Below, in pieces: positions 1 to 64,000 of a DNA stretch of 64,000 nt. The stretch's first letter is position 1. Each line of letters starts with the position of its first letter. Source of the stretch: Terriglobales bacterium (lineage in GTDB: Bacteria > Acidobacteriota > Terriglobia > Terriglobales > Acidobacteriaceae); the NCBI GenBank assembly GCA_025936825.1, contig JAICSO010000002.1, forward strand, positions 1-64,000, read 5' to 3'. The notes under the pieces are model-generated. The model was not told the origin of the DNA. It made no database searches and saw nothing but the letters and a program-made list of their open reading frames with translations. Both the position numbers and the translations under genes were made by a program.

Positions 1-111
1 CCAGGGCACGACGGCAAGTGGCATAAGATAAGAGTGAAGCTGCTGCCGCCGAAAGGACTGCCACCGCTCCATGTCTATGCAAAAACTGGGTACTACGCTG
101 CGACGCAGTAG
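1..111 (+). CDS. C-terminal end of a VWFA-related secreted protein (partial)
   Basis: Reading from base 1 in frame 1 gives 36 residues up to a TAG at 109-111, ending LHVYAKTGYYAATQ. This matches the closing strand of acidobacterial VWFA-related proteins, where an HKIRVKL-type strand is followed by a tyrosine-rich GYY end. The next gene ends in the same way (VRTRSGYYPG), so the two are probably tandem paralogues. The rest of the gene lies outside the window. Confidence 0.6.
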   Translation, partial: PGHDGKWHKIRVKLLPPKGLPPLHVYAKTGYYAATQ

Positions 112-1297
112 AGCGCCTATCAGAGTAGTCTCTGGATTCCTATTTCTTATTGCAGGGCTTTCATGGGTGTGCTTCGGGCAAGTGCAGGGGACTGCCGCGC
201 AGCAGCCAAGCGCTTCGCAGACGCAGAACGCTGGCGGTCCAGCGGCGAATGCCGCTTCTTCACCCGCCCAGCAGGAGCAGTTGCCTCCAGAAGCCCTGGG
301 ACCATCAACCAATCCGCCGCCTCCGCCGCCGGTGGTTGAAGCGCCCCCCACGCCGGGTGCAAACACAGGACAGCCCGCCAATGGACAACCTCCAAATGCT
401 CAGCCTTCCGGTCAAGCGCAAGGTGGACAGGGCAGGGGCCCGACAGCAACGAACGAGGGTATTTACGTTTTCACAGCGGAAGCGCGGGAAGTCATGCTTC
501 ACGCTACGGTGATTGACGAGAGAAATCGTCTCGTAATGGATCTTACGAAACCGGACTTCACGGTCTACGAAAACGACCAGCCGCAGACTATCCGACTCTT
601 CAGGCGCGAGGATTTCCCGGTTGCGATGGGCATCCTGGTCGACAATTCCGGTTCCATGCGCGAGAAACGCGAAGAGGTTAACAAGGCTGCACTGAACCTG
701 GTGCGTTCGAGTAACAAAGATGACCAGGTTTTTGTGGTGAATTTCAGCGACGAACCGATTCTCGATCAGGACTTCACGGCCGACATTCACAAGCTTCAGG
801 GCGCGCTCGAGCACGTTGAGGCGAGAGGTGGAACGGCGCTCTACGACGCCATCGTTGCGGCTTGCGATCACCTCACAGAATCGAAATTGCAAAGGAAGGT
901 TCTCTTCGTAGTGACCGACGGAGAAGATGACGCCAGCCAGGAAAGCATCGAAGAAGCCGTCCACCGCGTCTCTCAGGAAAACGGGCCGGTTATTTATGCG
1001 ATCGGATTGCTAGGAGACGAGAAGAGTCGTAAGGCCAAGCGGGCTCTTGAGACCTTTGCCCAGCGGACCGGCGGCATCGCGTTTTTCCCACCAACCCTGA
1101 CCGATGTCGACGAGATCAGCAGCTCTGTTGCACACGATATCCGCAATCAGTACACGATCAGCTACGTGCCTACCACGCCGAAAAGCGCTGGGGGATATCG
1201 CGCGATCCGGGTAGAAGCTCACGCCCCCGGCCACAAAAAGCTGACCGTCCGTACCCGCAGCGGATACTACCCTGGACAGGAAGGAACGATGAAGTAG
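71..1297 (+). CDS. VWFA-related domain secreted protein
   Basis: This 408-residue protein is probably exported: a hydrophobic segment at residues 17-36 follows basic residues. A Pro/Gln/Ala-rich linker (about 40-130) precedes a von Willebrand A domain at about 180-375. The metal-ion-dependent adhesion motif is intact: DNSGSM at 191-196, a Thr near 255 in GGTALYD and an Asp near 259. This layout fits the acidobacterial VWFA-related family; its function is unknown but adhesion or protein-protein contact is likely. The start (ATG 71 or 77) overlaps the end of the upstream paralogue by about 40 bases and has no clear ribosome site. No later in-frame start keeps the signal peptide, so the overlap is probably real. 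Confidence 0.85.
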   Translation: MSMQKLGTTLRRSRAPIRVVSGFLFLIAGLSWVCFGQVQGTAAQQPSASQTQNAGGPAANAASSPAQQEQLPPEALGPSTNPPPPPPVVEAPPTPGANTGQPANGQPPNAQPSGQAQGGQGRGPTATNEGIYVFTAEAREVMLHATVIDERNRLVMDLTKPDFTVYENDQPQTIRLFRREDFPVAMGILVDNSGSMREKREEVNKAALNLVRSSNKDDQVFVVNFSDEPILDQDFTADIHKLQGALEHVEARGGTALYDAIVAACDHLTESKLQRKVLFVVTDGEDDASQESIEEAVHRVSQENGPVIYAIGLLGDEKSRKAKRALETFAQRTGGIAFFPPTLTDVDEISSSVAHDIRNQYTISYVPTTPKSAGGYRAIRVEAHAPGHKKLTVRTRSGYYPGQEGTMK

Positions 1298-1298
1298 C

Positions 1299-1394
1299 CA
1301 GTTTCAAGTTTCGAGTTTCCAGTTTCCCAATCGGCTAAGCAATTGTCGGCCAGGTAACAAGCGCCAGAAACTAGAAACTCGAGACTTGAAACTG
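1299..1394. repeat. Inverted repeat with 28-base arms
   Basis: The left arm at 1299-1326 is built from the word GTTTCNAGTTTC. The right arm at 1367-1394 is its reverse complement with about two mismatches. The 40-base loop contains no gene. It lies directly after the VWFA stop codon and could form a long hairpin that ends transcription before the cysteine synthase gene. It is one of several word-built inverted repeats in this window. Confidence 0.75.
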
Positions 1395-1438
1395 CTGTGC
1401 ACCGTTGACCTCTCCGTTCCACTTCCGTACCCTGTAGG

Positions 1439-2383
1439 GTGCCTTTGACGACTTCACAGCTCCGGGTAGCTGAAAATATCACCGAACTTGTTGGGCTCAC
1501 GCCCATGCTGCGGCTCCGCAATCTGCCGGGGCAAGGCTCAGCAGAAGTCTTCGTCAAACTCGAATACCTTAACCCGGGCGGTAGCGTAAAAGATCGCGCA
1601 GCGATAGGCATCATCGCCGCCGCGGAGCGAGAAGGTAAGCTCAAGCCGGGTGGCGTTATCGTTGAGGCCACCGCCGGAAACACCGGAATCGGTCTCGCCT
1701 TGATCGGAGTCAGCCGCGGATACAAGGTTGCGTTGTTCGTCCCCGAGAATTTCTCCGAAGAAAAAGTGACGATCATGCGTGCGCTCGGCGCCGAGGTGAC
1801 CCGCACGCCAGAAGCCGATGGGATGCAAGGTGCTATCAATCGGGCAAAAGCACTGGCATTGCGAACTTCGGGCGCATTCATGGCCGCACAGTTCGAAAAC
1901 CCTGCCAATCCGGAATTTCACTACGAGACAACTGCGCAAGAAATTTTCGAGCAGATGGACGGCAAAATTGATGCGGTGACCATCGGTTCAGGAACTGCGG
2001 GTACGTTTACCGGTGTGGCGCGATTCCTTAAGGAGAAACTGCCACGCGTCTACACGGTGGCCGTCGAAACGCAGGGCTCGGTACTGGGCGGCGGCGCTCC
2101 CGGTCCGCACAAGGTCGAAGGCATTGGCGCTAGTTTCATTCCTAAGAATTTTGATCGCTCAGTCTGCGACGAAATCCTGATGGTCTACGACGAAGATGCA
2201 TTTCGCACCGTCTCAGAACTCGCCGCCAGAGAGGGCGTACTGTCGGGTTCGAGCGGCGGTGCGAACGTTTTTGCAGCTTTGCAGATCGCCAAGAAACTCG
2301 GAGCAGGGAAGCGGGTGGTGACGATCATTCCCGATTCCGCCGAGCGCTATTTGTCGAAGAAGATTTTTGAGGGCGGGATTTAG
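1439..2383 (+). CDS. Cysteine synthase / O-acetylserine-dependent cystathionine beta-synthase
   Basis: This is a PLP-dependent beta-replacement enzyme of the CysK/CBS fold (314 aa, single domain, no C-terminal CBS pair). Lys51 in GGSVKDRAA is the expected PLP lysine. TAGNTGIG is the substrate loop, GSGTAGTFTG binds the cofactor phosphate, and SGSSGGAN lies near the pyridine ring. The loop reads TAGNTG rather than the TSGNTG usual in CysK. With a cystathionine gamma-family enzyme next door, this resembles Bacillus MccA, which makes cystathionine from O-acetylserine and homocysteine; I recall this resemblance and have not tested it. A plain cysteine synthase is the alternative. The start is GTG at 1439. 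Confidence 0.85.
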   Translation: MPLTTSQLRVAENITELVGLTPMLRLRNLPGQGSAEVFVKLEYLNPGGSVKDRAAIGIIAAAEREGKLKPGGVIVEATAGNTGIGLALIGVSRGYKVALFVPENFSEEKVTIMRALGAEVTRTPEADGMQGAINRAKALALRTSGAFMAAQFENPANPEFHYETTAQEIFEQMDGKIDAVTIGSGTAGTFTGVARFLKEKLPRVYTVAVETQGSVLGGGAPGPHKVEGIGASFIPKNFDRSVCDEILMVYDEDAFRTVSELAAREGVLSGSSGGANVFAALQIAKKLGAGKRVVTIIPDSAERYLSKKIFEGGI

Positions 2384-2400
2384 AAAGCGTCCTTGGTCGC

Positions 2401-2480
2401 AGGCCTTCGGTCGTCGCCAAAAACATCGGTGGTCGTTCGTCGCGCGTCGCACGCGCTGTACGTCGCACGGTGTACGTTCA
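2401..2480. repeat. CGTCGCACG-word repeat
   Basis: The spacer after the cysteine synthase is filled with variants of CGTCGCRCG. They are the inverted complement of the ACGACGTGCGACG words at 2641-2665 and 2710-2735. The same word family recurs at 62541-62583. I see no reading frame or RNA gene here. Confidence 0.6.
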
Positions 2481-2509
2481 GAACCCGCGTATGATGCAGA
2501 ATGCGCGCC

Positions 2510-2590
2510 AGCCCTCGAAGAGGGCGGAACATAAATAGCCCAGCACGGTAAGTGCTGGGTCGGCGTTCAAGAGAGCGCAGGGACGGCACA
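2510..2590 (+). repeat. Composite three-hairpin repeat, copy 1
   Basis: Three short dyads follow one another: AGCCCTCGAAGAGGGCGG, then AGCCCAGCACGGTAAGTGCTGGG, of which the stem is CCCAGCAC/GTGCTGGG, then a degenerate AGGGACGGC end. The same order of dyads occurs at 10384-10472 and, inverted, at 56262-56346. It behaves like an intergenic mobile or REP-like element. This copy sits just before the ATG at 2603 used for the next gene. Confidence 0.7.
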
Positions 2591-2602
2591 GGCACGATTC
2601 AA

Positions 2603-3913
2603 ATGAAGAAGGATTCCCCGCTTCCCCAAAACACTCGGGCACGACGTGCGACGGATTGCGTGCGACGCACGGGCGAGGGCGCCCGTGCCTCCACCAACTC
2701 TCCAAGGGACGGCGCACGACGTGCGACGCGCGACCCGCGACTGTCTAACCAACAACCAACACCCAAGAGCCAACGGCCAGGTTTCTCCACCCGCGCCATC
2801 CACGACGGTCAGGAACCCGAGCCCCTGACCGGTTCCGTGGGCGTGCCGATCTACGCGACCTCCACCTACGTTCAGGATGAACTCGGCAAACCGCGTCAAG
2901 GCTACGAGTACGCGCGCGTCACCAATCCCACCCGCGATCGGCTCGAAAAGAATCTCGCTTCTCTCGAAGGCGGTGTCGCGGCGCGCGTCTTTGCCAGCGG
3001 AATGGCCGCCATCAACGCCATTTGCACCATGTACAAATCCGGCGACCACGTGGTTTGCGGACACAACCTCTACGGAGGTGTGCCGCGCCTGTTCAATCAG
3101 GTGCTGACCGGGTACGCGTTTCAGTTCACATACGTGGACACGTCCGAGGCGAAGAACGTCGAGCGCGCCATCCAGAAGAACACGCGCATGGTGTACGTTG
3201 AGACGCCAACAAACCCTCTCATGGCGCTGAGTGATATAGCTGCAATTGCGGAGATCTGCCGCCGAAAGAAGGTTAAACTGGTCGTCGACAACACCTTCAT
3301 GTCGCCATTTTTCCAGCAACCAATCGCGTTGGGGGCGGACATGGTAGTTCATTCGACGACGAAATTTCTCAACGGTCACAGCGATGGATTAGGCGGCGTG
3401 GTCGTTTGCACCCGGCAGGAGCAGGCCGAACAACTTGGCTTCGTGCAGAAGGCTGCTGGCGCGATTCTTTCTCCGTTCGAATGCTGGCTGGTACTACGTG
3501 GCGTGAAGACGCTGGCCGTGCGCATGTTGCAGCACGACAGCAACGGGCGCAGGGTAGCGGATTTCCTGGCATCGCATAACAAAGTGAAATCGGTCTTTTA
3601 TCCAGGACTGAAAGACCATCCGCAGTACGAACTTGCCTGCCGCCAGATGACCGGCTTCGGCTCGATGATTACGTTTGAAACCGGCTCGCTCGCCAACGCT
3701 GCTCGCCTGCTCAAGCGCGTTCGGGTTTGCACGTTAGGTGAGTCTCTAGGCGGAGTCGAAACCCTTATTTCGCATCCCGCCACTATGACGCACGCCGCGC
3801 TGGGCGAAAAGGGAAGGGCCGCGATTGGCATCACCGATGGAATGGTGCGCATCTCTGTCGGCATTGAAGATGTCGACGACATCATCGCGGACCTGAATCA
3901 GGCGCTCGGGTAA
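2603..3913 (+). CDS. Cystathionine gamma-synthase / gamma-lyase family enzyme
   Basis: A fold-type I PLP enzyme of the Cys/Met metabolism family. The conserved core begins near base 2777 (PGFSTRAIHDG) and runs about 378 residues, the usual family length. The PLP lysine lies in VVHSTTKFLNGHSDG; YARVTNPTR and SLGGVETLISHPA are family signatures. It makes or cleaves cystathionine; next to an MccA-like enzyme, a gamma-lyase role in reverse transsulfuration is attractive, but synthase cannot be excluded. The start is uncertain. The extra N-terminal segment is encoded by repeat DNA (ACGACGTGCGACG words and a GGGCGAGGGCGCCCG palindrome), and no ATG, GTG or TTG lies between GTG 2660 and the conserved core. 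ATG 2603 or GTG 2660 must therefore be used unless a rare codon such as CTG serves. Confidence 0.85.
   Translation: MKKDSPLPQNTRARRATDCVRRTGEGARASTNSPRDGARRATRDPRLSNQQPTPKSQRPGFSTRAIHDGQEPEPLTGSVGVPIYATSTYVQDELGKPRQGYEYARVTNPTRDRLEKNLASLEGGVAARVFASGMAAINAICTMYKSGDHVVCGHNLYGGVPRLFNQVLTGYAFQFTYVDTSEAKNVERAIQKNTRMVYVETPTNPLMALSDIAAIAEICRRKKVKLVVDNTFMSPFFQQPIALGADMVVHSTTKFLNGHSDGLGGVVVCTRQEQAEQLGFVQKAAGAILSPFECWLVLRGVKTLAVRMLQHDSNGRRVADFLASHNKVKSVFYPGLKDHPQYELACRQMTGFGSMITFETGSLANAARLLKRVRVCTLGESLGGVETLISHPATMTHAALGEKGRAAIGITDGMVRISVGIEDVDDIIADLNQALG
2641..2775. repeat. Repeat DNA inside the 5' part of a coding region
   Basis: Two ACGACGTGCGACG words (from 2641 and near 2710), a GGGCGAGGGCGCCCG palindrome at 2671-2686 and a tail of CCAACAACCAACACCC and AAGAGCC words run up to the conserved core of the cystathionine enzyme. 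The same words are intergenic elsewhere in the window, so this looks like repeat DNA that became coding or part of the leader. Confidence 0.6.
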
Positions 3914-3950
3914 ACCGAGCTAACGAGTCCGCGAAAAGCAACGCTTTTCG
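3904..3950 (+). terminator. Two small hairpins after the cystathionine enzyme
   Basis: GCTCGG/CCGAGC overlaps the stop codon, and CGAAAAGC-AAC-GCTTTTCG (3932-3950) is a perfect 8-bp stem. There is no T-run after either. They may slow transcription or protect the mRNA end rather than act as a true intrinsic terminator. Confidence 0.4.
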
Positions 3951-3974
3951 AACTATTTCGAGGGAAGACGCACG

Positions 3975-4958
3975 ATGAAATACCGATCTCTGGGCCGCAC
4001 AGGATGGAATGTTTCCGATATTAGTTTTGGCGCATGGGCCATTGGAGGCGCCTGGGGACATGTCTCCGATGATGAGTCCATGAAAGCGTTGCACGCCGCT
4101 GTCGACGCGGGCGTGAATTTCATCGACACAGCGGATGTCTACGGCGATGGCCGCAGCGAGCGGCTGGTTGCGCGGCTCAAGAAGGAGCGCAAAGAAGAAA
4201 TCGTCGTTGCCACCAAAGCAGGACGCAAGCTGCCCAAGCAAGTCACTGAAGGTTATAGCCGCGAGAACTTGACCAAATGGATCGATGACAGCCTGCGAAA
4301 TCTCTCGGCAGACTCGCTTGACCTTCTGCAGCTGCATTGTCCGCCTACCGATCTTTACTACCATCCGGAAGTGTTTGGAATGCTTGACGACTTCGTCAAA
4401 GCGGGCAAGCTGCGTTATTACGGTGTGAGTGTCGAGCGTGTGGAAGAGGCGATCAAGGCAGTCGAGTTCCCGAACGTGCAGAGTGTGCAGATGATCTTCA
4501 ACTGCTTCCGGCAGCGCCCGGCTGGAGTGTTCTTTCCGCTTGCAAAGGAGAGAAAGGTGGGAATCCTCGCACGCGTGCCGCTGGCCAGCGGCATGCTGAC
4601 CGGGAAGCTAAAAAGAGATTCTCAATTCGCAGCAGACGATCATCGCAACTTCAATCGTCATGGCGAAGCGTTCGATGTCGGCGAGACGTTCTCGGGAGTC
4701 GACTATGATCTCGGTCTTAAGGCAGTCGAAGAAATTCGCGCGTTTCTGCCCGCGGGTATGACGATGCCGCAATTCGCCCTGCGCTGGGTTTTGATGTTCG
4801 ATGCTGTAACCTGCGCCATTCCCGGAGGAAAGAGGCCCGACCAGGTGACGGAGAACTGCCGGGCGTCCGACCTGCCGCCCCTCAGCCGCGAAACCATGGC
4901 AGCGGTCGAAAAAACCTATAACGAAAAGATTCGACCTCGGGTCCATCAGCGCTGGTAA
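3975..4958 (+). CDS. Aldo/keto reductase
   Basis: NADPH-dependent TIM-barrel oxidoreductase, 327 aa, full length. The catalytic tetrad is visible: Asp54 and Tyr56 in FIDTADVYG, Lys81 in ATKAGRK and His121 in LLQLHCPP. The phosphate-binding end motif is in AIPGGKRPDQVTEN. The start ATG follows GAGGGAAGACGCACG, an acceptable ribosome site. The substrate cannot be read from the sequence; sugars or small aldehydes are typical. It follows the cystathionine enzyme by 61 bases on the same strand and may be co-transcribed. Confidence 0.9.
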   Translation: MKYRSLGRTGWNVSDISFGAWAIGGAWGHVSDDESMKALHAAVDAGVNFIDTADVYGDGRSERLVARLKKERKEEIVVATKAGRKLPKQVTEGYSRENLTKWIDDSLRNLSADSLDLLQLHCPPTDLYYHPEVFGMLDDFVKAGKLRYYGVSVERVEEAIKAVEFPNVQSVQMIFNCFRQRPAGVFFPLAKERKVGILARVPLASGMLTGKLKRDSQFAADDHRNFNRHGEAFDVGETFSGVDYDLGLKAVEEIRAFLPAGMTMPQFALRWVLMFDAVTCAIPGGKRPDQVTENCRASDLPPLSRETMAAVEKTYNEKIRPRVHQRW

Positions 4959-4964
4959 AAGCAA

Positions 4965-4993
4965 TTGACTCCCGCACCATTCAGGGCTACAGT
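4965..4993 (+). promoter_or_regulatory. Candidate sigma-70 type promoter
   Basis: TTGACT (4965-4970), a 17-base spacer and TACAGT (4988-4993) lie 22 bases before the ATG of the small secreted protein at 5015. Match to consensus is 5/6 and 4/6. Confidence 0.4.
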
Positions 4994-5014
4994 CGCGGGA
5001 TGTAGGGAGGTCCT

Positions 5015-5548
5015 ATGAAATATCTCGGGTTCGTAGCCCCTGTGATTCTGATGTGCGGGTTGAGCGCAACCCAAGTATTCGCGCAAGCTGCGGCTGAATC
5101 CGTATTGACCCATGGCCTCTCTTCTACCGCGGGCAGCAGCCTCGGGAAAATGCTGGGCAATGCGATGGGCAACGCGGCAAGTCAGTTGGGCGGCAGGCTC
5201 GGCCAGCAGACCTCGACCGCTCCTGCAGTCCAACGAGTCCCGGGAACCAGGGCCAAGACTGCATCTGTTCCTCCGGTTGCGGCTACACCCGGCAGAGCGA
5301 CGTCATCGGGCTCACTGATCGCATCGATTCAAGGTGGCGCGACTTCATCGCCTGCCGCAACCTGTGCGGCAACGGCGGCCTCGGTACAGGCCAACTCATT
5401 GCAGAGCAGACCAGCGCCTATCCCTGTGCCGGCTGCAGGAACATCCGCTCCGGCAGCAATCGCTCCGGCTGCTCCGGTGAGGAATTGTCAGGCGGCACAG
5501 AACACGGACAACCATCCTGCGGTCGTCAACCTGCCTGCGGCGAAGTGA
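5015..5548 (+). CDS. Small secreted Ala/Pro-rich protein of unknown function
   Basis: A 177-residue protein with a clear signal peptide (about residues 1-24, cleavage likely after VFA). The mature part is rich in Ala, Pro, Gly, Ser and Thr and appears largely disordered. A Gly/Ala stretch at 35-65 (GSSLGKMLGNAMGNA) resembles glycine-zipper segments. Two cysteines near 115 and one near 162 could form a disulfide. A strong ribosome site (GTAGGGAGGTCCT) precedes the ATG. I do not recognise the family. Confidence 0.65.
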   Translation: MKYLGFVAPVILMCGLSATQVFAQAAAESVLTHGLSSTAGSSLGKMLGNAMGNAASQLGGRLGQQTSTAPAVQRVPGTRAKTASVPPVAATPGRATSSGSLIASIQGGATSSPAATCAATAASVQANSLQSRPAPIPVPAAGTSAPAAIAPAAPVRNCQAAQNTDNHPAVVNLPAAK

Positions 5549-5579
5549 AACCGAAAGCTGTTTTGCATTCTGCCTAGCA

Positions 5580-6299
5580 TCAGTCATTTCCGTATACCGG
5601 AACCGACGCGCCGTGAATGAGGCGTGCCGCGTCACTACACAGGAACAGAATCACCCGCGCGATCTCTTCGGGTTTCGGCCACTTCCCAAAATCCGCGCCC
5701 GGCATGGCGCGACGGTTCGCTGGCGTGTCAATGATGCTGGGCAACACTGAATTCACTCTCACGCCTGTGCCCTTCAAATCTTCGCCGAGACAATCCATCA
5801 TCGCGACTGCGGCTGCCTTCGAAGCCGCGTAGGCTGAGGCTCCGGCGGCGTGATCAAAAGCAGCTCTTGCTGCGATGTTCACAATCGCGCCGCTCTTCTG
5901 TTTCAACATCACGGGAACCACGTTGCGCGCGAGCACATACCCGGACCGAAGGTTCAGGTCAAGCATTTGCGAAAGCACCTGGGGATCGGTTTCCCACAAT
6001 TTCAGCCCACCGGCATAACCGCCGACAGTATTGACCAGGATGTCGATCCTTCCATGTTTTGCAACCAGCGTCTCCACAGCGCTCCGCACCGATCCGTCGT
6101 CTGTCACATTCACCGCGTGCGTGCTAAGGAGAGCCGCGCGATCACCAGCTTCATTCCGGAGCGCCGCAATCTCGTCATCTCTAATGTAGGTCACGGCGAC
6201 CTTTGCTCCGGCATTTAAAAACGAAAGCGTAATTGGTTTTCCTAAACCACCTGTGCCACCTGCGATCAGAGCGACCTTGCCTGAGATATCGAGATTCAT
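5580..6299 (-). CDS. SDR-family oxidoreductase lacking the usual catalytic serine
   Basis: Rossmann-fold short-chain dehydrogenase/reductase, 239 aa. The glycine motif is GGTGGLG (14-20), the NxxG strand reads NTVGG, and the active-site YxxxK is Tyr157/Lys161 in YAASK. The serine that normally lies 13 residues before the tyrosine is Ala144 (NIAARAA). Some SDRs, such as dihydropteridine reductase, also lack it, so the protein may work on an unusual substrate or bind ligand without classical catalysis. I chose the ATG at 6299 because CGAGGGACTTT precedes it and the SDR fold starts a few residues later; upstream starts would add an unrelated tail. Confidence 0.85.
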   Translation of the reverse strand: MNLDISGKVALIAGGTGGLGKPITLSFLNAGAKVAVTYIRDDEIAALRNEAGDRAALLSTHAVNVTDDGSVRSAVETLVAKHGRIDILVNTVGGYAGGLKLWETDPQVLSQMLDLNLRSGYVLARNVVPVMLKQKSGAIVNIAARAAFDHAAGASAYAASKAAAVAMMDCLGEDLKGTGVRVNSVLPSIIDTPANRRAMPGADFGKWPKPEEIARVILFLCSDAARLIHGASVPVYGND

Positions 6300-6372
6300 A
6301 AAGTCCCTCGGTGCGAGAGTCGAGTTCGGAACCATAAGGGAACTGAAAAGAACGCGCACTTCTTTCAGGTAC

Positions 6373-6993
6373 TCACCCCCGCGAATACCAGTCCAAAAAT
6401 TTCCTGAAGGCTTCGCCGCGATGGCTATAGTGTGCCTTCTCTGCGGCGGTAAGCTCCGCGAAGGTCTTATTTATCTGCGGAAAAAAGAACAGTGGATCAT
6501 AGCCGAAGCCGTTCGAGCCGATCGGGGTTTCCTGAATAACTCCTTCCGCGCTTCCTTCGAAGACGGCGAGAATCTTTCCGTCGCAGGCCGCAGCAATCCA
6601 ACAGACGAATCTCCCGCCGCGTTTTTCTGACGGCACGCGTTTGATCTCGCGGATCAGCTTGGCATTATTTGCCTCATCATCGGTATTTGCATCCGCGAGG
6701 TGCGGTTCGTCAGCCGCGTAGCGGGCGGAGTGAACTCCCGGCGCGCCACCGAGCGCGTCCACTTCGAGTCCAGAGTCGTCGGCAATCACGATCTCGCCCG
6801 GAACATAGCGGCTATACTCTTCAGCTTTCTTACGCGCGTTCGCTTCGAAGGTCTGTCCATCTTCCACCACCAGCGGTAGAGACGCAAAGTTGGGGATTTG
6901 TGCCACTTCGATACCAAAATGAGAAGCTGCACCCGCAAGGTCGCGGATTTTTCCCGGATTCGATGTGGCGACGAGAACGTGTTTGGATGGCAT
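6373..6993 (-). CDS. rdgB: Non-canonical purine NTP pyrophosphatase (RdgB/HAM1)
   Basis: House-cleaning enzyme that hydrolyses dITP, ITP and XTP to monophosphates and so keeps deaminated purines out of DNA and RNA. At 206 aa it is full length. Signatures are VATSNPGKIRDLAG at the N-terminus, FEANARKKAEEY, IADDSGLEVDALGGAPGVHSARYA (active-site aspartates) and GSNGFGYDPLFFFP near the C-terminus. It starts 6 bases after the stop of the membrane protein gene upstream, so the two are likely co-transcribed. Confidence 0.95.
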   Translation of the reverse strand: MPSKHVLVATSNPGKIRDLAGAASHFGIEVAQIPNFASLPLVVEDGQTFEANARKKAEEYSRYVPGEIVIADDSGLEVDALGGAPGVHSARYAADEPHLADANTDDEANNAKLIREIKRVPSEKRGGRFVCWIAAACDGKILAVFEGSAEGVIQETPIGSNGFGYDPLFFFPQINKTFAELTAAEKAHYSHRGEAFRKFLDWYSRG

Positions 6994-6999
6994 CGGGCG

Positions 7000-8637
7000 T
7001 CAGCCCTCAGGAACTGCCATTGAGGAGCGACTTCCTCTTTTGTACCAGAGTGCGATCGCCAACAGAGTGGTGAATGACACTACAGCGCCGATGCGCCGGT
7101 CCCATCCCTCATGGAACCTCAGGTCGATTCTGTTTTCTCCACGCGAAATTGGCACCGTCATTTGGTAATGCTGCGTCATCCCGGCGTGCTCATGACGGCC
7201 ATTTACGGTCACTTCCCAACTCGGGTAATTGAAGAGCTTCAGAATCAATTCACCGGGTGCGCTGGCCTGCTCAGTAATGACGCGGTGCTCTGCATCCCAA
7301 AGCTGGATCATAATGTTTGCCGCTCCGTCGCCTTCGAACTTAACCAGCGGTGCATTTTGATCGACATCATACGGGTCGGTACCCGTCGGCGCGTATTCAT
7401 CCACCCCTTCGTTGCCAATTCGGTCGTGTTGATTGTCGACCATTTCCCAGAGATCACCGGTGTGGTCCCACCACGGCGCGAGAATCCGTTGCGCGCCAAC
7501 CAGAACCGATACCAGGAGCACAAGGCAAACCAAGCCTCGGGCCCACCACTTCTGAATCGCGAAGGTGACTGCCAAGGCCAACGCGACGTTAAACACCAAC
7601 AACCATCGCCAGGGAAACTGGACGTAACGCAATTCAGGCAAATACTTCCATAGCGGAGACGTGATGAAGAGCATGATCAGCGCAGAAAACGCTCCGAGCA
7701 CGAGCATCGTTCGCCAGAATCTTGCCGCCCTTTTCGCGCGCGACAAAAAAAGCATGATCGCAAGGACCGCGAATTCGCAAACCGCCAGCCACGAAACCAG
7801 ATGGTTGAACTTGTCGTGCTCGACATCGGTGGTGTGGGCGAAAATGAAATTTTCCTGTGGACGTACACCCGGCGATAGCACCTGATCGAGGCTCACCCAG
7901 GTCCGCTGATGCCAAACAGGCAGCAAGTAGACTGCTGCAACCGCCGCCCCGGCGATCACCGCGATGGCTGCATAGAAGAGGACGTTCCACCGCCGACTGG
8001 AAATCGCGATCCAAATGACGAGTACCCCGAGCATGTAGTGCATCATCACTGCGCTTGGAATATTCGTGAGCCAACCCGCCGCCAACAGCAGAGCAATTGG
8101 CGCAACCATCCGCTGTCCCCGCGCTTCGAGTCGAAGCACGCAGAGCAGCAGTAACGGCAGATACGTGGCCGCGAGCAATTCGGCGAACGCGCTCCGCCAG
8201 TAAACAATGATGAGGTGATACGGATTCAGCGCGTAAACACTTGCCGCAATCAACGCGTTGTTTGGCGAAAGCCAGTTCTTCGCTGCGGCAAACATCGATA
8301 GCCCTGCCAGTGTTAATGCCAACCAAACGAATACTCCGGGGACGATCTTCCACGGAAGAAGGGCACTCAGAATCCCGCCGAGGGTCCATGAGACGGGTGG
8401 ATAGAAAATGAACCGGGCCTCGCCATATCCGTAGTGCGCCCACGCTGCCCAGTGCGGATAAACAACCCCTTGCCTCCAGTGATCAAGCACTTCTACCCAG
8501 GAGTTGAAGTGAAACTCGAAGTCGTGGCCCGAAGGAATGCCGTAGTGAAACCAGGGAACCAGAGCGCAAAACGAGACACACGCGAGCACAAGTATCGCGG
8601 CAAGCCAAAACCGTAGCGATGTTTGTCCCCCATCCAC
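7000..8637 (-). CDS. Polytopic membrane protein, GT-C / PTPS-related type
   Basis: A 545-residue protein with about ten hydrophobic segments and a soluble C-terminal domain of about 130 residues, fitting the 6-pyruvoyl-tetrahydropterin-synthase-related membrane family of the GT-C glycosyltransferase superfamily. The first loop carries an acidic motif (GHDFEFHF, about 36-43) where GT-C enzymes bind lipid-phosphosugar donors. A role in transferring sugars to lipids or proteins at the membrane is inferred. The start is GTG at 8637 without a good ribosome site. A well-placed GGAGGGG plus ATG just upstream (near 8664) is in another frame, so a frameshift near the 5' end is possible. Confidence 0.75.
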   Translation of the reverse strand: MDGGQTSLRFWLAAILVLACVSFCALVPWFHYGIPSGHDFEFHFNSWVEVLDHWRQGVVYPHWAAWAHYGYGEARFIFYPPVSWTLGGILSALLPWKIVPGVFVWLALTLAGLSMFAAAKNWLSPNNALIAASVYALNPYHLIIVYWRSAFAELLAATYLPLLLLCVLRLEARGQRMVAPIALLLAAGWLTNIPSAVMMHYMLGVLVIWIAISSRRWNVLFYAAIAVIAGAAVAAVYLLPVWHQRTWVSLDQVLSPGVRPQENFIFAHTTDVEHDKFNHLVSWLAVCEFAVLAIMLFLSRAKRAARFWRTMLVLGAFSALIMLFITSPLWKYLPELRYVQFPWRWLLVFNVALALAVTFAIQKWWARGLVCLVLLVSVLVGAQRILAPWWDHTGDLWEMVDNQHDRIGNEGVDEYAPTGTDPYDVDQNAPLVKFEGDGAANIMIQLWDAEHRVITEQASAPGELILKLFNYPSWEVTVNGRHEHAGMTQHYQMTVPISRGENRIDLRFHEGWDRRIGAVVSFTTLLAIALWYKRGSRSSMAVPEG

Positions 8638-8791
8638 TGCCCATGAGAATACAGGACTGGCGGCTCGCGACTCCCATCAACCCCTCCTGTGATTCGGGTC
8701 ACAGCCTGAAGCGCAAGTGCCCCATACAGTAAACCCAGTGCCCATGCGTTATCGAGGGCAAAGCCTGTGTGCGGCGTCTCGAGGGGCGACC

Positions 8792-9583
8792 ATGAATATG
8801 CGGGAAAACGATCGTGCTGCGTGGCTGTATGGACCTCTGGCCCGCTGTCGGGCCGTGTTTGCGACAAAGTCCGTCCCGTGGCGCATCGTCTTGCTCGGAC
8901 CTCCGGGAGTCGGCAAGGGGACGCAGGCCGCATTTCTTACCCAGCAGCTAGGCGCGTGCCATCTTTCCACTGGCGACGTGTTTCGCGCGGCGCGCAGCCA
9001 GCGCGATAAGACACCTTCGCCGGTGATGGCTGCTGCACTGGAATACATGAGCCACGGACATCTCGTTCCCGATGAAATTGTCTGGCAGATGGTGTGTGAG
9101 CGCGTCACCTGTTTGCGGTGCCAGGGTGGCTTCGTGCTCGACGGCTTCCCCCGCACGCTTGCGCAAGCCGACTCACTCCGCAAGTTGATGGAGAAGGAGC
9201 AACTCAAGCTGGACGCGGTGGTGAATTACGTTTTGCCGCCGGCCGAGATCGTTGCCCGCATCAGTGGGCGTCGCACCTGCGACAAGTGCAAAGCAATTTT
9301 CCATGTGACCTCGCAACCTCCCCTACTCCAGGGAATTTGCGATCACTGCGGCGGTCGCTTGTATCAGCGGGAAGACGATCATCCAGAATCGAGTGCCGTT
9401 CGCCTGGACGCCTACGAAAAGAGCACCGCGCCGCTGATCCAGTTCTATCGCAACCGCGGGTTGCTGGTGACGGTCGTGGCTACCGGATCTCCCTCTGAAA
9501 TCTTCCAGCGCACAGCGACAGCATTGCAGGCGCGCAGGGAGTCGGGACAGGCGTTGCGACCGGCGACATCGGTCGCATACTAA
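8792..9583 (+). CDS. adk: Adenylate kinase with zinc-binding LID
   Basis: Catalyses ATP + AMP to 2 ADP. The P-loop GPPGVGKGTQ follows an unusual N-terminal extension of about 35 residues; most adenylate kinases start right at this strand. DGFPRT and the AMP-binding GDVFR region are present. The LID carries four zinc cysteines (CDKC and CDHC) and an RLYQREDD segment. The ATG at 8792 is chosen because GAGGGGCGACC precedes it; an upstream ATG at 8717 has no such site. It stands alone, away from any ribosomal protein cluster, so it may be a second copy. Confidence 0.88.
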   Translation: MNMRENDRAAWLYGPLARCRAVFATKSVPWRIVLLGPPGVGKGTQAAFLTQQLGACHLSTGDVFRAARSQRDKTPSPVMAAALEYMSHGHLVPDEIVWQMVCERVTCLRCQGGFVLDGFPRTLAQADSLRKLMEKEQLKLDAVVNYVLPPAEIVARISGRRTCDKCKAIFHVTSQPPLLQGICDHCGGRLYQREDDHPESSAVRLDAYEKSTAPLIQFYRNRGLLVTVVATGSPSEIFQRTATALQARRESGQALRPATSVAY

Positions 9584-9651
9584 AACTGCGTCCTCTACCC
9601 TACCTGCGGAACTCAGCGCGATGTCGCGACTCTTTGTGCGTTTGGCGCGCG

Positions 9652-9876
9652 TTAAGGGGCGCTGTCGTGCGCCATCTTCAGTATGGGCAATGGGATGCGG
9701 ATGCGCTTGAGTTGTCCGGATTTTGTTTCGACAGCATCCACGAGAACCAATTCGGCGGTGACCACGATTGGTTCTCCGGCAACTTCGAACTTCTCGCCAT
9801 AGAGTTTCATCTGACTTCCTTGCGTGAAGCCCAAGTGCTTCAGCCGAGTACTAAGCGGTCTCGGCGTCGGTACCAT
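9652..9876 (-). CDS. Conserved-looking small protein of unknown function
   Basis: A 74-residue cytosolic protein with alternating hydrophobic and charged residues (KLYGEKFEV, PIVVTAELVLVDAVE, IRIPLPIL) typical of a small beta-rich fold. The ATG at 9876 is preceded by AAAGGATCCTCC. A perfect TATAAT lies about 45 bases upstream. The overlapping plus-strand frame (9634-9951) has no such signals or protein-like pattern. No function is recognised. Confidence 0.55.
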   Translation of the reverse strand: MVPTPRPLSTRLKHLGFTQGSQMKLYGEKFEVAGEPIVVTAELVLVDAVETKSGQLKRIRIPLPILKMAHDSAP

Positions 9877-9919
9877 GGAGGATCCTTTCAGGAAGAGCTG
9901 GGAACGGAAGCGGCAGCCC

Positions 9920-9948
9920 ATTATAAACACGGTGGCAGCAATCGTGCA
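9920..9948 (-). promoter_or_regulatory. Candidate promoter for the small gene at 9652-9876
   Basis: On the minus strand a perfect TATAAT (complement of 9920-9925) is preceded 17 bases upstream by the weak -35 TGCACG. It would start transcription near 9913, about 37 bases before the ATG. Confidence 0.4.
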
Positions 9949-10003
9949 TAGGGGCCCCCGAGGTTTTTCCCAAGCGCCGAAATTGCAACTTCTCTATACC
10001 GCG

Positions 10004-10501
10004 CTAGGGTTTGGGCTTTTCAGTAGGCAGAGGTACGTTGGGCCGCAGCAGGTACGTACGCTGGCTGTTATGAGGATCGTGGCAGGAAAGGCATTCACCC
10101 TTCATATACGGGACCTCATCCATGGCCGCTTTCTCGTGGCAGGAGTAGCAGATTTTGTCTTTCGGCAGAACGAGCATGATGGAAGTCTTTCCATCCGCAA
10201 TACTGACCACATGGCAAACGGTACAGGCGTGAGCGAAATCGAAGTGAACGGATTGACCTTTCGTCCTCTCCGCGTGGCAGGAGAGGCACTCGCTGCCTGC
10301 TGGAAGGTTCCGATGATCGGCGGCTAAGGCGGGCGCAGCCAAGGACAGAATACAAACAACGAAGCACCACAGGATCTCGACCGAAAGCCCGTGAAACGGA
10401 CGGCCCAGCTTAGCCCAGCGCGGCAGCGCTGGGTAGAGTCGCGATGAACGAGCTAGTCCCAGAGGGACGGCCAAGCGCTCCGAGGGTAAGGCGCCACTCA
10501 C
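10004..10501 (-). CDS. Tetrahaem c-type cytochrome (doubled CXXCH type)
   Basis: Four haem-c sites are visible: CLSCH, CTVCH, CYSCH and CLSCH, the last followed by DPHNS as in doubled-CXXCH proteins. A hydrophobic export segment (ILWCFVVCILSLAAPALAA, about 43-61) should place it in the periplasm, where it could pass electrons. The frame opens at GTG 10501, overlapping the stop of the upstream binding protein as GTGA. However, the first about 40 residues are encoded by a copy of the composite hairpin repeat, and no better start exists before the signal segment. Either the N-terminus is an odd extension or an unrecognised start is used. Last gene of the operon. Confidence 0.8.
   Translation of the reverse strand: MSGALPSERLAVPLGLARSSRLYPALPRWAKLGRPFHGLSVEILWCFVVCILSLAAPALAADHRNLPAGSECLSCHAERTKGQSVHFDFAHACTVCHVVSIADGKTSIMLVLPKDKICYSCHEKAAMDEVPYMKGECLSCHDPHNSQRTYLLRPNVPLPTEKPKP
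10384..10472 (+). repeat. Composite three-hairpin repeat, copy 2
   Basis: Contains GGCCCAGCTTAGCCCAGCG with CGCTGGG as its closing arm, then TAGTCCCAGAGGGACGGCC. It has the same order of dyads as at 2510-2590 and 56262-56346. It lies inside the 5' end of the tetrahaem cytochrome reading frame, antisense to it. Confidence 0.7.
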
Positions 10502-12402
10502 CTGGCATCTCCTGTCGGCGTGAAGCTCACTCCCGCAATCGTGTCCCCGGATGCTAGATACGCGCGAATTTTGGCACGATCAGCGCCGGATGCACTGGCC
10601 GCCTCCACGAAAACATTCAGAGCTTTCTCCAAAGGCGTTCCTTCCGGCAAGCGGAAAATCCACGGGACGTTTGTCGTCGTCAGCATTCGGTCCGACGAAA
10701 TCGCGATCACCGGAACAAACGCCTTCGACCCGATCTGCTCGGCCAGGTGCGCAGCATTGCGATCCAGCGCGATCACGCCGACGACGCCTTCCTGATACAC
10801 AGCATTTACTAAACCGGTTGAAGCCTTGCCCCACGCAACATGGCTTGGAACGGCGACAAGTGTGTAGTGACGTCCCGACGTCTCCAACTTCTGCACAGCG
10901 TTCACGGTTTCAGGCAAAGCAATCGCCCTTTCCGCACCTGGCCCGAACACCGCAATCTTGATCTCCGGCGAATTTGAGAGCGGCGTGGTTGCTGGCCCGT
11001 AGTATTCAACGCCATCTTCACCAACCTTCGCGTATGCCTGCACCTTTTCCATCGTGATGCGGCGGTAAGTGATCTTGCCGTCGCGTACTGTCCCTAGAAA
11101 CAGCGGGCTGATGTTCTTGCAGTTGGGATCGAACACCATGTGCCCGGTGACGCCGTCATATTCAGTCACACCGGTGAGCACATCGCGAATCCGCCCACGG
11201 TTGAGACCTGCGCGACAGATCGACTGCAGCAGCACCTGCATGGCGTCATACGCAAGCGCGGCGAAATGGTCGGGCTTTTCGTGGTATTGCGCTTCAAACC
11301 GGGCATTGAATTCCAGCCACTTCTGCGTACGCTGGCTGGGATCATAGGGATAAACCGCCTCAAATCCTTCTGCGGCAGGTCCAGCGGCTTTGATTAATTC
11401 ATCGCCGACTGTGCGATGGCTGCCAAAAACACGCTGCTTCATGCCGAGTTCGCGCATTTCTTTCAAGATCTCAGCCGCGGGCCCCTGGTCGGTCCACAAA
11501 ACAATCGCATCGACGCCGGTGTCGTTGATGACGCCGAGCTGGTGACGAAAATCGGTATCGCCGGGGAAGAATTTTTGTTCGATCGCGACGGGATGTCCCA
11601 ACCGTCGCGAGGCATCGCGAAACTTGATTACGCCAAAGCGTCCATAGCGATCGTTCACACGTAGAAGGGCGACCCGCTTCAGTCCGAGGTCTGTGTAAAT
11701 GTGCCGCGCCAGGGTGTATCCCTGCACACGGTCATCTTGGAGGTCGGTGAAGTACCATGGAATGATCGTCTCGGGAATCGTGGGGTCGGTAGACGCACTG
11801 TTAATCAGCGGCGTCTCCGCCTTCAGCGTAAGGCGAAGGGCAATGTGAGTAGATTCCCCGCTGATCGAGCCGAACATGGCCCAGACCTTGTCGTCATAGA
11901 TCATCTTCACAGCGTCGTTTGAAGCCGAGCCCCAGATTGCCGAATCCTTGTCGGGACCTTGCGTCGCCAGCCGGCTATTCTGCCAGTTGTCATAATCGTT
12001 ATGCGTGATGATGCGAAATGGTTTGCCGCAATAACCGCCGGCCGCATTCGCCTCGTCCACGGCCAACTCCGCGCCGTTCAACATGCGATGACCAAGCGCC
12101 TGATCGGGATGATCGTACAGAGGCGCCAGAAAGCCGATGCGAATCTCATCCAGGGTTTTGAGATCAGGGTCGGGAATATCCCGCGCCGCACCGTTGTACT
12201 CGATCAGGTCGTTATAGTGCTCGTAGTACGGCTTCTGAAACTTCGCGTATGGGCGCAGATCGTCTGGTGCGCCGGCGTACGGATGCAATGACCGAGGAGC
12301 GGGACGCTCTGGGGGATTGCTTCCGCACGAGCAGGTGCCCGTCTGAGCACCTGCTGCGCACGTCAGGAACGCGGAGAGCACAATGGGCAGTATGCGGCGC
12401 AT
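10498..12402 (-). CDS. Periplasmic branched-chain-amino-acid-type binding protein, two receptor domains
   Basis: A 634-residue exported protein (signal peptide residues 1-20, MRRILPIVLSAFLTCAAGAQ). A type I periplasmic binding domain of the Peripla_BP_6/LivK kind runs from about 70 to 430 (IRIGFLAPLYDHPDQ, DDKVWAMFGSISGES, SASTDPTIPETI). A shorter second receptor-like region covers about 460-634 (IKIAVFGPGAER, VVGVIALDRNAAHLAEQ). No permease or ATPase gene is near, so it may act as a sensor or as a chaperone of a periplasmic substrate. The ATG at 12402 is preceded by CAGGAGTAACACC; a longer frame to 12801 only shadows the gene upstream. It sits 4 bases after the RidA-like gene and overlaps the cytochrome gene. 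Confidence 0.85.
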   Translation of the reverse strand: MRRILPIVLSAFLTCAAGAQTGTCSCGSNPPERPAPRSLHPYAGAPDDLRPYAKFQKPYYEHYNDLIEYNGAARDIPDPDLKTLDEIRIGFLAPLYDHPDQALGHRMLNGAELAVDEANAAGGYCGKPFRIITHNDYDNWQNSRLATQGPDKDSAIWGSASNDAVKMIYDDKVWAMFGSISGESTHIALRLTLKAETPLINSASTDPTIPETIIPWYFTDLQDDRVQGYTLARHIYTDLGLKRVALLRVNDRYGRFGVIKFRDASRRLGHPVAIEQKFFPGDTDFRHQLGVINDTGVDAIVLWTDQGPAAEILKEMRELGMKQRVFGSHRTVGDELIKAAGPAAEGFEAVYPYDPSQRTQKWLEFNARFEAQYHEKPDHFAALAYDAMQVLLQSICRAGLNRGRIRDVLTGVTEYDGVTGHMVFDPNCKNISPLFLGTVRDGKITYRRITMEKVQAYAKVGEDGVEYYGPATTPLSNSPEIKIAVFGPGAERAIALPETVNAVQKLETSGRHYTLVAVPSHVAWGKASTGLVNAVYQEGVVGVIALDRNAAHLAEQIGSKAFVPVIAISSDRMLTTTNVPWIFRLPEGTPLEKALNVFVEAASASGADRAKIRAYLASGDTIAGVSFTPTGDAR

Positions 12403-12406
12403 GGTG

Positions 12407-12889
12407 TTACTCCTGAGGACTGGGCTTCTGGAAGATGGCAATTGCTTCGATCTCCACCAGTAAGTCTGGCCGGCAGAGAATCGCTTGAATGCCCGTGGAA
12501 GCGGGTACCGGATTAAGACGCTGCTCTCTATACAACTGTGTCCGCTCCTCATTGAAGGCTTGATAGTCGCGCTCGATATCGCGCAGGTAACAAGTGGTGC
12601 GGACGATGTCTTTCCATGTCGCGCCCTCCGACTCCAGCAGCGCGGTGATGTTGTCGTATGTGCGGCGCACTTGCGAGCGTAAATCGCCGACATACAGCGT
12701 GCGGCCGTGATCGTCGATGCTTGCCGTGCCGGAAATAAACAGCACGACAAACTTGCCGAGTTCAACACGCATGCCGCGCGAGAACGCGCTTCCGTAGTCA
12801 TAAGCCTCGTTCAGCACGTTCAAGTTGGTGATGGCGCGCTTCTCAATAGGCGCGGTTGTGATTTCGTGAAGTAATTCTGCTAGGCCCAT
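12407..12889 (-). CDS. RidA/YjgF-like protein without the catalytic arginine
   Basis: This 160-residue member of the YjgF/Rid superfamily has the typical strands (VVLFISGTASIDDHG, TTCYLRDIERDYQAFNEE, LVEIEAIAIF). True RidA imine deaminases carry an Arg in the PARS(T) motif before the EIEAIA strand. Here the segment reads NPVPASTGIQ, so that Arg is absent and deaminase activity is doubtful. It may bind a small carbonyl ligand or belong to a divergent Rid subgroup. A good ribosome site (AAAGGAGAACCT) precedes the ATG. It lies in the eight-gene operon between the Reg_prop protein and the binding protein. Confidence 0.85.
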   Translation of the reverse strand: MGLAELLHEITTAPIEKRAITNLNVLNEAYDYGSAFSRGMRVELGKFVVLFISGTASIDDHGRTLYVGDLRSQVRRTYDNITALLESEGATWKDIVRTTCYLRDIERDYQAFNEERTQLYREQRLNPVPASTGIQAILCRPDLLVEIEAIAIFQKPSPQE

Positions 12890-12912
12890 AGGTTCTCCTT
12901 TGTGTTTTGCCG

Positions 12913-14058
12913 CTACCGCAAAGTCTTTGCAACCCGCATTGCTGATTTACCCTGTCTTCCTTCGTGTGCCTTAGTGACCTTCGTGGTGGAATTGTCTTTG
13001 ACCCGAATTCCGTGACTCAATCCCTCAGCTGTCGCCACCCAGATGTCGTCGCCCTGAAAGTCCACGCCGAGGATATAGTTGTGCGCCGGGGCAGTCGTGA
13101 CCGCGATTGGCGTGATGTTTCCGTCCGCATCGCGCACCAGCATCTCCGGTCTGTGGGTGTCCATTGCGGGACGATACACAGCCCAATTGGTGCCGTCGTA
13201 ATAGGCGAGGCCTTTGTCGGTTGAAAACCACGCGCGATCGCCGTCAACGCCTTTCACCTGGCTGGTGAAGTTGCTGGGCAGTCCGCTGTCTTTATTCAGG
13301 AAGTTGTGCCAGTTGCGGCCGTCGTACCGGCTGGCACCGAAGTAGGTCGAGACCCAGAGGATCTTGTTCACGTAGCTGACCGAAGTGGTGATCTCGTGAA
13401 TCAGCCCCTGGTCTTTGAAGAGCACCAGCTCGGTCTCGCCGTCGGGATCGTTGTAGTCCTTCCAGCGCTCGGTCTTGACGTCGTACTCAAGAACGCCTCC
13501 GCCCCAAACGGCGTAGTACACCTTATCTTCCGCAGGACTGACGGCATAAACCCAAATCTCGAACATCGGCGTGTTGCGTTCGTTAAACAGGGCCCACTGT
13601 CCGGTACGAGTGTTGTACCGGCTGGCGCCAGCAGCGGTCGCGGTCCAGACGTAATCGCCGTAAATGCCAACGCCGTACACGATGTCATTGCTGAGACCTG
13701 AATTGAGCTGCGTGAAAGTGTCGATGCGGCCGGGGGAGATTCGGTTCAGTCCGCCCATTGTTCCGGCCCACACGTCCCCTGTGTTCTTGTCGAGCGCGAG
13801 TGAGAGGACAGCTTGATGGGCCATGCCGTCCGCCGGGCGATATATCTTCCACTTACCGTTCTCATAAACGCCGAGTCCATTGTCGGTCCCAGCCCAGACA
13901 CGATTGCCGTCGACCAGGACGCAAAAGACGTGGTTGTTGGGCAAACCATCCGCGATCGTGAAATTCTCCCAACGGAACATCGGCATATTGGGCGGGGCCG
14001 CCACCGCAGGAAGCGCGAGAACTGCGGCGGCGGTGAGGTAAAGGATTGTTCTTCTCAT
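12913..14058 (-). CDS. Secreted beta-propeller with Reg_prop-type repeats
   Basis: A 381-residue exported protein (signal peptide MRRTILYLTAAAVLALPAVAA). Repeated strands of the form VWAGTDNGLGVY, VWAGTMGGLNRI, VWTATAAGASRY, LWVSTYFGASRYDG, AWFSTDKGLAYYDG and IWVATAEGLS mark the propeller normally found on the sensor side of hybrid two-component systems. Here it stands alone with no membrane or kinase part. The C-terminal 28 residues or so are encoded by CACGAAGG/CGCAAAG repeat DNA and do not look like a folded domain. Its ATG overlaps the original stop of the upstream YVTN gene as ATGA. Confidence 0.8.
   Translation of the reverse strand: MRRTILYLTAAAVLALPAVAAPPNMPMFRWENFTIADGLPNNHVFCVLVDGNRVWAGTDNGLGVYENGKWKIYRPADGMAHQAVLSLALDKNTGDVWAGTMGGLNRISPGRIDTFTQLNSGLSNDIVYGVGIYGDYVWTATAAGASRYNTRTGQWALFNERNTPMFEIWVYAVSPAEDKVYYAVWGGGVLEYDVKTERWKDYNDPDGETELVLFKDQGLIHEITTSVSYVNKILWVSTYFGASRYDGRNWHNFLNKDSGLPSNFTSQVKGVDGDRAWFSTDKGLAYYDGTNWAVYRPAMDTHRPEMLVRDADGNITPIAVTTAPAHNYILGVDFQGDDIWVATAEGLSHGIRVKDNSTTKVTKAHEGRQGKSAMRVAKTLR
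12914..12995. repeat. CGCAAAG / CACGAAGG word repeat inside a coding 3' end
   Basis: Minus-strand words CACGAAGGTCACTAAGGCACACGAAGG and CAAAGACTTTGCGGTAG (given in pieces of repeat words CACGAAGG and CAAAG) form the end of the Reg_prop gene including its stop. The same type of word is intergenic at 57640-57680 and in the CACAGAGG elements. Confidence 0.55.
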
Positions 14059-15664
14059 AACGTCCTCAAGTACTCAATAAGGTCGTTCAGTTCATCCTTT
14101 CGTCAGATCGTTGGTCACGCCGTGCTGATCCTTGGGATTGAAAATGGTCCAGATTTCCTCCAGCGACCGCGCGGCTCCGTCGTGCAGATAAGGAGCGGAA
14201 TAGGCCACATCGGGAAGTTGCGGGGTATCCACAAGTGACGACCGGTCTGTCGCGCGACCAGTGCCAACGTCGAAAGACGTACTTCTCGGTGCGCGGGCCG
14301 CACTCCGTCGGCAGATCGGGATTGCCACCGTTCCACTTGTAAGGCTGCGTGCCCATCAGGTTTTCGATCGATCGGTTATCGACGATGTCGACGCCGAAGC
14401 CGTCCGGTTCCAGGTCCCACTCCAGGCCATCGAAGGTCGTGTCGAGATGGCAACTGGCGCAGCTAAACTGTCCTTGAAACGAGAAGCGAGCGTCATTGAA
14501 CAGTTGCTCGCCACGACGCAGTGGGGTGGTCGTCTTCGGCCCGCCAAGATCGAAATTAAAAGCAACTTTGGATGTGGCGGTATTGAGAACCGAGATAGTG
14601 TCATCCATACGATTCGCCACATAAAGGCGGTGGCCGTCAGGGGAGAGCACGATGCCCCGCGGATTGCGACCGACGGGAATTCGCGTGATGACGTAGTTCG
14701 AGGACGCGGAGAGGTCATTGGTCGCGTCCTTTCCATGTGTGCGCGAGAACTTCAGCAGTGCAGGCACATTGATTGCCGTGATCGTGTTCGATCCTGCAGC
14801 GCTGACGAATAACTTCGTGCGGTCCGGGGTGATCGCAGTGCTGAACGGCAGTGCAAAGTATCGGTCAAGCTCGTCAATAGGGAGGGGAACTGCGCTCTCG
14901 AAGCCTGGCCCAAAAAGAACGATCGAATTGACGAACGCTCCTCCATGCTCCACGTGGGCAAGCGGCACCAGGTTTCTCGGGCGAAGCACTGTGGCAGCCC
15001 CGAGTTGACCATCAGACGCAATCGCGAGATGAAATACACCCGCGGAGTTGTGCAGCGGAATGCGGTCTATCACGCGCCGGGTGATCGTGTTGATAACCGT
15101 AATCTCCGACTCGGGCGGACCTCGCCGCGCATTGATGGCCGGGTAGATATGACTGCAGTACAAGCGCGTCCCATCCGTCGACAGAGCCAGGTAACTTGCA
15201 CCGCGTCCTCCCTCAAGCCGCTTGAGTTCTTTTCCAGTTCGAAGGTCGATGACGGAGATGTCGCTGCTCAGGCGATTGGCTACGTAGAGCACTTCGCCCT
15301 TCTTGTCTGCCACGGCACTGATCGGCTCGAAGCCAGCCTTCAGTGTCGCGACGGTTTCCAGTTTCTGCGTGTCGATTACTGAAACCGTGTCATCCCACGA
15401 GTTCGCGATGTAGACTTGCCGGCCGTTGGCCGAGACACTCAGTCCGCGCGGAATGTGACCGACACGGATCACTTTGACCACGCCGCCCGTTGTCGTGTCT
15501 ACAACGCGGAGTTCATCGCTATTTTCGCAAGCTACATACAGCCGCCGCCCGTCAGGCGACACCGCCAATTCGCCAGGCGAGAGAAACTTCAGCAGCAGGT
15601 CGCCAGGTCGAGTGGCCGCGGTGGCCGCCGCGCACAGCAGGAAGATGGAGAAGAGTCGAATCAC
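14055..15664 (-). pseudogene. YVTN beta-propeller / dihaem cytochrome gene with internal deletion and frameshifts
   Basis: An exported protein (MIRLFSIFLLCAAATAA) with an N-terminal YVTN propeller (repeats such as LYVACENSDELRVVD, VYIANSWDDTVSVID, LYVANRLSSDISVID) followed by a cytochrome-c-peroxidase-like domain with one haem site, CASCH. The open frame ends at 14087, but from about 14275 its residues are nonsense. The expected continuation (FDVGTG, VDTPQLPDV, APYLHDG, NPKDQHGVTNDLTK) lies in a second frame. The final DELNDLIEYLRTL lies in a third frame, after an extra G at 14096-14097. The second haem site that should lie between TEKYVFR and FDVGTG is missing, so about 80-100 codons seem deleted. 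The restored end gives TTATGA, overlapping the next start. The start is GTG, overlapping the upstream stop as GTGA. Confidence 0.8.
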
Positions 15665-17298
15665 TTCGGCTCCTCCACGGTGATCACCCGATCGAGGGCG
15701 GGATTGTCAACGACCTGCTCGCGCCCGCTCGGCCAGCGAATCGTGATCTTGTCGATGCTGGTCGCCGTGCCGAGTCCGAAGTGCAGCCGGCCATCGTCTT
15801 GTGAGAGGTATCCAGAACCGGCCACGCGTTCCGCAATCTGCTTCTTGCCATTGACCGTGAGTTCCGCACGCGCGCCGATCCCGTCGCGATTGCTCTTGGT
15901 CCCCCTCAGCGCGATGGTGATCCAATGGTTCTTGTTTTCTGAGACATTGTGGAGAAGCGTCCCTCTCGCTCCCAAGTTCACCACGTAGGCATCGACCTTG
16001 CCGTCATTGTCGTAATCCGCAAAGCACGCGCCGCGCGAAACCGTTTTCACATCGAGCACCGGCCCGGCTTCGCGAGATACATCATCAAATTTGCCATCGC
16101 CCAGCCCCCGATAGAGCGACTGCTCCTGCGGCACCATGTGCACCAGCCCGCCGTGAAAGACAAGGATGTCGAGCCATCCGTCGTTATCGAAGTCGTAGAT
16201 CCCGCTGCCCCAACTGACGTACTGGCCAGTAGTGGCGGAAATCCCTGAACTCGCACTGATGTCCTCAAAACCCTGCTTTCCGCGATTGCGCATCAGCCGG
16301 TCGTACTTCGAATCCGTAACCCAGAGATCAAGCAGTCCGTCGCCTTCAACATCGGCGAAGGTCGGTCCCATCGACGATGTCATCTCGCCGTTCTGGCCGT
16401 AAGCAACTCCGAGATCGCCTGCAATCTCCTCAAACGTGCCATCGTGCTTGTTGTGGAAGAGAAAGTTTTCAGTCTTGTCGTTCGAGACGTAAATGTCGGG
16501 CCAGCCGTCGTTGTCGAAGTCGGCGGCGCTCACACCCATCGTGCGGCCCTTATAGGCACCAATGCCCGACGCATCGGTCACGTCGGTGAACGTTCCGTTG
16601 CAGTTGTTGTGATACAGACGATTGGTGGTCGGCGCGTAGTCGAGTGGGCCAGGATAGTTGTCGGCGGGATAGTAAGCGCGATACTTTGGATCGAACTTCA
16701 CATACCGGCCGACGAAGAGATCGACGCAACCGTCTTTGTCGAAATCGAGCCACGTGGAGCTGATCGACCAGCCGTCGACATTGATGGCCGCCTTCTTGCT
16801 TACATCCGTGAAGGTGCCGTTCCCATTGTTGTGATAAAGGATTGCCTGGCCATAGCTGGTCACGAACAGATCGACGAAGCCGTCGTTGTCATAATCGGCT
16901 GCGATTGCTGCCATCCCGAAGATGTTTGCCGCGACGCCAGCCCGCTCGGTGACGTCAGTGAACGTTCCGTCGCCGTTGTTCTTGTAGAGATGGTTGTGGG
17001 GAGCAATATCGGGCTGCTTCTTCAGCGGATATGGATGGATGCCTTCTCCAAGCGACTTGCCGCTGACCACATAGAGATCGGGCAAGCCGTCATTGTTATA
17101 GTCGAACCAGACGCAACCGCCGCCGGTGCTCTCAAGAAGCGATCCAAGCTTCTCCGCGCCGAAACTGTGGATGAAATCGGTACCAGACCTCGCGGTAGCG
17201 TCTTCAAATCGGAAGGATTCATTGCTCTTTGCAGGCGTGGCATTCTGCGCAATTGCTACCGAGATCAGGAGGATTGGGAGTGCGAGGCGAGGGAACAT
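15661..17298 (-). CDS. CRTAC1-like FG-GAP/VCBS repeat protein with ASPIC/UnbV domain
   Basis: A 545-residue exported protein (signal peptide about residues 1-18). Five or more calcium-binding-like FG-GAP/VCBS blades are visible through DxDxDG motifs (DYNNDGLPDLYV, DYDNDGFVDLFV, DFDKDGCVDLFV, DFDNDGWPDIYV, DFDNDGWLDILV, DYDNDGKVDAYV). The C-terminal ASPIC/UnbV domain ends in TIRWPSGREQVVDNP. Such proteins are surface or periplasmic and often neighbour PQQ or cytochrome genes; their role is not settled. The start overlaps the stop of the upstream gene (TGATG) and its stop overlaps the next start (GTGA), arguing for translational coupling. The frame is open to 17463 but that extension has no signal peptide. 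Confidence 0.9.
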   Translation of the reverse strand: MFPRLALPILLISVAIAQNATPAKSNESFRFEDATARSGTDFIHSFGAEKLGSLLESTGGGCVWFDYNNDGLPDLYVVSGKSLGEGIHPYPLKKQPDIAPHNHLYKNNGDGTFTDVTERAGVAANIFGMAAIAADYDNDGFVDLFVTSYGQAILYHNNGNGTFTDVSKKAAINVDGWSISSTWLDFDKDGCVDLFVGRYVKFDPKYRAYYPADNYPGPLDYAPTTNRLYHNNCNGTFTDVTDASGIGAYKGRTMGVSAADFDNDGWPDIYVSNDKTENFLFHNKHDGTFEEIAGDLGVAYGQNGEMTSSMGPTFADVEGDGLLDLWVTDSKYDRLMRNRGKQGFEDISASSGISATTGQYVSWGSGIYDFDNDGWLDILVFHGGLVHMVPQEQSLYRGLGDGKFDDVSREAGPVLDVKTVSRGACFADYDNDGKVDAYVVNLGARGTLLHNVSENKNHWITIALRGTKSNRDGIGARAELTVNGKKQIAERVAGSGYLSQDDGRLHFGLGTATSIDKITIRWPSGREQVVDNPALDRVITVEEPK

Positions 17299-18665
17299 CA
17301 ATGCCCTCCTGTGGCGTGAGCTTGAGTTTTGTGCGGAGATGTGAGGTCGGCTGCGACAGTCGAGCGTTGCAGCACCATGGGAACGGAATTGTCCGCCGCG
17401 CGTTCCGGACCGGCATGGCACCCTACGCAAATGCGTTGTTCGCCCTTGCGCAGCCAGAACCAACCCGCTTCGGATTTCACGGTTTTGCCGGCGGCATTCA
17501 GCAACTCAATCCGCAACGGTACATCCCCGGGGACGCGCAGGTAGAAGGAGCCGTCCTTTTCTACCTGCGCTGTCCCTTGCACCTGAGTGCCCCCCTGAGC
17601 GTCGCGTGTGTACAGGCGGACGGATGCGATGGCTCCCTCAGCAATGTGATCTCTTGATGTGTATGCGTTAAGGCAAAGAGCGTTTGCATAGTTCCATTCG
17701 TGCAGGGCGGAAGGATGCCGATTGGGTATTGGCCGTTCCGCCAGCAGCGCCGGTTGCAGGAGATTTGCTTTCGAATCGCGCACCAGCGAGAAGGAAGTCG
17801 CTGTCCCCGGCTTCCACGTGCGAAGCTCAAAATGAGTTCCGGACGACGTGTGCGCACTCACAATCCACTCGCCGTTTGGAGTTTCGGCAACGTCGCCCGC
17901 GTAGGTGCCCGCCGGCGCTCTCACTGGGACCTCGTGCGCCAGCGCCGATGTGAACCGGAACAGTTTGCCATCGCGGGTGAAGACCACATCGCCAGAAGGA
18001 ATCTGCTTGCTGGACTGCCGCGAGTGCCCGTGATCACAGCGGTACGCCTCAATTCCGCTCCCGTCGGTGTAGACGGTATAAAGCTCCGCTGTCGTCCCGT
18101 CGTCGAGAGGGAAATCGCTCGCGAACAAAATGCGGCCATCGCGGAGCACGTCATTGGGAATGGAATCTCCCAGCGCGTGTGTCAATTGAAGCGGCGCAGT
18201 TTCGTCTTTCAGCGAAGCGATCTGGATCGCAAAGTGACCGGACGATCTATGCGCGTATACGAACCGCTCTCCAGGAACGTAGAGCGGCCTGATGCAATCG
18301 TCATCGCACTGCGTGACCTGGCGCGGAATGCCTGTCAGGATAGCGACTTCCCAAACCTGCCAATGGTCCGCCGCCTGCTTCTTGCCAGAGAACAGCACCG
18401 ATTTCGCGTCGAAAGAAACATCCGCATCCGCAGTAGCGAAGAAGCCTGGCACCACCGGCCTTGCCGGACCGTTCGATTTCATGAACACGGTCGCGCCTTG
18501 CGGAAACCGATCTGCACCTTCCAGCCATGCCAGCCGCTCGTATCTCGGAGTGGATGTGTACAGCAAAGGCGCGGAATTTGGCCGCCGTGCAGGTTGCTTC
18601 TCGGAGCCGAGAAGAGACGCAGAGAAAATAACCGCAAATAAAAGGACAAGCAGGCGGACTCGCAC
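17298..18665 (-). CDS. Secreted TolB-like propeller protein with hydrazine-synthase-alpha-like CXXCH domain
   Basis: A 455-residue exported protein (hydrophobic residues 3-20). The first about 290 residues have WD40/TolB-like propeller strands (SFDAKSVLFSGKK, DGRILFASDFPLDDG, NGEWIVSAHTSSG). The C-terminal part (about 310-440) resembles the middle domain of hydrazine synthase alpha (HEWNYANALCLNAY, VEKDGSFYLRVPGDVPLRI, WFWLRKGEQRICVGCHAGPE) with a single haem site at about 413-417. In this phylum such proteins are not linked to anammox, so electron transfer or haem-based sensing is inferred. GTG start 1 base after the DAHP synthase stop; the end overlaps the CRTAC1 start. Confidence 0.8.
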   Translation of the reverse strand: MRVRLLVLLFAVIFSASLLGSEKQPARRPNSAPLLYTSTPRYERLAWLEGADRFPQGATVFMKSNGPARPVVPGFFATADADVSFDAKSVLFSGKKQAADHWQVWEVAILTGIPRQVTQCDDDCIRPLYVPGERFVYAHRSSGHFAIQIASLKDETAPLQLTHALGDSIPNDVLRDGRILFASDFPLDDGTTAELYTVYTDGSGIEAYRCDHGHSRQSSKQIPSGDVVFTRDGKLFRFTSALAHEVPVRAPAGTYAGDVAETPNGEWIVSAHTSSGTHFELRTWKPGTATSFSLVRDSKANLLQPALLAERPIPNRHPSALHEWNYANALCLNAYTSRDHIAEGAIASVRLYTRDAQGGTQVQGTAQVEKDGSFYLRVPGDVPLRIELLNAAGKTVKSEAGWFWLRKGEQRICVGCHAGPERAADNSVPMVLQRSTVAADLTSPHKTQAHATGGH

Positions 18666-18666
18666 G

Positions 18667-19554
18667 CTAGTTGGGCCCTCCCGCTACCAGGAGTTGAGGC
18701 CCCACGATGTCGAATACAGGAGCGAAGTGCACGTATCGCCGCAAGTCGCGCATCATCTCGTCGAATTCCTCGAGGCTGAGCGTCTGTGCGGCGTCGCTCC
18801 ATGCCTTCTCAGGCGTGGGATGGGCTTCGATGAGCAATCCATCGGATCCAATCACCGCGGCTGCACGCGCCATGAGTGGAACGAGGCAGCGAATGCCGGT
18901 CCCGTGGCTGGGGTCGACAATGACGGGCAAATGCGAGACCGTTTTGAGTACGGGAACAGCAGCGAGATCAAGCGTGTTACGGGTCGCAGTCTCGAATGTG
19001 CGGATTCCGCGCTCGCAAAGAATGATTTCGGGGTTTCCAGCCTCGGCGATGATCTGCGCAGATTGCAGTAGCTCTTCCAGTCGCGCTGTCATGCCACGTT
19101 TCAGCAGTACCGGTCGTCCGCAGCCTCCCAGCGCTTCGAGCAGCGAGTAATTCTCCATGCTGCGCGTGCCCACCTGCATGATGTCGGCGTACTCGGCAAC
19201 GATATCGACGTCTTCTTCGCTCATCACCTCGGTGACGATGGCCAGGCCGGTCTCTCGCCGGGCCTTGCTGAGAAGTTTGAGACCATCAACGCCGAGTCCC
19301 TGAAACGAATAAGGGGACGATCGGGGCTTGAACGCGCCGCCGCGAAGCACCTGCGCTCCAGCCTGGGCGATGGCTTCCGCTGTCGTCAGAAGTTGTTGTT
19401 CTGATTCCACCGCGCAGGGGCCAGCCATTACTACAAAGGCACTATCCCCAATTGTCAGTTCACGAATGTGGATGACAGTGCGGCAGCGTTCGGCGGTCTT
19501 GGCGACGAGGTCGAACCGGGAGAATTGTCCGTTCCATTGGGAGTTCGGGGCCAC
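18667..19554 (-). CDS. aroF: 3-deoxy-7-phosphoheptulonate (DAHP) synthase, AroA-I-beta type
   Basis: Condenses phosphoenolpyruvate and erythrose 4-phosphate, the first step to chorismate. The catalytic barrel is complete: [73 protein letters not shown] and LLIEAHP. At 295 aa it lacks most of the N-terminal ferredoxin-like regulatory domain found in Thermotoga-type enzymes of about 340 aa, so tyrosine/phenylalanine feedback control through that domain is unlikely. GTG start at 19554. It is the first gene of a run of secreted redox proteins and is separated from the next by 1 base, an odd pairing for a housekeeping enzyme. Confidence 0.92.
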
Positions 19555-19735
19555 TAAGTGGAGGGTAGTAAGTGGCTTGAAATGTGTTCTGTGACATAGC
19601 TAACAGGTAATTGTGACGAAAAGCACAAAAGCCTGAATTCAATAGCATGTTCATATTACGTGCTCTAATACATAAGCACTAAGTCGAAGAAGTGATTACC
19701 AGATAGTAAACAGTGCGGCGTCTTCGCTCGCCAGA

Positions 19736-20122
19736 TCACCTTTTCAGTTCGGCTGACGAGGGTAGCTGGGCAAACTGAGGCTTGGTGACAAACTCGACTC
19801 CGTAGAGGTAGAGCGCACGGTGGCGGATAATGCCGCGGATGCGGTATCTCTGTTCCGTATTAGGAGAGTCGAACTCGACTTCAACATTCGAGCCGATGTG
19901 CAGGTTGGCGACGGCGAAGAGTCCCATGCCGCCCACACTGATATTCATCCCGAGCGCCTTCACGTGGGCCGAAGCAGTGAACACTTCCACCGAGTTGTTC
20001 CACCACTGGCGCGGCCAGCGGCGCTCGGCAGAGTAGTTGGTTCGGAAAAGCATGCGACGTAAGCAGAGTAGCTGGTGTGAGTTGGCCGGCGAAGATGTCG
20101 GAAGGCCATCACCAAAGTTCAT
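19736..20122 (-). CDS. PilZ-domain protein
   Basis: Small (up to 128 aa) cytosolic c-di-GMP receptor-type protein. The RxxxR-like motif is ERRWPRQ and the D/NxSxxG motif is NISVGGMG, followed by strands typical of PilZ (NVEVEFDSPN, YGVEFV). Such single-domain proteins usually adjust motility, adhesion or polysaccharide export when c-di-GMP binds. The start is uncertain: ATG 20122 or ATG 20053, which gives a more usual length before ERR. It is transcribed towards the DAHP synthase gene but 180 bases away. Confidence 0.75.
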   Translation of the reverse strand: MNFGDGLPTSSPANSHQLLCLRRMLFRTNYSAERRWPRQWWNNSVEVFTASAHVKALGMNISVGGMGLFAVANLHIGSNVEVEFDSPNTEQRYRIRGIIRHRALYLYGVEFVTKPQFAQLPSSAELKR

Positions 20123-20234
20123 CCCCGACGATGACCCAATGCCCGTGACGAACGACGACGTCGTTTTCCATTCCCATTAAATCTCCATTTCCGTCTACAA
20201 TCATTGCCGCAATTCACAACCGCTCGGAGATACA

Positions 20235-21140
20235 ATGACAAAACTTTCCATTTGCGTGGTGCTTGTCCTCATGGCTCATTCCTTCGCGCAATCCACACGC
20301 CCGAAGATCACGGCGATCGATCACGTCGACTTCTATACCACGTCGCCAGACGCTAACCAGAAGCTCTATGCAACCGTCCTCGGGCTCGCAACTGCCCAGC
20401 CGGTAGAGTCGGGACAGAAACAGCGATACCTGGTCGGATCTCAATGGGTGGGATATAGCGCTGCTCCTGACGCGAATCCGACAAATCGTCTGGACCACGT
20501 GGCCTTTCGAACAGAAGATGCCGATGGTTTGCGCAAGTACCTCGCGGCAAAAGGAGTGAAGACTCCAAACTCAGTCGACAAATGGAAGGACGGTACCGTT
20601 AGCTTCATGGTGAAGGACCCGGAAGGGAATTCGATTGAGTTTGTTCAGCCGGCGAAGTCCCCGGTTCCAACAACGGGGAATGCCGATCCCGTCTCCCGTC
20701 GCATGATTCACGCGGGCTTCATCGTGCACGATCGCGCTGCTCAAGACCGCTTCTACAAGGACATCCTCGGGTTCCGTCCCTACTGGTACGGCGGCATGCA
20801 TCCCGAGCGCACTGATTGGGTTGCGCTTCAGGTCCCCGATGGTACGGACTGGCTCGAGTACATGCTGAACATCAAACCCGATGCAGATCTCCGCACAACC
20901 GGGGTGATGAATCACATTTCACTTGGCGTGAATGATATGAACGCGGCGCAATCGAAGCTCGAGTCCCATGGCTGGCAATCGAGCGCCAACGAGCATTCGC
21001 AGATCGGCAAAGATGGCAAGCTGCAGCTCAACGTCTTCGATCCCGATCTGACGCGAATTGAGCTGATGGAGTTTCGGCCCGTCGACAAGCCCTGCTGCTC
21101 GGAATTCACTGGCCCGCACCCCACAGAAAACGAACAATGA
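20235..21140 (+). CDS. Exported protein with two VOC (glyoxalase/dioxygenase-fold) domains
   Basis: A 301-residue protein with a signal peptide ending HSFAQ (about residue 20). Two vicinal-oxygen-chelate modules follow: residues 25-135 (IDHVDFYTTSPD to NSIEFVQP) and 155-290 (IHAGFIVHDRAAQDRFY to RIELMEF). Both start with a His strand and end with a Glu strand, the usual metal ligands. A periplasmic lyase, isomerase or dioxygenase activity is possible; the substrate is unknown. The ATG follows CTCGGAGATACA. Its stop overlaps the start of the next gene by ATGA, so the pair is translationally coupled. Confidence 0.85.
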   Translation: MTKLSICVVLVLMAHSFAQSTRPKITAIDHVDFYTTSPDANQKLYATVLGLATAQPVESGQKQRYLVGSQWVGYSAAPDANPTNRLDHVAFRTEDADGLRKYLAAKGVKTPNSVDKWKDGTVSFMVKDPEGNSIEFVQPAKSPVPTTGNADPVSRRMIHAGFIVHDRAAQDRFYKDILGFRPYWYGGMHPERTDWVALQVPDGTDWLEYMLNIKPDADLRTTGVMNHISLGVNDMNAAQSKLESHGWQSSANEHSQIGKDGKLQLNVFDPDLTRIELMEFRPVDKPCCSEFTGPHPTENEQ

Positions 21141-22054
21141 TCAAACCAAAGTTGAACCGCAGAAAATTTGCGCAGACGCTGGGAGGCGGGTTGCTCACAT
21201 CCGCGATGGTGGGCTCCGCTTACACCAGTGTGGCGCAGTCCGAACCGAGGACTGCTTCGGAGGGAGCTTACGGCCTTTCGGTGATGCTGTGGACCATCCT
21301 CCGCGACCAACCCTTTGAGCAGCGCCTTGAAAAAGTAGCGCAGGCGGGATATCGGAACGTCGAACTTGTGGGCGAATACGCGAAGTGGAGTCACGAAGAG
21401 TTCACGCGCGCGATCGCCAAGCGCAAGCAACTTGGCATGCGGTTCGATTGCACTGCTGGATTGAAGCACAGCTTGTGTAACCCCGCCGAACGTGATGCGC
21501 TCGTCTCTGAATTCCGCGCAACTCTGCCGATCATGGAGCGGCTGGAATGTCCGGCGATGATTGTGCTCTCCGGGAACACAGTTCCAGGCATGACGTTTGA
21601 GGGTCAAGCCCGAAGCTGCGTGGATGGGCTCAAAGCATTGGGTGCAGTCGTCGATGGCAAGAAGATCAGCGGCGAGTCAGTCCGCCTGCTGCTCGAAAAT
21701 ATCGATCCAGAGGAAAACCCTAAATACTTCCTCACCTCAGTCGCACGCGGGTTCGACATCATCAAGGCTGTCAACCATCCGCAGGTACAGTTCTGCTACG
21801 ACTTGTTTCATGAGCAGATTGCGGAAGGAAACCTGATCGAGAAGCTGGAGAAGAATATCCAGCACGTCGGATTGATTCACATCGCAGACGTTCCCGGCCG
21901 GCACAAACCAGGAACAGGGGAAATCAACTTCGCGAATATCTTCCGCAAGTTGCGAGACCTGAAATACGACCGCATGGTGGCAATGGAGTTCCTGCCGACG
22001 GGAGATCCTGTGGAGGAGTTGCGCGCCGCACGCGAGATGGCCGTCGCAGGCTGA
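21137..22054 (+). CDS. Tat-exported sugar phosphate isomerase/epimerase-like TIM barrel
   Basis: A 305-residue xylose-isomerase-like TIM barrel (AP endonuclease 2 family, hydroxypyruvate-isomerase-like) with an N-terminal twin-arginine signal (NRRKFAQTLGGG). Barrel residues for a divalent metal are suggested by YRNVELVGEY, LLENIDPEE, FCYDLFHEQI, IGLIHIADVPGRHKPGTGE-type strands and AMEFLP, which give Glu, Asp, His and Glu ligands. Secreted members of this family are common in sugar-degrading bacteria; the substrate is unknown. It starts within the stop of the VOC gene (ATGA). Confidence 0.85.
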   Translation: MIKPKLNRRKFAQTLGGGLLTSAMVGSAYTSVAQSEPRTASEGAYGLSVMLWTILRDQPFEQRLEKVAQAGYRNVELVGEYAKWSHEEFTRAIAKRKQLGMRFDCTAGLKHSLCNPAERDALVSEFRATLPIMERLECPAMIVLSGNTVPGMTFEGQARSCVDGLKALGAVVDGKKISGESVRLLLENIDPEENPKYFLTSVARGFDIIKAVNHPQVQFCYDLFHEQIAEGNLIEKLEKNIQHVGLIHIADVPGRHKPGTGEINFANIFRKLRDLKYDRMVAMEFLPTGDPVEELRAAREMAVAG

Positions 22055-22083
22055 TCCTTCCCCTCAGCCTTCTTATGCTTCAC

Positions 22084-22223
22084 GCGAGATCCCTCGCTCG
22101 GCTGAACTGCGCCGAGTTTCGGGATGACGCCAGTTTAGGGTGCATGACGGAACCCGTTAGAGTGCATCACGGACTTGCGTCATCCCGAAGCCTCGGGCTT
22201 TTACCAGCGAAGCGAGGCATCTT
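22084..22223. repeat. Long inverted repeat between convergent genes (GCGTCATCCCGAA family)
   Basis: Two arms of about 50 bases are imperfect reverse complements. The left ends in TTTCGGGATGACGC and the right begins GCGTCATCCCGAAGCC and ends in GCGAAGCGAGGCATCTTGCG. The 45-base loop holds TGCATGACGG and TGCATCACGG copies. A second member lies at 35142-35260. It lies after the TIM-barrel gene and before the oppositely directed SGNH gene, so it may end transcription on both strands. Confidence 0.7.
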
Positions 22224-22294
22224 GCGGGCACGACAACAGGGGCCGATCCTTTAGTCGTCAGCCAGGCCCGAAGCTTGCATCGTAAAGCTAAAAA

Positions 22295-22330
22295 CAAGAG
22301 CCAAGAGCCAAGAGCCGACAGCCAAGGGCC
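22295..22330. repeat. Tandem AAGAGCC words
   Basis: Four or five imperfect copies of the 7-base word AAGAGCC (with AGCCGACAGCC variants) lie in tandem immediately before the stop of the SGNH-deacetylase gene on the opposite strand. Confidence 0.6.
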
Positions 22331-22338
22331 CTCTTCCC

Positions 22339-24444
22339 CTACTTACATATAGACTCCGGTTCCACGCTGAGCTGTGGCTGGGGTGACATCGGAATGTGGC
22401 GCTCACCGGCAACTCCTTCCAGCATGTCTGGCGCAGGAGGCAAACTCAAATCGGTTGATGTGCGGTAGAACTCGTCGCTCTCCGCTTGCTGGAGCGTTAC
22501 AAACTCAAATCCTCTGGATTTGTACAGATCCAATAATCGCGGCAGCATTTCTGCATCGAGAGCCCCGATGTGCATCAGCAGCACATATGGAATGTCATGC
22601 CCGTACAAGCGCTGCGATAGCTCGCGATAATAATCAATGCTCTTATCCGCGGCTTCAAGATACGTCTGTTTCAAAGTTTCAATCGCCTGCGCGTCCCACT
22701 TGGCCTTGCATCGCGCGTAAGGTTCAGTCCAGCGATAGTCGCCGAAGCTCATGGTTACGTCGGCAATGCGGTATCCATGTTGCAGGAAGAATTTGCGAAC
22801 TGCGACGCGCTTTTCCGGCGTGTCGCCTTCCGCCAGGAATGGATATCGGAACCAGTGCCAATCTGCTCCTTTCATTAGCCGCTCTATTGTCGGTTCATCA
22901 CGCAGCACGTCAGCCTCCCAATCCTGGGCCATGTGCTGGTTCAGGTTCATGTGCGACCACCCGTGATTGCCAAGCGGAAATTCAGCGGCCCGCCAGGCTT
23001 TCAGAACCTCGATGTCATCAGGGTGCTTCTCGAGGTCCACAGCGTTTACGAAGCCGTAGACATCCGGCACGTGTGCGGCGCGCAATGCAGCAATGATCTT
23101 GTTTGCGATTTCCAGGCGCGTGGTACCCACGGGCAACGAACCATGCGCCGGCAGATCGTCGAAGGTAAATGCAATTTGCGGTGCAGGCGTTGGCATAAAC
23201 CACGCGAGCGGCACAGCTTCGCCCATGGCTGCGTAACCCGCAGGCGAGGGATGAAGATGATCGCCACTATCGTACTTTGCCGCCAGCCGATCGTGATGAT
23301 CCGGATCGCGCGTGAGTTTGTCGAAGTCAACAACCCCATCGAAATGGCCTGGTGTGCGGATCCACCCGTTGATGGCCTGGCGATCGGCCTCGGTCTCCGG
23401 GCCGGGATGGTAAAAAGCTGAGCCTACAAAAGGCATGATCGTCGCGCCGAAGACTCTGATGCCATGGGCATGAGCGCGCGCCATCATCTGCTCATATGCG
23501 CCGGTGATTCGATGCACCTCCTGCTGGTGCTCGGCGGGAGGCATATTCGCATCTTTGGTGAACATGCCAAGATCGTTCACGCCTTCAAGGACGATCAGGT
23601 AGCGAACTCCCGGCTGAGCGAGCACATCGTGATCGAAGCGGGCCAGCGCATTAGGCCCCAGGCTGTCGAGCAGTAGCCGATTCCCACCGATCCCGTGGTT
23701 CAGAACCGCGACATTCTTCGTGTCCGCCTGCGCCTGCAATCGCCTTGCGAGAACATCAGGCCAGCGGTCGTTGCCATTGGTCGTTGCACCATGACCGTCC
23801 GTAATCGAATCGCCGAGCGTGACGACTGCCGCGGAGTACGATGTGGCGTCAACGTCCACGCCCGCAATGAAGTACCAGTGCTCCACCTTCTTCGGATCTC
23901 TAAGATCCGCGGCAGAAAGCTGATCGCCATGCACAACGTATGTCGTGGCGCGGGATCCAGGGTGGCCGGTTTGCTGTGCAGGCGGGGCATCGATGTGCAG
24001 CGTGATCGCGAGGTCGGAGAGCGGTACAACAGGGAAGTGGATGGGATCCGAAACGTAATCTGCGCCGGCTGGGACGATTACATCCGCTGCTCCCGAAAAG
24101 GTAAGCGCTTTATCGCTTCCCGCGACAATCTTGGCCGACGCCGCGGATTCGGGCCGCGCGATGTGTACGCCGGTGAAGTGTAGCGGCTCCGTGCCAAAGC
24201 GATTGGAGATTATCACCCGCAGAGTTGATCCGCCGAGCGTTAACTGCACAACTTGCCGCAAGGTGGCATCACGGAGATCGTCAGTTGCTAACGAATTACG
24301 TGGCTCGACCGATTGCTGCGACGCCGCCCAGGACCCCACCCAATGGCTTTGAGCGTGCAATGAATGGAATGCGACCACTCCTATCGCGACGCACAGGACG
24401 AAGCGCTTAACGTTCAGGCGAAACTCCCGAGCGATCACGAGCAT
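22339..24444 (-). CDS. SGNH/GDSL hydrolase fused to a NodB-type polysaccharide deacetylase
   Basis: A 701-residue exported protein (hydrophobic residues 15-31, ending HAQ). A beta-sandwich region (about 35-190) leads into an SGNH esterase: block I GDSITDG with Ser213, block II GIGGNR, block III GVNDL, block V SGDHLHPS with the Asp/His pair. A NodB homology domain (about 425-640) follows with an intact metal site: FTFDDLP and HGWSHMNL (HxxxH), then FRYPFL. Both halves could remove acyl groups from polysaccharide, so a two-step deacetylase is inferred. The start may be ATG 24444 or GTG 24438, which has better spacing from AAGGA. It follows the Gfo/Idh/MocA gene by 3 bases. Confidence 0.88.
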   Translation of the reverse strand: MLVIAREFRLNVKRFVLCVAIGVVAFHSLHAQSHWVGSWAASQQSVEPRNSLATDDLRDATLRQVVQLTLGGSTLRVIISNRFGTEPLHFTGVHIARPESAASAKIVAGSDKALTFSGAADVIVPAGADYVSDPIHFPVVPLSDLAITLHIDAPPAQQTGHPGSRATTYVVHGDQLSAADLRDPKKVEHWYFIAGVDVDATSYSAAVVTLGDSITDGHGATTNGNDRWPDVLARRLQAQADTKNVAVLNHGIGGNRLLLDSLGPNALARFDHDVLAQPGVRYLIVLEGVNDLGMFTKDANMPPAEHQQEVHRITGAYEQMMARAHAHGIRVFGATIMPFVGSAFYHPGPETEADRQAINGWIRTPGHFDGVVDFDKLTRDPDHHDRLAAKYDSGDHLHPSPAGYAAMGEAVPLAWFMPTPAPQIAFTFDDLPAHGSLPVGTTRLEIANKIIAALRAAHVPDVYGFVNAVDLEKHPDDIEVLKAWRAAEFPLGNHGWSHMNLNQHMAQDWEADVLRDEPTIERLMKGADWHWFRYPFLAEGDTPEKRVAVRKFFLQHGYRIADVTMSFGDYRWTEPYARCKAKWDAQAIETLKQTYLEAADKSIDYYRELSQRLYGHDIPYVLLMHIGALDAEMLPRLLDLYKSRGFEFVTLQQAESDEFYRTSTDLSLPPAPDMLEGVAGERHIPMSPQPQLSVEPESICK

Positions 24445-24447
24445 TCC

Positions 24448-25815
24448 TTATCCAGTGATCCTCTTGTTGGCGGCGTCCCACATTGCCGGCTTATTGTTGA
24501 AGTACGAGTAGTTCGCCAGGTGGCAGCCAATGGCGGCGTGGTTTCCGAATTCCTCGTTCTCAACGACTTTATTCCGTGTGCGAACCGCGCTGAAGAAGTG
24601 GGCCTGATGATCTACAAGATCGCTGTACCCCTGCGGCACGCCGAACACCTTCGTCGCTTCGTTGATGGTTACATTTGAAAGCGGGTTCTGCTTTTCGAAT
24701 TCGGCGAGATACTGGTCGCGCAGTTTCGCTGGCCAACCATAAATCGAATACCCTTCCGGCTGTGGACGCGTGTCCTGCGGGGTGAAGGTTAGGCTGGCGC
24801 CGCGAATGATGGCCGTACCTTCAGTTCCGTAAAATCCGATGAACTCGCCCTGGTCGTTGTTCAAATTGCAGCGCAAATACACTCTGAAGTTGGGATAGTC
24901 GTACAGAGTCTCGATCAAGTCCGGGAAGTCACGGCCATCCTTGAAGTGATACAGGCCGCCCGTCGACTGAGCGCGCGACGCGACGATGTCGTTGGTCTTG
25001 TCGCCTCCAGTGATGAAGTGAATTCCAGAGATCAGGTGAACGAATAAATCGCCGGCCAGTCCCTCGCCGTAATCGGTGAAGCAGCGCCAGCGGAAGAAGC
25101 GCTCTTTGCTGAAGGCGCGCTTAGGAGCGTCACCAAGGAAGGTGTTCCAGTCAATGGTCTCTGAGCTGGCATCCGGCGGGATCGGATAGACCCACGCCCC
25201 GCTCGGCGAGTTGCGGTCCCAGTATGCCTCGATGCTGTAAACGTCTCCGAGCTTGCCGGATTGCAGCAATTCCTTCGCCTGGGCATAAACGATGGAGGAT
25301 ACGCGCTGGCTGCCAATCTGCGCGATGCGGTTGTACTTCTGCGCTGCCGCAATCATCGCAAAGCCGTCTTCGACCTTGTGCGACATCGGCTTCTCGCAGT
25401 ACACATCTTTGCCGGCGGCGCAGGCGTCTTCAAAAATCTTGCGATGCCAATGGTCCGGCACCGCGATGATCACGGCGTCCACATCCTTGCGATCGAGAAT
25501 CTCCTGGTACTTGCGCGTGGTAGGAAGGCTGGGATTCTTAACGGATTCCTGCGCAGCGATATGGCGCGAATCGTACAGATCGCACGCCGCCACGCACTGG
25601 ACTCCTGGGACGTGAAGCGATGCCTGCAGCAATTCGCATCCGCGAACGCCGGTTCCGATCGACGCGAAGCGAACCGTGTCGCTGGGCGCGACGGGGTTGG
25701 GCGATGCCCAAAGCGGCTTCGGCTGCAGAAGAGTGAAATTCGCTGCCACTCCGGCGGCAGTGGCTCCCGTGCCTACGCGGATAAAGTCGCGACGAGTCCA
25801 TGCAGGATGTTTCAT
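24448..25815 (-). CDS. Tat-exported Gfo/Idh/MocA-family oxidoreductase
   Basis: A 455-residue NAD(P)-dependent sugar dehydrogenase-like protein. The twin-arginine signal is WTRRDFIRVGTGA. The Rossmann domain begins VRFASIGTGVRG, the EKP motif is YCEKPMSHK and the C-terminal substrate domain includes DYGEGLAGDLFVHLISG. Such secreted members act on glycosides or sugar acids, with a tightly bound cofactor. A clear ribosome site (TCTGGGAGGCTGTA) precedes the ATG. It forms an operon with the SGNH-deacetylase fusion, suggesting joint work on an acylated polysaccharide. Confidence 0.9.
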   Translation of the reverse strand: MKHPAWTRRDFIRVGTGATAAGVAANFTLLQPKPLWASPNPVAPSDTVRFASIGTGVRGCELLQASLHVPGVQCVAACDLYDSRHIAAQESVKNPSLPTTRKYQEILDRKDVDAVIIAVPDHWHRKIFEDACAAGKDVYCEKPMSHKVEDGFAMIAAAQKYNRIAQIGSQRVSSIVYAQAKELLQSGKLGDVYSIEAYWDRNSPSGAWVYPIPPDASSETIDWNTFLGDAPKRAFSKERFFRWRCFTDYGEGLAGDLFVHLISGIHFITGGDKTNDIVASRAQSTGGLYHFKDGRDFPDLIETLYDYPNFRVYLRCNLNNDQGEFIGFYGTEGTAIIRGASLTFTPQDTRPQPEGYSIYGWPAKLRDQYLAEFEKQNPLSNVTINEATKVFGVPQGYSDLVDHQAHFFSAVRTRNKVVENEEFGNHAAIGCHLANYSYFNNKPAMWDAANKRITG

Positions 25816-25906
25816 TACAGCCTCCCAGAAAAAATACGTGCGCCCGATTTGAAGAAAATCGTTGCGGCGAGATTATCGCACAGAGAGCAAGAACGATGCC
25901 TCGCGT

Positions 25907-26006
25907 TTCCTCTGTGTCTTCCTCTGTGGACTTCTGTGTGCTCTGTGGCAAAGGTCTTGAGAATCTACCACAGAAAACACAGAGGTCCACAAAGGAGCTG
26001 CCAAAG
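25907..26006. repeat. CCTCTGTG / CACAGAGG inverted repeat, copy 1
   Basis: The left arm repeats TTCCTCTGTG and CCTCTGTGGAC words; the right arm (about 25968-26006) carries CCACAGAAAACACAGAGG and TCCACAAAGGA. It lies between the divergent Gfo/Idh/MocA and DUF885 genes. Related copies are at 32544-32600 and 44580-44720. Confidence 0.7.
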
Positions 26007-26106
26007 ACGAAAAACAAGACGACAACTTTCTTCGCGATCAGCCGTACAGCACAACGTTCGACTCTGCGTTTATACTTGCGCCGACGTTCTTCTTTCGCGA
26101 GGCGCT

Positions 26107-27924
26107 ATGAAATGTCTCTTAATTTTGTTGAGCGCACTGATTCTGACGGCAGCCGCTGAGGCACAGACCATGTCCGCGAACAAAAGCTTCAATCCCAAGT
26201 TCCTGGCTCTTTACGACCAGTTCGTGAAGGAGTCGCTGGCGCTTTCACCGGTGGGTGCGTCGCAGGCCGGATATCACAAGCACGTTGACCCCAAGACCAA
26301 GAAGACCATCGAACTCGACGCCGAACTCGACGATGTCAGTGCCAAAGCCTTCGACGAGCAGCTGCGTTTCTATCGCCAGTGGCGCGAGCGTTTTCAGAAG
26401 GACACTCCAATCACGTCGCTCAACGCTGAAGATGCCGCCGACTATCGACTCATTGACGACCAGATTTCGCTAGGGCTTCTAGAGTTGGAGAAGATTCAGA
26501 ACTACAAGCACAATCCAACCGTTTTCGTGGAATTGCTCGGCAATGGGCTCTTCCTGCCGCTCACGCAGGATTACGCGCCCAAGGACGTCCGCGTCGGCCA
26601 CGTGATCTCGCGAATTGCACAGATCCCGCGGTTCCTGGACCAAGCGAAATCGCAACTTGCCGACGCGGATCCGGTTTTCATCTCGACTGCCGTTGACGAA
26701 AACGAGGGGAATATCGGCCAAGTTGAAGACGTGGCGAAGGAAATCTCTCCTGGCTCGCCGCTCAAAGCCAAGTACGACGCGGTGGCTCCCGCTGCCAAGA
26801 AGGCGCTCTCCGACTTCAACGACTGGATGAAGAACGATCTTGCTAAGCGTTCCGCCAATGGGCGCACCTGGCGACTTGGCTCCGACTGGTATGCGCAGAA
26901 ATTTCGCTACGTGATGGAGACCTCTGTTGATCCGGCGCAATTGTTGAAAGATGCCGAAGCCGAGCTGGCGCGCAATCGCGCCGAAATGCTGCAAGTGGCG
27001 CTCCCCCTTTACAAGGAAATGTTCCCCGGCCAGGACGACTATGCCAGTCTTTCCCAGCATGATCGTGAAAACAAAGTGATCAAGGCCGTGCTAGACAAGA
27101 TCAGCGAGGAACATCCGCAACGCGGCGACTTACAGCGGGCCATCGAGGCGGATCTGGAAAACATCAAGCAGTTCATCCGAGAAAAAAAGATTGTTGCTCT
27201 CAGTCCTCGCGACAACCTGAAAGTCATTCCCACGCCTGAGTTCATGCGAGGCATTTACTCGGTTGCGGGATTCCATAATGCGCCTCCGCTCGAGCCCACC
27301 GCCGAAGCGCAGTATTGGGTAACACCAATCGATCCCAAAATGCCCGAAGCCAAGGCCGAGAGCAAGCTGCGCGAGTACAACAATTACACGCTGAAATGGC
27401 TCACGATTCATGAGGCGCTTCCGGGCCACTACATTCAGTTCGAACACGCAGACGATGTTCAGCCGGTCACTCGCCGCCTGGTGCGCAATCTGTTTGGCAA
27501 CGGCCCTTATGTCGAAGGCTGGGCCGAGTACATTGCCGACGTGATGACGCAGGCAGGCTTCATGGACTCCAGCCCGAAGTTCCGCCTGATGCGCATGAAA
27601 GTGTGGCTGCGCGCGACCGCCAATACCATCCTCGACATTCGCCTTCAGACCATGAACATGACCGACCAGCAAGCGCTGGACATTATGCTGCAGGATTGTT
27701 TTCAGACCCAAGCCGAAGCGGATGGCAAGTTGCTGCGCGCAAAGCTGAGTTCAACCCAGTTGCCGACGTACTTCCTGGGGAATCGCCAGTGGTGGGAGCT
27801 GCGCAAAAAGTATGAGGCTGAGAGGGGAACTGCATTCAACCTGGAGGAATTTCACAATCGCGCCCTCGACCAAGGGCCATTGCCGATCGAGTATTTGGAA
27901 AAGATTATTCTGCCGCAGCAATGA
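26107..27924 (+). CDS. Secreted DUF885 zinc-peptidase-like protein
   Basis: A 605-residue protein with a signal peptide (MKCLLILLSALILTAAAEAQ). DUF885 proteins are mostly alpha-helical and resemble gluzincin carboxypeptidases. Here HEALPGHY (His435, Glu436, His440) gives the HExxPGH zinc site and EGWAEYIAD about 50 residues later supplies the third ligand Glu. Peptide or modified amino acid hydrolysis in the periplasm is inferred. A much longer open frame from 25261 shadows the gene upstream; the ATG at 26107 has GCGAGGCGCT before it and starts the signal peptide. Confidence 0.9.
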   Translation: MKCLLILLSALILTAAAEAQTMSANKSFNPKFLALYDQFVKESLALSPVGASQAGYHKHVDPKTKKTIELDAELDDVSAKAFDEQLRFYRQWRERFQKDTPITSLNAEDAADYRLIDDQISLGLLELEKIQNYKHNPTVFVELLGNGLFLPLTQDYAPKDVRVGHVISRIAQIPRFLDQAKSQLADADPVFISTAVDENEGNIGQVEDVAKEISPGSPLKAKYDAVAPAAKKALSDFNDWMKNDLAKRSANGRTWRLGSDWYAQKFRYVMETSVDPAQLLKDAEAELARNRAEMLQVALPLYKEMFPGQDDYASLSQHDRENKVIKAVLDKISEEHPQRGDLQRAIEADLENIKQFIREKKIVALSPRDNLKVIPTPEFMRGIYSVAGFHNAPPLEPTAEAQYWVTPIDPKMPEAKAESKLREYNNYTLKWLTIHEALPGHYIQFEHADDVQPVTRRLVRNLFGNGPYVEGWAEYIADVMTQAGFMDSSPKFRLMRMKVWLRATANTILDIRLQTMNMTDQQALDIMLQDCFQTQAEADGKLLRAKLSSTQLPTYFLGNRQWWELRKKYEAERGTAFNLEEFHNRALDQGPLPIEYLEKIILPQQ

Positions 27925-27969
27925 AGAAAGTTCATGCAATTTGCCCACAGGGTTTAACATAGGCGGCCT

Positions 27970-29001
27970 ATGATGATGCTGAGGGTTGTTATCGCACTGG
28001 CTATGACTGCAACCGCGCTTTCGACTGCAACTGCTCAGGAAATCCAGCGGCTTGACCCAGCGCTTGATCAACTTGTCCCCACGACTGCCAAACTCGAAAA
28101 AGTTGCCGGCGGATTCGACAAGTGGACCGAGGGGCCGGTGTGGACACACCAAGGCAGCCTTCTCTTCGCTGAAATTCCGGCAAACCAGATTCGGATTTGG
28201 AAGCCGGGTCAAAAAGACGCCGAAGTGTTCATGGAGAAAAGCGGCTATGTCGGGGAGAAGCCCTACGCCGGACCGGAGCCTGGCTCCAATGGAATGACGC
28301 TCGATCGCGACGGCCGCGTTACGGTGGCCGGCCACGCGCGCCGCAACGTATGGCGACTGGAAACTCTCGATCCGCACGGCACGATTACGGTGCTGGCCGA
28401 TTCCTACCAAGGCAAGAAGCTAAGTAGCCCCAACGACCTGGTTTATCATTCCGACGGCTCCCTCTACTTCACCGACCCGCCGTACGGCCTGCCAACGCAG
28501 CAGGACAGCGATCCAGAGAAGGAGCTCAAGATCAACGGCGTTTACCGCATTCCCAACGCGCGGCAGCATAAAGCCGGTGCGCCGCCGGATCGCGATAAGT
28601 TGCAGCTCATCATCAGCGATCTGCCGCGTCCCAATGGGATTGCGTTCTCGCCGGACGAGAAGGTCTTGTACATAGCCGATTCCGGAAAAAAGGTCTGGAT
28701 GCGATATAACGTCCATCCCGACGGATCCGTGAGCGATGGCAAGCTGCTGCTGGATGCTTCCGGCGAGAAGGCGCCTGGCGGCCCGGATGGCATTCGCGTC
28801 GATAAAAAAGGCAATATCTACGGTTCAGGTCCTGGCGGCGTCTGGATCATCTCGCCAGAGGGCAAGCATCTCGGAACCATCAAGGTGCCGGAAGTTGTCG
28901 CCAACGTTGCCTGGGGCGACAAGGATGGCAAAACCTTGTACATTACCGCCAGCACCAGCCTGTACCGAATCAAGCTGAGTGTGCCTGGCGTGCGGAACTA
29001 G
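27970..29001 (+). CDS. Secreted SMP-30/gluconolactonase-like six-bladed propeller
   Basis: A 343-residue exported lactonase-like protein (signal peptide ends TATAQ). The metal-binding residues of the family are visible: Glu in WTEGPVW, Asn in SPNDLVYH, Asn in RPNGIAFS and Asp in PDGIRVDKKGN. The reaction would be opening of a sugar lactone. It lies 45 bases after the DUF885 gene. The start is one of three consecutive ATG codons at 27970-27978. Confidence 0.9.
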   Translation: MMMLRVVIALAMTATALSTATAQEIQRLDPALDQLVPTTAKLEKVAGGFDKWTEGPVWTHQGSLLFAEIPANQIRIWKPGQKDAEVFMEKSGYVGEKPYAGPEPGSNGMTLDRDGRVTVAGHARRNVWRLETLDPHGTITVLADSYQGKKLSSPNDLVYHSDGSLYFTDPPYGLPTQQDSDPEKELKINGVYRIPNARQHKAGAPPDRDKLQLIISDLPRPNGIAFSPDEKVLYIADSGKKVWMRYNVHPDGSVSDGKLLLDASGEKAPGGPDGIRVDKKGNIYGSGPGGVWIISPEGKHLGTIKVPEVVANVAWGDKDGKTLYITASTSLYRIKLSVPGVRN

Positions 29002-29105
29002 GTAATTTGAGCGACGATTCCTGAATTCGGGCGTGGATGGGGCCGCCTGCCCCTTCCCCCGCGCCCGGTTTGCTGGCATTATGCTTGTACCCAGGCCTTC
29101 GCGCT

Positions 29106-30800
29106 ATGTCTTCGTCCTCTGCTCAAACCATTGTCGGGGTACCCATGAGCGGTCCCGCTTCCGGGATCGGCTCGGGTGTCTTTCCCAGCCTCATCTTCGT
29201 CCAGGGGAATGAGCAGAAAACCCTCTTCCTTGATCACACCCCATTCACGATCGGCCGCAAGATGGAGAAGGACCTCGCCATCGCCGACCCGCGAGTCTCG
29301 CGCGACCACGCGCTGATTATCTCCGAGAACGGCAAGTTCTTCGTCGAGGACCAGGGCAGCAAGCACGGAACCTTCGTCAATGGCGAACGGGTGCAGCGCA
29401 AGCCCTTGGAAAGGAATGATCGGCTCGAGTTTGGCGCGCGCGACACGATCTACGCAGTCTTCCACCCTCAACAACGCACCACGAATACGGCCCGCGATTT
29501 CCTAAGCCAGATCTCGGGAATTCAGATTTCGAATGAGGTAACGGACCTCGAAAAGCTCACGATCTTCTTGGAAGCTGCACGCAAACTGAATACCACCGGC
29601 GTGCTGGATGAGATCTTGCTGACGCTGCTCGATGTGACGCTCAAGCTCACCGGTGCCGAGCGTGGTTACGTGTTCCTGAAAACGCCGGAAGGAAAATTGC
29701 GCCTCGCGGCCGGCCGTAACTCGCGCGGCGAGATTCTCCTCGACGACACCACAATTTCGCATTCAATTCTCGAGGAATCGCTCCGTGCAAACTCGGAATT
29801 CCTACTCAGCGATACTAGCCGCTCTCTAGATCTGACTGGAAGGCAGAGTATTGTGGCGTACGATCTGCGCACCGTCATCTGCATCCCTCTTCGCAAGCTG
29901 CAGGTGCAAAGCAAGACTCGCGGTACTGCTGGCGAACCTTCCCCGACGGGGGAGACGCTGGGGGCGTTGTACGTCGATTCCCGCTTTGCCTCGAAAGACA
30001 TCTCTAAAGTCAGCGGTGACATCCTGCACGTGGTTGCCACCGAAGCCGCATCGCTGATAGAGAATGCTCGCTTGGTCCAGGCGGAAGAGGAGTCCCGCCG
30101 CTACCAGCAGGAGCTGGCCATCGCGGCCACCATCCAGCAACGGCTCATGGCGGTGACCATCCCCGAGGTTCCTTACGCCCGGCTGAATGGAAAGAACATT
30201 TCGTGCAAAGACATTGGCGGTGACTTTTTCGACGCGGTGAATACCGACGATGGGCTCGCGGTTGTACTGGCAGACGTAGCCGGAAAGGGCGTCTCCGCAG
30301 CTCTTCTCGCATCGACTCTGCAAGGCATGATCTACTCGCAGTTAGTTTTGGGAATATCTCTTGCCGACATTGCGGCGTCAGCCAATCGCTTTCTCACCAG
30401 CAAGCACATTGGCGAGAAGTACGCGACTGTCGTCATTGCTCGCCTGCGCCATGATGGAGAACTGGAGTACGTCAATTGCGGCCATATTCCGCCCCTCTTT
30501 GTGTGTGGAGATGAAGTCATTCGTCCTTCGCACGGCAATCTTCCCGTCGGACTGATGCCCGATGTGACTTACGAAAGCGACCGCTACAGTCTCCACCCCG
30601 GAGACCGCCTGGTTCTCGTAAGCGACGGCGTAACCGAGGCTGAAGATCTTAGCGGCGAGTTCTTCGACAACGAGCGCCTCGAAGTTGCTGCGAAAAAGGG
30701 CACCATGAAGGACATTTTCGATGCTGTGTCTCACTTCTGTGCCGGCAATCCCCTGAGCGACGACTGCACCGTGGTCGAGTTGCACTATTCCGGGGGATAA
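29106..30800 (+). CDS. FHA-GAF-PP2C serine phosphatase (RsbU type)
   Basis: A 564-residue cytosolic signalling protein. An FHA phosphothreonine-binding domain lies at about 30-110 (FTIGRKMEKDLAI, RVSRDHALI, SKHGTFVNGE), a GAF domain at about 150-320, a short coiled-coil helix near 330-350 and a SpoIIE/PP2C phosphatase at about 355-560 (DIGGDFFDA, VLADVAGKGVSAAL, LVLVSDGVTEAED, DDCTVVEL). Such proteins dephosphorylate anti-sigma-factor antagonists; the FHA part suggests input from a Ser/Thr kinase. No partner gene is adjacent. The frame opens at 29037 but the ATG at 29106 better fits the family. Confidence 0.92.
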   Translation: MSSSSAQTIVGVPMSGPASGIGSGVFPSLIFVQGNEQKTLFLDHTPFTIGRKMEKDLAIADPRVSRDHALIISENGKFFVEDQGSKHGTFVNGERVQRKPLERNDRLEFGARDTIYAVFHPQQRTTNTARDFLSQISGIQISNEVTDLEKLTIFLEAARKLNTTGVLDEILLTLLDVTLKLTGAERGYVFLKTPEGKLRLAAGRNSRGEILLDDTTISHSILEESLRANSEFLLSDTSRSLDLTGRQSIVAYDLRTVICIPLRKLQVQSKTRGTAGEPSPTGETLGALYVDSRFASKDISKVSGDILHVVATEAASLIENARLVQAEEESRRYQQELAIAATIQQRLMAVTIPEVPYARLNGKNISCKDIGGDFFDAVNTDDGLAVVLADVAGKGVSAALLASTLQGMIYSQLVLGISLADIAASANRFLTSKHIGEKYATVVIARLRHDGELEYVNCGHIPPLFVCGDEVIRPSHGNLPVGLMPDVTYESDRYSLHPGDRLVLVSDGVTEAEDLSGEFFDNERLEVAAKKGTMKDIFDAVSHFCAGNPLSDDCTVVELHYSGG

Positions 30801-30851
30801 GTCTAAAACTCCGGAACTGCCGGGAGCGAAATCCCGTATTCTTCTTTACCC

Positions 30852-32429
30852 ATGGCCACGACCACCCGCACTGTACTTGCACCCTCTCAGAATCAATCTC
30901 GATCGTTCCTGAACACCGCAATGGCTCTGATCTGGGCCATCGCGATCGCGCGATTCTTCTTTCATCTTTACTTCAACAACCGCTACGGGTACTTCCGCGA
31001 TGAATTTGACTACATCGCCTGCGGCGACCACCTGTCCTGGGGATACGTCGACCAGCCGCCGCTTATCCCGTTTCTCACTCACATCAGCCGTGCGGTGCTG
31101 GGCGATTCTCTACGTGCGATCCGGTTCGTTCCTGCCGTGGCTACTTCGCTGTTGGTGGTTCAGGCTGCGGCGATCGCGCGCGAGCTGGGCGGCAAAACCT
31201 ACGCCATGGTGCTCACGGCCATCACGATCGTGGTTGCGCCGCAATATTTGTCGAACGGTAGCCTGCTCACCACGAATTGCCTTGAACCAAACCTCTGGAT
31301 GGCCTGCGCGTACTTCATCATCCTGGCGATCAAACGTGATCAGCCGCGCTATTGGTTATGGGTTGGTGTGTTCGCCGGCATAGGCCTGCAAGAAAAGTAC
31401 TCGATTGCATTCTTTGTTATCGCAATCGTCGCGGGTCTCCTCTTAACGGAGCAGCGCCGCGTCCTGCTGAATAAGTGGATCTGGATGGGCGCGGCTGCGG
31501 GCTTCCTGATCTTCCTTCCGAACCTGCTCTGGAACATTCATTACCATTGGCCATTCCTTCAGTTGATGCACGGCATTCGCGCCGAGGGGCGCGACGTCGT
31601 ACTGCCGGCCGGCGAATACTTCCTTCAGCAGGCTTTGCTGATTCTCCCGTTGACGGCGCCTATCTGGATTACCGGGCTGATCGCGCTCTTAATTCATCCG
31701 CGGCTTAAGCAGTATCGCGTTCTTGGCATCAGCTATCTCGTCTGTTATGCCATCTTCTTCGGACTGCACGGCAAGGTTTACTATCTCGCGCCCATTTACC
31801 CAATGCTTCTTGCCGCGGGTGCTGTGGTGCTCGAATCAGCGTTAACGCGCCGCAACTTCGGCTGGTTGGAGCCGGCAGTTGCAGTTGTTCTATTGCTAGC
31901 CGGTGCACACGTCGCGCCTATGGTGGTGCCTGTGCTTTCTCCTGACGGGTTCCTCTCCTACATGAAATACCTGCCGATGAAGCCGCCGGTGATGGAGCAC
32001 TCCCACGACCGCGTCCCGCTTCCGCAGTGGTATGCCGATCAATTTGGATGGAACGAGATCGTCGCCGAAACCACAGTTGCGTGGAACCAGATCCCTCCAG
32101 AAGAGCGCCACGATTGCGGCATCTTCGCCCAGGACTATGGTCAAGCTGGAGCGATAGATTTTCTGGGGCGGAAATACGATTTACCGCCGTCACTTAGCGG
32201 CCACCAAACTTGGTGGCTCTGGGGACCTCGCGGGTATTCAGGCAACTGTCTGATCGTCTTGGCCGATAACGAGCCGACACTACGGAAGCTCTTCAATACC
32301 GTTCAGTATGTCGGCGCCTCTGCCGACAACCCTTATGCGCTGGAGAAGGACATCCCTGTCTTCATTTGTCACGGCTCCAAGTTCGGCACCATGCAGCAGC
32401 TCTGGCCGCGCTTGAAGAAATGGCGGTAA
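30852..32429 (+). CDS. Glycosyltransferase family 39-like (PMT/ArnT-type) membrane protein
   Basis: A 525-residue polytopic protein with about ten membrane segments. The first periplasmic loop holds the GT-C acidic pair in YFRDEFDYIACGDHL and the WGYVDQPPL motif found in ArnT/PMT-like transferases. It likely transfers a sugar from a polyprenyl-phosphate donor to lipid or protein on the outer face of the inner membrane. The C-terminal about 130 residues are soluble and probably periplasmic. The ATG lies 51 bases after the phosphatase gene with no strong ribosome site. Confidence 0.85.
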   Translation: MATTTRTVLAPSQNQSRSFLNTAMALIWAIAIARFFFHLYFNNRYGYFRDEFDYIACGDHLSWGYVDQPPLIPFLTHISRAVLGDSLRAIRFVPAVATSLLVVQAAAIARELGGKTYAMVLTAITIVVAPQYLSNGSLLTTNCLEPNLWMACAYFIILAIKRDQPRYWLWVGVFAGIGLQEKYSIAFFVIAIVAGLLLTEQRRVLLNKWIWMGAAAGFLIFLPNLLWNIHYHWPFLQLMHGIRAEGRDVVLPAGEYFLQQALLILPLTAPIWITGLIALLIHPRLKQYRVLGISYLVCYAIFFGLHGKVYYLAPIYPMLLAAGAVVLESALTRRNFGWLEPAVAVVLLLAGAHVAPMVVPVLSPDGFLSYMKYLPMKPPVMEHSHDRVPLPQWYADQFGWNEIVAETTVAWNQIPPEERHDCGIFAQDYGQAGAIDFLGRKYDLPPSLSGHQTWWLWGPRGYSGNCLIVLADNEPTLRKLFNTVQYVGASADNPYALEKDIPVFICHGSKFGTMQQLWPRLKKWR

Positions 32430-32543
32430 TTCCCGCCTATGCGACTCCTATCCAGGTATCCACTGGATGAAGTTTTTAAAAAGTTAGGGTGTGCCTCTCT
32501 GACGCAACTATCTGCGCAGTCACCGTGGTTTCCGGCTAAGACG

Positions 32544-32600
32544 ATTTCCTCTGTGGCGTTCCTCTGTGGACCTTGGTGTCCTCCGTGGCGAAGGTTTTGC
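32544..32600. repeat. CCTCTGTGG repeat, copy 2 (single arm)
   Basis: Words TTCCTCTGTGGCG, TTCCTCTGTGGAC and CTCCGTGGCGAAGG lie in tandem in the spacer between the GT39-like and GH31 genes, ending in GAAGGTTTTGC. Same family as 25907-26006 and 44580-44720, but only one orientation is visible. Confidence 0.6.
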
Positions 32601-32686
32601 TTTTGATGTCCAGCGAAACGTTTTTCTCAATACTTCTTCTACTTTGAAAATGATATTCTCCTGTGTCCCGTTGGAGGTTCACTGCT

Positions 32687-35035
32687 ATGCGTCACAAGCT
32701 CGCCCTCATTGTGTTTGCCATTTTTTCTGTCGTTCTGCCGGCTACCGCTCAATGGACCAAACCAGTTTTAATCACAAAGGTCACCAAGGAATCCGACGGC
32801 CTGCGCGTAACCTTCGAGTCCGGCGCCGTGCTGAAACTGCAGGTTTGCTCGGACTCGATCATCCATGTCGTCTATTCTCCCAGCACCAACGCCCCGAATC
32901 ATCCCGACTACGTTGTGATTAAGAATTCGTGGCCGGCGGCGCAATTCAACCTCGAGACCTCCGGCAAAAACACGGTGCTCTCCACTCCAACTGTGAAGGC
33001 CACGATTGATCAGGAAACCGGCGGGATCACGTTCTCCGCTGGCAACGAGCAGCTATTCACCGATGCTGACAATAAGCTAATCCCAGTCCCAGTGAACGGG
33101 GAAAAGACCTATCGCAGTGAAATGGTGGTTGGCATGTATGGCAGCCACGAAGGCTTTTACGGCTTGGGTCAGCACCAGGCGGGGGTCTGGAATTATCGCG
33201 GCGAGTCGGTGGACCTCTCGCAGGAAAACACGAACATTGCCATCCCGATGCTGCTTTCGTCCAAGGGATACGGCATCTTCTGGAACAACGATTCGCGCAC
33301 GCGCGTCAACAACCGCTTTGTGCACGTCACCTACATCAGTTCCGAGGTCGCGGACACGATTGATTACTACTTCATCTACGGTCCCGACTTCGACAAAATC
33401 ATCGCCGGATATCGCGAGCTCACCGGTGCCGCGCCGATGTTTGGTCGATGGGCCTATGGCTTCTGGCAGTGCAAGAACCGTTATAAATCGCAGGCGGAGA
33501 TCACCGGGGTCGCGCAGAGATACCGCGACCTGCACCTGCCCGTCGATGGCATCGTGCAGGATTGGTTCTGGTGGAACCGCAAAGGCGAGCACATCTTTAA
33601 CAGCAACTATCCCGACCCGAAGGGCATGGTCGACAAGCTGCACAGCCTGAATTTCCATCTCATGATTTCTGTGTGGCCGTTCTTCGAACCGGGTTCGAAG
33701 GAGTACGACGAGATGGATAAGCGCGGCTATTTTATCGATCGCACCAAGGTTGCGCATCTGCCTTTTCACCAGAAGGGAATGGCGGTGTACGACGCCACCA
33801 ATCCTGAAGCGCGCAAATATTACTGGAACCTGATGAACGAGCACCTGTTCAAAATCGGCGTGGACGCGTGGTGGCTCGACACTACCGAGCCCGAGACCGA
33901 AGGCCAGGAAGAAAATATTCTGCTTGGTCACAAGCTGTACATCGGCAGCGGCGATCGTTATGCCAACATTTTCCCTCTCATGACGACCAAAGCGGTGTAT
34001 GAAGGCCAGCGCAGCGCCTCCGATCAGAAGCGCGTGTTCATCCTTTCGCGCTCGGCGTTTTCGGGAGCGCAACGGAACTCCATTACTGCATGGTCCGGCG
34101 ACGTGCTGTCGGATTGGCTCAGCTTCAAACGGCAGATTCCAGCGGGGTTGAATTTCTCCGTCTCTGGCCTGCCCTATTGGACGACGGACATTGGTGGATT
34201 CATCTCCGGCGGCGATCTCAGTGATCCCAAGTTCCGCGAGCTGTTTGTGCGCTGGTTCCAGTTCGGCGCGTTCTCGCCCGTGTTTCGCGTGCATGGGACG
34301 CGCTACAACCCGGATGAGAACGAGCTGTGGTCCTATGGACCCGAAGCAGGGAAGATTCTGTTGCAGTATGACAACCTGCGCTATCGCCTGCTGCCGTACA
34401 TCTACTCGCTGGCATGGAAAACCACCTCTGAAAGCTACACGCCGATGCGGCCGCTGGTCATGGACTTCCGCACTGACGTGAACGCGCAGAATGTTGGCAA
34501 CCAATTCATGTACGGTCCGGCGTTCCTGGTGAATCCTGTGACTGAGCAGGGCGCGACCACGCGCCGTGTGTATTTTCCGCAAGCCAAGTGGTATGACTTC
34601 TGGACGGGAGCCGTTGCGGATGGCGGGAAGTTTGCCGACGTCGCAGCGCCGCTCGACCGCATGCCCTTATACGTTCGCGCGGGATCGATCGTGTCGATGG
34701 GTCCTGAAGAGGAGTATGCCAGCCAGAAGCCTGACGCCCCCATTGAGCTGCGCGTCTATCCCGGCGCAGATGGCGACTTCACGCTTTATGAGGACGAGGG
34801 CGATAACTACAACTACGAAAAAGGGAGGTACGCGACCATCCCGATCCACTGGAATGACTCAACTCGCACTCTGTCAATTGGCGAACGCAAAGGCTCATTC
34901 CCAGGCATGGTTGAGAATCGAACGTTCAACGTGGTGATCGTCAGTGAGAACCACGGAACGGGGGTGGATGCGGTAGCCTCACCGGACAAAACGGTGCAGT
35001 ACTCGGGCAAAGAAGTGTCCGCTTCAATGAAGTAA
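32687..35035 (+). CDS. Secreted GH31 alpha-xylosidase/alpha-glucosidase
   Basis: A 782-residue exported glycoside hydrolase (signal peptide MRHKLALIVFAIFSVVLPATA). Domains in order: N-terminal beta-sandwich (about 30-230), (beta/alpha)8 barrel (about 240-580) and beta-sandwich plus DUF5110 region to the end. The retaining nucleophile is Asp398 in WWLDTTEPE and the acid/base is Asp472 in WSGD. YWTTDIGGF is also typical. It removes alpha-linked xylose or glucose from oligosaccharides; TTEPE resembles bacterial alpha-xylosidases of xyloglucan, but this is not decisive. I chose the ATG at 32687 because GGAGG lies 9 bases before it; GTG 32663 is an alternative. Confidence 0.93.
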   Translation: MRHKLALIVFAIFSVVLPATAQWTKPVLITKVTKESDGLRVTFESGAVLKLQVCSDSIIHVVYSPSTNAPNHPDYVVIKNSWPAAQFNLETSGKNTVLSTPTVKATIDQETGGITFSAGNEQLFTDADNKLIPVPVNGEKTYRSEMVVGMYGSHEGFYGLGQHQAGVWNYRGESVDLSQENTNIAIPMLLSSKGYGIFWNNDSRTRVNNRFVHVTYISSEVADTIDYYFIYGPDFDKIIAGYRELTGAAPMFGRWAYGFWQCKNRYKSQAEITGVAQRYRDLHLPVDGIVQDWFWWNRKGEHIFNSNYPDPKGMVDKLHSLNFHLMISVWPFFEPGSKEYDEMDKRGYFIDRTKVAHLPFHQKGMAVYDATNPEARKYYWNLMNEHLFKIGVDAWWLDTTEPETEGQEENILLGHKLYIGSGDRYANIFPLMTTKAVYEGQRSASDQKRVFILSRSAFSGAQRNSITAWSGDVLSDWLSFKRQIPAGLNFSVSGLPYWTTDIGGFISGGDLSDPKFRELFVRWFQFGAFSPVFRVHGTRYNPDENELWSYGPEAGKILLQYDNLRYRLLPYIYSLAWKTTSESYTPMRPLVMDFRTDVNAQNVGNQFMYGPAFLVNPVTEQGATTRRVYFPQAKWYDFWTGAVADGGKFADVAAPLDRMPLYVRAGSIVSMGPEEEYASQKPDAPIELRVYPGADGDFTLYEDEGDNYNYEKGRYATIPIHWNDSTRTLSIGERKGSFPGMVENRTFNVVIVSENHGTGVDAVASPDKTVQYSGKEVSASMK

Positions 35036-35141
35036 GAAAGAGAGTGCGGTGTCCTCGAAGCCCAAGGAATGTGGTCATGTAGCTACGGCGAGTGAAACAT
35101 TTAGGAATCAGGGTACCGTCTCGGTTTGGAATTACATAGCT

Positions 35142-35260
35142 GCGTCATCCCGAAGTCCCGCGCTTTCACCAGCGGGACGAGGGATCTCGCGTGCAGCATG
35201 GATGCTCCGCGCAAGATCCTTCGCTCCGCCTGAAGACCGGCTTCGGCTCAGGATGACGCC
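35142..35260. repeat. Long inverted repeat between convergent genes (GCGTCATCCCGAA family), copy 2
   Basis: The left arm starts GCGTCATCCCGAAGTCC and runs to GATCTCGCG; the right arm runs from CGCGCAAGATCC to GGATGACGC. The arms are about 50 bases with some mismatches, and GCATGGATGC lies at the tip. The arrangement matches 22084-22223. It separates GH31 and phoR, which converge. Confidence 0.7.
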
Positions 35261-35316
35261 AGCAAGATGAATTCACATTGTGGCATTACTGACATGAACA
35301 CCTTCTCTGTCGCCAC

Positions 35317-37068
35317 TCATCTGGTCTTTTCTGTCACTTCCGCCGGACTCGCCACTTCCGCCTTGGGCAGCCGGAACCAGAACGTTGAGCCGTGTCCTAA
35401 TTCGCTGGTCACGCCCGCCTCGCCCCCATGGTTGAGAACGATATGCTTTACGATTGCAAGGCCCAATCCTGTTCCGCCCGCCTCGCGGGAGCGCGCTTTA
35501 TCGACGCGGTAAAAGCGCTCAAATAGGCGTGACAGATGCTCGGAAGGAATTCCCGGCCCGTGGTCGCGGACGAAACATTCGATCTGTCGATCGCGTTCAA
35601 GTGCGCCGATCTGGATACTCTTGCTGCCGGACCCGTACTTCAAAGCATTGTCGATCAGGTTTACGAACACCTGGTGGATGGCGTCGCGGTCGGCAAGCAC
35701 CTGCGCGTTCGGTAGATCGATGACTTCAAGCGCAACACCTTTATTCTTTGCGACCTCATTAAAGGAAATCTGCGCGTCCTGCAATAGCACGCTTACGGGA
35801 ATGGCCCCCTGCTCCAGCGCATATTCTCCGGACTCAACTCGCGCCAGCGTGAGTAGGTCCTCGGTCAACCGGCTCATGCGCTGCGCATTACGGCGAATGA
35901 TTTCCAGGAACTCACGATGTCGACCGCCTCCGTCCTCGTCAAGCAGGGTTTCCGTGTATCCCAGCAGCGAAGTGAGCGGCGTGCGTAACTCGTGCGAAAC
36001 ATTCGCGATGAAATCCCGGCGTGTTTTCTCCACGCGTGCGATCTCAGTTGTGTCGCGCAAGACGCAAACGGCGCCCCCATCGGGCAGAGGAGCGGAGGTC
36101 ATGCCAAAGGTGCGTCCCGGAGTGACGGAGTAGAGCGTCACGCTCTGCGTCTTGCTTTGCTGGATTACATCGTCGACGACTCGCAGGAAGTCAGGGTCGC
36201 GCACCGCTCGAATCAGCGGTGTACCCACAGCGATGTTGCTGGCCGCCATGCGTTTCATCGCGCCGTTGTACCAGACGACTTCATGCTTGGGCGAAACTGC
36301 GACCACAGCATCTTCCATGCTGTTCAGCAAGGTGTCGAGTTGCTTGCGGTTGTTTTCGAGATTTCGGAAGTTGGTTTCGAGCTGGCGCGCGGTTTTATCC
36401 AACGTCATTGCCAGTCGGCCGATCTCGTCGCCACCGGAATCGGGTAATCGGGCTGCGAGATTTCCGGCGGCAATCTGCTCCGAGAACGCAACGATCTTGC
36501 GCAAACGGCGGGCCACGCTTTCTGTACCGATCAGAGCGATGACGAAACCAATCAGCAGTGCGATGCCGGAAGCTTCCAGCAACTGCATTCGCACGTGATA
36601 GACTGCTGCGCGGATCGAGGCCAACGGGTACGCCAGCCGCACAGCTCCGAACGAGGTCGGGGCCGCGACATACAGGAACTGGATCCCCAGCGTATGGCTG
36701 GTGCGGCGATTGCTACCAAGTTGCCCGTGCTGCAGGGCTGCGATGAATTCCGGCCGCGTGGCGTGGTTCTCCATGGTCTCGCTGTCAGCTTGTGAATCGG
36801 CGAGTACCTTGCCAGAGCGCTCAATGAGGGTAGCCCGAGCGCGAGCATCGGACGCGATCTCGTTGGCCAATTGCTGGAAGGGAATTGTGCCGGCCTCGCG
36901 GTTGGCGCGAGCAGCGAACATCCGTACTTTATCTTCGAGGTCGTGTTGAAGTTGGGACTGCAGCGACGACTCCCAATTTCGCCGCACAAGCAGGTCGAGC
37001 GCCGCAGTCGAAACTCCGACCACGACGATCAGAAGCAACAGAAGTTTGAGGAAAACCCGTTGTCTCAC
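35317..37068 (-). CDS. phoR: Phosphate-regulon sensor histidine kinase
   Basis: A 583-residue membrane kinase. Membrane segments at about 8-25 and 163-185 flank a periplasmic domain, unlike E. coli PhoR which has almost none. HAMP (about 186-240) and PAS (about 255-330) precede the dimerisation helix with the phospho-acceptor His in FIANVSHELRTPL. The ATPase domain has NLIDNALKYG (N), DHGPGIP (G1) and GTGLGLAIVKH (G2). With phoB next to it and the pst operon upstream, the role in sensing phosphate through PstB/PhoU is well supported. It is separated from phoB by a hairpin repeat, which may reduce its expression. Confidence 0.9.
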   Translation of the reverse strand: MRQRVFLKLLLLLIVVVGVSTAALDLLVRRNWESSLQSQLQHDLEDKVRMFAARANREAGTIPFQQLANEIASDARARATLIERSGKVLADSQADSETMENHATRPEFIAALQHGQLGSNRRTSHTLGIQFLYVAAPTSFGAVRLAYPLASIRAAVYHVRMQLLEASGIALLIGFVIALIGTESVARRLRKIVAFSEQIAAGNLAARLPDSGGDEIGRLAMTLDKTARQLETNFRNLENNRKQLDTLLNSMEDAVVAVSPKHEVVWYNGAMKRMAASNIAVGTPLIRAVRDPDFLRVVDDVIQQSKTQSVTLYSVTPGRTFGMTSAPLPDGGAVCVLRDTTEIARVEKTRRDFIANVSHELRTPLTSLLGYTETLLDEDGGGRHREFLEIIRRNAQRMSRLTEDLLTLARVESGEYALEQGAIPVSVLLQDAQISFNEVAKNKGVALEVIDLPNAQVLADRDAIHQVFVNLIDNALKYGSGSKSIQIGALERDRQIECFVRDHGPGIPSEHLSRLFERFYRVDKARSREAGGTGLGLAIVKHIVLNHGGEAGVTSELGHGSTFWFRLPKAEVASPAEVTEKTR

Positions 37069-37102
37069 AGGGAATCCGGTTTGTGCGCAGGAACGCGGTG
37101 TG

Positions 37103-37189
37103 AAGCTCTTAGCTTTTGGCCTTTAGCTCTTAGCCAAACCGGTCCAACTCGGTTCAAGTTAAAGGCTAAGAGCTAATAGCTAAAAGCTT
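37103..37189. repeat. TTAGCTCTTAGC-word inverted repeat between phoB and phoR
   Basis: The left arm (37103-37136) is built of AAGCTCTTAGC and TTAGCTCTTAGCC; the right arm (37164-37189) is its complement, GGCTAAGAGCTAATAGC plus TAAAAGCTT. It starts 2 bases after the phoB stop. The same words make up the nuoG/nuoF spacer at 54245-54316. Confidence 0.75.
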
Positions 37190-37190
37190 C

Positions 37191-37895
37191 TTACTTCCTC
37201 ACCTCAAACATGTATCCCGCCCCGCGCACGGTGTGAATATGCCGCGGATGCTCGGGATCACGTTCTATTTTCTCCCGTAAACGACGAATATACACGTCCA
37301 CAATGCGCGGCGTAACGAAGGCGGTATCGTGCCAGACAGCGTCGAGCAAGGCTTTGCGCGTGAAGACACGGCCTGGATGGGTGGCAAGGAATGCGATCAG
37401 GCGGAACTCGGTCGCCGTCGTGACAACCTGTTCGCCGCGAGTGGTGACGCGCATCGCCGCCGTATCGATTACCAGATCGCCGGTCTTCACGATCTCTTTC
37501 TGCATCGGCTGTTCGAACCGGCGCAGCACGGCCTTTACTCGCGCGACCACTTCTTTTGGACTGAAAGGCTTGGTGATGTAGTCATCCGCGCCGAGCTCAA
37601 AGCCCCGCAGGCGATCGGATTCCGCAGCGCGTGCGGTCACAAACACAATGGGAATTGGCGCCAGGGCAGAATTGGCGCGAATGGCCTTCGCGATATCAAG
37701 GCCGCTGTTCCCGGGCACCATAATGTCGAGTATGACGAGTGCGGGACGGCGCGCATGCATTTCGTCCATCAGGCCAGCGCTGGTGGGGAACCATGAAACG
37801 CCAAAGCCCGCGGTTTGCAGGTGATGTTTGACCAGCCCTGCAATGTCTGGATCGTCTTCGAGAATGAAAATCGTTGGGCTGACAGATTGCGACAT
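37191..37895 (-). CDS. phoB: Phosphate-regulon response regulator
   Basis: An OmpR/PhoB-type transcription factor, 234 aa from the chosen start. Receiver domain: acidic pair in ILEDDPD, phospho-acceptor Asp57 in VILDIMVPG, Thr in FVTARA and Lys in ITKPFSPKE. The winged-helix domain carries VYIRRLREKIE and GAGYMFE. When phosphorylated by PhoR it should bind Pho boxes before phosphate-acquisition genes. The frame stays open to 37991, overlapping phoU; ATG 37895 gives normal length and lies 7 bases after the phoU stop. Confidence 0.93.
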   Translation of the reverse strand: MSQSVSPTIFILEDDPDIAGLVKHHLQTAGFGVSWFPTSAGLMDEMHARRPALVILDIMVPGNSGLDIAKAIRANSALAPIPIVFVTARAAESDRLRGFELGADDYITKPFSPKEVVARVKAVLRRFEQPMQKEIVKTGDLVIDTAAMRVTTRGEQVVTTATEFRLIAFLATHPGRVFTRKALLDAVWHDTAFVTPRIVDVYIRRLREKIERDPEHPRHIHTVRGAGYMFEVRK

Positions 37896-37902
37896 GCTGT
37901 CG

Positions 37903-38580
37903 TCAAATCCGCGAAGCGGTCTGCCCCGCGTGGTGTCGAACGTCGGCTCCGCGTATCCAGAATATGACATCTTCGGCAATGTTTGTGGCATGGTCGGCTA
38001 CTCGCTCCAGGTTTCTGGCGATTGAAAGTGCGTCCAACGCTTGTGCGGCGCTGTCAGGATGATCTTGCATGCAGGCGGAAAGGTTCGCGAACGCCTCTTT
38101 GTTCATCCGGTCGACTTCATCGTCGGCTTCGAGTACACGTTTAGCGAGGTCCGCATCGCCCTCGATGAAGCACTGCAAGGCATCACGAACCATCTTGCGA
38201 ACTTTCGACGCCATTGCGGGAATATCAACCGGCAGGTCCTTTGGCGCGTATTCGACCAGGTGCAGGACACGTTGCGCGATATTGACCGCCTGGTCGCCAA
38301 CGCGCTCAAGATCGGCATTGATCTTGATGACCGCGAGAATGAAGCGCAGATCGATTGCCATCGGCTGCTGCATGGCCAGCAGATCGACGGCGAACTCATC
38401 CACTTCGCGTTCGGCACGATTGATGGCGGGCTCGTTGTTGAGCACACGCTGGCACATGGCGATGTCGCGTTGCGAGTACGCTTGCACCGCGAGATCGACT
38501 GCCTGTTCCGCCATTCCCGCCATCGCCAGAATGCGGTGCTTAAGTTCTTCGAGTTCCTGATGAAAACGAGTGCGCGTCAT
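37903..38580 (-). CDS. phoU: Phosphate transport system regulator PhoU
   Basis: A 225-residue all-helical protein with two PhoU repeats, each with the (E/D)xxxD metal-cluster motif (for example [11 protein letters not shown] and [11 protein letters not shown]). It links the PstSCAB transporter to PhoR and holds the kinase off when phosphate is plentiful. Its ATG overlaps the pstB stop (ATGA). Confidence 0.95.
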
Positions 38581-39332
38581 CCAAACCTGCCCGTTATGTA
38601 ATCCTCGGTCCGCTTGTCCGAAGGATTGGTAAATATTTTTTCCGTTTTATCGAACTCGACCAGGTTTCCCATCAGAAAGAATCCGGTATATTCGGCGACG
38701 CGCGAGGCCTGCTGCATATTATGCGTCACAATGACGATGGTCAGCTTCTGCTTCAACTCAAAAATCAGATCTTCGATTTTGGCTGTAGAAATCGGGTCCA
38801 GCGCGGAGGCCGGCTCGTCCATCAGCAGGACCTCAGGATTGACTGCCAGAGCACGGGCGATACAGAGGCGTTGCTGCTGGCCGCCGGAAAGGCTGGCACC
38901 TGATTTCTTTTTCAGCACGTCTTTTACTTCCTCCCAAAGCGCCGCCTGCTGCAGCGACCGTTCCACGCAGTCGTCGAGCGTCGTGCGATTCCGAGTACCG
39001 TTAAGCTTGAGTCCGGCAGCGACGTTGTCGTAAATCGACATTGTTGGAAACGGGTTCGGCTTCTGGAAGACCATCCCGACTCGCCGCCGCACATCGACCG
39101 CAGGCACGTCGTAAACATCCATGCCGCCGATGCGCACTTCGCCTTCAGCCTTTGCCTCGGGGTTTGTCTCGTGCATTCGATTCAGACAGCGAATAAACGT
39201 CGACTTTCCGCATCCTGACGGGCCGATGACGGCAGTCGCGTGGTTCGACTCGACCGACATGTTGATGCCGTGCAGCGCCTCAGTCTTGCCGAACCAGGCT
39301 TTCAGATCGCGCACCTCGACGGCAGTGCCCAT
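38577..39332 (-). CDS. pstB: Phosphate ABC transporter ATPase
   Basis: A 251-residue ABC ATPase. Walker A is GPSGCGKST, the Q-loop is in FQKPNPFP, the signature is LSGGQQQRL, Walker B is [13 protein letters not shown] and the switch His is in VTHNM. The PstB hallmark phrases ([19 protein letters not shown]) are present. The frame is open to 39524, but ATG 39332 has GGGAGGAG before it and lies 2 bases after the pstA stop. Confidence 0.96.
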
Positions 39333-39334
39333 AA

Positions 39335-40192
39335 TTATCGCGCTCCTCCCAGCATGCGTCGCAGGAATACGAAACGAACCAGTGTCGTGGTTCCAACGAT
39401 TAACAACACCAGTACCAGCGCGCCGGCCCAGGCCTGACGGTGCCACTCGTCGTACGGCGAAAGCGCATACGTGTATATTTGCAACGGCATGGCCGCGATT
39501 GGCTGACCGGGGCTCAGATTCCAAAACTGGTTCCCGAAAGCAGTGAACAATAGCGGCGCGGTCTCACCCGCTATTCGGGCGAACGCAAGCATCACGCCCG
39601 TGAGGATGCCTGCTCGCGCGCTCGGTAGCGTGATCGATAGCGTTGTGCGCCATTGTGGAATGCCCAGGCCAAACGCGGCCTCGCGCACTGATTGAGGCAC
39701 GAGCAGCAGCATTTCTTCGGTGGCGCGAGTCACTGTGGGAATCATCATGATCGCCAGTGCGACTCCGCCGGCGAAGGCCGAGAAGTGTTTCTGCCGAACT
39801 ACCACTAAGCCCCACGCAACCATGCCGATCACAATGGATGGCACGCCGTTCAGTACGTCCGCAGTGAAGCGCACCAGTCTTCCGAGTCTGCCGCGGCCAA
39901 ATTCGGCCAGATAGACGCCTGCGCCAATCCCCAGCGGAACTCCCATGCAGCTGGCAATCACCAGGATCATGATTGATCCGACGATGCCGTTTGCCATTCC
40001 CCCGCCGCTTTCGCCCACGGGTTTCTGAATCTGTGTGAAGAACGCCCAGTTCAGCGATCCCGCGCCTCGCAATACCAGGTACGCGAAGATCGCCACGAGA
40101 GCGCCGATCACGACGACCGAAAGTCCAGCAGCAAGGCCGGTGAAGAACCGATCTGTAACCTGGCGACGCAGTTGTACAAACTTACTGGGCAT
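39335..40192 (-). CDS. pstA: Phosphate ABC transporter permease PstA
   Basis: A 285-residue inner-membrane permease with about six helices. The EAA loop that contacts PstB reads [21 protein letters not shown]. It starts inside the end of pstC (11-base overlap). Confidence 0.95.
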
Positions 40193-41258
40193 GCGACCTC
40201 GCAGGGTTCCCGCGCGTGACTGTCCACACCATCAGTCCAGCCAGAATGTTGACCAGGATCGTAACCAGGAAAAGCGCGAGCCCAACTTCCATCAGCGCGC
40301 TACGATATAAGTCGTCCGGAGCTTCTGCGAACTCGTTCGCGATGACGCTGGCCATGGTGTATCCCGGCGCCAGCAGGGACTTCGCAATCTGCGGGGTGTT
40401 GCCGATCACCATGGTGACGGCAATGGTCTCGCCTAATGCACGACCCAAACCCAGGATGATCGCTCCTACGATTCCGGCGCGCGCGTTACTTAATACTGCG
40501 ACGCGAATCATCTCCCAGCGGGTCGCACCTAGCGCGAGCGCGGCTTCACGTTGATGCTGGGGCACAACGGAGAGCACTTCGCGCGTGATCGAGGAGATGA
40601 TGGGAATGATCATGATCGCGAGCACGGTCCCCGCGGTCAGCATGCCAATACCAAACGGCGGCCCTTCGAAGAGTCCGCTCCATCCCAGGTACTTCATGCA
40701 CCAAGGCTCGACATAGACGCGAAACAGCGGCACCAGGACAAACATCGCCCACAATCCATAAATCACGCTAGGAATCGCGGCGAGGAGTTCAGTCGAGTAC
40801 GCGATCGGCTTTCGCAGTGGCTTTGGGCACATTTCTGTGACGAAGACTGCCACGGCGATCGCGAGTGGAACGGCAATGACGAGCGCGATCAGGGAAGAGA
40901 CCAGCGTCCCATAGAGGAAGGGAACCGCGCCAAAGCTTCCTGAAACGGGGTCCCATTGGCTTCCAACAAAGAATTTCAACCCAAACGCGTGCCAAGCTAA
41001 GGACGATCGCTGCATCAGTTCGGAAACGATCAGTCCCACAATCCCGAGCACGCAGAGTGCGGCCAAGGTCATCAAGCCGCGAAAGCCATTGTCTAAGGTG
41101 AAGACTGTTCGATACCAGGGCGGCGCCTTGCGGGCGGTGGTTACGAGCGCGATCCTGGGTGAGTCCGGTGTGCCCATTGGTTCTGGATGGCTGGAGTCCG
41201 CGGTCCTTCCGCGGCTCGGCTTCGGCATCGAAAAGCGCTTCTCAGGTACTGCTCCCAT
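40182..41258 (-). CDS. pstC: Phosphate ABC transporter permease PstC
   Basis: A 358-residue permease from the chosen start, with six membrane segments. The EAA loop reads REAALALGATRWEMIRVAVLP-like (here ending VLSNARAG). The frame opens at 41312; ATG 41258 follows GAGAGCGGAAATGC and leaves an 80-base leader after the shared Pho-box-like element. About 45 polar residues precede the first helix in either case, longer than usual. Confidence 0.92.
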   Translation of the reverse strand: MGAVPEKRFSMPKPSRGRTADSSHPEPMGTPDSPRIALVTTARKAPPWYRTVFTLDNGFRGLMTLAALCVLGIVGLIVSELMQRSSLAWHAFGLKFFVGSQWDPVSGSFGAVPFLYGTLVSSLIALVIAVPLAIAVAVFVTEMCPKPLRKPIAYSTELLAAIPSVIYGLWAMFVLVPLFRVYVEPWCMKYLGWSGLFEGPPFGIGMLTAGTVLAIMIIPIISSITREVLSVVPQHQREAALALGATRWEMIRVAVLSNARAGIVGAIILGLGRALGETIAVTMVIGNTPQIAKSLLAPGYTMASVIANEFAEAPDDLYRSALMEVGLALFLVTILVNILAGLMVWTVTRGNPARSHAQ

Positions 41259-41337
41259 GCATTTCCGCTCTCGTTCCCTGACACACTTTGGGCCGGTGGA
41301 TCTTGGGCCCACCTACAATTAACCGTATCAATGCCGT

Positions 41338-41355
41338 GTTAAAGGATGATGAACA
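41338..41355 (-). promoter_or_regulatory. Candidate Pho box before pstC
   Basis: The minus strand reads TGTTCAT-CATC-CTTTAAC, two 7-base half-sites with a 4-base gap as in Pho boxes. Sixteen of 18 bases match the element at 42451-42468 before pstS. The half-sites only partly match the E. coli CTGTCAT, so this would be a lineage-specific PhoB site. Confidence 0.5.
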
Positions 41356-41398
41356 AGGGCCCGATGTGCCGCCGGGGGCAAGGCAAGCACACCGGACT

Positions 41399-42397
41399 CT
41401 AGCGGATTGAACTAATTGCGGACTTCTCCTTCTCCTTGACTGAGTCCGGCAGAGGGGCGTAATAGAGCTGGGTCGTCATGGACTGCCCCCCATCGAGCAT
41501 CCAGTTCAGGAATTCCGTGACCGCGTTCTTCTTGGTCTGATCTTTCCACTGCGTGGGGATGAGCAGGTACGTAAAGGTGGCGATCGGGTACGCCTCTTTT
41601 CCGGACGCATTGGTGATCGATACCCGGAAGTCCTGGCCGTTCATCTTCGCCGATGCGGCAGCCGCGGTCGTGGACTCCAGGCTCGCCTTGACGAAGTTTC
41701 CAGCTGAGTTCTTCACGGCCCCATAAGTAATGTGATTTTGCAGGGCGTAAATCAATTCGACATATCCGATTGCGCCATCCATCTGGCGAATGAATCCGGC
41801 GACACCCTCGTTACCCTTGCCACCGAGCCCAACCGGCCAGCTGACTGACGTATTGCTGCCCACGCGGCTCTTCCATTCCGAGCTGACCTTCGAGAGATAG
41901 TCCGTGAACACGAAGGTGGTTCCCGAGCCATCCGAGCGGTGAATGACGACAATGCTCTTATCCGGGAGGCTCACTCCCGGGTTGGCCGCGGCAATCGCCT
42001 TGTCATTCCATTTGTTGATGGAGCCGAGGTAAATCCCCGCCAACACGTCGGGTGTGAATTTGAGCTCGGTTTTTACCTCGGGGACGTTATAGGCGGGCAC
42101 CACCGATCCGAGCACAGTAGGCAGCTGTAGGAACGGCATCGGCATCTGTTTGACCTTCGTGTCGTCAAGGGGCATGTCGCTGGCGCCAAAATCGACTGTT
42201 CCGGCCTTCAACTGGGCAATGCCGCCACCGCTGCCGATGGACTGGTAATTGATCTCGACGTCTGGATGCATCTGGTGGTATTGGCTGAACCACTTGGAAT
42301 AAATCGGATACGGAAAGGTAGCTCCTGCTGCGTTCAGCTTGGTTTGTGCTAGTGCGGGCACGACAAGCAACGCCAACAAAGGAATGAGCTTCTTCAA
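41399..42397 (-). CDS. pstS: Phosphate-binding protein PstS
   Basis: A 332-residue periplasmic binding protein with signal peptide KKLIPLLALLVVPALAQ. Phosphate-binding segments are LNAAGATFPYP, GSGGG (SIGSGGGIAQ) and HRSDGSGTTFVFTDYL. I favour the TTG at 42397: CAGGAG lies 8 bases before it and the signal peptide begins there. The longer frame from 42427 adds ten charged residues with no ribosome site. First gene of the pst operon. Confidence 0.95.
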   Translation of the reverse strand: MKKLIPLLALLVVPALAQTKLNAAGATFPYPIYSKWFSQYHQMHPDVEINYQSIGSGGGIAQLKAGTVDFGASDMPLDDTKVKQMPMPFLQLPTVLGSVVPAYNVPEVKTELKFTPDVLAGIYLGSINKWNDKAIAAANPGVSLPDKSIVVIHRSDGSGTTFVFTDYLSKVSSEWKSRVGSNTSVSWPVGLGGKGNEGVAGFIRQMDGAIGYVELIYALQNHITYGAVKNSAGNFVKASLESTTAAAASAKMNGQDFRVSITNASGKEAYPIATFTYLLIPTQWKDQTKKNAVTEFLNWMLDGGQSMTTQLYYAPLPDSVKEKEKSAISSIR

Positions 42398-42450
42398 GGT
42401 GTTTTCTCCTGAGCGTTTCGTTTCCAACTCTAGATTTAAGAGGTTCGACC

Positions 42451-42468
42451 GTTAAAGGACGATGAATA
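42451..42468 (-). promoter_or_regulatory. Candidate Pho box before pstS
   Basis: The minus strand reads TATTCAT-CGTC-CTTTAAC, 54 bases before the pstS TTG. It matches the element before pstC at 16 of 18 positions. A further GAACAGTTAACC lies directly upstream and could be another half-site pair. Confidence 0.5.
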
Positions 42469-42611
42469 GCCGGTTAACTGTTCAGAAAATCCGCGGTTCA
42501 GAGCGGTGGAAAGGGAAGCCATGGCCTTCCGACTCGCGGGTTGAGGCTGTGATGACGGTTCAGCGTTTAGACTAAGACATTCGAGGTAGAAGCTCAGCCT
42601 CAAGGCTATTC

Positions 42612-44561
42612 ATGAGAACCCACACATTGAGAGTCATTTCGATTGCTGCTCTCGTCTTGACTGCATTTTCGCCAGCAGTGCCCCAGACCACTGCCCCGGC
42701 CCAACCTCCCGCACCGACAGCAGCTGCGACCAATGCCCCTGCGGCTAATGCTTCTGCGGTTCCACCTGCCCAAATTATCGAGTTCCTCAGCCGCACCATT
42801 GCGTGGTATCGCGAGTTGCCTGTTCAGCAGCAGCTTGCCACTGAGCCTGCAGATCTGACGTATGTCCAGGAGAACCGGACGCTAGCCAACCAGGTTGTGC
42901 AGTTGGCTTTCGACTATGCGCGCGCTCAGGCGCAGGCTCAGCCTAAGCAAGTGAAAGCCAACTCGGACCAGGCGCAGCCCTCGCAGCAGTACCAGCGCTT
43001 GACCCAGATGGCGCAAAAAACGGATCAGGATCTCGAAGACACGCAAAAGGAGCTCCAGGACACTCGCGACAAACTCGCCCACGCCACAGCTGCGAAACGC
43101 AAGCTGCTGGAAGCCCAGATCGACGAACTGGAAAGCGAGGTTAATCTGCTGCAGGCGCGCCGGGATGCGCTGAACACCATGGTGGAGTTCGTGGCCAGCA
43201 GCACCAGCGGCGGACTTGGACTGCGCGCGCAGATTGAAGAGCTGGCTCACTCGGTTCCTGCATCGATCAGTCACCCGCAAGGGACAAATGCCACGGGAAA
43301 CACTCCGGAATCGACGACTAACAATCAGGTCACGAGAAAGGCGCCGCCGACTGGCATCTGGGGACTCTCAGCCGACCTGGTTCATCTGTCGTCGAAACGT
43401 AGCACATTGTCCAACCAGTTGAGTGCCACACGAGAGCTTAGCGATGCTTGCAAAAACATGCGCAAGCCTCTGCTCGACAGCCTGCGCAGCCTGATGACCC
43501 AGGGCGATCAGCTGTTCAATGCGGCCGACACTGCCGATCCGCAGCAACTGGCGCAAGAGAAACAACAGCTGGACGTCATCACGGGACAATTCAAGCAGAC
43601 CTCCGCGGGGATGCTCCCGCTCAGCAAAATCATCGTGCTGCTTGATATTTACCAGCGTACGCTTACCAACTGGCGGGAGGCGATTGGCAGTGACGTCCAC
43701 GAGGAAGCGCGGGAACTCCTGCTCCGCATTGGCGTCCTGCTGGCTCTCATCGGAGTGGTGCTCGCCATCGGAGAGATCTGGCGGCGGACGACGTTCCGCT
43801 ACATCCACGAAGCTCGCCGCCGCTACCAGTTCTTGCTGCTGCGCCGCGTGGTGATGTGGGTGGCGATCATTCTCATCATCGTGCTCGCGTTTGCGACACA
43901 GTTGGGCTCGGCCGTTACCTTTGCCGGATTACTCACCGCGGGCGTCGCCGTCGCGTTGCAAAACGTGATCGTCTCCGTGGTCGCATACTTCTTCCTGATA
44001 GGGAAGTATGGAATCCGCGTTGGGGACCGCGTGCAGATTGCTGGTGTGACCGGAGAAGTCGTCGATATCGGTTTAGTTCGAATTCATGTGATGGAACTCG
44101 GCGGTCCCGGAGACTCGCAGCCTACGGGACGGGTGGTAGCGCTGTCGAATTCCATCGTGTTCCAGCCAACGGCAGGCTTGTTCAAGCAAATTCCGGGCAC
44201 TAATTTCTTGTGGCACGAACTCAAGCTTACGTTGTCTTCCGAGACCGACTATCACGCCGCCAAAGAGCGTATTACACAGTCGGTCAACGAAGCTCTTGGT
44301 GAGTACCGCGACAGCATGGAAGCGCAGCGCCGCTCCATGGAAATGAGCCTGACAACAATTTCACCCACAGAGCTGAAACCGAAGATTCGTCTGCACTACA
44401 CGTCGTCAGGAATTGAGGCCGACATCCGTTATCCCGTGGCGCTGGATAAGGCCGGCGAAATGGACGACCACCTCATGCGGGGTGTGATGGCAGCGCTCGA
44501 CAAAGAACCGCGCCTGAAACTGGTCGGCGCCGAAATGCCCACCGCCAAAGCGGGAGACTAG
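42612..44561 (+). CDS. MscS-family mechanosensitive channel with large periplasmic region
   Basis: A 649-residue inner-membrane protein. A signal peptide (1-25) is followed by an Ala/Pro linker and a long Gln-rich coiled-coil periplasmic part (about 55-370), as in MscK/YbiO-type channels. Membrane helices lie at about 377-399 and 415-435, and the pore-lining helix at about 440-470 contains FAGLLTAGVAVALQN. The beta domain holds GKYGIRVGDRVQIAG. It should open under membrane tension to release solutes. It diverges from pstS; the shared 210-base spacer holds the Pho-box-like element. Confidence 0.9.
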   Translation: MRTHTLRVISIAALVLTAFSPAVPQTTAPAQPPAPTAAATNAPAANASAVPPAQIIEFLSRTIAWYRELPVQQQLATEPADLTYVQENRTLANQVVQLAFDYARAQAQAQPKQVKANSDQAQPSQQYQRLTQMAQKTDQDLEDTQKELQDTRDKLAHATAAKRKLLEAQIDELESEVNLLQARRDALNTMVEFVASSTSGGLGLRAQIEELAHSVPASISHPQGTNATGNTPESTTNNQVTRKAPPTGIWGLSADLVHLSSKRSTLSNQLSATRELSDACKNMRKPLLDSLRSLMTQGDQLFNAADTADPQQLAQEKQQLDVITGQFKQTSAGMLPLSKIIVLLDIYQRTLTNWREAIGSDVHEEARELLLRIGVLLALIGVVLAIGEIWRRTTFRYIHEARRRYQFLLLRRVVMWVAIILIIVLAFATQLGSAVTFAGLLTAGVAVALQNVIVSVVAYFFLIGKYGIRVGDRVQIAGVTGEVVDIGLVRIHVMELGGPGDSQPTGRVVALSNSIVFQPTAGLFKQIPGTNFLWHELKLTLSSETDYHAAKERITQSVNEALGEYRDSMEAQRRSMEMSLTTISPTELKPKIRLHYTSSGIEADIRYPVALDKAGEMDDHLMRGVMAALDKEPRLKLVGAEMPTAKAGD

Positions 44562-44579
44562 GGACCGAAACCTGAAAAC

Positions 44580-44720
44580 GAAAACCTTCACCACAGAGGG
44601 CACAAAGGTACACAAAGGAACGCCACAGAGGGATTTCAGAGCGGACAAATCCTGGGGCTCTCCAGCTTCCTCTGTGTCTTTCCTCTGTGTAACTGCGTGT
44701 CCTCTGTGGTGAAGGTTTTT
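44580..44720. terminator. CACAGAGG/CCTCTGTG long hairpin between convergent genes
   Basis: The left arm (44580-44631) runs AAAACCTTCACCACAGAGG and on to GCCACAGAGG; the right arm (44668-44720) is its complement, ending CCTCTGTGGTGAAGG with TTTTT. The arms pair over most of 50 bases and end in A and T runs, so it can serve as a bidirectional terminator for the channel gene and nuoN. Confidence 0.7.
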
Positions 44721-44756
44721 CAGGGCGGTAGCGGAAGAGGATCCGCGTTCAATGTT

Positions 44757-46262
44757 CTATCTCAACAATTCCACCGATCGGCTTGCGTATTCGAGCACAC
44801 GATTCGGCAGGACGCCGAGATAAATCGTCGCCGCTAGGCTTAACCCTAATGCAAAACCCAAGCCCACCGGAATGGGCGCAACCGGGATTTCCTCGCGCGG
44901 TTCGCGCATGTACATGACGACGATAATTCGCAGATAGTAATACGCGGCAATGGCGCTGTTGATCACGCCAATGATGACCAGGCCCACGAGGTTCTGCTGC
45001 AGCGCGGCGCTGAACACGTAGAACTTGGCAAAGAATCCGCCGAACGCGGGAATGCCAATAAGCGACAGCAGGAACGTGGTGAATACCGCTGCCAGGACCG
45101 GCGATCGCTTGCCCAACCCGGCGTAGTCTTCGATGGTCACATAGCGTTCGCCCTGGCTCGCGAAGTGCCCGACAACGGCGAAGGCACCGACATTCATGAC
45201 CGCGTAGGACGCCGTGTAGAACATCGCCGCCGCAATGCCATTCTTCGCATCAGCCGAAGGCCATACCGCAAATGCCACCAGCAAATATCCGGCATGCGCA
45301 ATCGACGAATACGCCAGCAACCGCTTAACGTTGTCCTGCACGAGGGCTGCGATGTTGCCAATGGTCATGGACAGCGCGGCAACAACCCAGATGAGCCATA
45401 CACGCCCCGGCACATGTCCCTGGAACATGATTCGCAATAGGACCGCAAAAACGGCGGCTTTTGGTGCCGTGGACATGAATGCAACCACCGGTGAGGGCGC
45501 GCCCTCGTAAACGTCCGGCGTCCAGATGTGGAAAGGCGCGGCAGCAACTTTGAATCCGAGTCCGACAAACATCAGCGCCACGCCGACATAAGCCAGCATC
45601 GGCCCGTGTCCCAGTTCAAACTGGCTCAAAGCCTCGCCTATCGTCGAGATGCTTGTTGACCCAGTCGCGCCAAACATCAACGCTACTCCATACAGGAAGA
45701 ACGAAGTCGCGAACGACCCCAACAAGAAGTATTTGACGGAAGACTCGGCGGAGATGGCCGACCGACGCCGGAATCCCGCGAGGATGTAGGTCGCAATCGA
45801 GGAGATCTCCAGCGCGACGAAGATCAGGACCAATTCCACCGCCGAAGACATCAAGTCCATCCCCACTGCGCCGAACAGCAACAGGCCGTAGTATTCGCCG
45901 GCTCGAATCTGCTGCACTTCCATGTATTCATAGGAAGCGAGAATCACCAGGATGGTGACGGCCGCGACTACGAAGTGGAAGAAGATGCTGAAGGCATCGA
46001 TCTGCACCATGTTCCAGAATGCAGCAAGACTTGCAACCCCTGTGTGGCTTAGATAGTGTCCCTGAAATATGGTGGCTGCCATGGCGAGAATGCCGCCAAT
46101 CAAAGCAACGCCACCGAGGGTGCGCTGACTGCGGCGCTCGTCCATCACCGGATCGAGCATCATGATGATCAGTCCGAAAATCGAGAGAACAATCTCCGGC
46201 AGAATGCTGACGTAATCGGGTCCGTGCGGGATGGCGTTCATCGTTTGAAATGCGAGCGTCAC
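44757..46262 (-). CDS. nuoN: NADH-quinone oxidoreductase subunit N
   Basis: A 501-residue antiporter-like membrane subunit of complex I with about 14 helices. Conserved phrases are MYCEISSIATYIL-like (here VALEISSIATYILAG), SVKYFLLGSFATSFFLYG and KAAAAPFHIWTPDVYEGAP-like (here FKVAAAPFHIWTPDVYEG). GTG 46262 overlaps the nuoM stop (GTGA); an internal ATG at 46241 is an alternative start. Last gene of the operon. Confidence 0.95.
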   Translation of the reverse strand: MTLAFQTMNAIPHGPDYVSILPEIVLSIFGLIIMMLDPVMDERRSQRTLGGVALIGGILAMAATIFQGHYLSHTGVASLAAFWNMVQIDAFSIFFHFVVAAVTILVILASYEYMEVQQIRAGEYYGLLLFGAVGMDLMSSAVELVLIFVALEISSIATYILAGFRRRSAISAESSVKYFLLGSFATSFFLYGVALMFGATGSTSISTIGEALSQFELGHGPMLAYVGVALMFVGLGFKVAAAPFHIWTPDVYEGAPSPVVAFMSTAPKAAVFAVLLRIMFQGHVPGRVWLIWVVAALSMTIGNIAALVQDNVKRLLAYSSIAHAGYLLVAFAVWPSADAKNGIAAAMFYTASYAVMNVGAFAVVGHFASQGERYVTIEDYAGLGKRSPVLAAVFTTFLLSLIGIPAFGGFFAKFYVFSAALQQNLVGLVIIGVINSAIAAYYYLRIIVVMYMREPREEIPVAPIPVGLGFALGLSLAATIYLGVLPNRVLEYASRSVELLR

Positions 46263-47815
46263 TGGCCTACCACCTTGCTGGCCAGTGCTTGTGTGGCGCG
46301 GGCGCCCTCGCCCGCGAGGCTTATGTTCTTCTCAGTGCTCGGGCTCAGCACATTCTTTACCGCCGGATCAATTCCATTCAGCCACAGCATCGGCGCAACG
46401 CCCATTGCGAGCGCCATCACCACTGCTGGCCATAGCGCCGTCTTCTCGCGCAAATTCAGATCGGGAAGGGAATTTTTCACGTCATGCTTCACTTGGCCGA
46501 AGAACACCCGCTGATACATCCAAAGCAGGTAACACGCGCTCCAGATCACGCCGGTCGCGCCCACGATCCCCCACCACATCTTCGCCTGAAATGCGCCGCT
46601 CAGGACGAGGAACTCGCCAATAAAACCATTCAACAGCGGCAATCCGACGGATGCCAACACCACAACCAGGAAGAAGCGCGCATATGCGGGCATCGGTGTT
46701 GCGAGTCCGCCAAACTCGGAGATCTCATACGTGTGCCGCCGCTCGTAGAGAATACCCGCCAGCATGAACAGGCCGCCTGTCGCAACCCCGTGCGCCAGCA
46801 TAATGAACATGGCGCCATTCAGTCCCGCTTGCGTAAAGCTAAAGATGCCGAGCACCACAAATCCCAGGTGGCTGATCGATGAGTACGCGATCAGCTTCTT
46901 CATATTCGGCTGCACCATCGCAACCAGTGCGCCGTAAACGATGCCTATCAGCGCCAGAACTCCGATCCATCCGGCATTCGCGCGCGCTTGCTCAGGAAAC
47001 AGTCCGAGGTTGAAGCGCAGCATTCCGTAGGTGCCCATCTTCAGCAGGACGCCCGCCAGGAGGACAGATCCCGCTGTGGGCGCTTCCACGTGCGCGTCAG
47101 GCAACCAGGTGTGGAACGGGAACAGCGGAACCTTGACCGCGAATGCGATGAAGAAACCAAGGAACAGCCAGAATGAGGCACCCGCGAAATCTGGGATTCC
47201 GCCGCTGTGTATTTGGTTCTGCAGTACCACGAAATCGAAGCTTCCGGTCTTCGCGTATAACCACAAGATCCCCGCCAGCATGAACACCGAGGCGATCATG
47301 GTGTACAGGAAGAACTTCACAGCGGCGTACACGCGTCTTCCGTGGCCGAACATGCCGATGAGCAGCGCCATCGGGATAAGCGTAGCTTCCCAGAAGAAGT
47401 AAAAAAGGAAGAGATCGAGCGCGACGAACACGCCAAGGAGCGCACTTTCCAGCACCAGCAGCAGAATGAAAAATTCCTTCACCCGCTCGTGAATTGATGT
47501 CCAGGAGATCAGCACGCACAGTGGCGTGAGAAACGTGGTCAGCACCACCAGCCACATGGAGATGCCATCCATGCCCATGTGGTAGTGAATGTTGGGGCTG
47601 CTGATCCAGGGAACGTTCTGCTCAAACTGGAATCCTGCGTGATCGCGATGGAAGTGCGCTGGCAGATGCAGCGACGCAATAAAAGCGATAAAGGAGACGA
47701 GCAGGGCAAACCAGCGGATCTCGCGGTCGCGCCGCGGCGCGAGCATCAGCAACACGCCTCCAGCCGCAGGGATGAACGTCACCAACGTCAATATGTTTTG
47801 ATCGAGCCAGTTCAT
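46259..47815 (-). CDS. nuoM: NADH-quinone oxidoreductase subunit M
   Basis: A 518-residue antiporter-like subunit. Typical are YFFWEATLIPMALLIG, FPFHTWLPDAHVEAPT, VLLAGVLLKMGTYG and LIAYSSISHLGFV. ATG 47815 overlaps the nuoL stop (ATGA). The last about 20 residues (SLAGEGARATQALASK) are encoded by a GGGCGAGGGCGCCCG palindrome that also occurs in the cystathionine enzyme leader, so the C-terminus seems to have been replaced or lengthened by repeat DNA. Confidence 0.95.
   Translation of the reverse strand: MNWLDQNILTLVTFIPAAGGVLLMLAPRRDREIRWFALLVSFIAFIASLHLPAHFHRDHAGFQFEQNVPWISSPNIHYHMGMDGISMWLVVLTTFLTPLCVLISWTSIHERVKEFFILLLVLESALLGVFVALDLFLFYFFWEATLIPMALLIGMFGHGRRVYAAVKFFLYTMIASVFMLAGILWLYAKTGSFDFVVLQNQIHSGGIPDFAGASFWLFLGFFIAFAVKVPLFPFHTWLPDAHVEAPTAGSVLLAGVLLKMGTYGMLRFNLGLFPEQARANAGWIGVLALIGIVYGALVAMVQPNMKKLIAYSSISHLGFVVLGIFSFTQAGLNGAMFIMLAHGVATGGLFMLAGILYERRHTYEISEFGGLATPMPAYARFFLVVVLASVGLPLLNGFIGEFLVLSGAFQAKMWWGIVGATGVIWSACYLLWMYQRVFFGQVKHDVKNSLPDLNLREKTALWPAVVMALAMGVAPMLWLNGIDPAVKNVLSPSTEKNISLAGEGARATQALASKVVGQ
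46291..46320 (-). repeat. GGGCGAGGGCGCCCG palindrome inside nuoM
   Basis: On the minus strand GCGGGCGAGGGCGCCCGCGCC lies within the last codons of nuoM (word GGGCGAGGGCGCCCG). The same palindrome is at 2671-2686 and a close variant is in nuoL at 48461-48510. Confidence 0.65.
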
Positions 47816-49902
47816 CTCGTGCCCACCCAAACCATGTATGCCAGCACGCACGCCGCGCCAATCGCCACCCATCCGGCGTAGGAGCGCAGATTACCGGACT
47901 GCATGTGCCGTACTTCATCCGACAATTCCCGTGCACCAGCGGCCCCGCCGTTCAATGTTCCATCAATGACCGTCTGATCGACTCCGCGCCAGAAGACCAG
48001 TGTGGATATCCCGATCAGCGGCTTGACGAAAATCGTTGCGTACATCTCATCGACCCAGTATTTGTTCGCGACCGCGGTATAGAGCGCATGCAGCGAATCG
48101 GCGATGCGGTCGGGAAGGTCAGGCTTGGCGGAGTAGAGAAGCCACGCGAGGAACAACCCGAGGAAGCCGGCGGCAACCGAGATTCCTGTGAACATCAGCT
48201 CCGTCGAGTGACCTGTCTTCGGTTCCTCGCCTTCGGTTGTTTGCTCCGGAGGAACCGACTCTCCCGCCTGTGCATGTTCCGCGTTGACAGCAGGAGTGCT
48301 CGAGCGGAACACCGGCCCAAGGAACTTATCGAAGTGATTGCTGCCGCCCAGAGATCCCGGAATGCCGACCCATCCACCGACAATCGATAAAACCGCAAGA
48401 ACAACCAGCGGCCCCAGCATCACCCACGGGCTCTCGTGCACTCCGCCGTGTCCGTGCCCATGTGGCGCGGGCGCGTGTGGGGCGGGCGCCTCGCCCGCCG
48501 TATCCCGTCCTAAATGCGTCCCATGCCCCGCATGCTCTTCATGCCCATGCGAAGATCCCGCCGCCCCGCGATACTCGCCGGCAAACGTCATGAACATAAG
48601 CCGGAACATGTAGAAGGAAGTCATGAACGCCGTGACCACGCCGACAATCCAGTAAGCCCAGCTTGCCTGGTACGCGCGCCACAGAATTTCGTCCTTGCTG
48701 AAGAAGCCTGCCCAGCCCGGAATGCCCGCAATGGCGAAGGTTGCCATAAGCATCGTGAACCACGTCCAGGGAATCTTCTTCCACAGTCCGCCCATTTTGC
48801 GCATGTCCTGCTCGCCACCAACGGCATGGATCACCGAACCCGCCGCCAGGAACAGCAGGCCCTTGAAGAACGCGTGCGTCATCAGGTGGAAGATGCCCGC
48901 GGAGAACGCGCCCACGCCGCACGCCATGAACATGTATCCAAGCTGCGAGACAGTGGAGTAGGCCAGAACTTTCTTGATGTCGGTTTGTGCAATTCCGATT
49001 GTCGCCGCGAAGAATGCCGTGAGCGTTCCAATGATCGCGACCACCATCATTGCGCTCGGCGCGCGCTCAAAGATCACGTGCGATCGCGCCACCATGTACA
49101 CGCCCGCAGTGACCATCGTGGCGGCGTGGATCAGCGCGGACACTGGCGTCGGGCCTTCCATCGCATCCGGCAGCCAGACGTACAGCGGAATCTGTGCCGA
49201 CTTGCCGCACGCGCCAACCATGAGCAGAAGTGCAATTGCTGTCAGGAATCCAGCGCCGGAGGTCTCCTGCGCATAGGGCCTCACCGCGTCGAACACCTTC
49301 GCAAAATCCAACGATCCGAAGTGCTGGATCATCAGAAAGAGTGCGATCAGGAACCCGAAATCGCCAATCCGATTAACGATGAACGCTTTCTTGCCTGCCG
49401 CCGCAGCCGAATCGCGCGTGAAGAAGAACCCGATCAGCAGATACGACGCGAGGCCCACGCCCTCCCAGCCGATGAACATCAGCAGGTAGTTGCTGGCCAG
49501 CACCAGCGTGAGCATAAAAAACATGAAGAGGTTCAGATAGGAGAAGAAGCGGTAGAAGCCGCCTTCCTCCCACATATATCCCACCGAGTAGATGTGGATC
49601 AGGAATCCAACGCCAGTGACCACCATCAGCATCACGACGGAGAGTTGATCGATCGCGAAAGAATAGCTGACGCTGAAATCTCCCGAGCGAAGCCAAGTTG
49701 CGACCGTCTCAACGTATGGAATCGTGGACAGGGAAGAGAACTGCGAAACCACCCACAACGCCATCGCGAACGCCGCCCCGCAAAACGTCAGCGCAACGGT
49801 CGCGACTAGTCCACGGGAGAAGCGCTTCCCGAGCAGGCCATTGATGGCGGCGCCGGCCAGCGGCAGCAGTGGAATGATCCAGAGGTGAAGATTCTCGGTC
49901 AT
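47812..49902 (-). CDS. nuoL: NADH-quinone oxidoreductase subunit L
   Basis: A 696-residue proton-pumping membrane subunit with the lateral helix at the C-terminus. Conserved parts include [60 protein letters not shown] and [14 protein letters not shown] His/Ala/Pro-rich insert at about 465-500 ([23 protein letters not shown]) lies in the loop before the last helices and partly derives from palindromic repeat DNA. It might bind metal, or be neutral. Confidence 0.96.
48461..48510 (-). repeat. Palindromic repeat inside nuoL
   Basis: Minus-strand words GGCGGGCGAGGCGCCCGCC and GCGCCCGCGCC encode the [11 protein letters not shown] part of the His-rich loop. Close variant of the palindrome in nuoM and in the cystathionine enzyme leader. 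Confidence 0.55.
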
Positions 49903-50207
49903 AGTTTGAGCAGGTTCACCTGGTCAATATTCAAAGTCTCACGCGTGCGGAACACCGCAATAATGATTGCCAATCCCACAGCCGCTTCGGCCGCCGCCAC
50001 GACCATTACAAAGAACACGAACACCTGCCCGCTCAGGTTGTGCCAGCGCGCAGCGAACGCCACGAACGAGAGGTTCACGCCGTTGAGCATCAGCTCGATC
50101 GACATGAAGATGGTGATGATGTTGCGCTTGATCAGAAACCCCGTCACCCCGCAGGCGAACAGGATCGCGCTCAGCACCAGGTAATAAGAAACGGGAATTT
50201 CTTCCAC
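49899..50207 (-). CDS. nuoK: NADH-quinone oxidoreductase subunit K
   Basis: A 102-residue three-helix subunit, full length. The essential helix-2 Glu is in [13 protein letters not shown] and the helix-3 Glu in [11 protein letters not shown]. It overlaps nuoL (ATGA) and follows nuoJ directly. Confidence 0.96.
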
Positions 50208-50729
50208 TTAACTCTCCCTCTTCGATTCCTGCACGGCCTCGGGACGCGCTGCGAGCACCACTGCGCCCATGATCGCAATCAACACCAGGATCGACGTGAC
50301 CTCAAATGGAAGCAGGAACTCGTGAAACAGCAGTTGCGCAATGTCTTTTGGATGTCCGGGCAGTGCGCCGATCGTAACCCCTCCGCCGCCCGAATATCTC
50401 AGCACCGCCCAGCAGATAAGAACCGCGCCGGTCAGCAGTCCTGGAATCCCCAGCAGCCACGCGACCGTGCTGCCGCTGGTGTGCTCTTCTTCTCCGGCGT
50501 TCAGCAACATAATGACGAACACAAACAACACCATGATGGCGCCGGCGTAGACGATCACCTGCACTGCGGCGACGAATTCCGCGCCCAGCAGTAGGTACTC
50601 CACTGCAAGCGAAGCCATCACCACCACCAGCGACAGCGCGCTGTTGATCGGATGCTTCTGCACCAGCAGGTTCACCGCGCCTGCGACACAGATCAGGCCG
50701 AACACCGAGAATAGGACAAGATGCAACAT
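50208..50729 (-). CDS. nuoJ: NADH-quinone oxidoreductase subunit J
   Basis: A 173-residue five-helix subunit; helix 3 carries VQVIVYAGAIMVLFVFVIM with the conserved Tyr and pi-bulge region. In most bacteria nuoI lies between nuoH and nuoJ; here only a 70-base hairpin repeat separates them. Confidence 0.95.
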   Translation of the reverse strand: MLHLVLFSVFGLICVAGAVNLLVQKHPINSALSLVVVMASLAVEYLLLGAEFVAAVQVIVYAGAIMVLFVFVIMLLNAGEEEHTSGSTVAWLLGIPGLLTGAVLICWAVLRYSGGGGVTIGALPGHPKDIAQLLFHEFLLPFEVTSILVLIAIMGAVVLAARPEAVQESKRES

Positions 50730-50735
50730 GAGATC

Positions 50736-50806
50736 AGTTGTTAGTTGCTAGTACCTAGTTGCTAGTAGTCCGGGCTAGCTACTAACAACTAGCTACTAGC
50801 TACTTT
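50736..50806. repeat. CTAGTTGCTAGT-word inverted repeat between nuoH and nuoJ
   Basis: The left arm (50736-50768) of GTTGTTAGTTGCTAGTACC words pairs with a right arm (about 50777-50806) of GCTAGCTACTAACAACTAG words. The nuoH stop codon lies inside the right arm. Confidence 0.75.
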
Positions 50807-51837
50807 AATGCCACCACTAACGCCGTAATCACCAAATTCGCAATCGCTACTGGCAGCAAAAACTTCCATCCGAACGCCATTAACTGGTCGTAGCGGAAGC
50901 GCGGCAACGTTCCGCGCACCCAGATATAAATAAAGAGGAAGACAAAAATCCGCAGCGCGAACCAGAACACCGGCAGGATGGCCTGCAGAATATCCGGACC
51001 AAATACTGGCCCGCTCCAGCCGCCCAGGAACAGTAGCGACGCCAGGCACGCGACGGTAATCATGTTCGAGTATTCCGCCATGAAGAACATGGCGAACTTC
51101 ATCGCGCTGTACTCGGTGTGATAGCCCGCAACGAGTTCTGTCTCCGCTTCCGGCAGGTCAAACGGGATTCGGTTCGTTTCCGCGTACGCCGCCGTCAAAT
51201 AAATAAAAAACGCGACAATTTGCCCACCCTTAAAGATGAACCAGTTCGGGATCCATGGCCCGAAGTGACCAGCTTGAGCCTCAACGATTCCTCGCAGGCT
51301 GAACGTTCCGGCCAGAATCAACACACCTACCAGTGACAGTCCAAGCGCGATTTCGTAGCTCACCATTTGTGCACTGGCACGCAGTCCGCCGAGCAGGGAA
51401 TACTTGCTATTCGACGACCAGCCCGAGAGTGCCACGCCATACACGCCCAGGGATGTAATTCCGAGTACCACCAGCAATCCGATGTTTACGTCAGTAATCT
51501 GCAGCGGGATCTCATGACCCAGAATGGTCACGGTATTGCCGAACGGAATCACCGCGATCGAGGTAATCGCAAAAATGACGGCCAGCATTGGCGCCGCGAT
51601 GTACAGCGGCTTGTACACGTGCGGCGGCGTCAGGTCCTCTTTAAATAAAAACTTGATTCCGTCAGCGGCGGGCTGCAGCAATCCGAATGGACCAACCCGC
51701 GTGGGTCCCCAGCGATTCTGCATGCGCCCAACGACCTTGCGCTCCAGCCAAACGGTGTACGCGACCGCCGTCAGCAGGACAAAGATCACGAGCACAATCT
51801 TGATGACGGAAACAATGATGAAGAAAGTTATGCTCAA
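50800..51837 (-). CDS. nuoH: NADH-quinone oxidoreductase subunit H
   Basis: A 345-residue membrane subunit that forms the quinone chamber entrance. Conserved: ERKVVGRMQNRWGPTRVGP, QPAADGIKFLFKED, AYAETNRIPFDLPEAETELV and GYHTEYSAMKFAMFF. The final codons and stop are part of the neighbouring repeat. Confidence 0.96.
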   Translation of the reverse strand: MSITFFIIVSVIKIVLVIFVLLTAVAYTVWLERKVVGRMQNRWGPTRVGPFGLLQPAADGIKFLFKEDLTPPHVYKPLYIAAPMLAVIFAITSIAVIPFGNTVTILGHEIPLQITDVNIGLLVVLGITSLGVYGVALSGWSSNSKYSLLGGLRASAQMVSYEIALGLSLVGVLILAGTFSLRGIVEAQAGHFGPWIPNWFIFKGGQIVAFFIYLTAAYAETNRIPFDLPEAETELVAGYHTEYSAMKFAMFFMAEYSNMITVACLASLLFLGGWSGPVFGPDILQAILPVFWFALRIFVFLFIYIWVRGTLPRFRYDQLMAFGWKFLLPVAIANLVITALVVALK

Positions 51838-51842
51838 TGTAG

Positions 51843-51939
51843 TTTGTTAGTAACTAGTAGCTAGTTGTTAGTTCTATTGCAGTCTGCACCGGTGCATCCT
51901 ACGGTTCTTGCTAGCAACTAACCACTAGTCACTAGCAAC
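51843..51939. repeat. CTAGTAGCTAGTTG-word inverted repeat between nuoG and nuoH
   Basis: Arms at 51843-51873 (TTGTTAGTAACTAGTAGC) and 51909-51939 (GCTAGCAACTAACCACTAG) are imperfect complements. In the loop GCACCGGTGC is a perfect palindrome. The nuoG stop and its last residues (VASD) are encoded by the right arm. The words match the repeat between nuoH and nuoJ. Confidence 0.75.
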
Positions 51940-54234
51940 TGCGGTTGGTTCCGGATTCTTATTTTCGATAACAGAATTCAAGGTATTCGAGTACCGCCCC
52001 AGCGTCCCCGAAGTAAACAGATTGTTATTTGCCGGAGCGATCAGTGATGGGTCCTGTGTTGCCCCCGGCCCCATCTGCTCGATCGCAGTGTGCTGGTCGT
52101 TGCCTGCAGCCAGCTCAATACGCGAAACATCGTATCCAGGCACCAGCCGCTGGATTTCGTCGAGCGTCGCCATCGGATCAAACGGATTCATCTTCGGCTC
52201 AAGCCCATGCGCTTCCAGCCACACACTGTGCTGATCAGCTTCACCCGACTGCGCCCCGCGAGATTGTCCCATGTCGGACCGCGTGCCATGTCCAAAGGGA
52301 ACCAGTTTGTGAACATCAAATCCCATCGCATCGGCGATGCGGACGATCATCTCGAAATCCGGCTTCGTGGTCGTGACCTCTCCCGCCTTCTTGACGATCT
52401 GAATATCACCGCAGGTATTCGTGAATGTTCCCGACTTCTCATATGCATTCGCCGCGGGAAGCACTACGTCTGCCAGCGTGGCGGTCTCGGTCAGAAACAT
52501 GTCCTGGACCACCAGAAAAGTATTCTTCAGTGCCGAGGGTTCGACACCGAGGCGCCCGACCGGATTCGCGCCCACAACGTAGAGGCCTTTTAGCGATCCG
52601 GATTTCGCTGCATCAAGCATCTGCGGAATCGCCATGCCGGGCTGCGCAGGAAGTGTTCCCCACTCCTTGACCTTGCTCGCGTCGGAAACGGGGAAGTATC
52701 CGGGAAGCAGATCCGGGTAGACACCCATGTCGGCCGCGCCACGCGAGTTCGCGTAATCGGCAAGACAAATGAGCTTGGCTCCGGGTACGATTGCAGCAAA
52801 CTTAGCCAGCGCCTGAACGGCTGAGCCGGTCACTTCGGAACCGAAGACGATAATGAGACCCTGTTCACTGCGAAGCTTTTCCGCGAGAGCTCCCATTCCC
52901 GACGAAACGAACTCGTTGTACTTTCCGGGAGCAACTTGCGCCACCTGTACAGCCTGACGCCGCAGTTTGATATCGCTGTCGTTAACGATATACAGCCGCG
53001 CCTTGTTCAGGCGAACGTTGTTGCGAATCTGCCACGCCAGCAGCGGATGCTGGTTCGTCGGATCATTGCCGATCAGCAGAATCGCAGGCGCACTCGCCAC
53101 ATCGCACATGCTGGCGGTCAAATTCGCTTTCCCGTGAAGTGCGGAAGCGAACGCAGGAAGGTCGGCTGTGCGGTGATGGTCAATATTGTTCGTCCCCAGC
53201 ACCACGCGCGCGAACTTCTGCAGCAGGTAATTCTCTTCGTTGGTCGTGCGAGTGGAACCGATCACGCCAATCGCCTTGCCACCGTCGCGATCGCGAATTT
53301 CCTTGAACTTCTTTCCGACGAGTTCGAAGGCTTCTTCCCACGTCGCTGGAACCACGCGCCCGCCCTTTTTTACCAGCGGCTGCGTCAGCCGGTCTTCGTG
53401 CTTGACGAAGTCGAATGCGTAACGTCCCTTGATGCAGAGGAAGTCGCCATTAATGCCACTCTTGTCGCGATTATCTCCGCGAACGATTTCCATGCCGGTA
53501 TCCGAGCGCCGCACCCCCAAAGTCGTCTTGCAGCCGTCACCGCAGTGGGTGCAGGTCGTTCCGACGTGCTTCATCTCCCACGGACGCGTCTTGTAGCGAT
53601 ATGCACCAGAAGTCAGCGCGCCGACAGGACATATGTCGATACACATGCCGCACTCTTCGCATTCGAGGTGATCGCCGAAATTCGGGACAATGGTCGAACT
53701 TGATCCGCGATTATCCACGCCTAGGGCCCAGACATCCATCCCCTCGCCACAAGCGCGAACGCAGCGGTAGCAGAGAATGCAGCGCGGACGATCGAAGTAA
53801 ACCACCGGCGACCATTGCTGCTCGTCGCGATGGTTCTTGATGTCGATGAATTTCGACTCGGCGGCGCCGTACGAGAACGTCATGTCCTGAAGTTCGCACT
53901 CACCGCCTGCATCGCACACCGGGCAGTCCAGCGGATGGTTCCCGAGCAGCAACTCGACCATGCTCTTGCGCGCCTGACGGATCTCGTCACTGTCGGTTGT
54001 GACCACCATGCCTTCGGTAATTCCGGTCGTGCAGGCGGTCTGCAGCTTAGGCATCTTCTCAACGCGCACCAGGCACATGCGGCACGCGCCCTGCAGCGAG
54101 AGGTTCGGGTAGTAACAGAACGACGGCACTTCAATGCCGACCGTCTTGCACGCCTCAATCAGCAGCGTGCCCGCCGGCGCCGAGACGGCTTTACCGTCGA
54201 CGGTGATGTTTACGAGTTTGGGTGCGTCAGCCAT
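51925..54234 (-). CDS. nuoG: NADH-quinone oxidoreductase subunit G
   Basis: A 769-residue iron-sulfur subunit of the peripheral arm. N-terminal 2Fe-2S ligands are in PSFCYYPNLSLQGACRMC; the His-ligated N5 cluster in HPLDCPVCDAGGEC; two further 4Fe-4S motifs in CILCYRCVRACGEG and CEECGMCIDICPVGAL. CTHCGDGC with LCIKGR supplies the four Cys of the distant N7 cluster, found only in some bacteria. A molybdopterin-oxidoreductase-like region follows. The ATG has only a weak site (GCTGGATTTC). Confidence 0.95.
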   Translation of the reverse strand: MADAPKLVNITVDGKAVSAPAGTLLIEACKTVGIEVPSFCYYPNLSLQGACRMCLVRVEKMPKLQTACTTGITEGMVVTTDSDEIRQARKSMVELLLGNHPLDCPVCDAGGECELQDMTFSYGAAESKFIDIKNHRDEQQWSPVVYFDRPRCILCYRCVRACGEGMDVWALGVDNRGSSSTIVPNFGDHLECEECGMCIDICPVGALTSGAYRYKTRPWEMKHVGTTCTHCGDGCKTTLGVRRSDTGMEIVRGDNRDKSGINGDFLCIKGRYAFDFVKHEDRLTQPLVKKGGRVVPATWEEAFELVGKKFKEIRDRDGGKAIGVIGSTRTTNEENYLLQKFARVVLGTNNIDHHRTADLPAFASALHGKANLTASMCDVASAPAILLIGNDPTNQHPLLAWQIRNNVRLNKARLYIVNDSDIKLRRQAVQVAQVAPGKYNEFVSSGMGALAEKLRSEQGLIIVFGSEVTGSAVQALAKFAAIVPGAKLICLADYANSRGAADMGVYPDLLPGYFPVSDASKVKEWGTLPAQPGMAIPQMLDAAKSGSLKGLYVVGANPVGRLGVEPSALKNTFLVVQDMFLTETATLADVVLPAANAYEKSGTFTNTCGDIQIVKKAGEVTTTKPDFEMIVRIADAMGFDVHKLVPFGHGTRSDMGQSRGAQSGEADQHSVWLEAHGLEPKMNPFDPMATLDEIQRLVPGYDVSRIELAAGNDQHTAIEQMGPGATQDPSLIAPANNNLFTSGTLGRYSNTLNSVIENKNPEPTAVASD

Positions 54235-54244
54235 GAAATCCAGC

Positions 54245-54316
54245 GATTAGCTCTTAGCCGTTAGCTCTTTGCCAAACCTGATTTGGTTCAGCTAAAAGCT
54301 AAGAGCTAAAAGCTCG
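54245..54316. repeat. TTAGCTCTTAGC-word inverted repeat between nuoF and nuoG
   Basis: The left arm (54245-54273) GATTAGCTCTTAGCCG and TTAGCTCTTTGCC; the right arm (54284-54316) GCTAAAAGCTAAGAGC and TAAAAGCTCGC. Same words as between phoB and phoR. The nuoF stop directly abuts it. Confidence 0.75.
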
Positions 54317-55636
54317 CTATGCAAATACCGGCAGCCTCTCTACCGTCCCCGCCTTTTCGAACGGGCACGGTCGGCCTTCCAAATGATCCTCGAACTCTTT
54401 CCTAAACTTCTTCACAATCGAAATCGTCGGCAGCGCGGCCGCATCGCCAAGCGGACAGAACGTACGTCCCAGCATGTTCTCCGACAGGTACTGAATGTTA
54501 TCGATGTCCTTCTTGATGCCGCCGCCCTGGTGAAACCGAATCAGCGTCTTCTTTAACCAGTCCGTACCCTCGCGGCAGGGGATGCACCATCCGCAACTTT
54601 CGTGCTGATAGAACTTCATGATTCGCAGCGCGAACTTCACCATGCAGGTGCTGTCATCGACCACGACCAGTCCACCCGATCCGAGCATGCTGCCAATCTT
54701 CATCAGCGAATCGAAGTCCATCGGGACATCGATCTCGCTCTCCGTCAGGAGGGGGCAACTTGACCCGCCCGGAACGACCGCCTTCAGCTTGCGTCCGTTC
54801 GGAATGCCGCCGCCGACGTCATAAATCATCTTCTTCAGGTTGTAACCCATCGGCAGTTCGTACACTCCGGGCTTGTTCAGATGTCCGTTCAAGCAGAACA
54901 GCCGCGTGCCGCCGTTCTTCGGTGTGCCCAGGTTCGCGAACCACTCCGCGCCGCCAAGAATAATGTGAGGCACGCTTGCCAGCGTCTCGGCGTTGTTGAT
55001 GACCGTCGGCCCGCCCCACAATCCCACCACGGCGGGGAAGGGAGGCCGAATTCGCGGAACGCCGCGCTTCCCTTCGAGCGATTCCATCAGCGCGGATTCT
55101 TCGCCGACTTCATACGCACCGGCGCCGCCGTGCCAATAGACTTCGAAATCGCGCCCGCTACCGAAGATATTCTTTCCGAGAAAGCCTTTGGCGTACGCGT
55201 CGGCAATGGCTTTCTGCATGATCTCCGACAAGTAGCGGTACTCGCCGCGGATGTAGATGTAGCCAGACGCCGCGCCCACCGCGAGGCCGGCGATCATTAC
55301 GCCTTCGATCACTGCATGCGGATCATGTTCGAAGATTAGCCGGTCCTTGCACGTGCCCGGCTCGCTCTCGTCGCCGTTGCACAGAATGTATTTCGGCTTC
55401 GCGGAAGTCTTAGGTACGAACGACCACTTCAATCCGGTGTTGAACCCCGCGCCGCCGCGCCCACGCAGGCCAGAATTCTTCACTTCATTAATGATGGCGT
55501 CCTGCTGCATCCCAAGCGCCTTCTGCACGGCTTTGTAGCCGTCGAGCGCGAGGTAGCGGTCGATGCTCGTCGCGCCTTGTCCAAAGCGCTTCGAAACTAC
55601 GCGTACCTCATCGGGATGGGAAACCAAGTCAGCCAT
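54317..55636 (-). CDS. nuoF: NADH-quinone oxidoreductase subunit F
   Basis: A 439-residue FMN- and NADH-binding subunit. GRGGAGFNTGLKW is the NADH/FMN loop, YICNGDESEPGTCKDR-like (here LCNGDESEPGTCKDR) lies at FMN, and the N3 4Fe-4S cluster ligands are in ESCGWCIPCREGT and FCPLGDAA. It receives hydride from NADH at the tip of the peripheral arm. Confidence 0.96.
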   Translation of the reverse strand: MADLVSHPDEVRVVSKRFGQGATSIDRYLALDGYKAVQKALGMQQDAIINEVKNSGLRGRGGAGFNTGLKWSFVPKTSAKPKYILCNGDESEPGTCKDRLIFEHDPHAVIEGVMIAGLAVGAASGYIYIRGEYRYLSEIMQKAIADAYAKGFLGKNIFGSGRDFEVYWHGGAGAYEVGEESALMESLEGKRGVPRIRPPFPAVVGLWGGPTVINNAETLASVPHIILGGAEWFANLGTPKNGGTRLFCLNGHLNKPGVYELPMGYNLKKMIYDVGGGIPNGRKLKAVVPGGSSCPLLTESEIDVPMDFDSLMKIGSMLGSGGLVVVDDSTCMVKFALRIMKFYQHESCGWCIPCREGTDWLKKTLIRFHQGGGIKKDIDNIQYLSENMLGRTFCPLGDAAALPTISIVKKFRKEFEDHLEGRPCPFEKAGTVERLPVFA

Positions 55637-55638
55637 TC

Positions 55639-55719
55639 GATTGATGATTGAAGATTTCAGATTGCAGATTGTCTAACGTGTTTTCAATCTTCAATCTGAA
55701 ATCATCAATCTGAAATCTA
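55639..55719. repeat. ATTTCAGATTGCAGATTG-word inverted repeat between nuoE and nuoF
   Basis: The left arm (55639-55670) ATTGATGATTGAAGATTTC and AGATTGC; the right arm (55684-55719) CAATCTTCAATCTGAAATC and ATCAATCTGAAATC. The nuoE stop lies inside the right arm. This word family is A+T-rich, unlike the others. Confidence 0.75.
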
Positions 55720-56199
55720 TTGCGTTCCCTTCTTCTTGTACTCGTCCAGAACCTTGTCCAACTTTTCCGTCGTCAGGTTTTCGTGAAAGTCGTAATTCAC
55801 CTGGATCGCCGGCGCCCAGCTGCACGCGCCGATGCACTCCACCTCTTCGAGCGAGAACATGCCATCGGGAGTTGTGCCCTTATGTCCGACCCCGAGCTTT
55901 TTCTCGCAATGGTCCATCAACTCTTCGCCGCCGCGCAGCAGGCACGCAATATTGGTGCAAACCTGCACGTTGAATTTTCCGCGCGGCTTGGTGGTCAGCA
56001 TCGAGTAATAGCTGATCACGTTGCGCACGTCGAGTTCCGTCAATTCGAGCCTGCCCGCAATTTCGGAGATCACCTCATCCGACAGGAATCCAACTTCATC
56101 CTGCGCGAAAAGCAACGTAGGCACGAGCACAGATCGCTTTGTCGGATAGTGCGTCACCATCTCGGCGAGCCGCGCTTCGAATTGATCGGAGAACTTCAC
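55717..56199 (-). CDS. nuoE: NADH-quinone oxidoreductase subunit E
   Basis: A 160-residue thioredoxin-fold subunit carrying the 2Fe-2S cluster N1a. Its four ligands are in VCTNIACLLRG (C-x4-C) and ECIGACSWAP (C-x3-C). The N-terminal helices (KRSVLVPTLLFAQDEVGFL) are typical. GTG start at 56199 with a purine-rich site (GAAGAGAAGAACTG). Confidence 0.95.
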   Translation of the reverse strand: MKFSDQFEARLAEMVTHYPTKRSVLVPTLLFAQDEVGFLSDEVISEIAGRLELTELDVRNVISYYSMLTTKPRGKFNVQVCTNIACLLRGGEELMDHCEKKLGVGHKGTTPDGMFSLEEVECIGACSWAPAIQVNYDFHENLTTEKLDKVLDEYKKKGTQ

Positions 56200-56219
56200 C
56201 AGTTCTTCTCTTCTTTACG

Positions 56220-56425
56220 TAATGTCATTCCGAACCGCTTCAGCGGTGAGGAACTGTTTTCTGCCGTCCCTACGGGACTCCGTCTTTCTGTACCGTTTTC
56301 CCAGGACTTACGTCCTGGGCTAAGCTGGGCCGCCCCTTTCGGGGCTGCTCAAAGTAATCTCAGAATCTCGCTGACGACCGAGAGCCGACGACCGACGACA
56401 AATCCCGATTACCGATTACAAAATC
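56220..56425. repeat. Compound repeat in the nuoD-nuoE spacer, with composite hairpin copy 3
   Basis: Three elements lie in a row. GTCATTCCGAACCGCTTCAG belongs to the CGTCATCCCGAA type. 56262-56346 is an inverted copy of the composite element (CCGTCCCTACGGGACTC, CCCAGGACTTACGTCCTGGG, CGCCCCTTTCGGGGCTG), the best preserved of the three. 56373-56420 carries CGACCGAGAGCCGACGACCG and CCGATTACCGATTAC words. No gene fits. Confidence 0.7.
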
Positions 56426-57631
56426 TTACCGATCGATCTCCCCTAGCACGATATCAATGCTTCCGATCGCCGCCACCACGTCCGCGATCAGCCGTCCCTC
56501 GCACATCGTCGGCAGCGTCTGCATATTCGCCAGGCACGCCGAGCGCATGTGCACGCGATACGGCTTCGACGATCCGTCGCTGACCACGTAGTATCCCATC
56601 TCTCCGCGCGGCGACTCGATCGCCTGATAAACCTCGCCCTCAGGCACCTGGAAGCCTTCCGTGATGATCTTGAAGTGGTAGATGAGCGACTCCATCTCCG
56701 TCTTCATCTTCTCGCGGTCGGGCAGCACCACTTTTGGCGCGTTTGCTTTCACCGGACCTGATGGCAGTCCATCGAGCGCCTGCTTCACCATGCCGATAGA
56801 CTCGCGCAATTCCGCAACCCGGCACATGTAGCGATCGAAGACATCGCCATTTTTCCCGAGCGGCACTTTGAACTTGAAGTTTTCGTATCCCGTGTAGGGA
56901 GCATCGCGCCGCAAGTCAATATCCACGCCGCTACCACGCAGAGTCGGCCCACTCGCGCCGAGCGCAATCGCGTCTTCCGCGGAAATTTTTGCCACACCCT
57001 GAGTGCGCATTTTCCAGATCGGATTCCCGGTCAGGAGCCCCTCATATTCATCCACGCGGGAAGGGAACTTGTCGGCGAACTTCCGCAGCCGATCAAAGAA
57101 TCCCAGCGGCGGCTCCAGCGCAATTCCGCCGATGCGAAAATACGATGTCATCATGCGCTGCCCGCTGATCGCCTCGAACAGCCGCAAAATGTCTTCGCGC
57201 TCGCGGAAGCAATAGAGGAACACGGTCATCGCGCCGATGTCCATGGCGTGCGTGCCCAGCCACACCAGGTGCGAGTTGATTCGCGTCAACTCGTTCATCA
57301 TCACGCGAATCCACTGCGCGCGCGGCGGAATCTCCAAGCCCAGCAACTTCTCCACTGCCAGCACGTAGCAGAGATTGTTGGTCATCGGGCAGAGATAATC
57401 GATGCGGTCGGTGAGCGGCACCACCTGCTGGTAGAACTTCGCCTCGCAGGTCTTCTCGATACCGGTGTGCAGGAAGCCGATATCCGGCATCATGCGCACG
57501 ACGGTCTCGCCATCAATCTCCAGCAACACGCGCAACACCCCGTGCGTGGACGGGTGCTGCGGCCCCATGTTCAGGATCATGGTCTTGTCCTGACCGGGCT
57601 CAAGCACTGGAGTTGGGGTTAAGTGCGCCAT
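56426..57631 (-). CDS. nuoD: NADH-quinone oxidoreductase subunit D
   Basis: A 401-residue hydrogenase-like subunit that forms the quinone site. Conserved: MGPQHPSTHGVLR with the His of the quinone pocket, DIGFLHTGIEK, YLCPMTNNLCYVLAVEKL, and a C-terminal VLGEIDR as the family end. It normally packs against NuoB, which is not encoded here. Confidence 0.96.
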   Translation of the reverse strand: MAHLTPTPVLEPGQDKTMILNMGPQHPSTHGVLRVLLEIDGETVVRMMPDIGFLHTGIEKTCEAKFYQQVVPLTDRIDYLCPMTNNLCYVLAVEKLLGLEIPPRAQWIRVMMNELTRINSHLVWLGTHAMDIGAMTVFLYCFREREDILRLFEAISGQRMMTSYFRIGGIALEPPLGFFDRLRKFADKFPSRVDEYEGLLTGNPIWKMRTQGVAKISAEDAIALGASGPTLRGSGVDIDLRRDAPYTGYENFKFKVPLGKNGDVFDRYMCRVAELRESIGMVKQALDGLPSGPVKANAPKVVLPDREKMKTEMESLIYHFKIITEGFQVPEGEVYQAIESPRGEMGYYVVSDGSSKPYRVHMRSACLANMQTLPTMCEGRLIADVVAAIGSIDIVLGEIDR

Positions 57632-57639
57632 TTAACTTT

Positions 57640-57680
57640 GCTTTTCTTCTTTGCGTCCTCTGCGATCTTTGCGGTTACAG
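57640..57680. repeat. CGCAAAG/CGCAGAGG word repeat between nuoC and nuoD
   Basis: On the minus strand CGCAAAGATCGCAGAGG and ACGCAAAGAAGAAAAGC words fill the spacer just before the nuoD start. They are related to the words at the Reg_prop 3' end (12914-12995). Confidence 0.55.
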
Positions 57681-57694
57681 CTTTTTGCCGGCAA

Positions 57695-58192
57695 TCACCG
57701 GTAGCCTTCGACCGGATAGTCTTTTCTCAGCGGGTGCCCTTCCCAGTTCTCCGGCATCAGCAAACGCCGCAAATAAGGATGCCCATTAAATCGAATTCCA
57801 AAAAGATCGAAAACTTCGCGTTCAAAATAATTCGCGCCCGGCCAAACCGACGTCACCGATTCCAGCGCCGGCGCGTCGCCATTCAGCTTCACCTTCAGCC
57901 GCACGCGTTCTTTTTTCGGGATAGAAAAGAGGTGATAAACCACATGGAACCGCGGTTCGGACGGATACCAATCAACGCAGGTCACGTCAGACAGGTAGTT
58001 GAACGGGCAATTCGAATCGTCTCGCAGCAGGGCACAAGCTTCGCGTATCGCCGAGCGCTCGACGTAGATCGTCATCTCGTCGCGATCGAAGTTCACACCT
58101 TCCACTGCTTTGGGATTCCACGCCAGCAGCCGCGCGACGGCTGGATGTCCCTTCAATTGCTCGAGGTCGGTGACCGCGGGAGCGAGCGCCAC
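57695..58192 (-). CDS. nuoC: NADH-quinone oxidoreductase subunit C
   Basis: A 165-residue peripheral subunit. The family signature is near VWPGANYFEREVFDLFGIRF, and LRRLLMPENWEGHPLRKDYP is the typical end. It is separate from NuoD (no CD fusion). GTG start overlaps the nuoA stop by one base (TAGTG), exactly where nuoB would normally lie. Confidence 0.95.
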   Translation of the reverse strand: MALAPAVTDLEQLKGHPAVARLLAWNPKAVEGVNFDRDEMTIYVERSAIREACALLRDDSNCPFNYLSDVTCVDWYPSEPRFHVVYHLFSIPKKERVRLKVKLNGDAPALESVTSVWPGANYFEREVFDLFGIRFNGHPYLRRLLMPENWEGHPLRKDYPVEGYR

Positions 58193-58641
58193 TAGCTGTC
58201 CCCCCCGGTGCGGGCGGCCTTTGCAGTGCTCAGGCGCTTGACCTCAGAAGAAACGGTCAGTCCCCAATCCAGCACGCCCTTCTTCCATATATAGAAGAAG
58301 CCCACCAGCACAATCGCGATATACACGAACATCTCTGAGATCGCGAAGACGCCCTGACCCATCGCTTTCAGGTCTTTCAGAATGACGGCCCACGGATACA
58401 GGAACACAGCTTCGACGTCGAACAGGATGAACAGCATCGCCACCAGGTAGAACTTTACGGAGAAGCGCTCGCGGGCGTCCCCCACCGGCGTCATGCCGCA
58501 TTCATAAGGAGAGAGTTTCGCCCGTGTCGGCCGACGATAGCCAATAATCCACGAAAGCAGAACCATCCCGGTCGCCAAAGCACCAGCAATCAGGAAATGG
58601 ATCAGCAACGGCAGGTATCGTGCGAAATAGTTGTCGGGCAT
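58192..58641 (-). CDS. nuoA: NADH-quinone oxidoreductase subunit A
   Basis: A 149-residue three-helix subunit. SPYECGMTPVGDARERFSVK contains the conserved loop Cys close to the quinone chamber, followed by FDVEAVFLYPWA. The C-terminal tail (about residues 130-149) is longer and more polar than usual. First gene of the operon. Confidence 0.95.
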   Translation of the reverse strand: MPDNYFARYLPLLIHFLIAGALATGMVLLSWIIGYRRPTRAKLSPYECGMTPVGDARERFSVKFYLVAMLFILFDVEAVFLYPWAVILKDLKAMGQGVFAISEMFVYIAIVLVGFFYIWKKGVLDWGLTVSSEVKRLSTAKAARTGGDS

Positions 58642-58760
58642 CAGGAACTAGGATGAAATTCCACGAATCACTAAACGTTCTAGATTAGAGTTCAACGGAA
58701 GTAGTGTCAAGCGAAGGAAGGTTGTAAAACCTGTTCTCTGAATCGATTTTTCTCTTTACG

Positions 58761-58860
58761 TTTGCGTCACCCGACGTCCGCGTACTTACCAGCGGGCGAG
58801 TGCCTGCCCTGAACAATTGACGTCGAAGCGGGTGCGCGTCGAATGAGGATCTCGCGCGGA
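58761..58860. repeat. Degenerate GCGTCATCCCGAA-family element upstream of nuoA
   Basis: GCGTCACCCGACGTCCGCG, ACCAGCGGGCGAG and GAGGATCTCGCGCGG echo the arms at 35142-35260 in the same order but with poor pairing. Nothing else is visible in the spacer 58642-58896; a promoter for nuo should lie on the minus strand here, but I cannot point to a convincing one. Confidence 0.4.
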
Positions 58861-58896
58861 CTTTAGATCTCTGCTTTTATTCCAAGTGCCCCGTCG

Positions 58897-60207
58897 CTAC
58901 TGCAGCGCGTACAGATTGCCATCCATGCTTCCGAAATATACCTTCCCCTTATCCACGACAGGAGACGACACAATCGTGCCGATGCTCATGAATTTGTACA
59001 ACGCCAGGTACATGTCTTCGAAGTCTCCGAACACTGGGGCATACAGAACTTCCTGATTCAAGCTTCCATCCGCATTGAGGATCTTATTGGGATCTTTTTT
59101 GGCGGCCTCGGTTTGAAACTCCCAGGCCGATTTCCCCGTCTTCACGTTAACCGCGTAGAACCTTCCGTTGTGCGATCCGAAATAAGCTAGATCGCCCGCC
59201 AGCGCCGGCGACGAAAATGCGTACGCTTTCACATCGAAATTCCAGCGCAGGCGGCCGTTCTTCGCGTCCAGTGCCATGAACCGGGAACTGTCCGATGTGC
59301 CGACGTACACGACCCCGTCCCGCACCGCAGGCGTCCCAATCACCCACGACTTGCTCGTCGGATAATCCCATTTCTTTTTTCCGGTGGCCGCGTCAATTGC
59401 GTAAACGTGCGCATCACGGCAACCAACATAGACAACTCCATCCACCGCCGCCGGCGAGGATTGAAATCCCACCTGGTTGTGGATGGCCGGATCTTCTCCA
59501 GTCTTCAACGACCATTTCTCCAACCCGGTTTCAGCGTCAATCGCGTAGAAGTAGCTGTCCCAACTCCCTATATAAACGACGCCATTCACCACAGCGGGCG
59601 AAGCATGTACTACATCCTTGGTCGCGAACTTCCATATCAGTGTGCCGGTCTGTGCATCGGCGGCGTACACGTTCCCATCGCCGCTACCGAAGTACACTTT
59701 CCCATTCACGACAGTCGGCGAGGAGGTGAACAGGTCCCAGGCATCCGGCATGGTTTGCGCCGCCGAAGGATAGCCGTGCAGATTCTTGGCCTCGAACTTA
59801 CGCTCATATTCGGTCGGTAACGCCCATTTGATTTTTCCGGTCTTCGCGTCCAAAGCCCCGAGCGCGCCTACTGATGAAACGAAATATACAACTCCGTCAA
59901 GCACGGCCGGCGACGACGCAATCGGCATCTTCGATTTGTACTTCCATTTCTCCTTGCCCGTTTCCTGATCAATCGAGTACAGGTATCCATCCGTGCTTGC
60001 GATGTATACGACCCCGTCGGCCACTGATGGTGATGCGACGATTGCTCCGCCAGTATGAAAAGACCACTGAACGCCTCCAAACTGTGCCGGGCCGGGAGTC
60101 TCGTAGACGCCGGTGTGTGCCGGATTGCCATGAAACATGTTTTGAGCAACAGCAAACTGCGCACAAAGCAAAATTAAGATTCCGCGAAGGAACACCACGC
60201 CCTCCAA
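58897..60207 (-). CDS. Exported PQQ-like beta-propeller protein
   Basis: A 436-residue propeller with signal peptide ending FAVAQ (about residue 22). Tryptophan-docking repeats of the PQQ-dehydrogenase/BamB type recur about every 40 residues: GVVYIASTDGYLYSIDQETG, GKVYFGSGDGNVYAADAQTG, GVVYIGSWDSYFYAIDAETG, GVVYVGCRDAHVYAIDAATG, and so on. No PQQ-dehydrogenase catalytic residues or haem motif are seen, so a structural or binding role is more likely. The start is uncertain: TTG 60207 or a GTG at 60198/60195 near the TTGGAGGGC site. Confidence 0.85.
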   Translation of the reverse strand: MEGVVFLRGILILLCAQFAVAQNMFHGNPAHTGVYETPGPAQFGGVQWSFHTGGAIVASPSVADGVVYIASTDGYLYSIDQETGKEKWKYKSKMPIASSPAVLDGVVYFVSSVGALGALDAKTGKIKWALPTEYERKFEAKNLHGYPSAAQTMPDAWDLFTSSPTVVNGKVYFGSGDGNVYAADAQTGTLIWKFATKDVVHASPAVVNGVVYIGSWDSYFYAIDAETGLEKWSLKTGEDPAIHNQVGFQSSPAAVDGVVYVGCRDAHVYAIDAATGKKKWDYPTSKSWVIGTPAVRDGVVYVGTSDSSRFMALDAKNGRLRWNFDVKAYAFSSPALAGDLAYFGSHNGRFYAVNVKTGKSAWEFQTEAAKKDPNKILNADGSLNQEVLYAPVFGDFEDMYLALYKFMSIGTIVSSPVVDKGKVYFGSMDGNLYALQ

Positions 60208-60358
60208 AAATGCACCAGGAATTAGGTCAGCAGAGTTGTACCACTATGCGGCGGGATTGGTGAAGAAATCTCGAGCGAGGTGACCAGTTCATGGCAAAAC
60301 GCCGCGAACAGACCCGGAACGGACGCGAATTACAGTCGAATCGAGGAGGGGTAATGCC

Positions 60359-60955
60359 CTAGCGCAAGCGTCCAACCTTATCCACCGGCCAATAGCCGAA
60401 TACGGCTTTGCCATAAATGTAGCTCACGTCGACGGGCCCGAAGTCGCGGCTGTCATTGGAAAGGCTGCGGTGATCGCCTAACACGAAATACGAGTCCTGT
60501 GGAACCACAATCTCCGGATACGATCTTCCATCTTCGTACGCCATGGGAACGTAATCTTCCACCAGCAGTTTGCCGTTCACGAACACCCGTCCATCGGCAA
60601 TGCGAACATGGTCGCCGGCTACCCCAATCACGCGCTTGATGAAGCTCTTCTGCGGATCGCGCGGATACCGGAACACCACGATGTCACCGCGCTGAATCGG
60701 TTCGATGCGGTAGACAAACTTATTGATGAAGATGCGCTCCTGGTCGTCCAGCGAGGGCATCATGCTGGTGCCTTCAACCTTAACCGGCTGATAGAGGAAC
60801 ACGATGAAAAAGGCCGCGATAGCCAGCGAGATCACCAAGTCGCGCATCCACGCGGAAAAAAGATGACGAACTCGACCGCTACTCTTTGGCTTCTCTGGAG
60901 GGACTTCGGCCTGCGGTTGAGGAGTCAGCTGGGGAGCGTCGGGAACTGCGGCCAT
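60359..60955 (-). CDS. lepB: Signal peptidase I
   Basis: A 198-residue serine/lysine endopeptidase that removes signal peptides outside the inner membrane. One membrane segment (38-55) anchors it. Ser64 in EGTSMMPSL and Lys107 in KRVIGVAGDHV are the catalytic pair. The box E motif GDNRxxSxDSR reads GDHRSLSNDSR, with His replacing Asn. The N-terminal 30 residues are Pro/Gln-rich. Confidence 0.95.
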   Translation of the reverse strand: MAAVPDAPQLTPQPQAEVPPEKPKSSGRVRHLFSAWMRDLVISLAIAAFFIVFLYQPVKVEGTSMMPSLDDQERIFINKFVYRIEPIQRGDIVVFRYPRDPQKSFIKRVIGVAGDHVRIADGRVFVNGKLLVEDYVPMAYEDGRSYPEIVVPQDSYFVLGDHRSLSNDSRDFGPVDVSYIYGKAVFGYWPVDKVGRLR

Positions 60956-61078
60956 TCAGTATCCAATTCTACCGGATTGGATGCTGGCGAGGGTAGATGA
61001 GTTCATCGCAATTGTAAAAGCTCAGCACACAGGAGTACCGCCGGCTTTTGTTAGAATCCGTGCCGACAAGCCCTGCAA

Positions 61079-62527
61079 ATGAGGCGGAGAGGGAACTCAT
61101 TGAACCGTCGCGAAGCGATGAAGCTGGCTGCCTCCGGCTTAGCCGCCGCAACCGCTGGTTGGCCCGCCGCACTACACGCCGCCGAACGCACCTCTAAGCG
61201 CCCGGCTCCAGGCGATCGCAAATTCAGGAGCGACGCCGTCGAGGCAAAAATTACCGCGGTGAAAGCGGAACTCGGCTCTGATTCCGAACTGGCCTGGATG
61301 TTCGAAAACTGCTTTCCCAACACGCTCGACACCACAGTCCGTTTCGGACAGCTAGACGGCAAGCCTGACACCTTTGTGATCACCGGCGACATTCCCGCCA
61401 TGTGGCTGCGCGATTCCACGGCGCAGGTGTGGCCGTACCTGCCGCTGATCCGTGATGACAAACCGCTCCAGCAGCTCATTGTCGGCGTAATCAATCGCCA
61501 GACTCGCTGCATTCTGATCGATCCGTACGCCAACGCTTTCAACTTCGACAGCGAAGGCAGTGAATGGGACCACGACCTCACCGCGATGAAGCCGCAACTG
61601 CACGAGCGTAAGTGGGAAATCGACTCGCTCTGTTATCCGATTCGCCTGGCGCATGGATATTGGCAAACTACCGGCGACGCTTCACCGTTTGACCCTCGTT
61701 GGCAGGAGGCCATGCGCCTGGTCATCAAGACATTTCGGGAGCAACAGCGAAAAGATGGGCCCGGGCCATATTCTTTCCTCCGCCAAACCACTACACCGAA
61801 TGACACGCTCAATCTGGAAGGCTACGGCAATCCGGTGAAGCCGTGCGGGCTGATCGCCTCGGGATTCCGGCCATCCGACGATGCGTGCATTTACCCGTTC
61901 CTGATTCCGTCGAATATGTTTGCGGTGACTGTTCTACGAGGACTGACCGATCTGGCGAAGGCGACCAATAGGGCCGATCTAGCCGGCGAAGCTTCCACCC
62001 TGGCCGACGAAGTGAACAAGGCACTCAAGACTTACACCGCTGCTGTTCACGGCGAGCACGGCCGGGTCTACGCTTACGAGGTCGATGGTTTCGGCAACCA
62101 GCTCTTCATGGATGACGCCAACGTCCCCAGCCTGCTTTCGCTGCCATACCTGGGTTGCGCTGCGGCGACCGATCCCACTTACCAGAACACACGCCGCTTT
62201 ATTCTGAGCAGTGATAATCCTTATTTCTTTAAAGGCAAAGCTGCAGAGGGAATTGGCGGGCCACACGTTGGGTTGGGCATGATCTGGCCACTTTCGATCA
62301 TCATGCGCGGCCTGACCTCGACCGACGAAACCGAAATTAGTGCGTGTCTAACCACGCTAGTCCGCACTCACGCCGGCACAGGCTTCATGCACGAGTCTTT
62401 CAACAAGGACGACCCGAGCAAGTTCACACGAGCCTGGTTTGCCTGGGCCAACGCACTGTTCGGGGAATTCGTTCTTAAAGTCCTTCACGAGCACCCGCAG
62501 ATGCTCAAGGGTATAGCTCAGTCGTAA
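61079..62527 (+). CDS. Tat-exported GH125 exo-alpha-1,6-mannosidase
   Basis: A 482-residue inverting glycosidase of family GH125 (formerly DUF1237) that removes non-reducing alpha-1,6-mannose, as from N-glycans or mannans. A twin-arginine signal LNRREAMKLAASG leads the protein. Catalytic acid candidates are Asp267/268 in FRPSDDACIYPF and the base is Glu439 in GTGFMHESFNKDD. WLRDSTAQVWPY and NAFNFDSEGSEWDHD are family hallmarks. The TTG at 61100, with AGAGGG 6 bases ahead, is an attractive alternative start to ATG 61079. Confidence 0.93.
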   Translation: MRRRGNSLNRREAMKLAASGLAAATAGWPAALHAAERTSKRPAPGDRKFRSDAVEAKITAVKAELGSDSELAWMFENCFPNTLDTTVRFGQLDGKPDTFVITGDIPAMWLRDSTAQVWPYLPLIRDDKPLQQLIVGVINRQTRCILIDPYANAFNFDSEGSEWDHDLTAMKPQLHERKWEIDSLCYPIRLAHGYWQTTGDASPFDPRWQEAMRLVIKTFREQQRKDGPGPYSFLRQTTTPNDTLNLEGYGNPVKPCGLIASGFRPSDDACIYPFLIPSNMFAVTVLRGLTDLAKATNRADLAGEASTLADEVNKALKTYTAAVHGEHGRVYAYEVDGFGNQLFMDDANVPSLLSLPYLGCAAATDPTYQNTRRFILSSDNPYFFKGKAAEGIGGPHVGLGMIWPLSIIMRGLTSTDETEISACLTTLVRTHAGTGFMHESFNKDDPSKFTRAWFAWANALFGEFVLKVLHEHPQMLKGIAQS

Positions 62528-62540
62528 GCAAAGTTCGTGC

Positions 62541-62583
62541 ATACGACGTGCGACGCCCGACCTTAGGCCGCGACGTACGACGA
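62541..62583. repeat. ACGACGTGCGACG-word repeat after the GH125 gene
   Basis: TACGACGTGCGACGCCCGACC and CGCGACGTACGACG (shown as words ACGACGTGCGACG and CGACGTACGACG) repeat the motif found at 2401-2480 and 2641-2735, here in normal intergenic position. Confidence 0.55.
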
Positions 62584-62692
62584 AATTCGGCCCTCTTTTC
62601 CACACGCTCTTCCTTACTTTTCTGCTCCACTCTGCCTTCCCCTCACTGCGCAACCCTGCTAAAATCTATAAAATCCACTCCCCGGAGATCCA

Positions 62693-63823
62693 ATGCAGGC
62701 TATCCTTGCGCTGGAAGACCGTCGCGTCTTCCGAGGCAAAGGCTACGGCGCCAAAGGCGAATGCTACGGCGAGGTCGTTTTTAACACTTCCATAACCGGC
62801 TACCAGGAAATTTTCACCGACCCTTCCTACGCCGGTCAGATCGTCGTTCTAACCAATCCTCAAATCGGAAACTACGGCACCAACGCGGAAGACAACGAGG
62901 CCACCCGTCCGTACATTGAAGGCCTCATCGTGCGCGAGTTTTCGAAAGTCAGCTCCAACTGGCGCTCGCAGCAGGTTGCGGAAGAGTATCTCGAGCAATT
63001 CAAGATCCCCGTCCTTGCCGACATCGACACGCGCGCGCTCGTCCGCCATCTGCGCGACAACGGCGTGATGCGCGGCGTGATCTCGACGATGGAGACCGAC
63101 GTCGACAAGCTGGTCGCAAAGGCCCGCTCCATTCCGAAGATGGACGGCACCGATCTCGCTAAAGTGGTCACCACCAACCGTCCTTATGTCTGGGACGTAG
63201 GCGAGCGCTCGCACGAGCCGGTCGAAGTTGTCGGCGTAAAGGATCAGCCGGAGCGCTTTCATGTAGTGGCTTATGATTTTGGCATTAAGCAGAACATTCT
63301 GCGTAAGTTACGCAGCGAGGGATGCAAAGTGACAGTCGTCCCGGCGCAGACCCCTGCGGAAGACGTTCTCGCGCTGAAGCCGAACGGAGTGTTCCTCTCG
63401 AACGGTCCGGGCGATCCCGAGCCCTGCACGTACGCGGTCGACAACATCCGCCGCCTCATGGGACGCCAGCCAATCTTCGGCATCTGCCTCGGCCACCAAC
63501 TCACGGGACTCGCGCTCGGCGGCAAGACTTTCAAGCTGAAGTTCGGGCATCACGGCGGCAATCATCCGGTGAAGCAGCTGAACACCGGCAAGATCGAGAT
63601 CACCGCGCACAACCATAACTTCGCCGTCGATCCCGACTCGCTTCCGCAGTCCGAAGTCGAGCTGACGCACATGGACCTGAACGACTCGACGCTCGAAGGC
63701 CTGCGCCACCGCAATATGCCGCTGTTCAGCGTGCAGTATCACCCGGAAGCCGCTCCCGGCCCCCACGACTCGCATTACTTGTTCAAAGACTTTGTGAAGA
63801 TGATGGAGGAGTGGAAGGGGTGA
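62693..63823 (+). CDS. carA: Carbamoyl-phosphate synthase small (glutaminase) subunit
   Basis: A 376-residue glutamine amidotransferase that delivers ammonia to CarB for arginine and pyrimidine synthesis. N-terminal CPSase domain (GECYGEVVFNTSITGYQEI, PSYAGQIVVLTNPQIGNYG), then a class I GATase domain with nucleophile Cys in FGICLGHQ (about residue 265) and the His/Glu pair in VQYHPEAAPGPHD. ATG after CGGAGATCCA. carB is not next; a secreted protein gene overlaps its stop. Confidence 0.96.
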   Translation: MQAILALEDRRVFRGKGYGAKGECYGEVVFNTSITGYQEIFTDPSYAGQIVVLTNPQIGNYGTNAEDNEATRPYIEGLIVREFSKVSSNWRSQQVAEEYLEQFKIPVLADIDTRALVRHLRDNGVMRGVISTMETDVDKLVAKARSIPKMDGTDLAKVVTTNRPYVWDVGERSHEPVEVVGVKDQPERFHVVAYDFGIKQNILRKLRSEGCKVTVVPAQTPAEDVLALKPNGVFLSNGPGDPEPCTYAVDNIRRLMGRQPIFGICLGHQLTGLALGGKTFKLKFGHHGGNHPVKQLNTGKIEITAHNHNFAVDPDSLPQSEVELTHMDLNDSTLEGLRHRNMPLFSVQYHPEAAPGPHDSHYLFKDFVKMMEEWKG

Positions 63824-64000
63824 AGAAACTACTTATCATTCTTACCCTAGCAGGTCTGATAATTCCCGTCCGCGTTTGGTCAAATACGTGTGTCGCGGGA
63901 AAGCCGATGAAGATTTCGGGAGCATTGTGTGGCCGGGTGATTGACCCGACGGGTGCAGTTGTCCCGGACGCGGGTCTGCGCATAGTTGACACTTCGGGAA
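63820..64000 (+). CDS. Exported carboxypeptidase-regulatory-like protein (5' part only)
   Basis: A GTG at 63820 overlaps the carA stop (GTGA) and opens a frame running off the window. The 60 visible residues start with a signal peptide (MKKLLIILTLAGLIIPVRVW) and continue SGALCGRVIDPTGAVVPDAG, the typical start of a CarboxypepD_reg beta-sandwich found in many acidobacterial TonB-receptor-like or secreted proteins. The full domain plan is unknown. Confidence 0.65.
   Translation, partial: MKKLLIILTLAGLIIPVRVWSNTCVAGKPMKISGALCGRVIDPTGAVVPDAGLRIVDTSG

Follow-up and report, generated by a model that had tools for sequence, protein, structure and literature searches.

Genetic Organization of the Locus

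The window analysed here (64,000 nucleotides from a Terriglobales bacterium of the family Acidobacteriaceae, contig JAICSO010000002.1) contains a group of genes, from 10.0 to 19.6 kb, that are all located on the minus strand. In the direction of transcription they are:

18667..19554, minus strand: extra DAHP synthase, at the head of the operon
17298..18665, minus strand: hydrazine-synthase-alpha-like gene (TolB-like propeller, middle domain, one CVGCH)
15661..17319, minus strand: FG-GAP / UnbV_ASPIC gene, between alpha and beta-gamma
14055..15664, minus strand: broken beta-gamma hydrazine-synthase-like gene (YVTN propeller plus di-haem MauG-type domain), whole remnant
12913..14058, minus strand: Reg_prop propeller gene, with its start in an ATGA overlap
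12407..12889, minus strand: RidA-fold (Ribonuc_L-PSP) gene
10498..12399, minus strand: periplasmic substrate-binding protein (Peripla_BP_6) of 633 amino acids

Within the remnant, the following features were delimited:

14087..15664, minus strand: frame-0 ORF of 525 amino acids (propeller, first haem motif, CGPR, and a missense tail to the TGA at 14089-14087)
14447..14461, minus strand: CASCH, the sole remaining CxxCH, equivalent of haem gammaI
14291..14302, minus strand: CGPR, whose Cys aligns with gammaCys165 of hydrazine synthase
14270..14284, minus strand: deletion junction (KYVFR), with the first frame change, a net 230 nt gone and the second haem motif lost
14098..14274, minus strand: second-frame piece FDVGTG...APYLHDG...NDLTK
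14094..14101, minus strand: second frame change, at a short A/G run
14055..14096, minus strand: third-frame tail DELNDLIEYLRTL and stop, overlapping the ATG of the next gene

The remnant, read from 15664 to 14055, is one gene spread over three frames. Frame 0 starts with a GTG at 15664, within a GTGA overlap with the stop of the upstream gene, and carries family residues over approximately the first 464 of its 525 codons, followed by unrelated residues up to the TGA. The second frame contains the motifs FDVGTG (14274-14257), APYLHDG (14196-14176), and NDLTK (14112-14098), and the third encodes DELNDLIEYLRTL at 14096-14058, its TGA (14057-14055) overlapping the ATG of the next gene (14058-14056). 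These positions confirmed the three frames that the earlier note had read from the sequence. The pieces are not due to chance, since that in the second frame aligns residue for residue with the family and that in the third has the C-terminal wording typical of beta-gamma proteins. A second haem site had been described as absent, and indeed no other CxxCH was found in any minus-strand frame of 14055-15664. The same note had taken the ATGA overlap as the point where the intact gene ended; in agreement with this, the intact beta-gamma gene of a relative (locus L011) has a 4-base overlap with the same downstream neighbor.

Assignment of the Broken Gene and Its Operon

The broken gene had been labelled as a YVTN-cytochrome gene. 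This label was abandoned on the basis of matches to 5c2v_B, 5c2v_C, and NF052342, which point to the beta-gamma subunit of a hydrazine-synthase-like complex encoded in a conserved operon. The intact L011 homologue matched by sequence the PDB chains 5c2v_B (E 4e-40, over the propeller) and 5c2v_C (E 9e-25, over the di-haem part), the beta and gamma chains of hydrazine synthase. A profile that included the frame-0 ORF of the broken gene gave 4e-61 for 5c2v_B, which ranked first, and 6e-34 for 5c2v_C. The top PDB match of L011 by sequence was a YVTN surface-layer protein (1l0q, 2e-43), which narrowly outscored 5c2v_B; this is to be expected of a propeller built from repeats. Among NCBIfam models, L011 was best described by the beta-gamma fusion NF052342 (E 1e-59), at 202 bits against a curated cut-off of 1250; all scores with hydrazine synthase models were far under their curated cut-offs, and part of the match is generic propeller. 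The frame-0 ORF gave 1e-43 and 8e-43 with two general propeller models, versus 5e-42 with hydrazine synthase beta and 4e-41 with the fusion. In an AlphaFold2 model of the L011 protein the propeller was good and its best fold match was 5c2v_B; the di-haem half had pLDDT values mostly below 50, and no gamma chain appeared among the 50 fold matches listed. The MauG/MbnH/CCP di-haem family (PF03150, TIGR04039) shares the CxxCH di-haem arrangement and matched beta-gamma weakly, whereas beta-gamma proteins fit the hydrazine synthase models better and have an N-terminal beta propeller; in the window, moreover, one of the two haems is lost. As judged from these matches, the broken gene is a hydrazine-synthase-like beta-gamma gene and not a generic YVTN-cytochrome.

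The order alpha, UnbV, beta-gamma, Reg_prop, RidA-like, and substrate-binding protein was kept in all nine loci with full-length relatives (L011-L019). A DAHP synthase was found beside the operon in five of the nine, being ahead of it in four and between the RidA-like and substrate-binding protein genes in L019. In loci L015-L018 the sequence upstream of alpha amounts to just 53 to 1072 bases: L016 is too short to show a DAHP synthase, and none was matched in the 840 to 1072 bases available in L015, L017, and L018. The seven other genomes of the same genus (65 to 97% complete) contained neither beta-gamma at 1e-100 nor alpha at 1e-30, and their DAHP synthases were 49-55% identical to the operon copy, as were the two further copies of the genome under study. 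Across these eight genomes, the operon and its private DAHP synthase thus seem to occur together or not at all. In a set of 100 relatives, distinct from the class survey described below, beta-gamma was found in 14 (1e-100) and alpha in 13 (1e-30), all of them among the 14; the sole relative with beta-gamma and no alpha match (G058) is 70% complete.

Comparison With Hydrazine Synthase and Related Clusters

The alpha-like gene (17298-18665) contains the HZS_alpha middle domain PF18582 (E 5e-15) and codes for a protein of 455 amino acids with a single CVGCH near its C-terminus, the chain 5c2v_A having 782 residues. It matched 5c2v_A by sequence (5e-10) and by profile (2e-21) over the N-terminal propeller and around the haem motif. 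The first two matches of its predicted fold (mean pLDDT 72.6) were 5c2v_D (E 2.4e-14) and 5c2v_A (E 1.1e-13), followed by TolB propellers (1.2e-10); with TM scores of 0.54-0.55 by query length and an rmsd of about 11, the superposition on the 5c2v chains was partial only.

Compared with the hydrazine synthase of Kuenenia stuttgartiensis (5c2v), the window shares the subunit architecture, with significant alpha, beta, and gamma matches, and an equivalent of gammaCys165, the third link to the active-site haem, which is the Cys of CGPR (numbered by our own count on the PDB sequence alignment and from the gammaCys102 given in the parts of PMC12758564 covered here). It differs in having beta and gamma fused, in the absence of a second haem motif from alpha, in the loss of the gammaII motif, and in two key residues. 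At the position of gammaHis144, L011 has a Trp (KWNG versus RHEG in hydrazine synthase) and the broken gene reads KWNGGNPD. At that of alphaTyr591, the fourth residue after the haem His, the alpha protein of the window has a Glu (CHAGPE); CHAGPE is also present in seven of the eight other alpha loci aligned, L019 having CHEDKS. Our alignment of alpha with 5c2v_A was ungapped around the haem motif, whereas a two-residue gap is reported there in the parts of PMC12758564 covered.

These characteristics resemble those of the hydrazine-synthase-like clusters named clade II by Hagglund et al. (2025; PMC12758564), which, in the covered parts of that paper, consist of alpha, an FG-GAP gene (CRTAC1), and a fused beta-gamma gene with no extra haems. 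According to the same parts, clade II alpha proteins are devoid of the second haem and of the last hundred or so residues, gammaHis144 is replaced by Trp and alphaTyr591 is not kept in such homologues, and the authors doubt that these clusters synthesize hydrazine; FG-GAP and ABC substrate-binding genes are mentioned there as well. As in the clade II clusters described there, the window has alpha upstream, an FG-GAP gene in between, and a fused beta-gamma without extra haems, and its alpha has one haem motif and a short C-terminus; it differs from them in that its beta-gamma has one CxxCH and not two. By gene layout, rather than by a tree, the window operon thus matches clade II as described in the sections covered. 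The only PF13447 (HAO-family) protein in the genome scored 87.5 bits with the hydrazine dehydrogenase model, far under its cut-off of 900, and no hydrazine dehydrogenase partner was found in the genome. Since the two key residues are absent and the sole PF13447 protein falls so far below the cut-off, it is unlikely that the intact operon would make hydrazine. By analogy with its family, the reaction should be that of a haem-based oxidoreductase of small molecules.

Extent of the Loss in the Beta-Gamma Gene

The distance from CGPR to DVGT is 31 nt in the broken gene. Among homologues, 15 loci could be measured; 13 of them have 87 codons (261 nt) here and the other two 88 and 76 codons. Four further loci had no CGPR match, and four on the other strand were left out. 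With 31 nt present versus 261 expected, the net loss is 230 nt, or about 76 residues including the second haem motif, and this alignment with homologues bore out the domain-sized deletion that had been proposed. A second frame offset occurs about 175 nt beyond the first, so that both breaks fall within 180 nt. The protein had been considered to read well as far as TEKYVFR, which held up to KY. The column occupied by the V of KYVFR contains F in 30 and I in one of 31 close homologues; this V is foreign to the family, and therefore the homology upstream of the break, as aligned, probably ends at KY, and VFR is probably junction sequence. Had the deletion arisen between short direct repeats, their overlap would be practically nil if that V is junction sequence, and otherwise a few bases. 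Neither the missing 230-nt piece nor an intact copy of the gene was found elsewhere in the 6.54-Mb, 99.67% complete genome, the next best place having an E of 0.57. Repeat-driven misassembly was also considered and rejected, there being no exact direct or inverted repeat of 12 or more bases in 13900-14700.

Occurrence of the Lesion Among Homologues

Homologues were collected from contigs of relatives (26 loci) and from whole genomes; 47 loci were read and two duplicates dropped, leaving 45 distinct ones. Among the 26 contig loci, L011-L019 were full-length relatives, and the other 17, which match only to query residue 390 (the propeller), were left out. Homologues that end naturally after TEKYVFR, which would have spoken against the interpretation in the earlier note, were looked for. 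All 45 distinct homologues contain both haem motifs (at least two CxxCH, three in L049) and a C-terminal tail with LN[DE]L, and none of them naturally lacks the second haem. The second haem motif of beta-gamma is likewise reported for all homologues in the portions of PMC12758564 covered.

A survey of the class, carried out at a cut-off of 1e-100 with up to three candidates scored per genome, and which would miss copies broken near the start, yielded 72 beta-gamma matches in 66 of 399 genomes. None of the 72 had an internal stop, and 69 reached residue 612 or 613 out of 613, the exceptions being the broken gene itself (469), G050 (413), and G217 (411). In G050 (locus L049) the ORF has 701 amino acids with both haem motifs, so that the early end lies in the match alone; that of G217, whose match ends at residue 411, has 729 amino acids.

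Inactivation of the Gene or Assembly Error

Two readings account for most of the data, and both had been contemplated in the earlier note, whose suggestion of recent decay or an assembly error fits the lesion and missed the identity of the gene. Real and recent inactivation is favored, with somewhat better than an even chance, over an assembly artefact, to which we still give a substantial share of the likelihood. In the latter, the gene would be intact in the cell, and the contig would be about 230 nt too short and would contain a miscounted base, across a short stretch of poor coverage or mixed strains.

Conservation of the surviving pieces was evaluated at columns that are invariant in the 31 homologues with at least 50% identity, 14 more distant ones being left out. 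The upstream piece departed at one of 61 such columns (V to I) and the downstream piece at none of 21. In leave-one-out comparisons the homologues themselves showed 0 to 6 departures upstream and 0 to 1 downstream, and the broken gene is within this range, in a test that is weak because a gene that has only recently become a pseudogene would give the same picture as an intact one. Judging by these columns, the gene appears to have been under full constraint until very recently, or still to be so. This lack of excess change agrees with an assembly error, as do the proximity of the two breaks, the presence of both haem motifs in all 45 relatives read, the division of the assembly into 141 contigs, and the condition of the operon neighbors, which align to L011 full-length or nearly so, the damage being confined to the 3' part of beta-gamma.

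Against such an error, the site lies 14 kb inside a 650-kb contig, and a clean loss of 230 nt requires more than one miscounted base. In addition, a codon-pair frame-switch scan of 457 kb gave five candidates with an LLR above 4 (one at the Reg_prop/RidA border) and one above 6; its sensitivity (59 of 120 simulated breaks detected) was estimated on the genes used to train it, so that the scan gives a rough bound on the background only, and it did not flag the present lesion because the pieces of the latter are short. The 25 UnbV-family matches in the genome, including that of the window, had no internal stop, and one (C74:6593-7687) was clearly shortened, which is the form in which a frame break would appear in this check. 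Frame errors thus seem rare in the assembly. Two frame changes about 175 nt apart are probably not independent, which would mean either that the gene was already free to decay or that there is one local sequence problem.

A third reading, which we consider very improbable, is that the shortening is functional, the frame-0 protein being a working mono-haem variant or the pieces being joined by recoding. Frame 0 is open for 525 codons, retains the first haem motif and CGPR, and keeps the invariant columns; yet the second haem is present in each of the 45 homologues, and residues 446-524 of frame 0, scanned alone, had no Pfam match. As for recoding, two different shifts would both be required to rejoin the pieces, neither site resembles, by eye, a known slippery sequence, and no shift can supply the 76 missing residues. 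Least credible of all is an old, long-decayed pseudogene kept as an operon spacer, since, despite there being two lesions and not one, about 464 upstream codons contain no premature stop and the invariant residues are kept almost perfectly on both sides of the break.

According to the favored reading of a recent inactivation, the gene would have encoded the beta-gamma subunit of a periplasmic haem complex resembling hydrazine synthase, of clade II type by layout, and would have been inactivated very recently in this lineage. In the assembled sequence, the net internal loss of 230 nt takes away the segment bearing the second CxxCH and changes the reading frame, which the further offset changes once more. 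The resulting protein would retain the propeller, the first haem site (gammaI-type), and the Cys165 equivalent, followed by about 60 missense residues. Haem gammaII is thought to serve electron transfer in hydrazine synthase, as stated in the parts of PMC12758564 covered. Deprived of a haem of this type and of the C-terminal part, the di-haem domain would be expected neither to fold nor to turn over, and for this reason the complex would be dead or absent. Translation of the downstream Reg_prop, RidA-like, and substrate-binding genes may persist, because the new frame-0 stop lies 28 nt before the next start.

Implications for the Operon

Taken alone, the broken gene is ordinary, being a new but damaged member of a group already known; more deserving of further study is the conserved hydrazine-synthase-like operon that surrounds it. 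This operon is of moderate interest, and its Reg_prop, RidA-like, and DAHP synthase partners have no mention in the parts of PMC12758564 that were covered. A literature search by listings found no paper on this operon in Acidobacteriaceae. Paludibaculum fermentans is an acidobacterium. Since this species is included in clade I in the covered parts of PMC12758564, Acidobacteriota are not wholly new to hydrazine-synthase-like clusters, and hzs-like genes are also described in Planctomycetota and KSB1 in the part of PMC10732223 covered.

As a tentative and rather doubtful proposal, the six or more genes of this conserved acidobacterial operon, frequently accompanied by a private DAHP synthase, might build a complex of the hydrazine synthase family that catalyses some other, undescribed reaction, possibly with a nitrogenous or aromatic compound as substrate; the genome would then represent a natural knock-out of the catalytic subunit in which the remaining operon genes are still expressed. 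If the lesion is real, a strain missing just this subunit is a natural control. Automatic hydrazine synthase labels outside anammox bacteria do not imply anammox.

Conserved Gene Order and Possible Substrate of the Operon

The operon at 10498-19554 of the window is arranged in the order alpha-like gene, FG-GAP-UnbV gene, beta-gamma gene, Reg_prop gene, RidA-like gene and substrate-binding protein gene, and this order was the same in all nine related loci that were compared, each with a full-length beta-gamma gene (L011-L019), five of which also have an extra DAHP synthase gene adjoining the operon. The RidA-fold protein (12407-12889) matched best the models of RutC (1e-13) and Rid (4e-13), and it also matched the chorismatase subfamily model TIGR04444 (5e-8). 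By eye, the arginine typical of RidA imine deaminases appears to be replaced in this protein. Taken with the private DAHP synthase of the operon, this could be a hint that the substrate is aromatic or derived from chorismate. In the sections consulted of the paper on HZS-like clusters (PMC12758564), no mention was found of RidA-like, Reg_prop or DAHP synthase partners.

Related Genes in the Window's Genome and Its Relatives

The UnbV_ASPIC/FG-GAP proteins form a large paralogous family, with 25 matches in the whole genome to which the window belongs (G000) and 4 to 20 matches per genome in seven sister genomes. In the related genome G009, two TAG stops were reported inside the match to the alpha-like gene (L056); these stops may lie ahead of the start of the gene or interrupt the gene itself, and an open frame of 435 codons that includes the haem motif is still present. 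G000 also encodes, on its contig C65, the following protein:

L109, 2316-3743: HAO-family cytochrome, 475 aa, PF13447, eight CxxCH motifs counted by eye

This cytochrome scored 87.5 bits with the hydrazine dehydrogenase model, the cut-off of which is 900. An apparent membrane-protein ORF adjoins its gene.

Dispersed Repeat and a Frame-Switch Candidate Elsewhere in the Genome

A search of 457 kb of the window's contig located a 27-base dispersed repeat at 11 places, allowing up to 6 mismatches, and one shuffle of the sequence gave none; three of the 11 places are close inverted pairs. The copy at 12961 of the window is located at the 3' end of the Reg_prop gene. Compared with its counterpart in L011, a locus with an intact beta-gamma gene, the ORF of this Reg_prop gene has 27 additional aa. 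Scanning of 457 kb revealed one other frame-switch candidate with LLR > 6, near 298902 of G000 contig C34, and a pair of the 27-base repeats lies close to it, at 299247 and 299284.
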